A stretch of 64,000 bases of DNA. Source: Dysidea avara. Its lineage: Eukaryota > Porifera > Demospongiae > Dictyoceratida > Dysideidae. How positions within the stretch are numbered: position 1 is the stretch's first letter; each line of letters opens with the position of its first letter. Made by a program: the position numbers and the translations under genes. Where the stretch lies: assembly GCF_963678975.1 (NCBI RefSeq), contig NC_089277.1, positions 19,590,001 to 19,654,000 on the forward strand, in the 5' to 3' direction. A model generated the notes under the pieces. That model made no database searches. It had not been told where the DNA came from and saw nothing but the letters and a program-made list of their open reading frames with translations. Below, in pieces: positions 1 to 64,000 of this stretch.

Positions 1-38
1 GGTGCGACAAACTTTACAAGCATTACACAAGGCGAGAA

Positions 39-3000
39 ATGGATATCAGTTCAGAAGAGCTCACAGGATCGCCCATCAACACTACTGTGTCTTTAGTGAG
101 CGGAGGAAAAGGGAGTAAGTACCTCAAAATTTTTTTGGTCGACTGTCACTCGTCTTTGCGCCATTTTTGTAGATGACTTTGGGGAAAAATTTGGATACTT
201 TTTGGGTAAAATTTAGATGTAAAAAAAGCGCTTGGCCATGAGGGACGTTTACAAATAAACTGGGACCGGTAAACGCATAAGTGTATTCTCCACACCGAAG
301 CTTCTAACAAAAATGGCGCAAGCAAGAGCCATGACATGTCAAACGTACGTTTGAAGTTCGCTGCTATTTAATATGGAGCAGCTACAATCAAGGTTAGCCC
401 TAGCACTTTTCTAAGTACAATTCATATTAAATATGTGGTCACCTGACTATGCTGTTTACACGTGTTATGTTGTTGTAGGGGCCAATTTGTTCACAGATGA
501 CCAGAGGAGCATCTTGTTGAGATATTTTGATGAGTATGGCATGACCTCCACTCATCGTCGTAACTCTGAGTTGATGGAAAGGTGTGCAGCTGAAGTGGGT
601 ACTTCACTAGAACGAGTCAAGGTGTGTGTTTGTATGTATTTTGTATATACTATATTCTAGTCTACTGACCTGCACACGTACATATGAGTGCACATTACAC
701 TGTTCACCAATTAAATAAATCAAGTAATCCACGTAGCGCAGGGTGCTTGATTGTCAAGTTGTTGAGTATGTAAGTTTCGTCTCAAGTAGACGTGGTTCTT
801 AGCTGCTTGTTTTCTACTATATTTTTCATTTTATTCAGGTTTTCTATTAGAAATCCCACATTGTGTTTGCTAGCCAGTGACTCACATAACCCTTGCCAAT
901 AGCTTGAGTTTATGTATTGTGTTTGTGTAGCTGTGCACATATATACCACTTTAGCGTGGGCGTTCAAAGGCGCCGCTCGGTGTTTAACTCGCATATTGTC
1001 TAGGCAATATCAAGATATTGCCTGGACAATATCATGGGAAAACGGTTTGCCAATGACTTTGACACCCAAGAATTGATGCGCTTTGACTCGTTTTATTGAG
1101 CGACATAGAGCTTTGTATTGTGGGACTCATTTTTGTAGTGGTTGCTAAACCTAGTACATTTGCTAAGATAGACTAGTTGGTTGTTACTAAAGGATAAAGA
1201 AGGCACAAAATAATTGTTTGGGTGATCGTGGATGCGTATTTCTACCCACTGCGTATCAGCCTTTGAACAGACCATGGAACAGCAGAGCTACTACTGCTAC
1301 GTTGAAATAGGTTAGTAACTTACAGTCCTAAGTACTTAACTTAATAACTTACTTACTGTCCCAATAGCGAAGTTAGTTGGCTTAACTTAGTACAAAAATG
1401 ATAACAATATAAATTCCATCCCACAATTGCAAGTTTTCTAACATTGCGTATTGAAGCATAGTAATGTATTAATGACGTTTTAACGTATGGGCAACGTTTT
1501 GATGGCTATTAGCCCACGCTATTAAAACCACGATCGATCTCCAGATGCTGCTGTATAAAACAATCAGGATGAGTTCTTGTTAGTTCTTTCACCTATTAGG
1601 TGAGTGTGCCCCAGGTGATATATATCACTTATACCATGGCTGCTTGGGATTTTGCTGACATACACCCACAGCCCTCGGGCCTGCGGCCCTCGAACTTTGG
1701 GTGTATATATATCAGCAAAATCCCTCGCAACCATGGTATAACTATTACATATATGGATGTTTATTTGTGTGTTGTTGCCATTTGGCTTGGACTTTCTAAT
1801 ACAGAACTGGATTGGATCAGAAGCTGTCAAAAGAAAGAAACGAGCAGGGGTTCTACCACGACCCAAAGTAGATATAACTGGGGTGAGCTGTATCTATATG
1901 TGAAGCATGCTTTTTATTATACTTCAGAACAATACAGTAGAACCACTGTAAGAACAACAAGTTTAGTCACGACTACATATATTTTTATGTCTGAGAACTT
2001 CTATGTTACAGATAGGCCTAAAACTGTGGGTCCCATTTTAGAGAGTTTTCACTGTATTTTCTTGTACTGTATTGTAAGTGTTGTGTTAATGTTGATCTAC
2101 AGAATGTGCCAACACTTAAAGTGAAGAAGATTGTTGGTGGTAGAAGATTCAAACGTGTCAATGGATACAACCTGTTCTTTTCTCATTATGTGAGGAAGAA
2201 CAGTGAAATCAGTCCAGGTATGGCTAACAGGAGCTTGTACATACAATGTTTGCTTTTAGATAAAAATTTGGAACAGGACTTTTGTCCCATTTTTGCTGTT
2301 ATTATTTTTTTTCATGTATTAGGATAAAAACTTGCCATACTATGGAAGGTATTTGAAATGTTGAGTCCTTAATTTGAAGAGTAGACTTTACTGTAACTGT
2401 ATGTATTGTACTAGAATTGAAGGAGAGGAACTGTGTGGTGGCACAAAAGTGGTCAGAGTTGAACGAAGATGAAAGGAAGGCGTGGTCACTTAAAGCAGAG
2501 GCAGTGTGTGAGGCGTCATTACAGAGAGATAATGACGGAACATCGTCATCTGGGGAGTCTATACCAGACTCTGCCATCATAGAGAAGGCCTTGATCACCA
2601 TACAGGAGAAGGTAGATTTAATGCTTGTATCTAAGGTGGTGTAGTGTGTTTATACCAAGAGTTCATAATGTAAAATATTTATGTTGTAAACTCTGTGTAT
2701 GCTAAACTGTACAGTACGTACGTAGTACACACATCCTTACATATGCACACACAGTACACTGTATTTCACATGTGTAGCTTAATGAATTGAGTACCAGGGT
2801 ACCACCCACATACAAGTTGCATAGATACAATACATATTGTGACTGGATTTTAGAAAAATAATGATCCAAATTGCACTACTTGTGTGGCTTATGTGCTCTA
2901 GTATGAATTTGGTTGCAGCTGTTTAACTCTGTTCCTTCCATAGTTTGACCTACTACAACAGATGGGGTTTGAAGGTTATGGTATTCTGGTGAACACTCGT

Positions 3001-6000
3001 GAACTACAGACACACTTGGCAGCCACTGCTAAAGGAAAGATGTTCCACCGATTGAGACAGAAGACTGGAAAGCCACTGGAGAACCCATTCATTGGTTATG
3101 TGTTCTCTGAGCAACCAGGTAAAGTGTGACTTGTATTGTGTGTGGATGTCAATCTGTCACTTCGTTAGTCAGTGTGTGTGTGTTGTGTGTGTATGCTCCA
3201 ATCTACCCAGCTGTTTAGCTGGGGACCTAGTGACCTGGTGTCAACTAGGGAAGCAGCCACTCATCTGTGTCATCAATGGGTATGGTACGTAGTATTAATA
3301 GGAAAATTTTAGTGTTAATAGGAAAACTTATGTCGGTTTACTCATAGTACCTGAGTAGCACACAGGTGGTTCACTGGGTGGGTGTGACTGTGCTAGCACA
3401 GTAGCCTAAGAATGACTGTACTTTGTGCATGCATGTACTTTTTAAGTTACGATTATTTCATGTATGCCGTAATAAAGCTGCTAGTGACTACAATTCACTT
3501 ATTCATGGTTGTGCCACATTCCTTTTATCCTCTTTGATGATACTTGCTGTTGACAATATTAATTCCTTACAATAAATCTATTCATTAACTCCCATACACC
3601 TGTGTAAACAGTGCTAAATAGTGGAATGAGAAACACTTGGTCGAGAAGTCAGATAGAAGCTAGATGCATGTGGTTATCTGTACATACAGTGGTTCTACAG
3701 AAGTTATTTCAGGATTGTTAAAGATATATACTATACACTTCAGTAGGCATGGAACTATTGTTAGCCTGCCGCAGGTGTGCAGATGTGGGGAAAACCAAAA
3801 CTTTTTTTTGTGCACATTGCACACTTGCAATAAACTCATACTGTATACGTGTTGAGTCCATGAAGGAGCTGGTGTGTTTCAAAAAATGTTTTGCCATCCA
3901 GCCTTGAAATAGTCTAGCCTTTATTGCTCATCTCATGACTTGTTAGAGATAGGCACAACTACTTAGTATTGAGCTAGTGCTGCTTTGAATGATTAAGCTG
4001 CCCGAGGCTGCCTGGTGCTTGTATAGCCATGTTCTAGTGTGTAGGTGCTACAGTGTGGCAAGTTTGATATAACTTCTGTCAATAGGTCTGCCAGCTTTTT
4101 TCGACTACTGCAAGGCGTCTATGTCTGCATTACAGTTGAATGAATGAATGAGCCATGTATCAATACCTTGCTGGAAAATTTTATTGCAGATCCATAAATT
4201 AACAACTGCTGAATTAATTTCATCAACTTGTATTTTAAGATTATTGTTCATTAAAAGTTCACTTGCGCTACAAATTTAGTTAACATGTAATAAATTTTAG
4301 GAAAACTCCATTTAATGCACACTCGACACTTGAAAGGGAGAAACAAGGTCACATATGCCCTAAATGTAATGGCATTAGTTAAAAGGGCATATTTTTGGAA
4401 TGTGGGGGGGCCTACAAGAGTTGCCACTAAATAGAAGTGCATGATATCTTGTTACAGAAGATGAGATGTTATAGTTTTGTTTCTCTCACAGAGATTGATG
4501 TGATATCTAGTAGTGAGGGTTTGGCGTCACCGCTGGACATGAGCCCCTCGGATGATCCAAGTCCCAAGAGGAGCAAATATTCCTTCCCTATTAACAATAT
4601 GGAGACAATGCAGAGAAGTGTCCTCAATGCCTTCGCACTGAAATACAGTGAGTGAGCTATGTGTACACCATAATTATGCTCAACTCACAATGTGGACAGC
4701 TTGATGGTCAAACACTTTTCCATATTCCAATATTCTGTACTTTTGGACCACCTGTCTGTTAGATATTTGTAAATATAAAAGAACACTTTGTGATGGCCCT
4801 AAAATGTCCCAAGTGGATGGTTCCAGTTCATGGATAGAGGTTTTTAATTTTTTCTTTAACTGATGGTTCACCTCCTAGTATAAATTCTTGTTTCTGATTA
4901 CACGTGTGTGTGCGTGCGTGCGTGCGTGTGTGCACGATGTAATGTTCTTCAACATGAGATATGTATTTCGGTTGATATTGTCAGTGCTATACCAGTGAAT
5001 AAGAACATGTACAGAGTGTATATGCCACAGTGACATGCATATGTTATCATACTCACTAATCTTCACACAGAGGTGGCTACTGGTATTTCTGATATACCAT
5101 ACAATAATTTGGAGAATCTTGGGGTACAGATATATGGCATGCCAGCTGGTATACCGTTCCACTCACCGTTGCTCTACTCTCAACAACAACTACAACAAAT
5201 ACTGGCCAACCTTGAGAAGATTGTCTTCCTGAAGATTGGCAACCAGGTATGTGTAGTTTACCGGTTGTTCATAATATTACTATTGTGTTTAGTTGTGTAA
5301 TATAGTTGTTTAAATTGCACACTACCATGTATGGTGGATTTTATATTGTGGCCTAGTGAATGGACTCAATACACATTCCAAACCTTCTATGTTGTGTATG
5401 TTCTTTTTAATGCACATTGCCTTGAGAATTGAGTTAAGATGTGTACTAGACAATTGCTTAGTTATTGTGAGGCACTGTGATTATTTGGTTATGTGGCGCA
5501 TGCTTAACCACTTACCACTATATAATAGATTATGATGTATGACAGCAAAGAGTTCATATGGGCTAACTACCAGTATGGCCTGTACAAACACACTGCTACA
5601 AGTTCACTTTTGATCATATACACACCTCTAGCCTGATTCTACTAATGACAAAGAACTGTTGATAGCTAGGTGATAAGTGGCATTGATAAGGCCAAGCCTT
5701 ATTTCTAAGAGAAGCCTGAGGTGTTGAACTTGTAGCAGTGCCTTTGCTATTATACTCCAGTTAGATACTCTTCTCCCATACAAATATTATTTGGTATGAC
5801 TAATTGTATGTGTTGGCATTTTTATTGTATGTTCTATTAGAGTAGTTAGAGGCTTGAAACTAACTGACATGTCCTTGTTGTTTAGTCTGAACATTTGATC
5901 ACTGCTGAGGTGGATTTATCGACAGAGGAAGAAGTTGACCTCTCAACACAGACTGTCACCAGTTCCTTGGTCACTGCTACTGACGCTGACATCCCAGCTG

Positions 6001-6038
6001 TGGCACTTGAAGAAACTGAGACCATCGAAACCAGCTAA
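39..6038 (+). CDS. Divergent homeodomain plus HMG-box-like protein (9 exons)
   Basis: Nine exons join in phase: 39-114, 479-621, 1805-1882, 2103-2217, 2415-2611, 2944-3118, 4492-4647, 5071-5246 and 5886-6038. All introns are GT-AG, and the product is 422 residues. Residues about 28-86 form a homeodomain-like helical unit (LFTDDQRSILLRYFDEYG, then VKNWIGSEAVKRKKR as recognition helix); the Trp is kept but the usual Asn51 position reads Ser. Residues about 116-166 resemble an HMG box (NGYNLFFSHYVRKN, then WSELNEDERKAWSLKAE). The rest is low-complexity, with a Ser/Pro-rich basic stretch near residue 280 and an acidic Thr-rich tail. It is probably a nuclear DNA-binding regulator; the target is unknown. 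The ATG at 39 is the first in frame, but an upstream exon outside the window cannot be excluded. Introns hold repeat copies (997-1740, 1935-2054) and a GTGC microsatellite (about 4902-4934); the 1.37-kb intron 3119-4491 shows nothing else. Structure is well supported, family name is not. Confidence 0.82.
997..1740 (+). repeat. Dispersed 0.7-kb repeat, copy 1
   Basis: This lies in intron 2 of the homeodomain gene. It aligns block by block with 14846-16055: the stretch around CAGACCATGGAACA, TAGTCCTAAGTACTT, GGCTATTAGCCCACGC and the 3' part ending ACACCCACAGCCCT. It starts with a small palindrome (GGCAATATC/GATATTGCC) and ends with a long hairpin at 1622-1741, in which TATACCATGG and GGGATTTTGCTGA are matched by inverted copies. 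No coding capacity was seen; it is probably a non-autonomous element of unknown class. Confidence 0.65.
1935..2054. mobile_element. Short pogo-like MITE in intron 3 of the homeodomain gene
   Basis: A 120-bp segment flanked by TA on both sides begins CAGTAGAACC and ends in the inverse of CAGTGAAAACTC. Such CAGTNRAACC ends with a TA duplication are typical of pogo/Tigger-type Tc1-mariner derivatives. The inverted repeats are short and imperfect, so the class is an inference. Confidence 0.45.
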
Positions 6039-7702
6039 CACTAGATTATGTATATTATACTACTACATTATTGTAAACACATTAACTATTCTCTTCTTAT
6101 ACTATTATATACATTTGAATGATGAAGTCACAAATACATGATGCTGTTAATGTAATTGACTGTTATGTTAAAGCATGCACAGATTTGCATTTTATGTTAT
6201 TGGAAACACCAAGTCAACTGTTGGATTCAACAGACTGTTGATGACTTGTTCTTTCATTATTACTTAAAAAGAAGTTGTGCCGTCAGGTACCAAATGCCAG
6301 TTTTATTTTAGGTACATTATTCTACCATATGGGGAAGTACATGTAAAATGTACATGTACTTCAAAAACTAGGGCCTCTATCAATCATATACCTGATTGCT
6401 CTATTAGAGTATTTTGATCTGTGTAAGGAATACAGCAGTGACTGGATTTGCGAAAAGGGGTTTTCCACACACATTCAATTCCATGAATGTGAGAGACCAT
6501 AACTTAGTACTCAAGTAACATGTAAATCTGAAATTTTCTTCATTGATTAACACATGTTGGTGCTCACTTCTGACCAAATTTCAAGTCAATACCCTTTTCC
6601 AAATTGAAGTTGCAAATCGTCAAAGTTGAAAAATTTGGTGTGTGGAAGACCCCTTTTCACAAATCCGGTCACTACTATGGATCCAATCTTGAGAAATGAA
6701 GGTAGTTATATTGTTTCATTATTTAAAAATAAGCAATTTTATTTGTCAAACTTAATGCATCTGTAGTGTCCTAAACTGAAAGGGAGGTTTTCTTAAATGC
6801 TCTTGAACTTCCCATACACTTGTGGCATCATTTCACTAAAGCTTGTGCAGATATTGGTTCTCCTCCCAACAAAAACATACTGGCATGGGCAAAAGGATTT
6901 GAAGTTTTGTTATTCAGTTAAATTTCTGCACATGTATTTGTGATGTGTGTAGAAATGTACAGTGGAATCTGTGGACATTATAAAATGAGGAAAAAATCTG
7001 GACACTGGTAATGATTCCAAACTATTCCTTAGCACGTTAACTGAACTGGAAAACCAGAACACTAACATACCATATGTGCTGGTAACACACTAAATTAATA
7101 ATGTTTATAGTATGTACGCATTGGGCAGGATCTTCATAAACATTTAATAACTCATGGATGCAATTACATGCGATCTTGAAATTTGGGTCATTTGTAGCAC
7201 TGCTTGACCAGCTATTCTAATGCCTAACACAATATTCAGTCAGTCAAAATTTCCACCATACATTTCCTATGAGGACGACATAAAAGTACAGTATACGTTA
7301 CAGCCTTTTCCTGAACTTGCAATGGAAGTCACCACTATTCATCTGGTTGGTTAAAATGCTTTAAAAATCCATTTTTTTGTTGTTTTTCAGGATCCAGCTT
7401 GTACATACTATAGCAATGTTTTGACAAGTCAGCAAGCAGCTGTCAAACAAAAACATGTCATCCTACAACACTCCCAACTAGCACCTACTCTACACGCTAC
7501 GTACATCATTGACATTACCAACACTGAACTACTTGGATCAGCATTAATTAAAGCAATACATATATACAAACATTAAAGACAATATTTCTACATAATTGTC
7601 ATTGGCTAGAAATAAAAGCTACAGCTACATGATAACTACAATTGTTGTTCTACAAATACAAAAGTCATTATATGAAAGTCTAGTACAAGTATTCACCTCA
7701 GT
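6039..7702. other. Intergenic tail-to-tail region
   Basis: This separates the homeodomain gene from the convergent phosphofructokinase gene and holds both 3' UTRs. It contains a MITE at 6438-6674 and one CTCTATTAGAG motif near 6400. A TACAGTGGAATCTGTG stretch near 6958 looks like a lone pogo-type end. No further coding exon was recognised. Confidence 0.6.
6438..6674. mobile_element. MITE with AGTGACYGGATTTG inverted repeats
   Basis: The left end AGTGACTGGATTTGCGAAAA continues into GGGGTTTTCCACACA. This is matched by the inverted right end (TGTGTGGAAGACCCC, then CAAATCCGGTCACT). The arms are about 37 bp and 87-90% identical by eye. No convincing target duplication was found, and no ORF. Confidence 0.6.
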
Positions 7703-10120
7703 TTATGAAGATGAGGCAGCTTTTGATGGATCATCACATGGACTTGAGGAACTGTCACCTTTGAAAATCTCATCAGTATGGTGAGCGAGATTTCGCAGCA
7801 GGACACGAAGATCAAACCACCACTGTGACCCTGGCAGACGTTGCTTCAATTTAGCGGTTTCTTTGAGCACTTGAAGTGGTGTGAAACAGTAGCCATTTCC
7901 TGAAACGCCGACCATACATGCTGACTCAGGAGGTGAATCAACTCCAGTATCCACCTTGCCATCTTTGTAATATTTGTTGGCCAGCTCAACAATCTTCTCT
8001 GTAGCTTTGGATGAAATCTTAGCACCATAGATTCTGTCGTAAGGTGATGGGTTTCCACCTTGTTGCAAATGCCCAAGGATGCAACTTCGAGCCATGAGCA
8101 AACCTTCCCCTTCAGCTTGAAGCAAGTTCACCATGAAATCAGTGGAGAAGTATTCACTGCATTTCTCATTACGTAGCAGCAAACCACGCTCTATCCCACC
8201 CTTAAATTTCTTAATCAAGTGGTCAACATCTTCTTGCAGGTCTGCTACAGTAAAAGGTTTCTCATAGATGTAAGCTGTGTCTGCACCAGCAGCAAGTCCA
8301 CCCATAGTGGCCAGGTAACCACAGTATCCACCCTGTGTCTCTACAACAAATACTCTCTTGCGATTGGAGGCTGCAGATTGCTTAATAGTATCACAGGCAC
8401 TTACGATGGCATTTAGAGCTGTATCACTGCCTAAGCTGTAGTCAGAGCCAGGTACATTGTTACTGACTGTAGCTGGAGTGCCAAGAAGTGGTATCCTGAG
8501 TTGAGGATAATCCTTGCGTGCCTCCTCTAGTATGGTTAAAGCCTGGTATCCCTCAAAGCCACCGATCAGGTACAAGCCATCTATTTTGTGCTTCTCTAGG
8601 TTCTCAGCAATCTTTGGTAGCGTTTTCTTAGTAGGCAGAGTACGATTGGTGCACAACTTACAACCACCCATAGCACTCAAGCCATTCACATCAATCCACT
8701 CTACCTCCCTGATCTCATCCTTCTCTAGGCCCTCAAATCCATTATGGATACAAAGCACAGTGTGACCCTCATAAAGCAATAGGCGCACAAACGTACACAC
8801 GGCACTGTTCATACCACAAGCAGGTGCACCAACATTTATGACACCGAACCTGAATTTGGCACCTGTAGGATTGGATGGTGGACTAACTTGATTCAACTTC
8901 CTTAATATACTCAGGTTACTTTGGAAACTCCTGCCACGCAATTCTAGTGCTGTATCAAAATCCTTCTTTCCCATTGCTTTGTTGATATCTCCTGTCTTTG
9001 TTACCATGTCCATCAATTGAGCTCTCATTATCTTGTTGCTTTCTAATGTTATCAATACTGGGTCGATGCTTCCTTTCGCTTGAGCAATAGCTATTGCAGC
9101 TTCAGCACCCATTCTGCTCCCCAAGATTCGATCAAAGGCAGACGGGTTTCCACCTCTCTGAACATGTCCAAGAACAGTGATACGAACATCATGGCCATCT
9201 TTGTGGAGAATATCTTTGACCATTTGAGCTGTAATAGCTTCTCCTTGATCATCAATGGCTCCTTCGGCAACCATAACAAGGCCCATACGTCTTCCTTTCT
9301 TTCTGCCTTCCCTAAGTTCGTTGCACATTTTCTCTTCCCAGCCTTTCTTGGGTGGTTTCTCTGGTATTAGGACCCAGTCAGCAGCACCAGCAATACCAGC
9401 CATCAATGCAAGGTAGCCACAATGTCTACCCATGACCTCGATAACAAACGAGCGTTGATGGCTGTCAGCAGTATTCATGATACAATCAACAGCATCTATG
9501 ATGCGGTGTAAAGCTGAATCAGCTCCAATAGTCATATCAGTTCCATGCATGTCATTATCAATGGAGCCCACCATTCCAACAATATTCAAGTAGCTGTACT
9601 TCTCGAGAGCATCTTTAGGCACACGTTCCTTACTGATCAGTTCTTTAACTAAGCCACTCCACTCATCTTTGAAGATGCTCGCTCCAGTCAAGCTGCCATC
9701 ACCCCCAATTACAATGAGGTTATTGATGCCGGCTTTGATCATGTTTTCTGCTGCTGTTAGCCTTCCATCTCTCTCCCTAAACGCTTTACATCTCGCAGTC
9801 CCTAGTATGGTACCACCACGGTGCATTGTTCCAGACACATCCATCCATTTCAGTTCTTTAATCAACTTTTCTCCCTCAACCAAACCTTGGTAGCCCTCGT
9901 AGATGCCGTAAACTTTCATGCCGTTTAGTATGGCCATCCTTACAGAGGCTCTCACTGCGGCGTTCATTCCTTGTGCATCTCCACCGCTTGTGAAGATCCC
10001 GACACATCTTTGTTGTTCACCTTGAGAATCGCCTTTCGGCGCCACCACAGAACTAGCGTCACTTTCAGAAGTGTCCATAGAGGGGTCAACGTCCAATTTT
10101 GGCTTCTTTGCAACACTCAT
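7703..10120 (-). CDS. PFK: ATP-dependent 6-phosphofructokinase, intronless
   Basis: A single open frame of 805 residues encodes the cytosolic glycolytic enzyme that phosphorylates fructose 6-phosphate with ATP. It has the eukaryotic two-lobe (duplicated) architecture. N-lobe: GIFTSGGDAQGMN (about 41-53), GGDGSLTG (139-146), SIDNDMHGTD (186-195, catalytic Asp about 188), MGR (230-232) and GHVQRGG (318-324). C-lobe, normally the allosteric half: GAPACGMN (431-438), TPATVSNNVPGSD (548-560), ETQGGYCGY (594-602) and GHLQQGG (683-689). Length fits animal PFKs (about 780-820). I chose the ATG at 10120 (MSVAKKPKLD); the frame is open 14 codons further, but only to a GTG. A short N-terminal extension and a Ser-rich tail flank the core. 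All active-site motifs are intact, so the enzyme should work. The complete lack of introns is notable beside the nine-exon neighbour. Confidence 0.97.
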   Translation of the reverse strand: MSVAKKPKLDVDPSMDTSESDASSVVAPKGDSQGEQQRCVGIFTSGGDAQGMNAAVRASVRMAILNGMKVYGIYEGYQGLVEGEKLIKELKWMDVSGTMHRGGTILGTARCKAFRERDGRLTAAENMIKAGINNLIVIGGDGSLTGASIFKDEWSGLVKELISKERVPKDALEKYSYLNIVGMVGSIDNDMHGTDMTIGADSALHRIIDAVDCIMNTADSHQRSFVIEVMGRHCGYLALMAGIAGAADWVLIPEKPPKKGWEEKMCNELREGRKKGRRMGLVMVAEGAIDDQGEAITAQMVKDILHKDGHDVRITVLGHVQRGGNPSAFDRILGSRMGAEAAIAIAQAKGSIDPVLITLESNKIMRAQLMDMVTKTGDINKAMGKKDFDTALELRGRSFQSNLSILRKLNQVSPPSNPTGAKFRFGVINVGAPACGMNSAVCTFVRLLLYEGHTVLCIHNGFEGLEKDEIREVEWIDVNGLSAMGGCKLCTNRTLPTKKTLPKIAENLEKHKIDGLYLIGGFEGYQALTILEEARKDYPQLRIPLLGTPATVSNNVPGSDYSLGSDTALNAIVSACDTIKQSAASNRKRVFVVETQGGYCGYLATMGGLAAGADTAYIYEKPFTVADLQEDVDHLIKKFKGGIERGLLLRNEKCSEYFSTDFMVNLLQAEGEGLLMARSCILGHLQQGGNPSPYDRIYGAKISSKATEKIVELANKYYKDGKVDTGVDSPPESACMVGVSGNGYCFTPLQVLKETAKLKQRLPGSQWWFDLRVLLRNLAHHTDEIFKGDSSSSPCDDPSKAASSS

Positions 10121-10275
10121 CTCGCTTTGATCGTATTTATAGGGCTCCAAAATGGGATGCACGTGCGACCTCTAGAGGGCGTTATTTGGAATATATATGG
10201 GTAGCGCGCCATCCAGTGTGACAGGAACACGCCATGCTGGGAATGAAATAAGTCGTAAGTATTACACGTGACTGT
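10121..10275 (-). promoter_or_regulatory. Probable PFK promoter region
   Basis: The sequence just upstream of the PFK ATG contains an ATATATAT stretch (about 10190-10198), a GC-rich GTAGCGCGCCA block and a CACGTG E-box at 10265-10270. These are plausible core and upstream promoter elements, but the start site cannot be read from the sequence. Confidence 0.3.
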
Positions 10276-10817
10276 GTTGCTTATAATCGCAAATATTTAT
10301 AAAAAGTTCGCCCTTTGCACCTTACAATGATTAATGTGTTAAGTGTTGGAGTGACCAGGTCAAAGTCTAATTGGATTAGTGGGACTGTGTGAGGGCAGAC
10401 TAATGCAACTTTGAGGGGGTGTAGCTCAGCTGGAGAGCAATTATTGAATGTATGTTGGTATAGTCTGGCAGTGCCCAGTCCCTTGTAGATCTGGTGACCG
10501 TGGTATACGGTACTTGTGTGACCAGAATTCAAATGTGGTTTTCAAATTGTACATGACATAATAAATTACATGTTCAGGTTGTTGTAACTTAGCAAAGAAA
10601 GCATGAAACTTCATACTTCCCAACGTAAGTCTTTACGATGTATGCATCTCGGAGTCTTGCTTGGAGTTTAGCAGCTGCTTTTCAACTATTCTGAATTCGG
10701 TTGCCATAGTTATTGCATTATTCATGGAGAAAACTACACATTTTATGTCACAAACGCTTATTTAAACTGGATATTGTGATTTGATTGGCTCTACCACTAT
10801 AGTGATAGTAGCACAAG
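10276..10817. other. Intergenic, no feature recognised
   Basis: No long open frame, no inverted-repeat element and no RNA gene were recognised upstream of PFK before the pogo-like MITE. GGGGGTGTAGCTCAGCTGGAGAGCA near 10413 resembles the 5' part (A box) of a tRNA, but no matching anticodon arm or T arm follows. Confidence 0.4.
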
Positions 10818-10819
10818 TA

Positions 10820-11385
10820 CAGTGAAACCTCACTTGGTGGCCACCTCATTATAGTGGCCAGGTCCAGCAAGTCCAAACATATTTTCCATGCATTTAATTT
10901 TCATTAATAGGGCCACCTCATTATTAAGGACAGTGGCTGCATACTACGACCAAACTGGTAAAACTAATGCAATGTTTCCTCAGTAAAGACTGAGGCCAAA
11001 TGGGGAGGCAGTCAAGGTGTCACTGCAAAAGTTGCACGATCCTGTCATTTTGACAAAATTGATAATAATGTAATGTAATGTTGCTGCTCTTTAGTGCATA
11101 TTTTCACTACTGAAAGCTGTACCCATTATTCTGGCAGTATACTTTTCTAACCATTATGTCCCAAGTTATGCTGGAATAATTGGTACAGTGTATATTCCTA
11201 CCTTTCTCTGATAAACTCTACATATTAGATCAGTTATAAATTGCTGTTACAGCTAGGTAGTGGTTAGTTTGTTGAAAACCTCAATAATAAGGCCACTTCT
11301 TTTTATGGGCACATTAATGAGGTTTTCGGTAATAGGGCCACTTATCATCGGTCCCATAGTTGGCCCTATTAACAAGGTTTCACTG
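10820..11385. mobile_element. pogo/Tigger-like non-autonomous element
   Basis: A 566-bp element begins CAGTGAAACCTCACTTGGTG and ends CCCTATTAACAAGGTTTCACTG. A TA dinucleotide flanks both sides (10818-10819 and 11386-11387). Inside are further GGCCAC..TTATTA blocks in inverted orientation. The ends and the TA target match pogo/Tigger elements of the Tc1/mariner superfamily. No transposase is encoded. Confidence 0.75.
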
Positions 11386-13369
11386 TATCGTATACTATGG
11401 TCACCAGATACTTACTCTAAAAGCGAAGGGGTGGGCGCTGCCAGACGATGTTAGTATGGTGAATACAGTATCATTTTATCTGTGGAGTTGCAGTTTTTAT
11501 CACACATTGGAATCTCTCCTGAATATTTGACTCCTTCTCCAAGTGACATCACAGCAGTGTCCATCTGGGGGTCTCAAATTTATGTACACTTATACAAATA
11601 GGCCGTCCTAATTATCCACCTTTTAGAACATAGAACTTTTTTTCTTTTTGTAGTCATAGCGTTTAAGAGTAGGAACAGTACAACTAAATTAATTGCATAA
11701 TTTTATGCTGTGTTTTCTCACACAAAACCAGAAGTCAGCAAGGCTCATGTTAAAATTGTGACCGTTTCAGCATAAACATGCCGAGTTTGTACGACTTCCG
11801 GATTTCTCTCAGTGTTATTTGCAGTGTCAGTTTTATGGTGAGTAGTATTGGAATTATGGTGCTAGACAGTAGGAAGTAGAGCTGAGCAATAGTGCAACTA
11901 CCACTATTCACGATTGATAGTATGATAGTATCACGATACTACTAATTAGTGGAACCCGCACAAAATGCGCGTGATACTAAGACAATTGTTATGTACTATT
12001 GTGTGAATACACTTAAATTTGAACATTACTAATGATCAAGGAGTAATCACATCATTACATACCAACAAAGACATGATTACGCATAGCTACTGATGTTCAC
12101 ACATAATAATATTTCTTCAATGATACGTGGCACTAACATCTAATGTGGCCTTGTGCACTGGAATTTCTGCACATCTGTGCAGTGCTCATGCTGAACACAG
12201 TTCTCATGAAGGTGGCGTATCAAGATGTGTCCCATGATAACCATGCGCATACATGAAAAAGATTAGTTTGAGCGGCAGGGATGTGCAACGTCATTTTGAC
12301 AATGATGTTGCATGAACTAACAAAGTGTCTGAGTGTGGTATGAGGATCAGTTTACCGATGGTTGGTGCATCACCACAATGAGTTGTTCTTGCTTTTGTCA
12401 CATACATTTAGGTTTATATTTATGTAGTAACTGAATTGTAGCTTCATCCTAGTCATGGTATTGTACTTATTGCATGACAAAGTGTGTATGCAGTACAGTA
12501 TTGAGTATTCAAGTTTATCAGCTGTACTGAGCAAGGTCAACACAACCTGCATGTGGATTTGGATAGAGAAGAGTTTCTGAATAAAGGTCCATATTACCAA
12601 GATGAATCCTTCATATGAAGAGTGGTTACTATGTTGGTAGAGAGGTTGTGTGTAGGGTAGATATCGCGATGTATGTTCTATTAGGGTAGTTCAACGGAGA
12701 TAAAGTAATAGAGCTTCTAGAAGTTTCAGTTGTCCCTGTGGAGTTACCAAGGAGTGAAACGTGTCTTGTGCCTCCATACACATTGAAGACTGCAACAGCA
12801 ACTCCATGATATTGTCCACGATTCGTAGCCTGGTAAGGTAGATGTATGTTCTGTTAGAGTAGTTGAACTCAATCTTCCATTCTTCCTCTCTCATAATGGC
12901 AAATCTTCCTTGTGTAGTCTGTTAGGTGGCCTGATTGGAGTGATCATAGCTCGTTAAATTTCCACACCCACTACGACTGTTTCCTTCACCTTTGCAATGG
13001 TGTTGTTGGTAATCCTCCGTTTTAGGTATGTCTGTAGTACCTGACCTGCTTGTATTCGTGTTGCAGTAGCTAATACTTCATCCGGCGCACAGTGGTGTGG
13101 GCCTCAAGACATCTATCTTTGTAGTGGACAGCACAGCAGGGTGCAGAGTGTGCATTCCCAGCGAGTCTTCCTCGAGTAGCCTGATCATCGCTCGTAGACT
13201 TGCCACACCTACTACAAAACTCTCCCTTATACTGGTGGGTGTGATAAAAAAACTAAAAAAAATTGCCGGATGATAGCGTACACACCAGATCACATGATCA
13301 AATTTGCTGATGTGATTGGTTAAATCATGAAAAAGTGATTGATCCTATTTCATTGTAAGCTTTTCCATA

Positions 13370-13439
13370 TGACGTCATCTGATTTCTATTGGCAACACGT
13401 GTATACCGGAATGCCGTATATGCGTATCGTAAACTTGTA
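13370..13439 (+). promoter_or_regulatory. CRE plus inverted CCAAT box inside the hAT element
   Basis: A perfect palindromic cAMP-response element TGACGTCA lies at 13370-13377 and an inverted CCAAT box (ATTGG) at 13388-13392. An ATG followed by a good splice donor starts 48 bp further on. The arrangement resembles a compact animal promoter. Activity is inferred only. Confidence 0.4.
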
Positions 13440-13692
13440 ATGGCTATTGACAGTGATAAGTATCTCGCAACCAAGGTTAGCACATAATGACAGACACGAA
13501 AACCACTTTATAACACATTGATTTGGACGGGTAGTTGGTAAAGCGAGTTTGAAGCTAATCAGGGGAAAAACCAGGGAGGAGTTTTTGTTTAAAAAATTTA
13601 TGGCTTCTATTTTCCGTTTCTAGTTCTGTCATCCACAGGGGGAGAGAAATGTCTGGTGTAAGCTTGGGTGGGGAAGGCTATACTCTCCATTG
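13440..13692 (+). other. Two candidate short coding exons inside the hAT element
   Basis: The ATG at 13440 opens MAIDSDKYLATK up to the donor AAG|GTTAGC (13475). A pyrimidine-rich acceptor (TTTTCCGTTTCTAG, ending 13623) starts FCHPQGERNVWCKLGWGRLY (13624-13692), and a strong donor GTATGT follows. Both exons are phase 0. The encoded sequence is unfamiliar. The phase does not fit the EF-hand exon at 16091, so this is probably not that gene's start. It could be a captured host gene fragment or chance. Confidence 0.25.
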
Positions 13693-14451
13693 GTATGTAT
13701 TATAAGCTGTAATCTTTGTTGTGCATGCTTTCATAGTCTACGCTACTTCAGCACTGTCATGTTTGTTTCTGTTGTTCATGTTTGTGAGACATGTTTAGTA
13801 CATTGTGATAGTACAATTGCATCATTATCACGATTGTTGTTCACTATCACGATAATCCAATAGATCACAATCCTTGCTCAGCTCTAGTAGGAAGAGCAAG
13901 GAAGTTGATTTGTACTGTAACTATGTTGAAAATAAAAAGTGCTTACATTCACAGCCATAAGTTCCATTTGCATTAGTCTAGAATGTTGGGATTTTGCTTA
14001 AATGTTCACCATGGATTGGCAAATCAACAAAGGTGTGGTTTATCCCTGTAGTCTCTTGTGTATGCACGTATGAAAGTAGTTTAATTGAAGAAATGACAAT
14101 AATCTTGTTTACATCTACCACCTCATAAACAAATGCATCTGACACACAAACCATTGAGGCTACAGAAACAAATTGATGATATTTGAACTTTCCATGAGCA
14201 AGCAGATGAGATGGTGTGTAGGTTTAATTGATTTGAGACTGGCTTTCCTAAGTAATGACTTTGCTAATTTCACTTTTAAGTTTTGCTTATTCAAAATGAA
14301 TGCTTGGACAGGTTTTGCTGAGATAGTCACAATTCTTAAAATGATAACATGCACTTTGTGTTAAAAGTGCTAGAATATGGGCAGAAATAATATTTGTATA
14401 GTCTACAGACATGACCCACATACTTGACATGTATAATGAAGTGATGTTGTT

Positions 14452-14706
14452 TAGTGATGCACCGATTAATCAGTATATAATCAGAAATCGGTTTATCAAC
14501 CAAAATTTAGCAGTATCGGTACTTATTAGTAATTGACTCTGATGCTATTGTTGTCTTAAGTAAAAAATTATTTTAAAAGTTTAAAAATGGCAATTTTAGA
14601 AAATAAGTGACATCAGATCAGTCATCAGCATTGACCATTGTATGAATTTCAATATATCAGCTAATCAGATAATAAGCAAAATCTCTTATCGGTGTATCGA
14701 TTAATG
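14452..14706. repeat. Relative of the TGCACCGAT hAT MITE, degenerate
   Basis: It opens TAGTGATGCACCGATTAATC, like the 17635-18240 element. It closes with an imperfect inverse (TTATCGGTGTATCGATTAAT). Several ATCGG/CCGAT pairs lie between. The right terminus is not clean, so limits are approximate. Confidence 0.4.
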
Positions 14707-14845
14707 CTGTTAATGAGGTAGTATGTTTGGCCAACGTGGTCTTATAGTGAAGTGGTCTTATTATTGAGGTAGTCATGTAACTACTCAGACATACAATTTT
14801 TACTATAGTCGCATACACATTTGACCTGTTGTCACTTAAGGTTTT

Positions 14846-16055
14846 TCCCAGGTAATATCATAGAAACGTGGTTTGCTCACGTCCAACCATATGATACACT
14901 TCGACTCGTTATATTGAATGACATGCAGCATTCTATTGTAGGATTCAGTGTTAGTTTCTTGAGTGTAGTAATAAAATTACGACAAGTTGATTGTTAACAA
15001 AACTAGTTTCTATGATGAAGCATCACTAAGTAATCATTTGGGCGATGCATGAATGTGTACTTCTATGTGTCATGTGTTAGTCCTTGAGCAGACCATGGAA
15101 CAAAATTGCTATATTGTACAGTAGGTTAATTAGTAACTTATATATAGTCCTAAGTACTTTAGTAACTTACTATAATAGTGAAGTTACTAGCCTTAATGTA
15201 ATGTAAAAGAGTTTAAAAAAAAAAAATTCTATCCCACTATTACAAGTTCTAACATTGTGTGTATTGCGGCATAATGATACATGTATAACGTTCTGAGGGC
15301 TATTAGCCCACGCTTTTAAAACCATGATGGATCATCAGATACCGTATAGCTGGTAATTTTCGAAAGGTTTTTATTTTCGGATATTTTGAAAAGGCCCTTC
15401 TCTTCGAAAATAAATTCCCACGTCCAGTTGTTCTTTGAAAATACTTGAAATTCCCACAAGTGAAAGCAACGATCCAACTTTCGGTGATTCTCTTGTGTAT
15501 TCCTCGAGTTTGAGCTCAGTAATACTGATGATAATGGGTAAACTATCATTACTGTGCCAATAACCAGAAAACAGGTAATCCAGAATGGAAATTGATGCCA
15601 TCTGCTCTATAGAATCTATGCTGGCTACGATCGAGCATGATTGAGCCAGTGAATTTACTCCACTTGAAACTACCTCATTCTTCTCTCCAGTGCACAGGGA
15701 TGGGGGTTATTCCATCAGTAAGTCAGTTATTGGCAAACATTCACGCATCTTCATAATTTGTGATATGAATTTCCGTTTATTTGAAATCCATCCGGACTTC
15801 AAAATATACACTCTTTGAAATTAAAATCCTTCGAAATTCAGATTTTGCTTCTTGTGCGAAATTTTCTGTTTTGAAAATAACCTGCTATACGGTACCAGTG
15901 TATAAAACAAACAGGACGAGTGTTCTGTAGTTCTATGTGAGTTTGTGATATATATATCGGCGCGTATGAGCTCCTGATATCACTTATACATACAGTATGA
16001 CGGCTGCTTGGGATATACTGATATATACACCCACAGCCCTTGGGCCTGTGGCTCT
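14846..16055 (+). repeat. Dispersed 0.7-kb repeat, copy 2, interrupted
   Basis: This is the second copy of the repeat at 997-1740. The homologous blocks run from GGTAATATCATAG to ACCATGATGGATCATCAG and resume at CCAGTGTATAAAACAAACAG. The interruption is exactly the TA-flanked MITE at 15342-15892, so copy 1 supplies the empty site. The end of the repeat abuts the EF-hand exon at 16091. Confidence 0.65.
15342..15892. mobile_element. CCGTATAGC MITE, TA target, copy 1
   Basis: A 551-bp element begins CCGTATAGCTGGTAATTTTC and ends in the inverse (GAAAATAACCTGCTATACGG), flanked by TA on both sides. It has TTCGAAA-rich arms and no transposase. The same ends recur at 39234-39947 and 17220. The TA duplication suggests a Tc1/mariner-type mobiliser. 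It interrupts repeat copy 2. Confidence 0.8.
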
Positions 16056-16090
16056 TTACGGTAGCTATATGGTTTGTCTTTTGTTCTCAG

Positions 16091-19000
16091 TATCCAAGTC
16101 GGAGGTCAGTAGAGTGAAGAAACTCTTCCACCAGTTGGACAGTGACAATAAGGGACTAGTCCAGTTGTCAAAGGTTACCCAACTACCTCACCTCAAGAAT
16201 AATGTACTAGCTAAACTGGTGGCCAGTCAGTATGTGAAGAAACAACATGTACCAGAAGAGGAGGATGTGACTGAAGAAGAGTGTTTAGATGTGGAGAAGT
16301 TTATTGAATTATTTGATTTGTTAAGTCCTAAGAAAAGTGTACAGTCAAAGTTGGAAGGTATGTGCAGAACTGCAAAGTGAATGAATTATTAGAATATTAG
16401 GGAGGTATTTTAATTTAGAACCATGCCCACTTATTGAGATTGTATGCTACTGTTTGTGGGACTGCATGACATCATACTCACTTGTTGGGATAATGTTGTT
16501 GCTAGTCTGGCATCAAGTGAGGGGTCATGCCCACTTATTGGAATTGTGGACTGCTTTAGCTGCCTGTAGACTCATGTGGAACCACACCCACTTATTGATT
16601 ATGTGTGTTAAAACACTCTTTTGTAGCTACTTGTTTACTATTTCCTCTTGCAGACAATACATGTTTGTTAGTGGAGCTTGGGACACTTGTGTACATTACT
16701 ATGTAACGTAGTTACTATCTATGTCTAAATCTAGCTCTTGATACGTTGGGTCCCATCCAAATCACTATTTGAGTCAGCTGGGTCAGCGGTACTGAACCAG
16801 TTGTAACTCTGGTGGTGTGCTAGTCATAATTTTATACTGGTTATTTTGCAGTTACATTTGCTGCCCTCAAAGACAAGGATAGTGACAAGATCACACCACA
16901 AGGACTACTCAACTATTTCAAGCTACTACTACCCTCAGGGATACCACCAGTCAACCTGGAGAGTGTAGTTACTAGTTTATACCACCAGCTATATCACAAG
17001 GAAGATGGTGACTCATCCCAACATGATGAAATGTCCTTGGAGAACTTTGTTAAGGTGAATACACAGGTTTATAATTTAATGTGCACACTGTTCCCTAATA
17101 AACTTAGCAGTGGAATGGAATATTAAATGTAATAGTAGTATGTTCCTTTGTAAGAAGATTTTGGCCAATAATTGGCTACTATACTTAATCATATTTATGT
17201 AAGGTCAATAGAAGGACTACCATATAGCTGGTTATTTTCGAACCAGAAATTTTTGTAGGAGCAGTAAAATCTGAATTTTGAATGTTTTAATTTCGAAGAA
17301 TGCATATTTTGAAGTACAGGTGGATTTCAAGCAAATAGAATTTGTGTCACAAATTACAAAAATATGTAGAGTCTATGTGTGCTTGCCTTACTTAACTTAT
17401 AGAATCGAGGATGGAATAAACCCGCCCACTTTTGCACACTGGAAAGAAGACTGAGTTATAAAGTGCAGCGGCAGATCCAGACTTTTAAAAGGGGGTTCCA
17501 CTCTGGAATTGCAACTTCAGCCTAGCTGTAAGTTGCAGACCAAAAAAAAAAAGGCGTCACCTGCTGACAATAGCTGCCCCTCACTATAGATGCCCTCACC
17601 AACTATACTTCCTTATTTATAACTAGATATATAGTAGAGTTGCACCGATAATCGGTTGAATAATCGGTAACAGCCGATATAAGGTGATTTTGCAAGTATC
17701 GGTATCGGCTACAAAGAGGAAGTTATTTGCCGATAACCTAAACCCACAATCAATCATTAACGACAGTAATAAACATGTGACAGTATTAAAAGAAAGCAGT
17801 GAATGCAGTGGTAAGTGGTAGACATTTATTTGCTGTACCTGTTTATAACTATTTAGGCTTGTTTATGTGTGAATAGTGTGGCTGCAAGGCTATAATAGGC
17901 TGTGTATATTTATCGGCCGCCCACGCAATCAACCAATCACTATTTGGAAAGGGTCTGGAATCCCACCAAAACTCCGTTTGAGAAGCTGACTTAGGTGTTT
18001 TATAACTACTTGGGGTTAGTGGCACACTGGTAACAAACATTGTAGAATTGGCCGCCCACGCAAGTAATTAAATTATTTCAACTAATGTTATACACGCACA
18101 TAAACTTTAGATGATTTTTGCTCCTTCTCCCCTGACCTACAGAATAGAAGAATATCGGTAAATATCGGCATATCGGCTACAGGAATGAGTGAAACATCGG
18201 TATCGGTAAAAGTGAAAATATGCATATCGGTGCAACACTAATATATAGCTTGCTGCACTGCTCCTCAAAAGACTACTGTGACTGCTCTATTAGAGTATCT
18301 CGAGTAAGAGAGGCTCTTTCAAAAGGGGGGTTCCATGGAACCCTTTGAACTCCCCCTGGATCTGCCGGGCCCTGAAATGGAGTAGATAGCAGCCACTGGC
18401 AAGGATGCTAACTTTTACAACATCCCAGGCTTACGAAATGCTCGCATGTAGATTTTTGGTGGGAAGCCACACTTAAAGAACTTTGGAGTGAAGGTCAAAG
18501 TGAAAAATAGTGCTATATTTGCCATACAGAACAGTTTATGTGGTCTCAGTGCTATATTGAGGTAGTTATAGCACTGTGCGTGGGCTTGAGACGATTAAAA
18601 ATACCTTTCTAAATCGTGGGCTTGAGACCGCAAGGATGATTTAGAAAGCACTCGAGAGGCAGAGGAAAAAGCGGTTTTCAAGGTACATCCATATCCAGAA
18701 TGAAGTTGATTGTTTCACTAAAGGAGTTTCAAATAGTTTCACGCGTGTTTCACTCGAGCTCCAGCTCAAAACTGGGAAGTTCTTTAAATCAGTTAAAGCC
18801 TTGCCTTGCTTTTGCTATTCGAAAAATATAGCACTCAAAGAGTGGTCTTGAGTGCTATATTTTTAGTTAAAGCATTGCCGTGAGTGCTATATGAAAAATA
18901 TAGCACTCAAAGAGTGGTCTTGAGATGAAATACAGCACTCAGGCTTTGCCTTGTGCTATATTTGTCTCTTGCCCACCCTTTTCGTGCTATATTTTTCATA

Positions 19001-19459
19001 TAGCACTCATGGCAATGCTTTAACTAATGCACATAAAAGCTTATAAGCGACAGAATTAGTTAGTGGTCATTTATTGCAGGCTGTTTGTAGGTTGCTAGGT
19101 TACCTCGACACCTTTAGGAATGAAGCATAATCTTTTATCAACAGCTTATGATTTACACCCTGATTCTAACACAAGGCTTAACAATTAGCTTGCATAGTAT
19201 CTGTAAAGCCTATGTGACCAGCTCGTGAAGCCACACATATGTGTGAACTATAGTGACTGCTTTGTTACTATTTTTGTGCAGTGTAGTACGTTTTTTTTTC
19301 TTTCTTTGTTACGTGATTGTGAAGTATACATGATCTGATGATAGTCAGTGTAGATGTAGATATACTAGATGTGCAATAGTGGTGTTATATTAGTTTATTT
19401 TGTGTCTGTAGGTTGTAAACAAAGTGGAGATACTTGCTAGGTTGAACGTGCAAGTCTAG
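16091..19459 (+). CDS. Calcineurin-B/CHP-like EF-hand protein, 5' exon not found
   Basis: Three exons are supported: 16091-16357, 16852-17054 and 19412-19459 (stop TAG). Phases agree (1 then 0) and splice sites are GT-AG. The protein runs SKSEVSRVKKLFHQLDSDNK, then TFAALKDKDSDKITPQGLLN, and ends NFVKVVNKVEILARLNVQV. Order and spacing fit the four-EF-hand calcineurin-B/CHP family, which bind Ca2+ and regulate partners such as calcineurin or Na+/H+ exchangers. The loops are poor: EF1 DSDNKG has Lys at position 12. EF3 DKDSDK lacks the position-6 Gly and position-12 Glu. EF2 and EF4 are degenerate. Ca2+ binding is therefore doubtful. Exon 1 should end in phase 1 and supply the N-terminal MG (myristoylation) region; I could not place it. 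The upstream ATG at 15997 lies in repeat DNA. Intron 3 contains nested transposons. Confidence 0.75.
17220..17465. mobile_element. Truncated copy of the CCGTATAGC MITE
   Basis: CCATATAGCTGGTTATTTTC begins a stretch that aligns, in reverse, with the right half of the 15342-15892 element (for example TATTTTGAAGT, GTGGATTTCAA, TATCACAAATTA-like blocks). Homology is interrupted at 17465 by another element and resumes briefly after 18374 (AAATGGAGTAGAT..CACTGGC). The distal end is lost. It lies in the last intron of the EF-hand gene. Confidence 0.6.
17466..18374. mobile_element. CAGCGGCAGATCCAG hAT-like element with CTCTATTAGAG core
   Basis: The left end CAGCGGCAGATCCAGA is matched by the inverted right end (CTGGATCTGCCGGGCCCTG). 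Inside are GGGGTTCCA blocks near both ends, an A-run after CAGACC, CTGACAATAGCTGC, TCCTTATTTATAACTA, AGCTTGCTGCACTGCTCCTC and GACTGCTCTATTAGAGTATC. The same ordered core recurs at 24535-24830 and, inverted, at 48745-49045. The flanking duplication is degraded. It sits inside the mariner-type copy and is itself split by 17635-18240. Confidence 0.6.
17635..18240. mobile_element. hAT MITE, TIR TAGWGTTGCACCGAT, 8-bp duplication
   Basis: The ends TAGAGTTGCACCGATAATCG and ATATCGGTGCAACACTA are inverted. The flanks are the exact 8-bp duplication ATATATAG (17627-17634 and 18241-18248). Many TATCGG/CCGATA subterminal repeats lie inside. Related copies of the host repeat at 24.65 kb and 48.96 kb lack the insertion. 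It is non-autonomous. Confidence 0.8.
18530..19030. repeat. Cluster of GAGTGCTATAT hairpins
   Basis: Several direct and inverted copies of ATAGCACTCAAAGAGTGGTC, GAGTGCTATATTTTT and GGCAATGCTTTAACTAA occur here. They form nested hairpins, for example ATAGCACTCA/TGAGTGCTAT. Two further paired blocks (GGGCTTGAGAC, ATTAAAAATACCTTTCTAAATCG) precede them. No ORF was seen. This is probably an inverted-repeat-rich non-autonomous element or a decayed tandem repeat. Confidence 0.5.
19031..19411. other. Remainder of last EF-hand intron
   Basis: AT-rich intronic sequence with no recognised element runs up to the acceptor TTTTGTGTCTGTAG before exon 19412. Confidence 0.4.
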
Positions 19460-19997
19460 TTACTACTGTACTTTGTGTTCAATAATCAGATCAAGCAAAG
19501 GACACTTTCAAGATACTTCATACATGATCTTTGAAATGTTAGATGATATCACTGGTGGTTAACATTCACCACTTTCACTGCATGTTTACATACCCTCTGT
19601 GTAAATGAGTGTATTTTTTCTTGTATATATATATATGTAGTACAGTAGGACCTCGATTATTTTAATCCTAATCCCCAATTATCTGAACAGTATAAGTGAC
19701 TGCTCTATTAGACTTTAGCAGAGAGAAGAAATGAATCAAAATTGATATATTTGTACAAGATTGTTAATAATTTAGTAGAAATAAACACAGATGATATCCT
19801 TTCCCCCTGACCACCTATTCATAATACAAGAGGGCACCAACTGCGATTTTTACCACCTCCCACCAGAATCAACTCCTACCACTACTTTTTCCCTTCAACA
19901 ATTCGACAATGAAACAATCTTCCGGAATCTGTAATTAATTCATCAAGTGTAGAACAGTTTAAATCCTTACTTAATTTATGACTATAGTGTGCTTTTA

Positions 19998-20423
19998 TAG
20001 GTGCACCCATCAAAGTGAAAGTAACTGGCAACTGAAACAACTGATATCTGAAGCAGCCAAGAATGAATGTTGACATACAATCAATTGCAATTAACAAAAT
20101 TTTAACATTGAACTTTTATCATTCAGCTGTGTTCTATATTCACTGTATATAGCTGCATCCTAAATTAATTTCTTTTAGCTCTAATTGGCTGGTAATTTAG
20201 CCGCCTTTTATAATAGTGTACAGAGGCAAAAAGGCGGCCAAATTACCAGCCAATTAGAGCTAAAAGAAATTAATACAGTGAATATAGAACACAGCTGAAT
20301 GATAAAGGTTCAATGTTAAAATTTTGTTAATTGCAATTGATTGTATGTCAACATTCATTCTTGGCTGCTTCAGATATCAGCTGTTTCAGTTGCCAGTTAC
20401 TTTCACTTTGATGGGTGCACCTA
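19998..20423. mobile_element. Foldback element with arms of about 210 bp
   Basis: The left arm (from TAGGTGCACCCATCAAAGTG) and right arm (to CACTTTGATGGGTGCACCTA) are almost perfect inverse copies, meeting around TTTATAATAGTGTACAGAGG. The left arm has about 16 extra bases (around 20147). TTTTA flanks both sides (19993-19997, 20424-20428), a likely 5-bp target duplication. No ORF is conserved. The DNA would extrude as a large cruciform. Confidence 0.75.
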
Positions 20424-20740
20424 TTTTACAGCCAATGCATGGCAGTTAGTTGTATGATAAGATTTATTCTTAGCCACTCCAGATATCAGCTCTTTGAGTT
20501 GCCAGTTGTTTTTACTCTCATGAGGTCTTTCTCTACAATTACTGAGCTGTTTTACAAGTACTTGTAGTTTCATGGACATGCCTTTTTTTACAGCAAAGGT
20601 GTTTTTGGGGTGGATATCACTCATTTTTTCAGTGATAGGAACAGCAACTTGGTACAAATTGATATTTGGAAATGAACAAGTAAAATGTATAATAAAAAAA
20701 TATCTTGGGATGCACCTGTTGATTATTTTCATCTTTTTTA
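20424..20740. repeat. Diverged partial copy of the foldback arm
   Basis: TATTCTTAGCCACTCCAGAT followed by ATCAGCTCTTTGAGTTGCCAG aligns with the right arm of the foldback element (CATTCTTGGCTGCTTCAGAT.., GTTTCAGTTGCCAG) in the same orientation. The rest is unlike it. It is an older relative next to the younger element. Confidence 0.45.
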
Positions 20741-21536
20741 CAGTGTTATAAAAGGCATGGACATGGATAACTATTGACTGTTTTATTATACCAGAAGTAT
20801 GAATTTGAATATACTGACTTTTCTATAGAGTAGATCTATCTTTAGAATGTGATATTCTTTTACTACAGTATTTACAATATCTCATATCTGCATGTGGTAA
20901 ATGCTTCAGACACCTTATGCTCAAATGTTTGTATGATTGTCAAGTGCCTAATCAAACAGTTCAAATTTACTACACAGCTAGCTTTTGACTGTTCTATTAG
21001 AGTAAATTTATATTCATTGTAACAACAGATGTAAATTAATCATACCTTATGCATGCTCAAAATTAAGCTAGCATAATTAGCAAGTCATGGGTGTCTAAAT
21101 AGTTCATGGTGCTCTTATTTTGTGTTGCTGGATTCACAATTACTGAAGGCTTGTGGATTTTCTAGGTCACATTATAGCGAAGATGTAGAGGCTGAAGGTA
21201 AAGCAATAAGGCATCAGATAATTCAGCAATAAAACGTAGCTATAGAGCTACCTCATGCACATTTCTCATAGTACTTGGATGTATATATCGAACAAACAAA
21301 TGTAATAATATAGATTGCATGGATACACAACTTGAATGATACCTAAAATAATATTTATTTCTACTATAGAGAGTCCTTAAATAATTAAGTAATCAATTAT
21401 TTTCATATAACCATTTGTAACATTGCGGTCACAGCTTCAGGATTGGAGTAGCAGAGAAAGGATTAGAGGACTCATGATCAATCATCAAGACCTGGGGAGA
21501 TGGAAACAGTACTGTACACCCAAAGGACATCAGAGT
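20741..21536. other. Intergenic, no feature recognised
   Basis: AT-rich DNA with one GACTGTTCTATTAGAGTA motif near 20988. No coding exon or element boundary was recognised. Confidence 0.4.
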
Positions 21537-24110
21537 TAGTGTTGTAATAGTAATGTGTTCTAAATTTTGTTATTGTTGTTATTGTAGAGCTTCATGAAAT
21601 ACTTTTAGTTTTAGTTATTAATTGTTAACAGTGAAGCCAGCGGGTACAATTTAGTTATGGTTAAACGATTGCGTCTATCAATACAGCAGTACCCTGCTAT
21701 AGAAAAGGTGCGTTCTATTGGAGCACTAGATGCAGGTACTACCATTAAGTCTACTGCTAAGCGAAAAAGATTTGGTAATGTAGTTTCCAACTCTAACCAA
21801 AATGCAAGAGCATCTTTTTTACTGGGCATTGGTATGTTGAACCGCAATTCATAAAATCTCTCAATTTCACTTTCAGCAGTAGTTGCAGCTATACCTTTGT
21901 CAACCTGGTGTGCTTCTCGTAATCTTTGGCTTATGATACCGGATAAGTGACGAACATTCTTTAGAGGAGGTTGTTCATCACTATTTGCTACCACAGACAC
22001 AGTTTCTGTGCTTCCTGACTCAAGGGTGGTGTCAGTAAATTCTGATATTTCAGTTTTCAATGCAACTATAAGATGTGCCTTTACCACTGTGGTCTGTTGA
22101 TCATTCAAAATTAGCGTGTATTTTGGATCCAGAAATGTTGCAACTAAGTAATACACATCAAATCCAGCTGCAGAGGGATTCACATATTTATCAAAACGGC
22201 TTTTCAGCTCATTGTTCAACCTTTTTGATATGGTAGCCATTATTTTGTAGACATCTCTTCCAAGTGATACTGTAATTCTACTACAATAGGTACAACTGAT
22301 GATATAGTGGTATATTCTTCCCCACTACACAGAGTTGTGTATTCTGCAAAGGGTTGCAGCAATTCTTGAATATTTTCTAGAACTCTCCATTCGCTGTTCT
22401 GCAAACCATCCCAGCTGTGCTCATCAAGAACTTGTATAACAGAAGCCTTGACTGTTAAAAATCGATTAATCAGTAGATATGTAGAGCTCCACCTAGTTGG
22501 GCAATCTCCTAGTAGTTTTAAGCCAGCATTTGCAATCAGTTTTTCAGTTGCTTTTGTTGATTTGTTAAATTTGCTTACTATATTCTTGGCTTTTTTAATG
22601 GTGTGTCTAAATACACTACACTCAACAAATTTACTGACAACCAGTTGTAATGAATGGGCAAAGCAACTAAGCCTCCTATATCCAACAAATGCTATTTCAT
22701 GTTCAAATTCATTTTCATCGAACTCTCTTTCTTGTTCATACATGTCTTGTTGATGTGATTCTTCGATGGTTTTTTCCTGATCAGGTAAAGAATCATCTAA
22801 GCTGCCAGTGTCCAATACATCTACGTTATCTGTATCACACAATTCAAAATCTTCCTCATGATCACCTTCATTTTGCATATTTTCTTTTGTTGTAGCTGTA
22901 GAATTTTGAAAGCCTTCACCATGTTGCTCCCATTATCAGTTATTATGCTTCCAATCTTGTGATCAGGAATGTTCCAATCTTTGAAGATTTGCAAAACAAT
23001 CTTTAATACTTCCTCTCCTGTATGAGGGCTTGGCATGCGTTTCACTGCTAAAGTGACATTGTGACGCTTGTGACTGGCAAAGAAATGAGCAGTGACACCA
23101 ATAAAAGAAGCAGTCATTCCCTTCTTGCTCCATATGTCAGTACAAAAATTTACTTTTCTAGCTTGCAACATGTGGGACAAAATATTGCCTTTTAAATCTG
23201 TAAGCACTTCATCTATCTTCTTTGACATCATATACCTAGATGGAATAGAGTACCTACTGTCTAATTCTGTGATTAGTGAAGAGAAAGTTGGATCCTCAAC
23301 CAAGCTAATAGGGGCACTAGATGCTGCTAAAAATATAGATAACTTTTTTGTGATAGCCTTGCATTTAGGATCTTCATTGTTATACAGCTTGGGCCTCTTA
23401 AGAAAAGTAGTGATTTGTGGTTGATTACTTTCCATTGAAAAATTACAAGCAGCATTAGCTCTAGTACATGACTTCTTTTCATTTTCTTTCTCTTTGTTTT
23501 GCTTTTCCTTCTTAATTACTTCATCATAGGCTTCTCTATGTGATGACTTCAAATGCAACTTTAGCTAAATTTTCTTTTCCCTCACTTAGTCTTAGTTACT
23601 ACATTTGTTATAACCTCACATTTGCTCTTTTTAGCACTTTCATCATATAGCTGAAATAATCCCACACTGCATGGACTTGTTTTAGGTCTTCCAGTTACTG
23701 CTAGATCACTCATTGCCATCATTCAAAGTCAACTAGTTTTAGAGCTTAATTTACAAGTGAAATAGGTGGTTGGTAGCAAGTTATTTATGCCTTGGCTGAC
23801 CCATCCCATAGTACATCTGCTTGTTGTGTTGTTTACACCTTCACAGAACGCATGGTAGCTAACTCCACCTGGTTAGTTAATTGCATGCTTTTCATAGATA
23901 TATCCTATAATCATAAATACTACCAGGGGAAGTGACTTTAACCAGCTAATTGTCAAAGCAAATCCTTAATGTTACAAAAACTCTGTGACCATTATTGTTA
24001 TTGTTATTAATTGTTGCTGTTTAGTTATAGTTTTGTTATTGTTAACAATAAATTTTATCCCTTAAAAAAACTGGTTTTTGATATTGTTATTGTTAACAAT
24101 TACAACACTA
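21537..24110. mobile_element. hAT transposon, full length but inactive
   Basis: The terminal inverted repeats are TAGTGTTGTAAT at 21537 and its inverse ATTACAACACTA ending 24110. The flanks ATCAGAGT (21529-21536) and TTCAGAGT (24113-24120) look like an aged 8-bp duplication, offset by two bases on the right. TTGTTATTGTTAACAATAA-type subterminal repeats lie at the right end. The interior encodes a broken hAT transposase on the minus strand. Confidence 0.75.
21611..23735 (-). pseudogene. hAT-family transposase (BED finger, RNase H-like core, C-terminal dimerisation)
   Basis: Pieces in different minus-strand frames together cover a ZBED-like hAT transposase. From about 23735 down is a BED-finger region (around VWDYFSYMMKVLKRANV and LHLKSSHREAYDEV), broken by frame changes. 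23558-22905 carries the core start (FCTDIWSKKGMTASFIGVTA, IITDNGSNMVKAF). 22880-22240 carries LSCFAHSLQLVVSKF and CPTRWSSTYLL. 22240-21611 carries the hAT dimerisation motif (VPASSAPIERTFSIAGYC, RRNRLT). Frameshifts near 22915 and 22250 plus the broken BED region make it a pseudogene. Breaks could be as simple as single indels, so inactivation may be fairly recent. Confidence 0.88.
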
Positions 24111-24385
24111 AATTCAGAGTATAGTATATGCAACCAGTGTATGAGACCAAAGCCTTGATCACCACTGAAATTAAACAAACCTTCAAACTAGCAATCAACT
24201 TAAAACTAAAAGTTGCAGTACTTATACTTTGCTGAGGGAACATGCCCCCATGCAGACTCCCTTGCCCATTCAGCAGAATAATAAGCCACCTTATCGTCAT
24301 TGCATGTTTATATTTATATCAAATACTGTGCGAACCTCCCAAAGTGGAGTATCTATATGCACAGATACAAACAATTACACAAAAT

Positions 24386-24520
24386 TTATACAGCAGCTAG
24401 GTTAATACAAAAATATTTCAATACTCTCTTCTTAAAATCTTCTAAATTTGTTGCTTCAATAACTGTAAGTGGTAAACTATTCCATATTTTAATAGTTGAG
24501 GAGAAAAGGATTAACATCAA
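24386..24520 (-). pseudogene. LINE ORF2 C-terminal fragment
   Basis: The frame FSSTIKIWNSLPLTVIEATN followed by LEDFKKRVLKYF and a stop is the characteristic C-terminal tail of non-LTR retrotransposon reverse transcriptases (W-N-x-L-P signature). Only the last 40 or so codons are present. Confidence 0.7.
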
Positions 24521-24534
24521 GGTGAGCTTGTAAC

Positions 24535-24830
24535 AGGGGTGGTGGAACAGGCCAAAGAGTGAGGGGGCCAGGCCAACTTTAAGTTGAAGACCAAAAAAAA
24601 GGTCACAGCCTGCTGACAATAGCTGCTCTCCGCCAATTATATCTCCTTATTTATAACTATACACATACGTAGGTAAGCAGCTTGCTACACTGCTTCTCTG
24701 GATGTTGTGACTGCTCTATTAGAGTATCCATTCCTGACTGTTCTATTAGAGTATTTCGATCTTTTTCCAAACAGTATCCCATAAAAGTGGGGGACAATGC
24801 CCCCCCTCCACCGCCTATGCTTGCAATCAG
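24535..24830 (+). repeat. Repeat with CTCTATTAGAG core, copy 2
   Basis: It shares ordered blocks with 17466-18374: GTTGAAGACCAAAAAAAA, CTGCTGACAATAGCTGC, TCCTTATTTATAACTA, AGCTTGCTACACTGCT and two GACTGYTCTATTAGAGTAT motifs. It ends in a GGGGGACAATGCCCCCC hairpin. Terminal repeats are not clear. Confidence 0.55.
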
Positions 24831-25734
24831 TGTTGGAATCTTTGTGAATGCAACTATCCTGGCCTCTATATCAGTAGGGACCTTAGCTACCACTTTTACC
24901 TTTGCTCTGGTGCCCCTGCTGTATCAGCAACATACAGTAGCTGTAAGATAAAGCTAGTTAAGGCCACTCCAAATAAATTCTCTGTTTCCCATCCTGGGAT
25001 CAAGCATGTTTGCATGCGGGCGGGCGGTTTATTTCCATTATTCATTATAAGATTGGCAGCTTTTCAAACCATTACCTGGCACAACCATAAAAAGCTGCAT
25101 AAATGCATGCTTAACTTCACCTTAAGCTTGTTCCTTCCTTTTTAAGTTGCAAAAATAACACAAACGTGAAGTTTGTGCCGACTTGATGGCACTGCTGACA
25201 CGTGAGCTGACATGGTTTCAAGTGAGCCTGTCAGTATGCAACAATAACCGGAAAATAATGGAAGAATACGGAATAATGGAATATTTAGAGCTGACAGTTA
25301 CTATAGAGCATTTTCAACACGTGATCTACATTACGTAACTTCAAATATCGCCTACGCGTCCGGCATCCTGGTGAACCGTATAATAGTTCGCACAGTATAG
25401 TGTGTTTACAGTATTCTTCTGGCAGTAGTAAGAAGTCATGGTTGCTATGGAAAAGAATTGCATCTTTGGCAGTGCTTTATAGGCTAGGAGGGTGATTAAT
25501 AAGCACGAAAGGCGCCAGGACTGAGCTGAAAGAAGCCGTTCTTTATAAAGAATCTCGAGGGAATTTCTCGTGTTAAACACCCCGGCGTTTCTTGGTATCC
25601 CTGACAATAGTGATCATTCCAGTGTGTAGTGGTTCAATGTCAAAGGACTGGGATGGGTAAGGCTGTTCAACATTTCCGCGTAAGGGTAGCACTAGCTAGC
25701 TACGTTTGTTATATTGTTACTGTTCAGCGCAACA

Positions 25735-25850
25735 ACCTTGTTGGCCTTCTCTGCACCATCTCTAGTTTGTAAATATTTTGCCGGTTCGTGGTATGGAGAC
25801 CAGCCTGTATACAGGAATGGGATGAACACATGTATTATAACAGCATTTAA
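25735..25850 (-). pseudogene. LINE reverse transcriptase fragment
   Basis: The minus-strand frame HTTNRQNIYKLEMVQRRPTR followed by LLR matches the conserved K-L-E-x-V-Q-R-R-x-x-R block after the RT domain of jockey/CR1-like LINEs. It is about 35 codons long and lies inside the Harbinger-like element. Confidence 0.6.
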
Positions 25851-26304
25851 GGCCCCTATTTGGTGATTATTAGTTTCTCATCCACCGCCCGCATCCTTCT
25901 TAAGCTACCGCATGGTAAGCCATTATTTACTCTGCGCATGCTCAGAAGAACACGTCATACCAAACTGTTATAATTTTTGTTAATGAACGCTACAATGCGC
26001 TATATATCACCAGGAGAACTGTTGTTTTCCTTAGCAAATTGCTGCAGTGCCAGTTGCAATCGTGCTCTATCGACTTCATCAAAGCAGGATTTCAGTTGAC
26101 TGTCGAAAAACAGTTGGCGATCACGAAAAGTAGAATCAGCTGGTGAAGGAAATGTTTGTAGTAAGAAAGAAAGACAATTTGGACAAGGTCTGTACATCAG
26201 TGTGTTAATATTATAAAATAATGCCATAATGGTAATACCCTCCCGCCCGCATCATAATAATTAGAAAGGCTGGATGAGAAACTAATAATCACCGAATAGG
26301 GGCC
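25851..26304. mobile_element. Nested 454-bp Harbinger-like MITE, TSD TAA
   Basis: The ends GGCCCCTATTTGGTGATTAT and ATAATCACCGAATAGGGGCC are inverted, followed inward by TAGTTTCTCATCC on both sides. TAA flanks both ends (25848-25850, 26305-26307). CCGCCCGCAT-type subterminal motifs are present as in the host element. A 75-codon minus ORF (26000-26227) is of unknown meaning. Confidence 0.8.
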
Positions 26305-28289
26305 TAACTGCTAAAAACCAGAAATTTTGTTGTTACATTGTATAAGACCTCTTACTGAAATCTGCCTTTGTAGTGATCATGCTGATACCTGTATGCTGTG
26401 CCCATTTTAGGTTGTTGTCCAGCAATAACAACACCCAGGTACAGTACTTAGTATGGCTTACTAGGTGTTGGATAGGCTTGGGTTGTCAGAAAGGCAAAAG
26501 TAATTATGACTGCTGAAGTATGACCAGCAAATGCAAATCTCAATAAGCACCATGGTGAGTGCTGCACACGAACAAACAGAGTTGCGTGAAGATCTTCTGC
26601 ACACCTGCATGCAAACTGAAGTGTCATAGACACTTCAGTTTGCATCACTCACTAGGAAACACAGTTACAATCAAGTTATACTTGTACATAAATCATGGGG
26701 ATAAGTATAAGTACAAACCTTATAGACAAACACATAATGTGTGAGTAACAGTACATATTATGCTGGTGCGTATATGTAATGCATGAAGTTGGGTGAATGG
26801 AGAAATGGTTTTATTTCAAATACTGCATATAAATATGAATTAAAAAGTATAATAGATTCCAAGCTAAGTGTTATTTTTATTGTTAACAACAGATGGATCA
26901 GTGCACGTGTTTTGTGTCATTTGTAAGATTTGTTGTTGTTTTGTTATAGAAAAACAGCCATATTCTTGGACTCCATGCACTGTTTACCAGGAAACCAGTA
27001 TCTGCAATTTAATGACGTAAACAGTACACACATCAAGGGAATCGATCACTTCTGATTAAATGTTGTCTTGTCTGTCCATGTGTCCCATCAGCACTACATG
27101 AATGTAGTTTAACTTCTCACATCTACGTACACTGGATAAGCCACAGTTATGACAATCATGCCAGAAAGGTTTATTGTATTAACCACCATGCATGCACTGA
27201 GACTCATGATCACCCAAAATTATAATTTTCACTAAGTTCTTGCATTTAGTGTATGATTATATTGTACATGTTTGGTTTTGTAAGCTTTTACATTTGTATA
27301 CGTCTGAGGGACAGAGATGATTAGTACAGTGACTCATCTACTATCTGAACCCAGAGTGTGTTCAGACAATTGAAATGAAATTGAAGCTCATTCATTTCTG
27401 TACAGAACTGATCAATTAGTCTAATAGAATGCACACTTACTCTAACAAAACTATCATTTCTACAGTTCAGATATGGCCATATAAAGGAAGGACCACTGTA
27501 ATAAGTCATCAAACATGAAGACAACATTAACATATTCAGTCTCATCACCTCAGCAGTAATACTTAAAAGTCTAGCATTCATTGCAAGATCTGTGAAAGAC
27601 ACCTCCCAGAGTCTTCCTTTCAGCAATCCCAATTGCAACATGTGCACTGAGTATTTCTAGGTGGTACATATACAATGGACCAAAGAATCATTTAACATCA
27701 TAACTAAGCTTTCTATCATGGAACAATTAGTAATAACACTGATTTACAAAGACATACAGAGCTCATATCTCACTAAAAATCAGGCTGAGCCTCACACTGT
27801 AGCTCGAACTCAGCTACGTACAGTGGATCTGCTGAGTTAAATCCCGGGCGGTACTCCGGCCAGTAGCCAATACCTTTAGTACAGAGTAACGAAACTTGTC
27901 TGGGATAGCGTTTAAGAGAAATTCCCTGTTGAACGGCTCTATTCGAGGATCTATTTTTAGTCCATCCCTTCGTGCAGTTACTAATCAACCTTGTAAAGAA
28001 TTGCCAGAGATGTACTTCTCTTCCACTTCTAGGTATGAGTTCTCTTCAACACCAGAAGAATACTGCAAACACGATGCATTGAGCGAACTACTACACGGTT
28101 CACCAGCACAGTGGTTCACCAATATGGTGGACGCGTAGGCGAAACTTTAAATTACGTAATGAAGATCACGTGTTGAAAATGCTCTATAGATGCGGGCGGT
28201 GGACGGGAAACAGAGAATTTATTTGGAGTGGCCTAATGCCCCTATATATAGGCACAGCTAGGGTGGGACTGACTATCACAGTTCCTCTC

Positions 28290-28590
28290 GCATTCTTTGC
28301 CCAACAATAACTGCTGTCAAACCATATATATGGTCAAACCATACCGACGATATGTGACTAGATTAAAAGTATTCTACAACATTGTTTACTCCTCATCAGT
28401 CTTAACAGTCCCAAATTATTTCACTAACACCACATATCCCACCCGCCACCACCACCCCTTCCATTTTGAGATTCCGTTTGCTAGAACAGATCATTATAAA
28501 TTCAGCTATTACCCCAAATCTATCCGCGATTGGAACAATTTACCAACTGACACAATAGAATCCCAATCTCTACAAGTATTTTATAACTGA
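28290..28590 (+). pseudogene. LINE ORF2 C-terminus and 3' UTR
   Basis: The frame ending PFHFEIPFARTDHYKFSYYP, KSIRDWNNLPTDTIESQSLQVFYN and a TGA stop at 28588-28590 is a typical LINE reverse transcriptase tail. A short 3' UTR ends near 28674 in an ATAATCATAATCATAG repeat, like the simple-repeat 3' ends of many LINEs. The 5' part is missing. Confidence 0.75.
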
Positions 28591-28674
28591 CTCTTATCTA
28601 TGTGATTTGTAATGTTTTTTCCTTACCTGAACATATCAGTTTGTAACTGTGTTTTCAGTAATCATAATCATAGT

Positions 28675-30181
28675 CATAGATATACTATACACATAGGGAT
28701 TGGAAACGGAATTCGCGCACTATAACATCCGTGTTTCGGTTTACGTCATAGTGCGGTTGCTAAGGACGAGCAGGTGTGTCCGTAGTTTATCTGTTTGTCG
28801 CTAACTTCACTTCAGGATGAAGCAGTTAAGTCTCCCAGGACAATAACAAAAGTTTGAAGAGTCTGCAAGAGCCGTATTTCGGCGAATTTTCGGTAGTGAC
28901 ACATTGGACGCTGGTGATTTATCCAGTTCGTTTAGTGACTGATTTCAGCGACCTGTGACCTTGTACTGAGTCGTATATTTGAAAGAACGGAATTTAGATG
29001 TATTCCATACCATACTGTACTGCAAATGTGTCTGCAACTAGCTAATAGAATACTTGGTCCACCAGGCCACATTCTTCAATTCCCAGTCTAGGTCATTCTA
29101 TGATTTCATATATTTGCAGGAAGCTTTAGTACTTTACGTGGCATTATACTACAAAGTGGATAAACATGATTGGTTGGTCCCAGTCTGACTTTAGTTAATT
29201 ACACAAGCCATTCACCATTGCTACAGAGTTGGCTAAAGGTAGCCCCACCAGTACAGCCAGAATGTGTTAAGTCGACAATCTCTCACACTAACTAACGAAG
29301 AAACCGTACACTTTGAATATTTTAACTGTACAGTGTAATATGTGTACGTTGATTATGAATTATGTGTGCAATATAGCTATAAGTGTTTATGTCACTTCTT
29401 TTGAAAGTACACCTACTGTAAACATATAATTTGGTAGTGCATCTTGAGCTCTTGCTTGTCGGTCATCAGTAGAGTGTCATTTGGTGGGTGTCTAATCATG
29501 TGGCTTGGATGATTTCTTCAAAATTTTGTGTCTTATTAGAAGATTCTGTCTTTCATCCCCGTACCATATATAGCTTTGGTTTTAAAGCAATCCAACATAC
29601 ACTTTACACCCACCAAGTGTGGTAGTAGTTGATGGTATGGTAAATTGATATTTAGCATTGGTCATGGGCCTACTAAAAGTCTACAAGTGTAAAGTGGTAA
29701 GCAGTAATTTTATACAATATGACAATTGATACAATAAATCCAAGTTGCCTATTACACTATACAATTGATATAGATTTCAAAACAAAACTACCTAAGCTGC
29801 TTCCCAACACAGAGAATCTGTGAAAAGTCTACAAAAATAAGACGGTGTGGCCATAACATAATTCGCTTACCTCTTGACATACTGGCTTGTTTATTACAAA
29901 CAACAGCCTCTTGTGGTTGCACACGCATTCCTGTTATTGTGTACAAGACTAGGTTAACCAATTCGTCAAGTTAAAGGCCGACAAATTGCTAATAGTTGGC
30001 AAATAAAGCCATTAGAAATAATATCGTGCTCGTAACTACGGACAGTATCTATGGCGACTAACTAGCTCAAGCGAAACATGGATGTTTTTCGAGCTCGTTA
30101 CGTCACATTGGGAATTTGTACAGAGACGTCATGTGAGTTACTTCCGTTTCCAATCCCGTTGTAAAGTTTAGTATATCTATG
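28675..30181. mobile_element. 1.5-kb TIR element, CATAGATATACTA ends
   Basis: CATAGATATACTA at 28675 is repeated inverted at 30169-30181. A second inverted block follows inward: GGGATTGGAAACGGAA (28696) and its inverse ending 30157. The segment between the two blocks differs on the two sides, so one element may sit inside another. The interior has a broken frame (MKQLSLPGQ.., VFRRIFGSDTLDAGDLSSSF) of unknown family and no intact transposase. It inserted just after the LINE 3' end. Confidence 0.65.
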
Positions 30182-32288
30182 GTCAAACCATCACACCAAT
30201 GATTTTAGCCGGCAGCGCACAAACAATTCTTGACAGCTTATAATAATACTATTATTAAAGTACACGTACCGCATTGTGACAATTCAAGTATCACGTGGCC
30301 TATTTAGGGGAAGTCTCTTGGAAAGTCCCTGTAGTACCTCAAGCGGAAACACGTGATGCGCGGTTTAAAATTGAATGTTTAGTGGCAGTCCAAGTCCAGA
30401 CAGAGGAGTAAAGCCGTAGTACTAATAAGAAGCATTTCTTTGGTATATCAGTGGTGAGGCGTACTTTAGACTAATTGTAACGCGACGCACACCGCTTGAA
30501 GGATAAGTGAAGAACGGAATGAGGAATGAAGAAAGATATAGTTAGCGTGTCAGTAAAGTGTCACATTGCCACACACACTGAGTAACCGCATTTATGTGAT
30601 AGGTTTTTTTAGAGGCGTGCAGTGCAAATTCACTGAAAAGTTCTAAGTAGCAGCAAAATCCTCATGGCGGGATTGTCGACAAGGCAACTCGTACCACTTG
30701 CCACTTACATCGTCAGAAGTCTGGGAACTTTGGCTGCAGGTGGAAGAAGTAGGCAAATGTAACATGTGTAATGTTTGTATGTACTCATTTACACTGCATA
30801 CTGGCCTAACCTTATAGTCCAGACTTCTATTATCCAGAATGAAGTTTACTAATGAAACAAAAGGAGAGAGCTTAAAAGTTGCTGTTTACCTATTTGGTGG
30901 CTTGTTTGTTCTACTAATAATAACTAACACTTGGTTGCTAGGTGATAATGCATATTTACAGCCTAGGAGAGTGACCATGAGTGCTCTGTAGTGAATTCCC
31001 CCTCTGCCCACTAAACTACACCACTGATAGCAATCACATTAGTTGTATTTAGTAACATGTAGTCACTAGTAGCATGCTTACAGATATCTCTGAGATATGG
31101 ACAGTAGTATGTACCAGACTGCCTGGATAAGATAGGTTCTACTATACCCTGATTTTAGGTGCATTGTATTTAATGCACGCTTGTCAATTTTGTAGGCTAT
31201 CTGGTCATAGCAGTTTACCCACTAGTAGTTCATGGTATGTAACTTGAAACCTGGCAGGAGCTAAGATCAGAGTGTTGAGAATTTCAGTTAACAGCGGAGT
31301 TGTGTGTTCTTTTCTGTACTTCAGTCTATGTAACTCTAGTGATATCAAGGGTGTCGTGAAAATTCCAGGTCAGTCTATGTACTAAGAAATACTGTATTAT
31401 CTCATGTTTTCTGAATTTCCAGGATAAGGTATACTGTTATGATGGGACCAAACTAATGCCCAGGTCAGTTAAAATGTTGTGTATTTTCATAGTATCCAGA
31501 TTTTAGGTTAATGTCCGCCTAACAGTTTCTGGTTTACATGTTAGCAATCGGATATGGTCATGGTGTGTAATTTGGGAACAAACAGCATCTGAGATCAAGT
31601 GAATTTCAGAATTGTTGACAAGGTGTATGGATCGACCAAGTATCGGGTCTCTTATCATTTGCCACTTACATCATCATCACCACTTTTGGTGTTAACTATT
31701 TGATGTGATGTTTATTAAATTTTTACATGTTGTAATACCATTGTTATATATGTTTAGCTACTGTAAGGCAAAAAATTTCATGGATTTCGCAGTCATCTTA
31801 TCTGCAATTAGAATCGCCTCATTTTCTGTTTGTAGCTGTCACAGCAGTTTCACACGTCCATGGCAGTTTCACTCTTCCACAAAGCGGGGCTTGTGACATG
31901 GCTTTCATTATGTACGTGCTGTACAGCAACACCTTTTTGTCTGAAATGTGGTTTGTGACTGTACATGAGGTTTGGTCATTCCACACAACTTGCAAAATCA
32001 GTAGTTCTTGTATGGTGAATGGCACTAAATGGAGTCTTAACTTATGACTTACACCTTCCCTAGTGTCTGTACGTTCTCTATGCTTTCACACCTTGTTTAT
32101 AAGACATCTGCTGATTATTCAATTCAATTCAATTATTAGCTTTATAGTGCAATGTTACAGGTGTACATGGTTGTACAACAATAGATAGGGTTTCCAACTC
32201 AAAATAGGAAGGTGCTTCCTTTTGTTGTTTCTGGTGGTTTTCACAAAGACTGACCTTTAAGATAAAGCAAACAGTGCCAATTTATTAT
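30182..32288. other. Intergenic with a candidate first exon
   Basis: No long ORF. The ATG at 30664 reads MAGLSTRQLVPLATYIVRSL to a possible donor near 30749 (GTAGGC). A related stretch (GACAAGG.., TTGCCACTTACATCATC) occurs near 31612-31675, so this may be repeat DNA rather than a gene. CACGTG lies at about 30344 upstream. An ATTCA microsatellite lies at 32118-32138. Confidence 0.25.
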
Positions 32289-32613
32289 TATCTAATCAAA
32301 AACAGTCAAGCTGTAAAAAAGGTGCGGCCCCCATAAAGGCCATGGTGAAAAAAGATGTGAAATCCAAGGTGGCGGCCAAGAAATGGCTGTGATGGTAGGT
32401 TAATGGTTACATTTTAATAACAACAATTCAGGTGAATTTGGTGCCAAGACCAAGCGGCACAAAATTCACCTGAATTGCCGTTATTAAAATGTAACCATTA
32501 ACCTACCATCACAGCCATTTCTTGGCCGCCACCTTGGATTTCACATCTTTTTTCACCATGGCCTTTATGGGGGCCGCACCTTTTTTTACAGCTTGACTGT
32601 TTTTGATTAGATA
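32289..32613. repeat. Foldback head of copy A
   Basis: The arms 32289-32442 and 32460-32613 are near-perfect inverse copies (TATCTAATCAAAAACAGTCA ... TGACTGTTTTTGATTAGATA). The spacer reads GGTGCCAAGACCAAGCGGCAC. Each arm contains a short basic frame (MVKKDVKSKVAAKKWL, stop) also kept in copy B. The spacer is in the opposite orientation in copy B. Confidence 0.85.
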
Positions 32614-32823
32614 TCACTTCTTTTTGTATTTGTATACTGCAAAGCCGGCCTATGGCTGGCTTTGGGGCTTTTTTAACCCATGTGTTTTTTTCTTTACCAC
32701 AGGAAGAAGAAAAGAACTTAAAGAAGAATTTTAGTACCTCAATTATTGTTGATTTTATTAGTAATTATACAAATTATATACATATATTTATTACATGCTC
32801 ATTATTCCCCACAGGATGTTTTT

Positions 32824-35800
32824 GCAGCTGATCTCTCTACTGGGTGACTTGAAATGTAGCTGAACTATATACAGGATGGTTTCTTTGTAGCTGAACTCTC
32901 TGTAACAGGTGATTTGTTTGCAGCTAAACTCTCTACATGGGGGTGTCTTTATAGCCGAACTCTCTACATGATGGTTTCTTTGTAGCTGAACTCTCTATAA
33001 GGTGACTTCGTCTAGCTGAACTCTCTACAGGGTGATTTTTTTGTAGCTGAACTCTCTGCAGGGTGATTTGTTTGCAGCTGAACTCTCTACATGATTGTTT
33101 CTTTGTAGCTGAACTCTCTACAATGTGACTTCGTCCAGTTGATCTCTCTACGGGGTGATTTGTTTCTAGCTGAACTCTCTACAGGTGAATTGTTTGCAGC
33201 TAAACTCTCTACATGCTGGTTTCTTTGTAGCTGAACTCTCTACAAGGTAACTTCTTCTCTACAGGGTGATTTGTTGTAGTTGAATTCTCTACTAGGTGGT
33301 TTGTATGAGGCTGAACTCTCTACATGGTGGTTTCTTTGTAGCTGAACTCTCTACAGAGTGATTTGTTTGCAGCTGAACTCTCTACATGATTGTTTCTTTG
33401 TAGCTGAACTCTCTACAAGGTGACTTCATCCAGTTGATCTCTCTACGGGGTGATTTGTTTCTAGCTGAACTCTCTACAGGTGAATTGTTTGCAGCTAAAC
33501 TCTCTACATGGTGGTTTCTTTGTAGCTGAACTCTCTACAAGGTAACTTCTTCTCTACAGGGTGATTTGTTGTAGTTGAATTCTCTACTAGGTGGTTTGTA
33601 TGAGGCTGAACTCTCTACATGGCGGTTTCTTTGTAGCTGAACTCTCTACAGAGTGATTTGTTTGCAGCTGAACTCTCTACATGATGGTTTCTTTGTAACT
33701 GAACACTCTACAAGGTGACTTCTTCTAGCATGATCTTTCTACAGGGTGAATTGTTGTAGCTGAACTATCTACAAGGTAACTTCTTCTAGCTGATCTCTAT
33801 ACAGGGTGATTTGTTTGTAGTTGAATTCTGTACAGGTGGTTTCTTTGTAGCTGAACTCTGTACATGATGGTTTCTTTGTAGCTAAACTCTTTACAAGGTG
33901 ACTTCTTCTAGCTGAACTCTCTACAGGGTAATTTCTTTGTAGCTGAACTCTCTATATGATGGTTTCTTTGTAAATGAACTCTCTACAAGGTGAATTTTTC
34001 TACCTGATCTCTCTACAGGGTGATTTGTTTGTAACTGAACTCTGTACAAGTGCGTTTTTGTGGGTGATCTCACTGCAGGTTGATTTGTTTGTAGCTGAAC
34101 TCACTAAAGGGTGATTTTGCTTGTAGCTGAACTCCTTGCATTGTATCTAGTTTCTAGCTGATCTCTCTACAGGGTGATTTGTTTGTAGCTGATCTCTCTA
34201 CAAGTTGATTTGTGTGTAGCTGATCTCTCTGCAGGTTGATTAATTTGCAGCCAATCTCTCTACAAGGTAATTTGTTTGTAGCTGAACTGTCTATAAAGTG
34301 ATTTATTTGTAGCTGATCTCTCTGCAGGTTGATTTGTTTTAGCTGAACTCTATACAGGGTGATTTACTTGTAGCTGAACTCCTTACATTGTGTGTAGTTT
34401 CTAGTTGATCTCTCTACAGGGTGATTTGTTTGTAGCTGATCTCTCTACAAGTTGATTTGTGTGTAGCTGATCTTTCTACAGGTTGATTTGTTTGTAGCCC
34501 ATCTCTCTACAGGGTAATTTGTTTGTAGCTGAACTCTGTACAAGGTGCTTTTTTGTAGGTGATCTCACTGCAGGTTGATTTGTTTGTAGCTGAACTCACT
34601 AAAGGGTGATTTGCTTGTAGCTGAACTCCTTACATTGTGTCTAGTTTCTAGCTGATCTCTCTACAGGGTGATTTGTTTGTAGCTGAACTCTCTATAAGGT
34701 GATTTGTTTGCAGCTGAACTATCTACATGGTGGTTTCTTTGTTGCTGAACTCTCTACAGGGTGTTTTGCTTGTAGCTGAACTCTCTACAGGGTGATTTGT
34801 TTCTAGCTTATCTCTCTACAGGTTGATTTGTGTGTAACTGATCTCTCTACAAGCTGATTTGTTTGCAGCTGAATTCTCTGCAAAGTGTTTTGTTTGTAGC
34901 TGACCTCTCTTCAGGGTGATTTGTTTCTAGCTGATCTCTCTACAGGGTGATTTTTTGTAGCTGACCTCTCTTCAGGGTGATTTGTTTCTAGCTGATTGCT
35001 CTGCAGGTTGATTTGCTTGTAGATGAACTCTCTACAGGGTAACTTGCTTGTAGCTGAACTCCTTACTTTGTGTCTAGTTTGTAGCTGATCTCTCTACAGG
35101 GTGATTTGTTTGTAGCTGAACTCCTTACATTGTGTGTAGTTTCTAGCTGATCTCTCTACAGGGTGATTTGTTTGTAGCTGATCTCTATACAAGTTGATGT
35201 GTGTGTAGCTGATCTCTCTGCAGGTTGATTAATTTGCAGCCGATCTCTCTACAAGGTAATTTGTTTGTAGCTGAACTGTCTATAAAGTGATTTATTTGTA
35301 GCTGATCTCTCTGCAGGTTGATTTGTTTTAGCTGAACTCTCTACAGGGTGATTCACTTGTAGCTGAACTCCTTACATTGTGACTAGTTTCTAGCTGATCT
35401 CTCTACAGGGTGATTTGTTTGTAGCTGATCTCTCTACAAGTTGATTTGTGTGTAGCTGATCTTTCTACAGGTTGATTTGTTTGTAGCCGATCCCTCTACA
35501 GGGTAATTTGTTTGTAGCTGAACTCTGTACAAGGTGCTTTTTTGTAGGTGATCTCACTGCAGGTTGATTTGTTTGTAGCTGAACTCACTAAAGGGCGATT
35601 TGCTTGTAGCTGAACTCCTTAAATTGTGTCCAGTTTCTAGCTGATCTCTCTACAGAGTGATTTGTTTGTAGCTGAACTCTCTATAAGGTGATTTATTTGT
35701 AGCTGAACTCCTTACATTGTGTGTAGTTTCTAGCTGATCTCTCTACAGGGTGATTTGTTTGTAATTGATCTCTCTACAAGTTGATTTGTGTGTAGGTGAT

Positions 35801-37040
35801 CTCTCTGCAGGTTGATTTGTTTGTAGCCGATCTCTCTATAGGGTAATTTGTTTGTAGCTGAACTCTCTATAAGGTGATTTGTTTGTAGTTGATCTCTCTG
35901 CAGGTTGATTTGTTTTAGCTGAACTCTCTACAGGCTGATTTGTTTGTAGCCGATCTCTCTACAGGGTAATTTGTTTGTAGCTGAACTCTCTACAAGTTGA
36001 TTTGTTTGTAGCCTATCTCTCTACAGGGCAATTTGTTTGTAGCTGATCTTTCTACAGGGTGATTTTTTTGTAGCTGACCTCTCTTCAGGGTGATTTGTTT
36101 CTAGCTGATCTCTCTACAGGGTGATTTTTTGTAGCTGACCTCTCTTCAGGGTGATTTGTTTCTAGCTGATTGCTCTACAGGTTGATTTGTTTGTAGATGA
36201 ACTCTCTACAGGGTAATTTGCTTGTAGCTGAACTCCTTACTTTGTGTCTAGTTTGTAGCTGATCTCTCTACAGGGTGATTTGTTTGTATATAGCTGATCT
36301 CTCTGCAGGTTGATTTGTTTGTAGCCGATCTCTCTACAGGTAATCTGTTTGTAGCTGAACTCTCTATAAGGTGATTTGTTTGTAGCTGATCTCTCTGCAG
36401 GTTGATTTGTTTTAGCTGAACTCTCTACAGGGTGATTGCTTGTAGCTGAACTCCTTACATTGTGTCTAGTTTCTAGCTGATGTCTCTACAGGGTGATTTT
36501 TTGTAGCTGAACTCTCTATAAGGTGATTTGTTTGTAGCTGATCTCTCTGCAGGTTGATTTGTTTTAGCTGAACTCTCTACAGGGTGATTGCTTGTAGCTG
36601 AACTCCTTACATTGTGTCTAGTTTCTAGCTGATGTCTCTACAGGGTGATTTTTTGTAGCTGAACTCTCTTCAGGGTGGTTTGTTTCTAGCTGATCTCTCT
36701 ACAGGTAGATTTGTGTTTATTTGTTCATTGCTGATCGCTCTAAAGGTAATTGATTTGTTGCAGTTGAACACCCTGCAAAGTGTTTTGTTTGTAGCTGATC
36801 ACTCTAAAGGGTAATTTGTTTGTAGCTGAACTCTCTCCACAGTGACTTGTGTGTAGCAGAATTCTGTGTAACTGAATTCTCTAGAGAGTGACTTAATTGT
36901 AGCTGAATTCTCTACACAGTGCATGACTTGTTTATAGCTGAACTTTCTTCAGTGTGACTTGTAATGTTCTGAATCTCTATAGTGGTATATTTGCTTAACT
37001 CTCCGCATGGTGACTGTCTTCTTGCTGAACTCCCTACAGA
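32824..37040 (+). repeat. Minisatellite array A, about 31-bp unit
   Basis: Well over 100 tandem units have the consensus AGCTGAACTCTCTACAGGG plus TGATTTGTTTGT. Variants include ACTTCTTCTAG, ATGGTGGTTTCTTTGTAG and CAAGTTGATTTGTGTG. Multi-unit blocks recur (for example around 33060-33400 and 33420-33660, and several blocks in 34300-36600), showing higher-order amplification. The unit is not a multiple of three and no ORF survives. Confidence 0.95.
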
Positions 37041-37905
37041 ATAACTTGTGATGTAATAAAATTCTATATTGGAGTAAATAAATTAGCCGAATGCTCTATT
37101 AGGGTGACTGTTCTATTAGAGTATCTCGATCTCGCATTTGCTACACGGAGTTGGCTTTCGAATCATAACTCAGTGGTTTGTAATCCGATTCTTCTGTACT
37201 ACTGCAAGGACTTTCTATGAAGATTATTCCAGCTATACACCGATTTTCAGCTCATTGCTCTAAGCGGTTTGCCTAGTAGGCGTGAAAACTAATACTTTTT
37301 TATTCATAAAAATCGATCGCGTAATTGTGACACAGGTTGGGTTTTGTGTCATATTTCCGTGGTCTTTATCTCGATTCCTTTCAAACCACCAAAAGGCACT
37401 CCTACGATGGTTACTCCATCTACATAGCAATTTTCAACTCATTCCATGAAGCGGTTTACCCTGTAGGCGTGACAACATATCGATCTTGTTTTACGCGAAT
37501 AATCGGTCATAACTCCTGAACCATTCATCGGATTTGTACCAAATTTGATGCTAGGATTCGCCTTTGGACTCCCTTTCTGTGTGCCAAATTTCAAGGCGAT
37601 AGGAGTACGCGTTTGCGTGTTATAGCAATTTTTGCAAGTGTGCGAAAAGACGAAGAAGAAGAAGAAAAAAAAACGAAACTTTGACAGCTCGTATCTCGGA
37701 AATGGCTGGAGCGATTTCCTTCAAATTTGGAATGTAGACTCCCTTGGCTGGCGGGCAACTGTGTAGCAAATTTGGTTCCAATCAGATAAGTGATCACCGA
37801 GATACAAAGGTGTGAAAATGACGTTTTCGTTCTTCCTGTCAATATACTCACGGTGTGGCGCGCCGGCTTCTTGGGCCGCACGACACACTACCGTGTGTCT
37901 TGATA

Positions 37906-38527
37906 TTGCTTGTAGCATTGGGTATCAGCATAAGTTTAACAGACAGAAACCTACAAAAAGCGGTCACGTGACCAAAAATATCACAATAGTTAAATTGGGC
38001 AGCTTATTACAAAATCACTGTATTTTGGGGTGACTGGTCACAATTAGTGTATTTTCGTACCGACTCCTACACCTTGTAGTGCTATAGCACATCCTTTATA
38101 GCTGTAATGGGATTTTTGGCCACGTGACCATTCTATGGGTATTTACAGTTAAAACTGCACTGATATTGACAGTTTAATAATATAATCATTATAAGCACTT
38201 GTTTGGTTTATCTTAAGGTCAGCCTGCATGAAAATCATCAGAAACAATGAAAAATACTGAGATATCATCTTCTTTTGTGGTGAAAATTCTATATGAAGGG
38301 ATTTTTGGTCATGTGACCACTTCTTGGATATTTACATATGTTAAATTGTGTTGATAGCAACTGCTGCAAACGTTCTAATAACTAATTAGCACTTGTTTGC
38401 TTTATCTTAAAGGTAAATCTGTCTGAAAATCTCCAAAAACAACAAAATGAAGTACCTTCCTATTTTCAGTGGAAACCCTACAATAGAAGTGAGTTTGTAT
38501 ACAATTGCACTAAAGGTAATCTGGTAA
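37906..38527. other. Intergenic, no feature recognised
   Basis: A loosely repeated phrase occurs (GGGATTTTTGGCCACGTGACC near 38108, GGGATTTTTGGTCATGTGACC near 38298, with following TTGTTTGSTTTATCTTAARGT). This points to an old direct duplication of about 190 bp. No ORF. Confidence 0.45.
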
Positions 38528-38885
38528 GGCCAATGAAACTTGATTAGCAGTTTCGCGTCATCGCCCGCATGCTTTTGATACACCCGCATGGAATTTCATT
38601 ATTGGTATTTCAGATCGAAATACTCTAATAGAACAGTCACTTTTACTCTAATAGAGCAATCAGCTATACTCTAATGGAAAAATCACTTGTTATAGATTAG
38701 TAACGTACTTTAGCTATTTAATGCAAGAATAATCAGTGTAGATCTCACTGTTTTTTGGCAGAAATCTTCATGTTTGGATGTGTGTTGTGCTTTTGGAAAA
38801 ATAATGAATAATGAATAATAACCGCCCGCCCGCATCAAATTTTCAAAAATCTGAGCGAGAAACTGGTAATCAAGTTTCATTGGCC
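38528..38885. mobile_element. 358-bp Harbinger-like MITE, TSD TAA
   Basis: GGCCAATGAAACTTGATTA at the left is inverted at the right end, with CAGTTTC/GAAACTG continuing. TAA flanks both sides (38525-38527, 38886-38888). Subterminal CGCCCGCATG and CCGCCCGCATC are present. Three TACTCTAATAGARCARTCA motifs lie inside (38620-38690). Confidence 0.85.
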
Positions 38886-39233
38886 TAAGTACCAGATCCC
38901 ATAACTTAAATTAAGTACTTATCATTACTTATATAATTACAATTATAAACGCTCGCACGAGGCGTGGAACTGACAGACCTGTCAAGTCTCACGAATTAGG
39001 CGTGTGACACACGCATTCGGGTCTTTTCACACGCTCACACGCAAACGATGGTGACTCTCACGCAGTCTCCTCACTAGCCGCTCACGTGACACTATGCACG
39101 TACATATGGAAACAATTTTGCGACATCAGTGAATGGTCTATTAGAGTATGTAAATACAGTCTTCATGGATTTCGTTGATATACATAACACATTCAGAATG
39201 TTTGTGAGTATAGACACTTTGTAAAGTGCTATA
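38886..39233. other. Short intergenic stretch with CACACGC motifs
   Basis: 38940-39110 is a comparatively GC-rich block with repeated CACACGC/CTCACG words (GGCGTGTGACACACGCATTC, TTTTCACACGCTCACACGC). No ORF or boundary is recognised. Confidence 0.35.
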
Positions 39234-39947
39234 CCGTATAGCGGGAAATTTTCGAAAGGTTAAATTTTCGAAAAAGAGTGCTTGATTGAAAATTAGAAAA
39301 AATATTTTCGAAACAATGTTTCTTTACCGCGCCGCACCGTAGATAATTAATTCACGGAGGAAGCTAACAGTGGTTGCGTTGATCACATACATAGCTAGAA
39401 TTTGCTGCTTTGATTGTTCAGTATAGCTAGACAAACGCTCAATCTGGCTTTGATAGAATCTCGTCTAGCTATCCTAGGGTCTTCCTTTGTAAATTGAACC
39501 ATGTTGTTTGGCGGACTTCGCCTCAGTGGCCTGCGGATCGAGCCATAGCTAAGCACATGGCGTTTTTTAGCCCATATAGATGTTTGCTGATAATTACAGT
39601 CTTTCCTAGTAATTTCTGGTCTCTCGAGCTCTTATAGGCTTCAAGACTCGTGGTGTCATTCGTGCTCGCTCATATGCGCGTGCGTGTGGTAGCTATAGCT
39701 ATATGGCTAGCTACTTGTGTGTGGCCCAGTGCCTAGCTATAATACATCAGGCCTATAGCTAACTGATATTAGCAGAAACTATGCATGCGTACACTCGCAA
39801 AAATCATTTATATATACCCAGCTATGCTTTCTTTGATTGTCACTTCACAGCCGGGATGTACTATTTTCGAAAAAATATTTTCGAAAACACAATGTTCTTT
39901 TCGAATTTTTCGAAAATATAACATTTCGAAAATTTCCCGCTATACGG
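39234..39947. mobile_element. CCGTATAGC MITE, copy 2, 714 bp
   Basis: CCGTATAGCGGGAAATTTTC and its inverse form the ends, with TA on both sides (TATA when one more pair is counted). TTCGAAAA-rich arms match the 15342 element family. No transposase. Confidence 0.85.
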
Positions 39948-39949
39948 TA

Positions 39950-41200
39950 TACATCATATGGACCAATGAATTTGCTTAAATAATGAATAACATTTAAGAA
40001 ACCAAATATGTCATACCTGTTTCATTGAGTAGTATGAATATACTTAACAGTTGTAAGGATTTCATTACCTGAATAAGTAAGTGGCTGACCACTAAAGAAG
40101 GCAATACAGAGCAACTGACTTTAAGTACAATTGTTTCTGATATACAATAACAATTATTTTGAAGTTCTCTAATAAAGCAGTCGGCCAGGTTTGGATTTAA
40201 TTTGTTTACAGTAAACAGTGATCACTTGAAGAAAAATTGAAGGGTTTGCCTTGAAGACAATTATTATGTGCACTGTATGAGCTAATGAATTCCCTTCAAT
40301 AATGAATCATGTTAAAGAAAATTAATGAGACATAGAAAAGGCTTACTGTTGCATATTGCCATATGAATATAATTTGCACTTGTAGGGATTTCATTGGTTA
40401 GATAGGCAACTGATCAACAACTAAAGATTTTTGTATACATCAATCATCTCTCAGTATGGCTATCTCTGTTATATGACAGAAAGATTTTCAAACAGTCTAA
40501 TAAAGCAGTCTGTCATTTTTTTGTATTGAATTCTTCCATATGATTTACTGAGGGTTATTAAGCTTTTTGAGCGTTAATGAGGTACTTTATAAGCAATTGA
40601 CAGCTTAAATCGGTGTTGTAGCCGAATTTTACTTTGTCCGAAGTTTTTCTAAGACCTTTTTTTTTTTTTTGGTCTCAGATGGTAATTCAGCTACTTAGGT
40701 TTTTGAAAGTAGTATGGTGGTAGCTTGGTAAATCTCACTCAATGTCACTAGCTCAACTTGACAGCCCTGCACTGAATGGAGTCAAAAAGATTTCTGCTTA
40801 AAACGCCTTCCTAAAGTAACTAACGGCTCTGCACGCTTTCACAACTTATTTGTCAGACATTAGGGCTTATGTCCACATGACAGTCGTGTCTTTAAAAGTT
40901 ATTGTAGGGATTGGAGGTTTGAACGAAGAAAATACGAGTAGAGGCGATCCAGTACTAGATAATGTTAGTGCCAGATGGACTGTAGAAACACGAGTGTATT
41001 GGGTGGTATAATGTGACGATAACTGAAACACTGACACGGTGAGAAATTGAGTGAATTATATCTAAATACGCTTGTTAAGAGGTTGCGACAAGAAAACGAT
41101 GACACCAAGCTTTTTTAAATCACAAAAACGCAGTATAAACCTATTAATTGGAAAAGGTTGCGCAATTCAGGGCTAATATTGCAAAACCGTCCCTACACGT
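39950..41200. other. Intergenic, no gene recognised
   Basis: AT-rich, with CTCTAATAAAGCAGTC motifs near 40169 and 40493 and a T-run at about 40660. 40880-41200 may already be part of the hairpin-ended element that the nuclease transposon split, but it aligns with the other copies only near the terminus. Confidence 0.4.
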
Positions 41201-41277
41201 AAATAACTCACAGTAGTGGCCGCGCGTTTTAATTGTGGCGTGCGCTTTGTAGTTTCTTGGCCGCGCGACTCACTACC

Positions 41278-43494
41278 TAGTAGAGCAGCATAGCTAGCAA
41301 AAATGAGCAAATTGTGCACTTTTTGAAGAAAGTATGAAACTTTGCACATAGTTTCTACAGACCATGAAGAGTTTTTTAAGATATGCATGGAGCCAATGCA
41401 GATTTGACCTTTGGTGACCTTAACAATCACTTTTGTGTGTAAAACATTGTATTTCTGCAATTAAACTACATAACATTAAATCTAAACTACCTAAATGGGA
41501 TGCCAAATGAAAGCTCTTACTTTAAGGAATACACTGGTACTTGAATCAAGTTCATACCACAATTTGGTAGAAAGTTATAACTGATTAAAGTTAAAATTAC
41601 CTGACTCAGTGTAAAATTATTATATACAACAGGGATGTAAGAATATATCTACGCTTCATATATTTGTATTGTAGATAAAGCAGCCCTTATAGGAAGCTGA
41701 TTTACTTTTACCAAGGAGTTCATAGCTAGTAGAAAGGAAGACTCTTGTTATAGCTATCACATAAATAAGTTAAGTATCAAGTAAACAAATTTGCTTGTCA
41801 TGTCATGTTGTGCTGTCATGTCATGTTGTGGCTACATGACAAGTATGCAAATTAATTTTCAGCAGCTATGACAAATGCACCTGTTGTGGATGCTAACTTA
41901 TTTGATGGTGCTGCCGTTGTACAGATGCTGAATCCTGGAACAGTGAAAACCTTTCAAGAATATGCTGACAAAGTGTTTTTGCCTTATGTATTTCAACAGC
42001 TGTCAATAGCCCAGAGAACCGCGCATTAGCGCGAGCCCGGCTGGGCACGAGTAGAGAGTGGATGTTGTTTGGGATAAATACATTGTAAATAGTTTAAAAG
42101 ATGTGACCAGACCAAAGAGAGGCAAAGGAATTCGAAGAAGAGTAGCTTCTACCACTCATCTCCCTAAAAACTGGAGAGACTTTCTTCGGGTGAACGAGAA
42201 CAAAGCAGAATTATTACAACTTTTTGTCACAACAAATTGCAAGTGTTACAACTGATGAGGGAAAGGTGATCTATGCAACTAATGGGAAGATTTTTTCTGA
42301 GCACAAAATTGATGTTGATGTGACAGAGCTTTCCCCCTGCTCACACGAAGAAGCAGATACACGTCTTCTACTGCATGCAAGAGATGCTGTACATGTGCAG
42401 AAAGGATACAGAAGATTGTGTATATGTACTGTAGATACAGATGTTGTAGTCCTGGAAATCGCTATGTTTAGTCAGATTAATCCGGATGAGCTGTGGTTAG
42501 CACTTGGTATTGAATTACATTTCAGGTATATGCCAATTCATGAAATTGTCAGGGGATTGGATCCAGTGATGTGCAAAACTTTGCCAGTTTTTCATGCATT
42601 TACTGGATGTGACACAGTTTCAGCATTTGGAGGACGAGGGAAAAAGACAGCCTGGAGTGTGTGGAAAGTATTTCCTGATGTCACTGAAGCATTTGAAGAC
42701 CTCATCCTCGTGGAAGACAACATTAGTGACTTGTCCTTGTCATTATTGGAGCGATTTGTAATGCTGCTGTATGATCATACCAGTGATCTTCTAACAGTCA
42801 ATGATGCCAGGAAACAGTTATTTACACAGAAGTCAAGAAGCCTGGAGAACATACCACCAACACAAGCAGCACTCAAGCAACACATTAAGAGGGCAAGCTA
42901 CCAAGCACATTGCTGGAGAATGGCAGTAATTCTGATTCCAGAACTCCTTAGTCCAGCAGAATGGGGGTGGTGGAAGGATGCTACAGGGTGGCATCCACTA
43001 TGGACCACACTCCCAGAAGCTTCACAATGTCGTCATGAACTAATACGCTGTGCATGCAAGAAAGGGTGCACTGCAAGGTGCAAATGTGTCAAGGCTGTTT
43101 TAAAGTGCACTCTACTCTGCTCTTGCTCTGGGGAATGTGAAAGACATGCAGATATAGTTAATTTCATGTATATTTGATAAAAATTTTAATCAAATGTTTA
43201 AATTGTTATAACTTGAGAACAGAATAAGGTATGAGCTTAATTCAAGCACCAGTGTATTCCTTAAAGCAAGAGCTTGCATTTGGTATCCCATTAAGGTAGT
43301 TTTGATTAAAATTTATGTACTATAATTGCAGAAATACAATATTTTGTACACAAATGTGATCATAAAGGTCACCAAAGGTCAAATCTTCGATGGCTCCATA
43401 TCCAAAATAACTCTTCATAATCTGTTGAAACTATGTACAAAATTTCATACTTTCTTCAAAAAGTGCACAATATCTCGGCTATGCCGCTCTACTA
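41278..43494. mobile_element. 2.2-kb transposon with long TIRs, 3-bp duplication, nuclease-like gene
   Basis: The inverted arms are about 330 bp: 41278-41610 (TAGTAGAGCAGCATAGC, TTGTGCACTTTTTGAAGAAA) against 43180-43494. The flank ACC is duplicated (41275-41277, 43495-43497), and removal restores a perfect hairpin, which confirms the boundaries. The arms are roughly 80% identical by eye. The only gene is the broken PIN/FEN-like frame. A 3-bp duplication with an XPG-type nuclease recalls the Academ superfamily; that assignment is inferred. Confidence 0.75.
41868..43177 (+). pseudogene. PIN/FEN-like nuclease with cysteine-rich tail, broken
   Basis: Three blocks read one protein. 41868-42017 gives DANLFDGAAVVQMLNPGTVK and ADKVFLPYVFQQL. 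42058-42220 gives VDVVWDKYIVNSLKDVTRPK and RGKGIRRRV. 42224-43177 gives 317 open codons with SCHEEADTR-type acidic residues (41-47), TVDTDVVVL (69-77), FHAFTGCDTVSAFGGRGKKT and a C-terminal Cys cluster (CACKKGCTARCKC.., CTLLCSCSGEC). The spaced acidic motifs resemble the metal-binding site of PIN/FEN/XPG nucleases. The family is a common uncharacterised one in invertebrate genomes. Breaks: a 35-bp insertion with AGAGA duplicated (42018-42057) adding a stop, and a one-base shift in a T-run near 42222. An acceptor-like TTTTCAG at 41862 suggests a missing 5' exon. Fold assignment is inferred from motifs only. Confidence 0.7.
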
Positions 43495-43835
43495 ACCGTG
43501 AGTCTTGATATAATAATTATACAACCAAGTACAGTGTATTTCCGGTTGGTTGACTAGAGAAACGAAGTGTTAAAAGTTACATGCTTGAAAGTAGCCAATG
43601 AGATCGGTAGCCTTCAGTTTAAACTAGCGCCGTCCGCCTGGCGTGAAATTTCATTGGTTATTTCTATTCACGTGATATTTTGCATTTGGCTTACGTGGAC
43701 AACCAAGACTGTACTAAGAATAATACGAAACGCGGTTAAAATTACGTCATTAATAATGAAATAAATAAATAATGTTTGAGAAAACTACAAGGCCTAAGGC
43801 TTCGCACTCACCGGGAATAGAATCCATGTTGTATG

Positions 43836-44248
43836 TAGTCTCGCGGCGCCCGACCCTAAAAAGAGGGTCTGGTGAATCTCCGTACAAAAAGTTTGAGCTC
43901 TGGAATGTTTATTGGATGACGTTTTATGTGTACGTAAGTGCACTGTTTACGTCACAACATTCATTTAACCAGATCCACTTACAGCTTCACCAAACTAACA
44001 GCGCTACTTTATTTATTCAACATTAAAACGAACCCACCAGAATTGTATGGCTGTTTTCTCAATGGGTTTAAGCGGCAGAGTCACCGGATGTAATTAACCA
44101 TTAGCCGCGAATCTTTTGAAATGTACGCATTACATAATCAATTTGAAATAGAGCGATCTGATTGGAGCTTCCAGCATTCCGGCAGCGCCAAACTTTTTGT
44201 ACACAGTTTCACCAGACCCTCTTTTTAGGGTCGGGCGCCGCGAGACTA
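43836..44248. mobile_element. 413-bp MULE-like MITE, 9-bp duplication
   Basis: TAGTCTCGCGGCGCCCGACC (continuing CTAAAAAGAGGGTCTGGTGAA) is inverted at the right end, an arm of about 45 bp. The flank TGTTGTATG is duplicated exactly (43827-43835, 44249-44257). A 9-bp duplication points to Mutator-like elements. No transposase. Confidence 0.85.
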
Positions 44249-44324
44249 TGTTGTATGAAGAGATAATCGTATAACGGGCGAATGTTTCCGTGGAGGTGAT
44301 AGAAACGTACGACAATTCTATTTA

Positions 44325-44543
44325 ATGCCGATCAAAATAGCACGTGATATACCCACTACCGATTCAAATGGCTATTTAGACGAGCGAATTGCTGTTCAAT
44401 TGTGTTTGAAAGTGTTGCCAGCTGGCACACTAAGTCTCAAGTCGCCATGCCAGCTGCCAGTGGATGCGCTCCGTGTATCTATGGCCAAGTCTATGGCTGC
44501 AGGACACCTGAGTAGGTCTGACATGCCAGCTGGACAAGGACAG
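44325..44543 (+). CDS. Candidate first coding exon, unknown protein
   Basis: The ATG at 44325 opens 73 codons (MPIKIARDIPTTDSNGYLDE ... SDMPAGQGQ) ending exactly at a strong donor CAG|GTATGT in phase 0. The composition looks like real protein and the frame is not repeated elsewhere in the window. I do not recognise the family. The next in-phase, same-strand coding exons I can find are at 54117-54501, so the two may be one gene with a 9.6-kb intron filled with transposons. That link is an inference. Confidence 0.45.
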
Positions 44544-44871
44544 GTATGTTTGTTTGTATTGTAATGTACATATGTCTTGTATTTTATTTTTTCTGACTTG
44601 CTAGGCTCTGGTTGGTTTGGTTGTCTGTTTGTACTAATGTATTGTAAAGAGCGTGGTATGTTTTAAATGTTTTCTTGTATTATTGTACAATTTGCCTTTA
44701 CCTAGCTTACTAGGCTCTGGCTGGCTTGGCTGTCTTCCTTTATCTGGTTCACCTGGCTTGTATACTCCTACAGTATTGTCCATCTCCTGTAGATTGTGTA
44801 TGCATATACTTTGTACACACCACTGTGCCATTACCACACCAATGATGTACTGGCACTTAGCTACTGGTGGC

Positions 44872-45328
44872 TAGGGACCCGCCGATTATGCTCATTATTT
44901 TACCTATTATACTATGCTGCACTGCTAAAAAATTTACCTATTATGCTTAAATTAATACTCAATATTTACCTATTATGCTCAAATTATGCTCAATATTTTT
45001 ACCTCAGTTTCCATGTTTTTCTAATAACTTTGCACTTTATGGAAAAGCAGGAAGTGGTTGAAGCACAGACTGTAAATCCTTGCTTGTCAAAATGCATGTC
45101 ACAGAAAATATTGATATACTCTAATAGAACAGTCAGCTACCTGATAATTTTGTTAGAGTTGCTGACTGTTCTATTAGAGTATATCGATCTTTTCATCGGA
45201 TATGTATTTTGATAAGCTAGAATTTATAGCATTGCACAAGTTTTCTGCCTATTATGCTAGCATTATGCTCAATGCTTTCAGGCACCTATTATGCCCATTA
45301 TTATGCCAGCATAATCGGCGGGTCCCTA
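44872..45328. mobile_element. 457-bp hAT MITE, 8-bp duplication
   Basis: TAGGGACCCGCCGATTATGC and its inverse (GCATAATCGGCGGGTCCCTA) are the ends. CTGGTGGC is duplicated exactly (44864-44871, 45329-45336). The interior has multiple CCTATTATGCTC direct repeats and two CTCTATTAGAG motifs facing each other (45118, 45166). Confidence 0.88.
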
Positions 45329-45500
45329 CTGGTGGCCTTTAGTTATGATGCCACTATTGTGTTGTATCTGTCACTACTGTGACATTGAGTTGATTTGGGT
45401 ATCGTACCTTCACCACCTAATAGCCTCACCAGGGGGCTGTCACATTGGTGTGTGTACTTGGTTGTATGTGACGAGGTCCTAGTATAATTACATAACCAAG

Positions 45501-45528
45501 TAATAATAATTAATAATAATAATAATAA
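45501..45528. repeat. TAA microsatellite
   Basis: TAATAATAATTAATAATAAT continuing as (AAT)n, a simple repeat just before the GGCACCGG element. Confidence 0.9.
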
Positions 45529-45535
45529 GGCAGGT

Positions 45536-46073
45536 TATATAGAGCTGGCACCGGTTACACTGTTTTGCCGGCTATTTTGCCGGCTATTTTGCCGGCAGTA
45601 GAAGGTATAATACTTAGAATGTTACATGCATTAAAAAAAAAACTTATACAAAAAACCTAAGAAAGCGAAAAAAAAAGTCTAAGCGAGGGCTTGACCCGGG
45701 CATCCATATTCATAAGCAATGTTTGTAACGATTATACCACTGGTGCCGCAGCTCCTCATCTCCTTTAGTTTCTACCTTATAAACATCTGACTGAAGTGAC
45801 TTCTATATATAACAAGAGCGAAGAAGAAACCAAAGCTGAACCCTAGCCTACCCCTAACGCTAAGGAACTACTTTTCGCGTCCCCTAAAGTTGAATGCTTG
45901 GGGCAACCTACTAGACGCGTGCCCTGAAGTCGAATGCTCGGGGCATATTGGATGCGTACCAACTCTAGCTCGCCTAGACACAACTGGTTTGTTTGATAGT
46001 CCAGCGAATGATGGACTTGTGCTGGTAAAATAGCCGTTCATGTTTGTAACCGGTGCCGGTACTATATCCACTT
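45536..46073. mobile_element. TIR element with GGCACCGGTTACA ends
   Basis: TTATATAGAGCTGGCACCGG at the left is matched inverted at the right (CCGGTGCCGGTACTATAT), followed inward by TTACA and TTTTGCCGGC/GCTGGTAAAAT blocks. TTTTGCCGGCTA is tandemly repeated three times near 45570. A tRNA-like stretch on the minus strand (GGCACCAGTGGTATAATCG ... GGGTCAAGCCC, about 45690-45755) could be decayed SINE or tRNA promoter boxes. Exact ends and target duplication are not resolved. Confidence 0.5.
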
Positions 46074-46085
46074 TGTAATAATAAA

Positions 46086-47119
46086 GATTGATCTTAGTTT
46101 CGTGCGCTCCAAAGAAGACTTCCAGAGCTCCCAAATTCTGAGTGTGATATCAAGTGTTGTTGGTCTGCCAAACCATGTATAGAAGTGAGTAAAACTTTTC
46201 CTGTGCTTTCCACAAAGGCTAATTTTCTGCTGATGGTCCAATCCTATCACATAAGATGGTAATGAAGTTGGATGCATAAGTATTCTACACACCAAGTTTG
46301 AAAGAGCTGCGATCTTTCTAACCATCTGGCTAGCAGAGATGAAATTTTCAGTGCAATGATCTTCAATGATTTTGGTGGATTTCCTCCTTCCTTCTGTTAC
46401 AAACTGTCTTCCTAGGAGCTTTAAATCAGGGGGAGATCCAGAAGAACACCTGAGATTTCTAAGAAGTGGTCAAATCCTTGATTTTTAAAGTTAAAAGGCC
46501 ATTGGAAGCTACTACTCTAATATAACATTCAGTATTCTATTGATCTAATAGAATACTGTTCTATTAGAACAACCATGTAGTCACTACATTTAACATCTGC
46601 TTTTGGTTGTGTCAATCAGCGTTGAAACCGGGTCGGGTCATCTGGGTCATCCAGGTCAACTGGGTCACATTTTCTCCGGGTCATCCGGGTCTGACCCGGT
46701 TTACAAATTATCCGGGTCTGACCCGGATTGGATCACGTGAGACACAAAATTGTTTGTTTGGCGACGTGGAAACTTATAAACACTATCGCATAGCTCTTTC
46801 GTGAGCCACGCCCACTTATTGCGCTACCAACATATGTTCAGCCTGAGGGGTAGCTATTTTTAGTAGGTGATGACCTTTTTTTTTTTTTTTTTTTAAATTT
46901 AATTTAATTATTTTTATTTTTGGTCTTCAACCTACAGCTAGGCTGAAGTTGCAATATTTACTCAACACGAATTGAATGCTCAAAACGTAGTCTCGTTCGC
47001 TCGCTCGAGACTAGCTGAAACATAGCTCTTATCGCATACCTCGGCTTTAATTAATCCGGGTCAAATCCGGGTCAGCAGTAGTGACCCGGTTTCAACGCTG
47101 GTGTCATTTGAACAGCTGT
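46086..47119. repeat. Left arm of a large inverted repeat
   Basis: From GATTGATCTTAGTTTC to TTGAACAGCTGT this matches, inverted, 49729-50308, apart from the inserted hAT MITE 46617-47100. Blocks include CTTTAAATCAGGGGGAGATC and CACCTGAGATTTCTAAGAAG. Both arms keep an open frame (ISASQMVRKIAALSNLVCRI, LPSYVIG in the right arm, plus sense), and the opposite strand keeps PELPNSECDIKCC in both. Whether either is coding is unclear. Confidence 0.8.
46617..47100. mobile_element. 484-bp hAT MITE, CAGCGTTGAAACCGGGTC ends
   Basis: CAGCGTTGAAACCGGGTC and its inverse are the ends. The flanks GTGTCAAT (46609-46616) and GTGTCATT (47101-47108) are an 8-bp duplication with one change. The right arm of the surrounding inverted repeat keeps the empty site (GTGTCAATTGAACAGCTGT on its minus strand). 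The interior has tandem CCGGGTC/GACCCGG words and a T-run. Confidence 0.9.
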
Positions 47120-49728
47120 ATAGATTGCTTGGAAAGTGTACATTTTATGGACATTTAAATCTTGATAATTATTTTAAGATGAAAGCAATGCAGATGCTGG
47201 AGAGTCTAATAGTATTTGAAATCCATTCATTTGCTATAAAGTAATCATTTTGTATCAGCTGGAGCACTCTATTGCAGGACCAGCTCAGGTAACCTCACAT
47301 TTTACATACCTGGTTTTCTATATACAAAAATTAACAATAATAATTATTATGTATCTTGTGCAACTGCCTAAACAAATAACAACTCAGTAATGCAGGTACA
47401 GCCATGATACCCTAATGCTGCTGTGTATATGGCCTATGAGTTTGTGAAATTATTAATTCATGACTAAGATAGAAGTAATGCTTCACAGTTTTATCTGTCA
47501 ATGTGATCGTTCTATTAGAGTAGTTTATTACTTTATAGGTGTATAGTAGACCAATAGATTACACACGATTTTCCTTTTTATTATGTTTTGCACAGGTAGT
47601 GAAAATACGGCAGGGAACCACAAGGCCATGGTCCCCCAGTTTTGGTGGTCAATTCTTGTAGCAAAAGATCAATGTACTCTTAATCATTCTAATAGAGCAA
47701 TCACAACTGTTAGTAGCTGCTTAATTTTTAAAGTGAAAATAGTCACCCAAAGTACTGTCTTAGAACCCTAAGACATGCATCCAGATGGAATCTGTGTTTG
47801 TATAGGCTAATCAAAGCAGAACTTTTTAACATTCAATTGCAAGTACTTGATAATTAAATGTAAGGAGATGTGCGTGGTTGAATAATTCCTTGAACATGTT
47901 AGTGCATTTTATTGTACAAAGAATACATTTAACCTGTTGTATTGATTTCTGCTTGTCACAGGTCCATATGCATTGGACTGCTCTGTGTAACAACACCCAT
48001 TCAAAACAACAAACTTATCTTGAAAATACTCATCAATCTGCAATGTAATAATGCCAAATTTCTGTTCATCTAGATCTATTAATTTGTATCTTTACCTATG
48101 TCATTGTTTCCTTAACCATATCAATGATTGTTTGTTCCATTGATTGTTGAGTACAGCTGTAAGAAGCTGTTGTCAAAGTTAATAAATGCATGGCTAGAGC
48201 AGACTAAAAAGCATTACAAATCATTGGGGGTATCAATTCAGCTAACTAGTTTGTAAAGAAATAATTGGCTATAAGCTTGCAAAGTATTTTGAGTATTGAT
48301 GGATGAGAAACTGATGATTGAGTTTATGTGACCTAATTTATTTAAGCGTGTGGTTATGCACCTGTATGATTTGTTTGTCTGCCATGGATATTGTACCCGC
48401 ATGCTAGGTCACTTCAAGAACAAATTGTGTGATTAGCTAGTCTATTACATTACACACATGTAGTTTACAGTAGATCAATGTACAAGTATATATGGTACGC
48501 CTCACTATATAGCTTAATAGGATGCAAAATGGATGCAGGAGCTGGAATGAGAAATGAAAGACCCGGCAGTTTGTCTACTTCCTGAGCACAATGCAACTAC
48601 TGAATATAGATAATTACTATAGAGTTAATTATGAAGGAGTCATTGCATTGATAAACATGCTTACTTATGCTCATAATTATAAATTTAGTATGTGCATATT
48701 GTGCTACACTTGAAAGTTGTTAACACAACTTTATGGTAAACAGTCTATTCGGCAGAGAAGTGGGGGCAAGGGGGCTGTAGCCCCTGTGAAAAATGGGGGC
48801 TTAGCTCCCCTAAAATTATCTGTAGCTGTGATGGAGAGCCTAGCTCAATAGTATCAATAATAATTTGAGATACTATAATAGAGCAGTCAAGATTGAAATA
48901 CTCTAATAGAGCAATCACAGTATTCTTAGAGGAGCAGTGTAGCAAGCTACGCATGTAGTTATAAATAAGGATTTTTTTGGTCTTCAACTTACAGCTAGAC
49001 CATGGCATCATCAATCTAGAAACCAACCCCCTCCCCCCCCTTTAATAAAGGTGTCTCGTCCGCCCTTGCTATTCCTGCATTAAAATCATACTGCCAATCA
49101 TTCCATGAACTATCATTAGATTGACAGCTATCATGGACAATTCAGTTTTGGTGACTACTTTCCAAAGTAATGTGAGTGAGATGATGAGTGTGCAACATAG
49201 AACACAGGGAAGTGCAACACTTAGAGTGTGCTGGTCCTAGCATGAGATCAACTACATGGCAGGGGTCTGAGATTCCATCCTAGAAGACTTTTGTGCTTTA
49301 ACACCTTGATCGAGAGTACTGATGACATAAATTAACACTGTGCAACTTTTAAAGTATGTACCACATTGTTTCAAATGAAACTATAGCTAGATGCATTCCT
49401 ACAATTATAACTAAGTGTGTTTGGATAAAAATGTAACTACGCATTATGTCAACAATTAGTGAAAACTAGCAGCGGTTCTATCGTCATGTACATTGCAGGA
49501 TGTATGGAAGACTACTTTACTTGTACAAAATACCCAACCACATTGCATAAGGATGTAAAGTGTACAATATGTACCTCAAACATTGCAGATTATACATAGT
49601 TGTGTTCTTCAGTGTGATTTAAAGCTATAGCCTTTGTCCCATGCAAACATTGAAGAAGTTGCTAACTAGCTAGGTTATCATTATTGACATAATTACTGTG
49701 CAACTTTTATTAACTAAGTAACTAGTTC
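47120..49728. other. Interior between inverted arms, no gene recognised
   Basis: AT-rich with no ORF over 95 codons. It contains the CTCTATTAGAG repeat copy at 48745-49045 and scattered single motifs (47511, 47684). A MITE-like end (GATGAGAAACTGATGATTGA..GTGACCTAA) occurs near 48302. Confidence 0.4.
48745..49045 (-). repeat. Repeat with CTCTATTAGAG core, copy 3
   Basis: Read on the minus strand it shows the same ordered blocks as 24535-24830: CTGTAAGTTGAAGACC, an A-run, CCTTATTTATAACTA, GTAGCTTGCTACACTGCTCC, then two TGCTCTATTAGAGTAT-type motifs and a GGGGGC/GCCCCC-rich terminal hairpin. Confidence 0.6.
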
Positions 49729-50308
49729 ACAGCTGTTCAATTGACACAACCAATAGTAGATGGCAAATGTAGTGACTATACATGGTTATTCTAATAGATT
49801 ACTGAATGTTCTAATAGAATACTGAATGTTCTATTAGAGTAGTAGCTTCCAATGGCCTTTTAACTTTAAAAGTCAAGGATTTGACCACTTCTTAGAAATC
49901 TCAGGTGTTCTTCTGGATCTCCCCCTGATTTAAAGCTCCTAGGAAGACAGTTTGTAACAGAAGGAAGGAGGAAACCCACCAAAATCATTGAAGATCATTG
50001 CACTGAAAATTTCATCTCTGCTAGCCAGATGGTTAGAAAGATCGCAGCTCTTTCAAACTTGGTGTGTAGAATACTTATACATCCAACTTCATTACCATCT
50101 TATGTGATAGGATTGGCTTCTCTTCTCTTGGCTAGTAAGCACCTCGAATGAAAATTGTTTTCTATCCATCAGCAGAAAATCAGCCTTTGTGGAAAACACA
50201 GGCAAAGTTTTACTCACTTCTATACATGGTTTGGTACAACACTTGATATCACACTCAGAATTTGGGAGCTCTGGACATCCTTTGGAACACATGAAACTAA
50301 GATCAATC
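49729..50308. repeat. Right arm of the large inverted repeat
   Basis: Inverse of 46086-47119 without the hAT MITE. It has about 50-60 extra bases (around 50117-50165, CTTCTCTTCTCTTGGCTAGT) compared with the left arm. With the left arm it could be the TIR of a 4.2-kb element or two inverted copies of one repeat. Confidence 0.75.
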
Positions 50309-50439
50309 ACGCGAAATATTAAAATCCACGTGTCTCTCCAACAAGGGAACACAGTTCCAAACCAAGAGTGGTATTAGTGATGGGGCACTAAGGGTAACAT
50401 ACTACGATAGTCGGGGATTTGTTTCTTGCAACTTCATTT

Positions 50440-52300
50440 TTCACGTTGTGGACTGTCAACGCACCAATGGTCCGGGCATATAAGGTCCTGGTAGACCATT
50501 TATGCTGTCACAAATGGTCCGGCCGGACCACTTGTGTTTACATAACTGGTCCCCCCCGGACCACCCATGCCAGTGCATAAATGGTCTGGGCTGAACATAA
50601 ACGGTCCGCCTCCAGTCTGCCATGCATGCACCCGATAATCACAGTTATGCTGCCGTGAATTTTGCAGCGAAAGAGACCCAAGTAGCCCGGGCTTTGGCTA
50701 CGCCTCTGCATGTCAAAGAGACGTGACTGAAACCGTGTACAGTAATAGCTATATACAGCTATGGCCACTCCAAATAAATTCTCTGTTTCCCGTCCACCGC
50801 CCGCATCTGGTTACTGTCAGCTCTAAAACTTCCATTATTCCGTATTCTTCCATTATTTTCCAGTTATTTTTGCATACTGACAGGCTCAGTAAAAGCCATC
50901 TCGAAATGGTGTCAACTCACGTGTCAGCAGTGCTATCAAGTTTGTCCACATTTCACGCTTGTGTTATTTTTGCAACTTAAAAAGGAAGGATTAAGCTTAA
51001 GCATGCTTTTATGCAGCTTTTTATGGTTGTGCCAGGAAAATATTGACTTGAAAAGCTGCCAATCTTATAATGAAATAATGGAAATGGACCGTCCGCCCGA
51101 ATGCAAATATGCTTGAGTCCAGGACGGGAAACAGAGAATTTATTTGGAGTGGCCTATACGTAAGCAATTATAGTTTGGTATAGGCGCCAACTTCTTCAGC
51201 AACTGTTTGTAACTTTGTGGAAGTACAATGTGAAGATGGTACTAATGGCCGTCAGTATATTCGCTAGCTGCTGAGGACGAACTGTCTCCAGACTTTGACT
51301 TTGGTTAAGGTTACGGGATACTGTAAACCTCACATGTACACTATCAATCATTTTTCATGATCAGTGGTTTGATTTTTCTTAATGCATTGTTATCAAATAT
51401 TTATGCATTCTTAACTTCTCATTAATCAATATGAAATTCAAATGTTGTTATGGAAATATGAATTGTTCCCATGCTAATTAGTGAAAACTATGAACCAAAA
51501 ATCAGACCAATGAAGAACTTACTAACCATTCTAAGATTTGAAGAACATCACTTGTGAGGGACTGACTAGAGGATTTGTGAATAATGTGTATAGTTGCTGA
51601 AATATGACTAAAATATGGCCTAAAGCAAGACACTGTGGTCACAAAATTAATTTTTAAATTGATATCAAACACTAGAAACATTATTTCTAACAAATGGCTC
51701 TGTCAGGATCTAGACAAGAAGCCAAACTAGTAGTCTGTTTATACAAAATGTTAACTAGTTTGACAGTCCTGATTTTTGGTTCAGGAAAATATCGCCATTA
51801 GTCATCAAAACTACGCATGTGCTTACAGGTGCGCCAGTTGCTAAGTGTGTTGTTTCTATGTTATCTTGTATTGTTACGTGTGTTTTCTTGTACCTTGTAC
51901 CTGTCCAGTCAGCACACTATGATTCTCCCAACAATTTAAACCTGTTACCAGCTGATATACAACACAACACCAAGCCCGCCTTAATTACGTAATAAAATTT
52001 TTGTTTGACAGTCGCTCAGTATCCCGTAGCTAACCTTAAGTTGGTAGTATATATAATTAGGTATAATAGGTATTATTTTTGCCACTCAGTATAGTTAGTC
52101 ACAGCAAGTGACGAGTGGCTTAATTAACTTTAGTATTGACATTTATAATCCGGACCTGTTTTGCTTGGGTAGGACCATTTTTGTTGTCATAGCTGGTCTG
52201 GCCGGACCATTTATGTCGAACATATGCGGTCTGGCCGGACTGTTTATGCACCCGGACCAAAAATTTTGTTACAGGACCCTACCCTAGTTTTTTTTTATAA
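50440..52300. mobile_element. Element with subterminal GGTCCGGCCGGACC clusters
   Basis: Both ends of this interval carry clusters of AAATGGTCCGGCCGGACCA-like words (50460-50615 and 52155-52270), with degenerate copies spaced about 35-45 bp and in both orientations. Such clusters usually mark transposase-binding regions. The outer ends are not resolved. A complete MITE (50763-51154) sits inside. 51200-52140 shows no recognised gene. Confidence 0.4.
50763..51154. mobile_element. 392-bp Harbinger-like MITE, relative of 24962-28233
   Basis: It has identical ends (GGCCACTCCAAATAAATTCT, inverted at the right) and subterminal CACCGCCCGCAT, shared with the 3.3-kb element. Shared internal text includes CTTCCATTATT, TTTTGCATACTGACAGGCTC and AAAAGCTGCCAATCTTATAA. 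TAT flanks both sides (50760-50762, 51155-51157). It is an internally deleted derivative. Confidence 0.88.
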
Positions 52301-52790
52301 ATAATTTCCCCGGGGTATCCAGAACCCTTTGCCACCACCCCTAGCACTAGATGTTGAAGTGCTAGCCAAGAGAAAGACTAAAATATTTATTGGATTAAGG
52401 GAAAGGCACCTGACCTTCTATCAGAGCAAGGTCAAGAGCCCTATGGCTGGCCGGGCAGCCACTGTGGGAGCGTGCTCCCCTGAGACAAGCAATTGCTGAA
52501 CGTAGCAGCGAAAAACTAAGGTGACAGCGTAGCCAGGCCATAACACTACTGTAAGGAGGACCCTACCCTAGTGATATGTGTGCGGGGAACACAAAACTCG
52601 GGGAAACACATATCACTGTGACACCGGGTTTATTAAACTAGCTCCAACGGAAGTCACCACTGCTCGTGAGGGTTTAGGCACCTTATTGTGACACAGCAGA
52701 AATAGTTCAAGACTCAGGGAAAGAGAATAAAATTCAGTCGTATCACAGACTAGTACGTGCAGTGTTCAGCCCACTCACTGCTAGCCAGGT
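52301..52790. other. Intergenic, no gene recognised
   Basis: It contains one hairpin around GTGATATGTGT...ACACATATCAC (52570-52618). A phrase AGGACCCTACCCTAGT occurs twice (near 52274 and 52558), marking a short direct repeat of about 280-bp spacing. Confidence 0.4.
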
Positions 52791-54010
52791 CAGGGCCAGA
52801 CTGGCCGGACCACTTTTCAGCTACTTGAATTTGAAAAAAGATTGAGATACTCTAATAGAGCAGTCATCATAATATACTCTAATAGAACAGTCATCGCAAT
52901 ACCCTAGTGGTATAGCATATAGCCACTGTTCTACTTAGTCTAAACCATTACATCTATGTTAATTGTCCTCAAATCACCCAAAAGTTCCAGTGCATCATCT
53001 GCATTGCATTGCATTGGGCTAATTGATCACACAAGTGACGATGTCATGCATGCCTTAGCAGTTACAAACCCAATGACTTCTGTATCTCAAAGAACTAAGT
53101 TTTCATTGAAACTTTGAAAGTAAAATTACCTATGAAATTGAATTAATTGACACTGTAGTACAAAATTACCAGTATATATCCTTAATGTTAACAAGAGTAT
53201 ATAATAGGGAGGGAGAGTATCGAACTACGCTATACGCTGTGAAAAATGAGCCCGTAAAGTCCTATGGCATCGTTCAAACGACTCGGTGATTTGTGTTGAT
53301 TGGTCACTAATTATAAGTGCAGTGGGCGCACTTTGTAGATGTGACTACTGAGTGAAAGAATGGTGTACTACAGAAAAGTATGGCACATTACGCAGAGGAA
53401 CTCGCCGTACAAAGAGAAAGACAGACGCGACTAACCTGGAAAGCAAACATCAAGGTTTCATCATGGTCGAGCAAGGTTGAGATTTCGATATTTCATCATG
53501 GTAGAGATTTCATCATGGTTGCCATCCCATGCCTCGCCTCGACAGTTGTACTAGTTAAAGTGACACGTCTAAATGGAATTTCAGCCATTGCGATTCCATA
53601 CGGACCGCCCGTTAAAACATTTAAGGTGTTAAATCTGAGCAATCAACAGTGGTCAGGTTTACGACAAGAAACGAAAGTATGCGGGTTACTTTACGGGCTC
53701 ATTTTTTACAGCGTATAGCGTAGTTCGATACTCTCCCTCCCCATTATATACTCTTGATGTTAACAAAAAGAAGAAAAAGGCTTTGCAAGTAAAATAGCTT
53801 CCAGATGCCATTTCAGAGCATATATTCTCAAATATATTCCTGGAGGAGCATGCCCCCAGATCCCCCTAACTTGGCATGCTCTGTGTGCTTAGCATATGCA
53901 GTTGAGTATCACATGATCTAAAAATCACATCAGATCAATAAGAACTAGTATGACCTCCATTGCAGTCCATGGATGGCCGGACCACTCAAAATCTCTGGGC
54001 TCCGGCCCTG
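52791..54010. mobile_element. hAT-like element, CAGGGCCRGA ends
   Basis: CAGGGCCAGACTGGCCGGAC at the left is matched by the inverted right end (GTCCGGCCATCC-type block, CTCCGGCCCTG). The CAGGGCCGGA start is typical of hAT elements. The expected 8-bp duplication is not visible, so the ends may be eroded. It contains a nested MITE at 53192-53756. Confidence 0.55.
53192..53756. mobile_element. 565-bp MITE with ATGTTAA duplication
   Basis: The ends CAAGAGTATATAATAGGGAG and its inverse (one change) continue inward for more than 60 bp (GAGTATCGAACTACGCTATA, CGCTGTGAAAAATGAGCCCG). ATGTTAA is duplicated (53185-53191, 53757-53763; 8 bp if the shared C is counted). An ORF of 112 codons (53380-53718, MAHYAEELAVQRERQTRLTW) runs from the unique centre into the right TIR. 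It is of unknown family and there is no transposase. Confidence 0.85.
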
Positions 54011-54116
54011 CCGCTAGCTACTAGTATTCAGTGTGTAAGAAGTTGAAGACTTGAGGGAGGAGAGGAAAGCCACTTAGCTTAAACATGGTGTACATATCAT
54101 GTCCGTCTCCTTTCAG

Positions 54117-54501
54117 GTGACGTTAGCAGCCGGACACAATGATATTGCTGGTAAGGTCAGTAGCCTGTATCATTGTCAGTGTCTTTACATAATTACATAT
54201 AGATTCACTGGAATTAACTAGTAAGATATATCGTCTGCAGTTAACAAGAATCTTTATGATACAATGTACATTGTGTGTCTTCAACTTCGTCAACTTTCCA
54301 AGACCTTTAAGGAGATAATGTTTATAGTTACTTAAGCACATATTTACTTTTTTAGCACGGGTGTCTCAATGTCACTGAGAACATAGAATTTAAACAACAT
54401 CCAGTAAGTGTGTTAACATACAGTGACTGTACAACAATTTGTAAACATATATATTACAGGTGCCGCAAGAAATCAGTGAACAAATAGACAAACAAAAATG
54501 A
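54117..54501 (+). CDS. Terminal three exons of an unrecognised gene
   Basis: Three small exons, all phase 0 and with good splice sites, read 54117-54155 VTLAAGHNDIAGK, 54356-54403 HGCLNVTENIEFKQHP, and 54460-54501 VPQEISEQIDKQK then TGA. Donors are GTCAGT and GTAAGT; acceptors are CTCCTTTCAG, CTTTTTTAG and TATATTACAG. Three consecutive tiny in-phase exons with consensus sites are unlikely by chance. The family is not recognised. The upstream part may be the exon at 44325-44543, which also ends in phase 0; if so, the intron was inflated by transposons. Confidence 0.5.
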
Positions 54502-55571
54502 TGAACTCCAGGTAGCAAAAATGTGCTGTTTTGCATGATAACAACTGTGCTTATTTTAGTTTACACTACCGATGCTGCTGGTGTGGCAGAATTGTTTTTA
54601 CAACTTTGTTGGCAACTGCGTGTGATGTACCTTCGGCCATACAGGTAACAAGTATGTGATTGTTGAATATTTCTTTACTATACTGCTATTTACTACAGCT
54701 GATAACATGTCATGTGGCAGGCAGTAACTCCAGTGAAATGGCAGTGAAGCGTCATTTGCTGATGATGAAATGAAGCCTTGATACTGATCTCTTGAGTGAC
54801 TTTCCAATATTATAAAGCTGGATATTGTAAACACTTTGCTACAGATTTGCTGTGTCTTTAACATCATTTGAGATTTTATACAGAGTCATTTGTAGAATTT
54901 CATGGAGTAAAGGAAACACCTTGCATGCTTATGTGAACTCTCCTAGAGTAACTAAAACTCCCTGCAATAGATTTTTCAAAGGGTTCCTGTTACTCCTTTG
55001 CAGGGTGTTAGTTACTCTCCACAAAAATATAGGGGTGTTAAATCCTCCCTACACTGGGAACTCCCCTAGGGGAGTAACAGATACTCCTTATTTTTAACAG
55101 TGTAGGAGAGAGAATAAATGAGATAAGTACACACAGCGTAATATATTACACAGCATAATTCATATACAAATACAGCCTGTATTTATCCCATCTATGTTTT
55201 GGTTTTACTGACTTTTCCTCAGACAACTGAAATGAGACCACATGCACAAGACCCAATACTGAGCATTGGATATAGATTTGTGGTCAATTTTCTCTCATTA
55301 TAGAGACTTTTTTTGAAGTAGTTATTTCAATACTGACAAAGGCCACCAATAGTATATTTCTTGTTTGATGTCACCCACCCGCATGGTAATTTTAGTGCCT
55401 ATGCTAATTTATCATTACATTTGATAGTGACGTGACCTAAATATTAATACTGGCAGGGAGGTCGTGTCATTGGGATGAAGACTAGGTTATTTGATAGGTG
55501 GACTCTGATGTGAGTATCTGATTTTACCAACCAACCATGACAATCACAATTTCAGTATGCATGCAACTTAT
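54502..55571. other. Intergenic with a small inverted repeat
   Basis: 54940-55105 holds paired blocks (GAGTAACTAAAACTCCCTGC against GCAGGGTGTTAGTTACTC; CTCCCCTAGGGGAG palindrome; ACTGTTAAAAATAAGGAG-type end), probably a degraded MITE. Nothing else was recognised. Confidence 0.4.
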
Positions 55572-58500
55572 TATCTAATCCAAAACAGCCATGCTGTATA
55601 AAAAGTGTGCGGCCCTCAAAAAGGCTATGGTGAAAAAAGATGTGAAATCCAAGGTGGCGGCCAAGAAATGGCTGTGATGGTAGGTTAATGGTAAAATTTT
55701 AATAATGGCAATTCAGGTGAATTTTTGTGCCGCTTGGTCTTGGCACAAAATTCACCTGAATTGTCATTATTAAAATTTTTACCATTAACCTACCATCACA
55801 GCCACTTTTTTTACAGCATGGCTGTTTTGGATTAGATTTCATTTCTTTTGGTATTTGTATACCCCAAAGCCGGCCTATGGCCAGCTTTGGGACTTTTTAA
55901 CCTATCTTTTTTCTTTACCACAGGAAGAAGAAAAGATGAAGTAGATGTACTTTAAATATTTTATCAGTAAATGTACAAATTATATATGTATATATAATAC
56001 ATAATCATTTATATTGATTACAGAAATCTCCATGGTGGTTTCTTTGTAACTGAACACTCTACAAGGTGACTTCTTCTAATTGCTCTCCCTAGAGGGTGAA
56101 TTGTTTGTAGCTAAACGATCTACAAGGTAACTTCTTCTAGCTGATCTCTCTACAGGGTGATTTGTTTGTATCTGAATTCTGTACAGGTGATTTGTTTGCA
56201 GCTGAGCTCTATACAGAATGGTTTCTTTGTTGCTGAACTCTCTAAAAGGTAACTTCTTCTAACTGATCATTCTACAGGGCAATTTGTTTGTGGCTGAATT
56301 TTCTACAGGGTGATTTCTTTGCAGCTGAACTCTCTACATGGTGGTTTCTTTTGTAGCTGAACTCTTTACTAGGTAATTTCTTCTAGCTGATCTCTCTACA
56401 GGGAGATTTATTTGTAGCTAATTATCTACAAGGTAACTTATTCTAGTTGATCACTCTACAGAGTGATTTGTTCGTAGCTGAATTCTGTACAGGTGATTTG
56501 TTTGCAGCTGAGCTCTTTACAAAATGGTTTCTTTGTAGTTGAACTCTCTACAAGGTAACTTCTTCTAACTGATCTTTCTACAGGGTGATTTGTTTGTAGC
56601 TGAACTATCTACAAGGTAATTTCTTCTAGCTGATCTCTCTACAGGGTGATTTGTTTGTAGCTGAATTCTGTACAGGTGATTTGTTTGCAGCTGAGCTCTT
56701 TACAGAATGGTTTCTTTGTACCTGAACTCTCTACAAGGTAAATTTTCTAGCTGATGTCTCTACAAGGTCACTAGCTTGTAGCTGAACTCTCTACATGGTG
56801 GTTTCTTTGTAACTGAACTCTCTACAAGGTAACTTCTTCTAGCTGATCTTTCTACAGGGTGATTTGTTTGTAGCTGAACTCTCTACAAGGTAACTTCTTC
56901 TAGCTGATCTCTCTACAGGGAGATTTGTTTGTAGCTGAACTCTCCACAGGTGATTTGTTTGAAGCTGAACTCTCTAAATGATGGTTTCTTTGTAGCTGAA
57001 CTCTCTACAAGGTGACTTCTTCTAGCTGATCTCTCTACAGGGTGATTTGTTTGTAGCTGAATTCTCTACATGGTGGTTTCTTTGTAACTGAACTCTCTAC
57101 AAGGTAACTTCTTCTAGCTGATGTTTCTACAGGGTGATTTGTTTGTAGCTGAATTCTGTATAGGTGATTTGTTTGCAGCTGAGCTCTTTAAAGAATGGTT
57201 TCTTTGTAGCTGAACTCTCTACAAGGTAACTTCTTCTAGCTGATGTCTCTACAAGGTCACTAGTTTGTAGCTGAGCTCTCTACATGGTCGTTTCTTTGTA
57301 ACTGAACTCTCTACAAGGTGACTTCTTCTAGTTGATCTTTCTACAGGGTGATTTATTTGAAGCTGAACTCTCTACATGATGGTTTCTTTGTAGCTGAACT
57401 CTCTACAAGGTAACTTCTTCTAGCTAAGCTCTCTACAGGGAGATTTGTTTGTAGCTGAACTCTCTACATGATGGTTTCTTTGTAGCTGAACTCTCTGCAA
57501 GGTAACTTCTTCTATTGATCTCTCTACAGAGCGATTTGTTTGTAACTGAAATCTCTACATAGTGGTTTCTTTGTAGCTGAACTCTACAAGGTGATTTCTT
57601 CTAGTTGAACTATCTCTTTCCATAGTTGGATGAACTCCCTACAAGGTAACATCTTCTAGCTGATCTCTCTACAGAGTGACTTGTGTGTAGCTGATCTCTA
57701 TACAGGTTTCTTGTTTCTAACTGATCTCTTGAATTCTCTTCAGGGTGACTGCTCTATTAGGATGACTGCTCTATTAGAGTATCTCGATCTCGCACTTGCT
57801 GCACCAAGTTGGATTTCGTGTTATAACTCCGTGGCTTTAAGTCTGATTCTTCTACACCATTGATGAGCCTTTTTAAGATGATTACTCCATCTGTACAACG
57901 ATTTTCAAAGCATTACCCCAAGCGGTTTACCTGGTAGGCGTGGCAAGCAGTCGTTTTTTTTTAATTACCTAATCTCGATTGCGTAATTGTTATAAATTAA
58001 ATTAGGTTTAACTTCTAGCTAGAGATCGGGGAGGATGGGAGTGCCATTAGGGCCGGAATAATAATAATAAAACAATAATTGTTACACACTGTTGGTTTTT
58101 TCGTTGTATCTTACTGTTTTTTAGCTCGATTTCTTTCAAACCACAAAAGGTTTGAGGTTCAATAGTTAACCTATTCACCCACCGATTTTCAGCTTCTTCC
58201 CATACGCGGTTTACCCTGTAGGCGTGACAACATATTGGTGTTATTTTTCGTGAATAATCGCTCATAACTCTTTGCCTGTTTATCGTATTCCAGCCAAAGT
58301 TGGTACCGAGATGCGCCTTTATATCCCCCTTCTGTGTGCCAAATTTCAAGGTAATCGGATGTGGCGTTCACGTTTTATAGCAGTTTTTGTAAGTGTGCGA
58401 CGAGAAAAAGAAAAATAAGAAGAAAAAACCGAAGAAACTGAGCCAATTTTTGAAGTCGCATATCTCGGGAACGCGTGAAGCGATTTCGCTCAAATTTGGA

Positions 58501-58675
58501 ATGTGGAGTGCTGAAGTTGGAGGGCATGTCCACAGCAAAAATCGTCTTGTTTCATCAAGGAAGCACAGAGCTACGGAGGTGCGAAAATTGCGTTTTCTTT
58601 CTTCCTGTCAATATACTCACGGGTGTTACGCGCCGACTTCTTGGGCCGCACGACACACTACCGTGTGTCTTGATA
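55572..58675 (+). mobile_element. Minisatellite-bearing composite element, copy B
   Basis: It has the same order as copy A: foldback head (55572-55838) beginning TATCTAATC, hairpin plus T-run (55866-55888), linker ending in AGGAAGAAGAAAAG-type text, array (56029-57740), and a 0.93-kb module ending GACACAC-TACC-GTGTGTC, TTGATA at 58675. The right foldback arm is shortened. The 3' module is clearly more diverged from copies A and C than those two are from each other. Confidence 0.7.
56029..57740 (+). repeat. Minisatellite array B, about 31-bp unit
   Basis: Tandem units such as GTAGCTGAACTCTCTACAAG plus GTAACTTCTTCTAGCTGATC are related to array A but richer in the ACTTCTTCTAG variant. Blocks of several units recur (for example 56460-56700 and 57080-57240). 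Confidence 0.93.
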
Positions 58676-60662
58676 ACAGTCCTTTAATTGTTATTGACTG
58701 AAACAGCAATCACCTTACTTATCAGTAGTTGAAGATAAGGGAAAGGCTTATCGAATTTTGGGCTTTATTTGCAAGTCATTTGAGTGCAAAGATTCTGATG
58801 TAATGGTTGGTCTTTCACAGCAATCAGAAGCTGTGCAGAGGATCTCCAAAATCTGGGGAGTGGCAGAACTAAATTGCTATACTGTGCTGTGTGATCCAAT
58901 GACAATAGAAGAAAGGTGGTGTGGCTACACAAGATGACCATATATGTCTAAACATCGTCAACCTTGTTGTTTATTAAACAATCAGACAAGCATCCCAAGA
59001 GTTATGTGGTGAAGTGCCAATTGGTGGGAAAGGCTGACAGGATTTATTACCAACTACAGTGCTGGTCACCGTAAAGCTACCAATAATAATAATAACTAGG
59101 GAATCTGCGGGCATACTTCCCTCCCCCCAGAAAAACTTTGAAAAACAAAGCAACAATATATAATATATACAGGCTTTTAGGCTTTTGATGATGCTATAGT
59201 TCAAAAGATTAGTGTTAATTATAAACATTAATGTACTATAAATAATTGAATTTTAGTGTATGATTCTATAGTTCAAAAGAACAGTTTTAATTATAAAAAT
59301 TAATGGGTAGAATTCAAAAGTATAACAATTAATCTGTCCAGTTACTATATAGTTTTGAAAATAAGTAATGGTGAGGGGTAGCTACATAGCTACTGTATGT
59401 ACTAACAATGAATAAGTGTATGAGGATGGGTCATCCATGCACTTGGAAAACACTCAACAACATTATTTTGAAAATTGGCTAAATTTCAGAATATTTCATA
59501 TTTTATTTGTAATTTCAATGTTTAAAGCTTTGCTATAAAGTTTTCTGTTTTATTGAGGAAGTCAAGACACAACAGGGTTTGTGTACTTATTTGGACATTA
59601 CAGTCCGTTGTTTTGCATGTGGTTTTTACTTTCTCAACTTTGGCTTTTGCCACAGTGAGACTAGGGTCTTTAAACAATTCACTGAATTATGACCATGTTA
59701 TACCTTAATAGGCTTTCTAAGACATCATAATAACTAACAGTTCAATGGTCCATTCAGTAAGGGAAAGTTATGCTATTAACTGCATGGCTTCTGTATGTGA
59801 GATGCTTTATTTTTTCACATCTCTGCAATGTGCAGTGCTTACCATTCTCATTATGTGTATGTCACTTTAGTATATAGGTGGTTGCTGTACAGCTGCTGTT
59901 TTCAAAAACCCATGATGATTATTCATATACTTTGATCTATGCAGCAATTTAAACAATCATTCACATAAGGCTTACTTCAGTATATACACAAATACAAAGC
60001 AGGCTACAACACTAAGAACTAACTAAATATCAAAATTATAAAATGTAAGAGTTAACGGTTGCATTACGTGCTATGCACATGCTATATAATAATTATAGCT
60101 ACTCAGTTAACAAATTAATGCTGAATAAGTGCCCAAGACCAAATAAATCAACGTATATATATATACACCTCACCACTGGCTACTTGTCTTCCTCACGCAA
60201 GCTTTTATGTCACTATTTCAAGCCTCTCAAAACATCTTATACAGTACTTTACAGGTTAGCTATCCATATTGCTGCTTTAAAGTAGTCACGGCAGAACTAT
60301 TGTTAATGGTGAAGCTTCAAAAAGTTTTGCGCTATTGATTACCACATGTGAGTATGCAGATATATATATAACAGTAAAAGTTTACATTGTAACTAATATT
60401 GGCAATCAACTTGATGCACACTAGTGAAGTCATGGTACGTAGCTATACAAGAAGCCGAAAAGTGCACTGCACAGTATTATTGTGGTAACTGGTTAATATT
60501 GTATTCAGGTTGCCTTATAGTGCGAATTGCACAAACATATAAATAGCTACATCATCTTTACAATGCTTAGCAAATATAGATTGAATTATCTTGATCTATA
60601 TGGTGTATCAGCTTAGTCAAAAATAGTTGGCTTGTCTGTCCTACAAGCCTTGATAGCTAAGC
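58676..60662. other. Intergenic with a possible LINE scrap
   Basis: 58738-58935 has an open frame with GKAYRILGFICKSFECKDSD, reminiscent of the K-A-x-x-x-L-G-F-I block of LINE ORF2. It lacks further support. The remainder is AT-rich with no recognised exon. 59560-60400 shows nothing. Confidence 0.3.
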
Positions 60663-60754
60663 ATGAAGCTTCTGAGAACTAGTGCGTTGGTAGCACTGTC
60701 GTTCATATTGCTACTGCTGTTAGTGAAAAGATCATGTCAACAACAAGCTACAGG
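60663..60754 (+). CDS. Likely first exon encoding a signal peptide
   Basis: The ATG at 60663 reads MKLLRTSALVALSFILLLLL, then VKRSCQQQATG, up to the donor CAGG|GTAAAT (phase 2). The charged start, long hydrophobic core and polar region make a good secretory signal or membrane anchor. No downstream exon was found before a dead LINE and the minisatellite element, so the gene may continue beyond the window, or be broken or chance. The product is unknown. Confidence 0.45.
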
Positions 60755-60821
60755 GTAAATTATATAGCTATAGCTACATACTGGTTTTATGTGATATATC
60801 TGCTAATAAACTGGCATAACT

Positions 60822-60840
60822 ATTTATTTATTTATTTATT
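60822..60840. repeat. ATTT microsatellite
   Basis: ATTTATTTATTTATTTATT, a simple repeat shortly after the candidate signal-peptide exon. Confidence 0.9.
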
Positions 60841-60984
60841 AATGCTTTATAGTACACACATACAAGCATGAGCTTAGGTAGCTACTGTAATGTTCTAATA
60901 GTTTTTTTCTTCTTTTATTTTTCAATACTACATTAGCTATGCTCCAGATATATGCTCACTTTCTTTTATGCACTGTATGACCAG

Positions 60985-61377
60985 CCTCTCCAAAATATTA
61001 ATGAAGCTAGATACTTAGGAATTGTCATTGACTCCAAGCTTAATTTCAACAAACATATCCGACTCTGTATGTAAAAAAACAAAATTAATTGTGCTTTAGG
61101 TTTCGTAAAGAGGCATTTATCATCATGTAAATGCCAAATAAAAGCTGATGCGTATTTGATTCATGTTTGCCCAATTATAGAGTAGCTACGCTGTTTGTTC
61201 CTGGGATCCCCATAGCTACTAAGCATAACATCGAAAAACTGGAATCTGTACAACGACCAGCAGCAAGATATTTGTAACTGGTGATTACCGCTATACAAAT
61301 AGTGTTACTGAGATGATTACTACCCTAAGATGGAACAGTCTTCAAAATCGTAGAGACACTCTTAGACTACAAACAAG
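60985..61377 (+). pseudogene. Degenerate LINE reverse transcriptase fragment
   Basis: ARYLGIVIDSKLNFNKHIRL, then GFVKRHLSSCKCQIKADAYL, HNIEKLESVQRPAARYL and TLRWNSLQNRRDTLRL follow the order of the region after the RT domain of jockey/CR1-like LINEs. Several stops and frame changes break it. Confidence 0.75.
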
Positions 61378-61794
61378 GGGTGTCACGTAGGTACGCGCTG
61401 TAGGTTTGCTACCGCGGTCAAAGTCTTTGGCGCCGAAATTTCGCTTTGCACTGTGACTAAGAGCCTTTTCCTACCTTTGACCGGTGACTTAACAACGATA
61501 TTTCGGGACTTTTCAATTGTGGATTGGAAGCTGGTTGACGTTGAATGGACCTTATCCACAATGACGTCATAGTGCCGTGTTTAGTGTGGGAATTTCGCAC
61601 GTAATCACTAAAATGAACTTTGTTTGCGGATATCACGACATGGAACTATTGGATAATAAAGGTAAAAGGCTAGTTAGCGTGATGCGGCGATGCGAAATAG
61701 TCCCACCGACGAAACTAGACTTAGGTTTGCTATCGACGAAAAACCACGCGCATTGTCTTGTAATTAAGTATGTATGCCTCACCTTTCCCCTTGC
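61378..61794 (+). promoter_or_regulatory. CRE-bearing promoter-like stretch with ATG
   Basis: A comparatively GC-rich block holds TGACGTCA at 61562-61569, 43 bp before an ATG (61612, MNFVCGYHDMELLDNKGKRL) that stays open into the adjoining element. It is similar in design to the CRE-ATG block at 13370. Function is speculative. Confidence 0.3.
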
Positions 61795-64000
61795 TATCAA
61801 GACACACGGTAGTGTGTCGTGCGGTCCAAGAAGCCGGCGCGCCACAGCCGTGAGTATATTGACAGGAAGAACGAAAACGTCATTTTCACACCATTTTATC
61901 TCGGTGATCACTTATCCGATTGGAACCAACTTTGCTACACAGTTGCCCGCCAGCCAGGGGAGTCTACATTCCAAATTTGAAGGAAATAGCTCCGACCATT
62001 TCCGAGATACGAGCCGCCAAAGTTTCGTTTTTTTTTCTTCTTCTTCGTCTTTTCGCACACTTGCAAAAATTGCTATAACAAGCAAACGCGTACTCTGATC
62101 GCCTTGACATTTGGCACACAGAAAGGGAGTCCAATGGCGAATCCTAGCATCAAATTTGGTACAAATCCGATCAATAGTTCAGGAGTTATGACCGATTATT
62201 CGCGTAAAACAAGATCTATTTGTTGTCACGCCTACAGGGTAAACCGCTTCATGGAATGAGTTGAAAATTGCTATGTAGATGGAGTAACCATCGTAGGGGT
62301 GCCTTTTGGTGGTTTAAAAGGAATCGAGATAAAGACCATGGAGATATGACACAAAATCCAACCTGTGTCACAATTACGCGATCGATTTTTATGAATGAAA
62401 GAAGTATTAGTTTTCACACCTACTAGGCAAACCGCTTAGAGCAATGAGCTGAAAATCGGTGTATAGCTGGAATAATCTTCATAGAAAGGCCTTGCAGTAG
62501 TACAGAAGAATCGGATTACAAACCACTGAGTCAGGATTCGAAAGCCAACTACGTGTTGCAAATGCGAGATCGAGATACTCTAATAGAACAGTCACCCTAA
62601 TAGAGCATTCGGCTAATTTATTTACTCCATTATAGAATTTTATTACATCACAAGTTATTCTGTAGGGAGTTCAGCTGCAAACAGTTAATCTTATAGACAG
62701 TTCAGCAAGAAGCAAGTCACCATGTGGAGAATTAAGCAAATATGTCACTATAGAGATTCAGAACATTACAAGTCACACTGAAGAAAGTTCAGCTATAAAC
62801 AAGTCATGCACTCTGTAGAGAATTGAGCTACAATTAAGTCACTCTCTAGAGAATTCAGCTACACAGAATTCAGCTACACACAAGTCACTGTGGAGAGAGT
62901 TCAGCTACAAACAAATTACCCTGTGGAGAGATCGGCTACAAACAAATCAACCTGCAGAGAGATCAGCTACACACAAATCAACTTGTAGAGAGATCAGCTA
63001 CAAACAAATCACCCTGTAGAGAGATCAGCTACAAACTAGACACAATGTAAGGAGTTCAGCTACAAGCAAATTACCCTGTAGAGAGTTCATCTACAAACAA
63101 ATCAACCTGTAGAGCAATCAGCTAGAAACAAATCACCCTGAAGAGAGGTCAGCTACAAAAAATCACCCTGTAGAAAGATCAGGACAGCTAGAAACAAATC
63201 ACCCTGAAGAGAGGTCAGCTACAAAAAATCACCCTGTAGAGAGATCAGCTAGAAACAAATCACCCTGAAGAGAGGTCAGCTATAAACAAAACACTTTGCA
63301 GAGAGTTCAGCTACAAACAAATCAACTTTAGAGTGATCAGCAACAAACAAATCAACTTGTAGAGAGATCAGCTAGAAACAAATCAACCTGCAGAGAGATC
63401 AGCTACAAACAAATCAACTTGTAGAGAGATCAGTTACACACAAATCAACCTGTAGAGAGATAAGCTAGAAACAAATCACCCTGTAGAGAGATCAGCTAGA
63501 AACTAGACACAATGCAAGGAGTTCAACTACAAGCAAATCACCCATTTAGTCAGTTCAGCTACAAACAAATCAACCTGCAGTGAGATCACCCACAAAAACG
63601 CACCTTGTACAGAGTTCAGTTACAAACAAATTACCCTGTAGAGAGATCAGGTAGAAGAATTCACCTTGTAGAGAGTTCAGCAACAAAGAAACCACCATGT
63701 AGAGAGTTCAGCTGCAAACAAATCACCCAGTAGAAAGATCAGCTAGAAGAAGTTACCTTGTAGAGAGTTCGGTTACAAAGAAACCATCATATAGAGAGTT
63801 CAGCTACAAAGAAATTACCCCGTAGAGAGTTCAGCTAGAAGAAGTCACCTTGTAAAGAGTTCAGCTACAAAGAAACCATCATGTAGAGAGTTCAGCTACA
63901 AAGAAACCACCATGTAGAGTGTTTAGCTGCAAAAAATCACCTGTAGAGAGTTCAGCTAGAAGAGATCACCTTGTAGAGAGTTCAGCTACAAAGAAACCAC
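61795..64000 (-). mobile_element. Minisatellite-bearing composite element, copy C (inverted, runs off window)
   Basis: On the plus strand it starts TATCAAGACACACGGTAGTG, the inverse of the copy A/B terminus, followed by the conserved module (to about 62650) and an array of about 31-bp units (62655 to the end) in reverse orientation. The module is very close to copy A (the GTTTGCGTGTTATAGCAATT-type and CAATATACTCACGG stretches are nearly identical). The foldback head would lie beyond the window. Confidence 0.75.
62655..64000 (-). repeat. Minisatellite array C, about 31-bp unit
   Basis: Reverse-orientation units (GAGAGTTCAGCTACAAAGAA, GAGAGATCAGCTACAAACAA) equal the inverse of arrays A and B. 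The array continues to the window edge. Confidence 0.95.

Follow-up and report, generated by a model that had tools for sequence, protein, structure and literature searches.

The locus at positions 41278 to 43494 of the window raises the question of what kind of mobile element carries a candidate nuclease as its only visible gene, and what part such a protein would play in its movement. The window is the whole stretch of 64,000 nucleotides of the Dysidea avara genome that was analysed. In the first-pass annotation this locus was described as a DNA transposon with inverted arms of about 330 bp, an ACC duplication and one gene, the product of which was supposed to be the nuclease subunit of a possibly Academ-related element. 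Self-matching and gapped alignment show that the inverted arms are indeed present and flanked on both sides by ACC, although at 312 and 298 bp they are slightly shorter than described. The features of the element are the following.

41275..41277, no strand: left copy of the 3-bp target duplication ACC, read from the sequence
41278..43494, plus strand: whole element, 2,217 bp, a non-autonomous deletion derivative, delimited by its terminal inverted repeats (TIRs), target-site duplication (TSD) and coding relic
41278..41589, plus strand: left TIR, about 312 bp, from self-match and gapped alignment
41278..41293, plus strand: left terminal motif TAGTAGAGCAGCATAG, from comparison of copy ends
41314..41319, plus strand: left subterminal GTGCAC block, starting at base 37 from the end, behind a 20-bp spacer
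43197..43494, minus strand: right TIR, about 298 bp, from self-match and gapped alignment
43463..43468, minus strand: right subterminal GTGCAC block, starting at base 27 from the end, behind a 10-bp spacer
43479..43494, minus strand: right terminal motif TAGTAGAGCGGCATAG, from comparison of copy ends
43495..43497, no strand: right copy of the target duplication ACC, read from the sequence

The two TIRs are 81% identical over 312 columns of the gapped alignment, with a core of 248 columns at 86% (self-match E 2.7e-71). With a slash at each end of the element, the junctions read ctACC/TAGTAGAGC ... GCTCTACTA/ACCgtg. The ACC duplication is no chance 3-bp match, because seven further copies in the genome with the same or related termini also have 3-bp duplications. 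The empty insertion site of the window copy (41267-41277 joined to 43495-43504) is a near-perfect palindrome, GACTCAC-TACC-GTGAGTC; a palindrome of this quality is seen at 166 of the 61,401 positions in the window. The idea that the palindrome forms an outer part of the TIRs was dropped, since other copies terminate at TAGT and are then followed by their TSDs.

The surroundings of the element hold features of other kinds. The adjoining stretch 43836-44248 is a MITE-like unit with 60-bp inverted arms (95%) that lie 293 bp apart, and in it positions 44186-44240 weakly match the TIR model described below (E 0.0035). A long inverted repeat of about 4 kb at 46238-50116, with 304-bp arms that are 99% complementary, more matching arms outside it and a longest listed frame of 135 aa, is taken for a different element. 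At 46617-47100 there is a small unit with 18-bp perfect inverted ends, CAGCGTTGAAACCGGGTC. Diverged arrays of units of about 31 bp on both strands occupy 32800-36700, 56000-57500 and 62660-64000. On the minus strand, 7706-10171 is an uninterrupted frame of 822 aa which we take to be a phosphofructokinase, and three overlapping frames at 21614-23564 presumably are a broken hAT transposase.

A search of the host genome (550.8 Mb in 108 contigs) gave at least 127 matches to the nuclease block at E<=0.001, which is a lower bound because 122 of the 882 candidates were scored. Thirty loci (L002-L031, with L002 being the window copy), three full regions (L032-L034) and ten shorter ones (L035-L044) were studied; L032 and L019 are one copy, as are L034 and L009. 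All eight copies that could be read at both ends have a 3-bp TSD directly outside their TAGT...ACTA termini: ACC in L002, GTG in L003, ATG in L005, TAT in L013 and L014, CTG in L032 and L034, and TGT in L033. A TIR model matched beside the gene in 28 of the 30 loci L002-L031 at E<=0.01, as the first-pass annotation would have it for other copies of the gene, and gave no match there at this threshold in L007 and L026. The model was built with the ends of 12 of the 30 loci and matches 16 of the 18 outside its own input, one of which, L009, is the L034 copy, whose ends are in the model. The matches in L023, L027 and L028 stop short of the terminus, and those in L024 (E 2.4e-4), L027 (E 7.8e-4) and L028 (E 6.8e-6) are weak. 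Outside the 30-locus count, the TIR model also matches L039 at its positions 235-310 (E 1.4e-5), next to another copy of the nuclease. The TIRs and the 3-bp TSDs of the eight readable copies thus bear out the reading as a DNA transposon, and mobility would account for the abundance of the gene in this genome, as had been suggested. Two distant members, L043 and L044, are 30% and 28% identical to L033 and keep the acidic sites that they cover; the family in the host genome is therefore deeper than the lineages studied.

Three relatives are complete from TIR to TIR, with lengths of 5,439 bp (L032), 5,374 bp (L033) and 5,669 bp (L034). Single stop-to-stop frames of 1,524 aa and 1,479 aa run through L032 and L033, respectively, and the frame of L034 is broken into pieces of 324, 238 and 813 aa. 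Visual inspection divides the protein into two N-terminal Cys/His modules, a middle part that carries conserved acidic motifs, the nuclease block and a tail rich in Cys. DNLD and DQxHEQNN occur in each of the three proteins; FDxPL and GGLHIEM are found in L032 and L033 only, and are missing from L034 because it has no frame there. Judged from the conserved acidic motifs and from the TIR and TSD behaviour, the middle part is probably a DDE transposase. Pfam gave no match to the L032 protein and one weak, unrelated match to that of L033 (Pox_D5, E 0.44, under its cut-off), and NCBIfam and PADLOC gave none to the full-length proteins. The nuclease is thus not the separate subunit that had been proposed: since L032 and L033 carry it in one frame with the transposase-like region, it is the C-terminal domain of a fused protein, and the second transposase gene that was thought worth searching for is not needed.

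The L032 protein served as reference for what is left of the gene in the window.

41856..42017, plus strand: coding relic 1, residues about 1108-1161 of the L032 protein (tblastn)
41904..41906, plus strand: first nuclease Asp (FDGAA), in coding relic 1
42013..42052, no strand, approximate coordinates: about 40 bp within the coding relic that have no counterpart in the closest copies, L003 and L013
42055..42225, plus strand: coding relic 2, in another frame, residues about 1158-1217 (tblastn)
42073..42075, plus strand: second nuclease Asp (VVWD), in coding relic 2
42194..43177, plus strand: main open frame, 327 aa, with the remaining nuclease domain and the Cys-rich tail
42350..42358, 42434..42442 and 42611..42613, plus strand: acidic sites HEEAD, DTD and GCD in the main frame

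The main frame is the single gene described before, with HEEADTR, TVDTDVVVL and the Cys-rich tail, and its 327 aa compare with a longest open frame of 197 aa in 500 dinucleotide shuffles of the element. The coding relic (41805-43144) exceeds this open frame and is split over three frames; its start is given by the match of relic 1 to L034, which begins at 41805. The approximately 40 bp at 42013-42052 are read as an insertion. A splice acceptor ahead of the first relic was considered and dropped, as L032 and L033 are open across that region. By tblastn the relic corresponds to residues 1108-1521 of the L032 protein only, with nothing upstream, and there are no other matches of the full-length proteins in the window at E<=0.01. 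The window copy, which had passed for a complete one-gene element, is instead a decayed, frame-broken derivative that arose by internal deletion and retains residues of about 1108-1521. L003 and L013 are 97.2% and 97.7% identical to it and share its overall structure, but their TSDs differ; the window-type deleted form has therefore moved at least three times. Other deletion forms occur as well: L005 and L004 retain residues 11-87 and 1161-1521, and L014 is a scrambled form in which the nuclease is kept.

The identity of the nuclease block was examined with an alignment of 19 rows (first row 420 aa), which are partly non-independent, L033 and L035 being 99% identical. When columns filled in 12 or more rows are considered, acidic residues make up 95% or more in only seven, in the order D-D-E-D-D-D-D. 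The residue is acidic in 14 of 14 and 15 of 15 of the rows that have a letter and, for the other five columns, in all 19 of 19; the last column has one E in place of D. Their spacings of 43, 89, 2, 24, 2 and 61 compare with 48, 72, 2, 19, 2 and 52 in EXO1, in the same order. The EXO1 counterparts are D30, D78, E150, D152, D171, D173 and D225, which we take to be its metal-site residues; a literature search for these residues gave no result. Alignment with hhalign to a six-sequence FEN/EXO1 profile scored 35.1 (P 7e-4 as a single comparison) over 43 columns in the GCD region, against 12.1 for the reversed profile and at most 26.7 in 59 column shuffles; in global mode nothing useful was aligned. 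Four archaeal FENs gave a score of 22.4, compared with 17.2 in reverse and no more than 19.8 in 39 shuffles. The GCD...GxGK region is placed in register with EXO1/FEN by both HMMER and hhalign. At the level of sequence, the signature of seven acids upholds the earlier description as PIN/FEN-like, in that it is of the FEN/XPG/EXO1 type. A FEN/EXO1-type active site is strongly indicated, and the block very probably belongs to the FEN/EXO1 type.

The opposite reading, that the block is no PIN/FEN nuclease and that its acids belong to some other metal-dependent or structural domain, is consistent with the outcome of the family-library and PDB sequence searches, which gave no significant nuclease match. 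Pfam had no match to the nuclease at E<=10, and NCBIfam, PHROGs and PADLOC gave weak unrelated matches or none. The window sequence by itself did not match FEN in the catalytic region and found nothing relevant in the PDB. When the profile was searched against the PDB, EXO1 appeared at E 1.6, with GCD on GCD, behind four unrelated entries, of which the top one was the unrelated GTPase HflX (E 0.022). However, a match of seven acids out of seven with EXO1, in order and at near-equal spacing, and the register found by two programs speak against this reading, which is very unlikely. An AlphaFold model from a single sequence (pLDDT 33) was useless for the fold. In 100,000 shuffles a motif pattern occurred 459 times in its loose, 9 times in its middle and 0 times in its strict form; these counts carry no weight, because the pattern was written after the sequence had been seen and its strict form also misses an archaeal FEN1 piece. 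No relatives were found in the contigs of other genomes, where the one pattern match (L001) was judged by eye to be due to chance, in an unrelated bacterial frame. There were none in viral contigs either (pattern matches of 1 and 17 stretches, 0 relatives by tblastn), and phages and plasmids gave one insignificant match each.

Whether short copies still use the nuclease was considered from substitution ratios. Among the window copy, L003 and L013, Ka/Ks is 0.68-1.07 (bare ratios, without a significance test). Between lineages the bare ratios are 0.20 for L032/L025 and 0.14 for L021/L031, the latter pair with synonymous sites near saturation. For close pairs of the full-length type no purifying selection is visible (0.89 for L032/L018, 2.34 for L011/L012). 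L033 and L035 differ by six non-synonymous and zero synonymous changes. Of the 21 pairs compared, the close ones outside the window group, L032/L018 and L011/L012 among them, gave 0.5-2.3 on few changes, and L033/L037 gave no ratio. These values suggest long-term selection on the nuclease as the lineages diverged, and drift in recent copies, including the window group. The nuclease-only element could also be regarded as a self-standing mobile unit that still uses its gene, in view of the at least three insertions represented by the window copy, L003 and L013 (97-98% identical; ACC, GTG and TAT) and the retention of the nuclease in two other deletion forms, L005/L004 and L014. Yet retention in short copies is not evidence of use, because all copies were found with the nuclease as query, which amounts to an ascertainment effect. 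Ka/Ks near 1, stops or frameshifts in the nuclease-only copies and the existence of fused full-length relatives likewise argue against such a unit, which is highly improbable. The derivation of the window copy from a fused, full-length element is preferred.

The ends of the elements share an arrangement in which each TIR begins with a 16-bp motif, followed by a spacer and a block starting with GTGCAC (GTGGAC in L033). In all eight elements the block starts at base 27 on one end and at base 37 on the other (26 and 36 in L033). The long end lies 5' of the gene in L002, L003, L005, L013 and L032 and 3' of it in L014, L033 and L034, so that each element has one short and one long end although the long side differs between lineages; the switch of side would be accounted for by an inversion of the stretch between the TIRs. 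Twenty-seven 3' ends were tabulated. The pattern finds the block in 25 of them, 13 at base 27, 12 at 36-37 and 0 elsewhere; this count of 25 includes two duplicates (L019 of L032 and L009 of L034). By eye, L021 and L031 have GTGCAT at 37 and 36. The count leaves out L023, L027 and L028 (no terminus matched), L024 (weak match) and L007 and L026 (no TIR). We consider the 27/37 spacing of GTGCAC a new observation, resembling the 12/23 rule and the P elements; a literature search, with the main Academ paper outside it, found no report of spacer asymmetry for Academ.

The spacing could reflect a 10/20 rule, in which pairing needs one 10-bp and one 20-bp end, and this would be a further, separate case of helical-turn asymmetry besides RAG/Transib and P elements. 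Such a rule, which was recognised post hoc and in some five related lineages, has a little less than an even chance of being correct. The asymmetry of 10 bp may instead be an ancestral inheritance without function, for copies within a lineage are non-independent and the lineages share an ancestor; this explanation is plausible enough to be kept in mind, if somewhat short of probable. Against simple inheritance, the spacer sequences have largely diverged between lineages (identities of 2/9 to 6/10 for the short and 3/19 to 10/20 for the long spacer, with the pair L014/L034 excluded) but have kept lengths of 9-10 and 19-20. The long side moreover varies by lineage, and still there is always one short and one long end. 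The 10/20 rule is carried forward as a tentative part of the mechanism below.

AcademX elements encode a nuclease, of the XPG type, and not a helicase. According to the excerpts of PMC10045372, AcademX has TSDs of 3-4 bp and AcademH of 9-10 bp, and these lengths are connected with the helicase and nuclease encoded by the two groups; the excerpts of PMC10294476 give an average of 5,565 bp for curated bivalve Academ elements. The 3-bp TSD of the eight readable copies falls within the AcademX range, a nuclease is present, and the three complete elements (5,374-5,669 bp) are close to the bivalve mean given there. A transposase-like region with acidic motifs occurs together with the nuclease in the same element (L032, L033). 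The 10/20 spacer asymmetry, in contrast, is absent from the descriptions in the excerpts of PMC10045372 and PMC10294476. AcademX is most likely the best filing, matched by published description. With good confidence, the window element is accordingly taken for a decayed and non-autonomous member of a family of cut-and-paste DNA transposons that is most likely of the AcademX kind. We write 'most likely AcademX' rather than 'is AcademX' because the likeness lies in the features compared with the published descriptions. The early suggestion that the element is possibly Academ-related holds in so far as its nuclease and the length of its TSD agree with what the excerpts of PMC10045372 say of AcademX. 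Another DDE superfamily, related but not Academ, that independently joined a FEN/EXO1-type nuclease would agree with the absence of any library family matching the full-length proteins at its cut-off, and AcademX is known here by description, its sequences lying outside the comparison. The agreement of TSD length, nuclease and element length with the excerpted AcademX/Academ descriptions speaks for the AcademX filing and makes another superfamily rather unlikely. Literature searches on Academ with XPG, with other superfamilies and with spacers gave nothing useful, as did one on PIN-domain papers, with the paper that defines AcademH and AcademX outside the search.

In view of the above, a mechanism can be considered in which the protein binds the terminal motif and the GTGCAC block, presumably with its N-terminal Cys/His part. 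The difference between the 10- and 20-bp spacers would let one short end pair with one long end, a step for which we see nearly, though not quite, even chances. The DDE region would cut the transferred strands and join them to the target with a stagger of 3 bp. Cutting or trimming of the other strand at the 5' ends may fall to the nuclease domain; this is conceivable but somewhat doubtful. The window copy would very likely have been moved in trans by a full-length relative.

If these assignments are correct, a protein family that stays below every Pfam cut-off would be tied to mobile DNA, and a testable active site would be placed on the C-terminal part of its protein. It also becomes directly testable what the nuclease does and how it bears on TSD length. 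A true 10/20 rule would add another system in which to ask why helical-turn asymmetry arises at recombination signals, a question that has been taken up in RAG, P elements and other systems.

Among known systems, the block resembles the 5' nucleases EXO1, FEN1 and XPG in its acids and in having GCD followed by a G-x-G-K region. Unlike them, it is joined in one protein to a transposase-like region and a tail rich in Cys, and its likeness outside the motifs is under ordinary detection. In Tn7, strand cleavage is shared between TnsB and TnsA, the latter being a nuclease of the restriction type and a protein of its own. The proposed split between a nuclease and a DDE transposase would be analogous, whereas the nuclease found here is fused and a candidate of the FEN/EXO1 type. 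With respect to the ends, Transib is grouped with RAG for its helical-turn asymmetry. The RAG/V(D)J signals have 12- and 23-bp spacers and the P elements 9- and 21-bp spacers that have been compared with them (excerpt of PMC7776569). The elements described here share with RAG/V(D)J the combination of one short and one long signal, about one helical turn apart; their signal sequences and protein are different, and the pairing is a candidate drawn from sequence. P elements differ in a spacer difference of 12 bp instead of 10 bp, an 8-bp TSD and a different protein.
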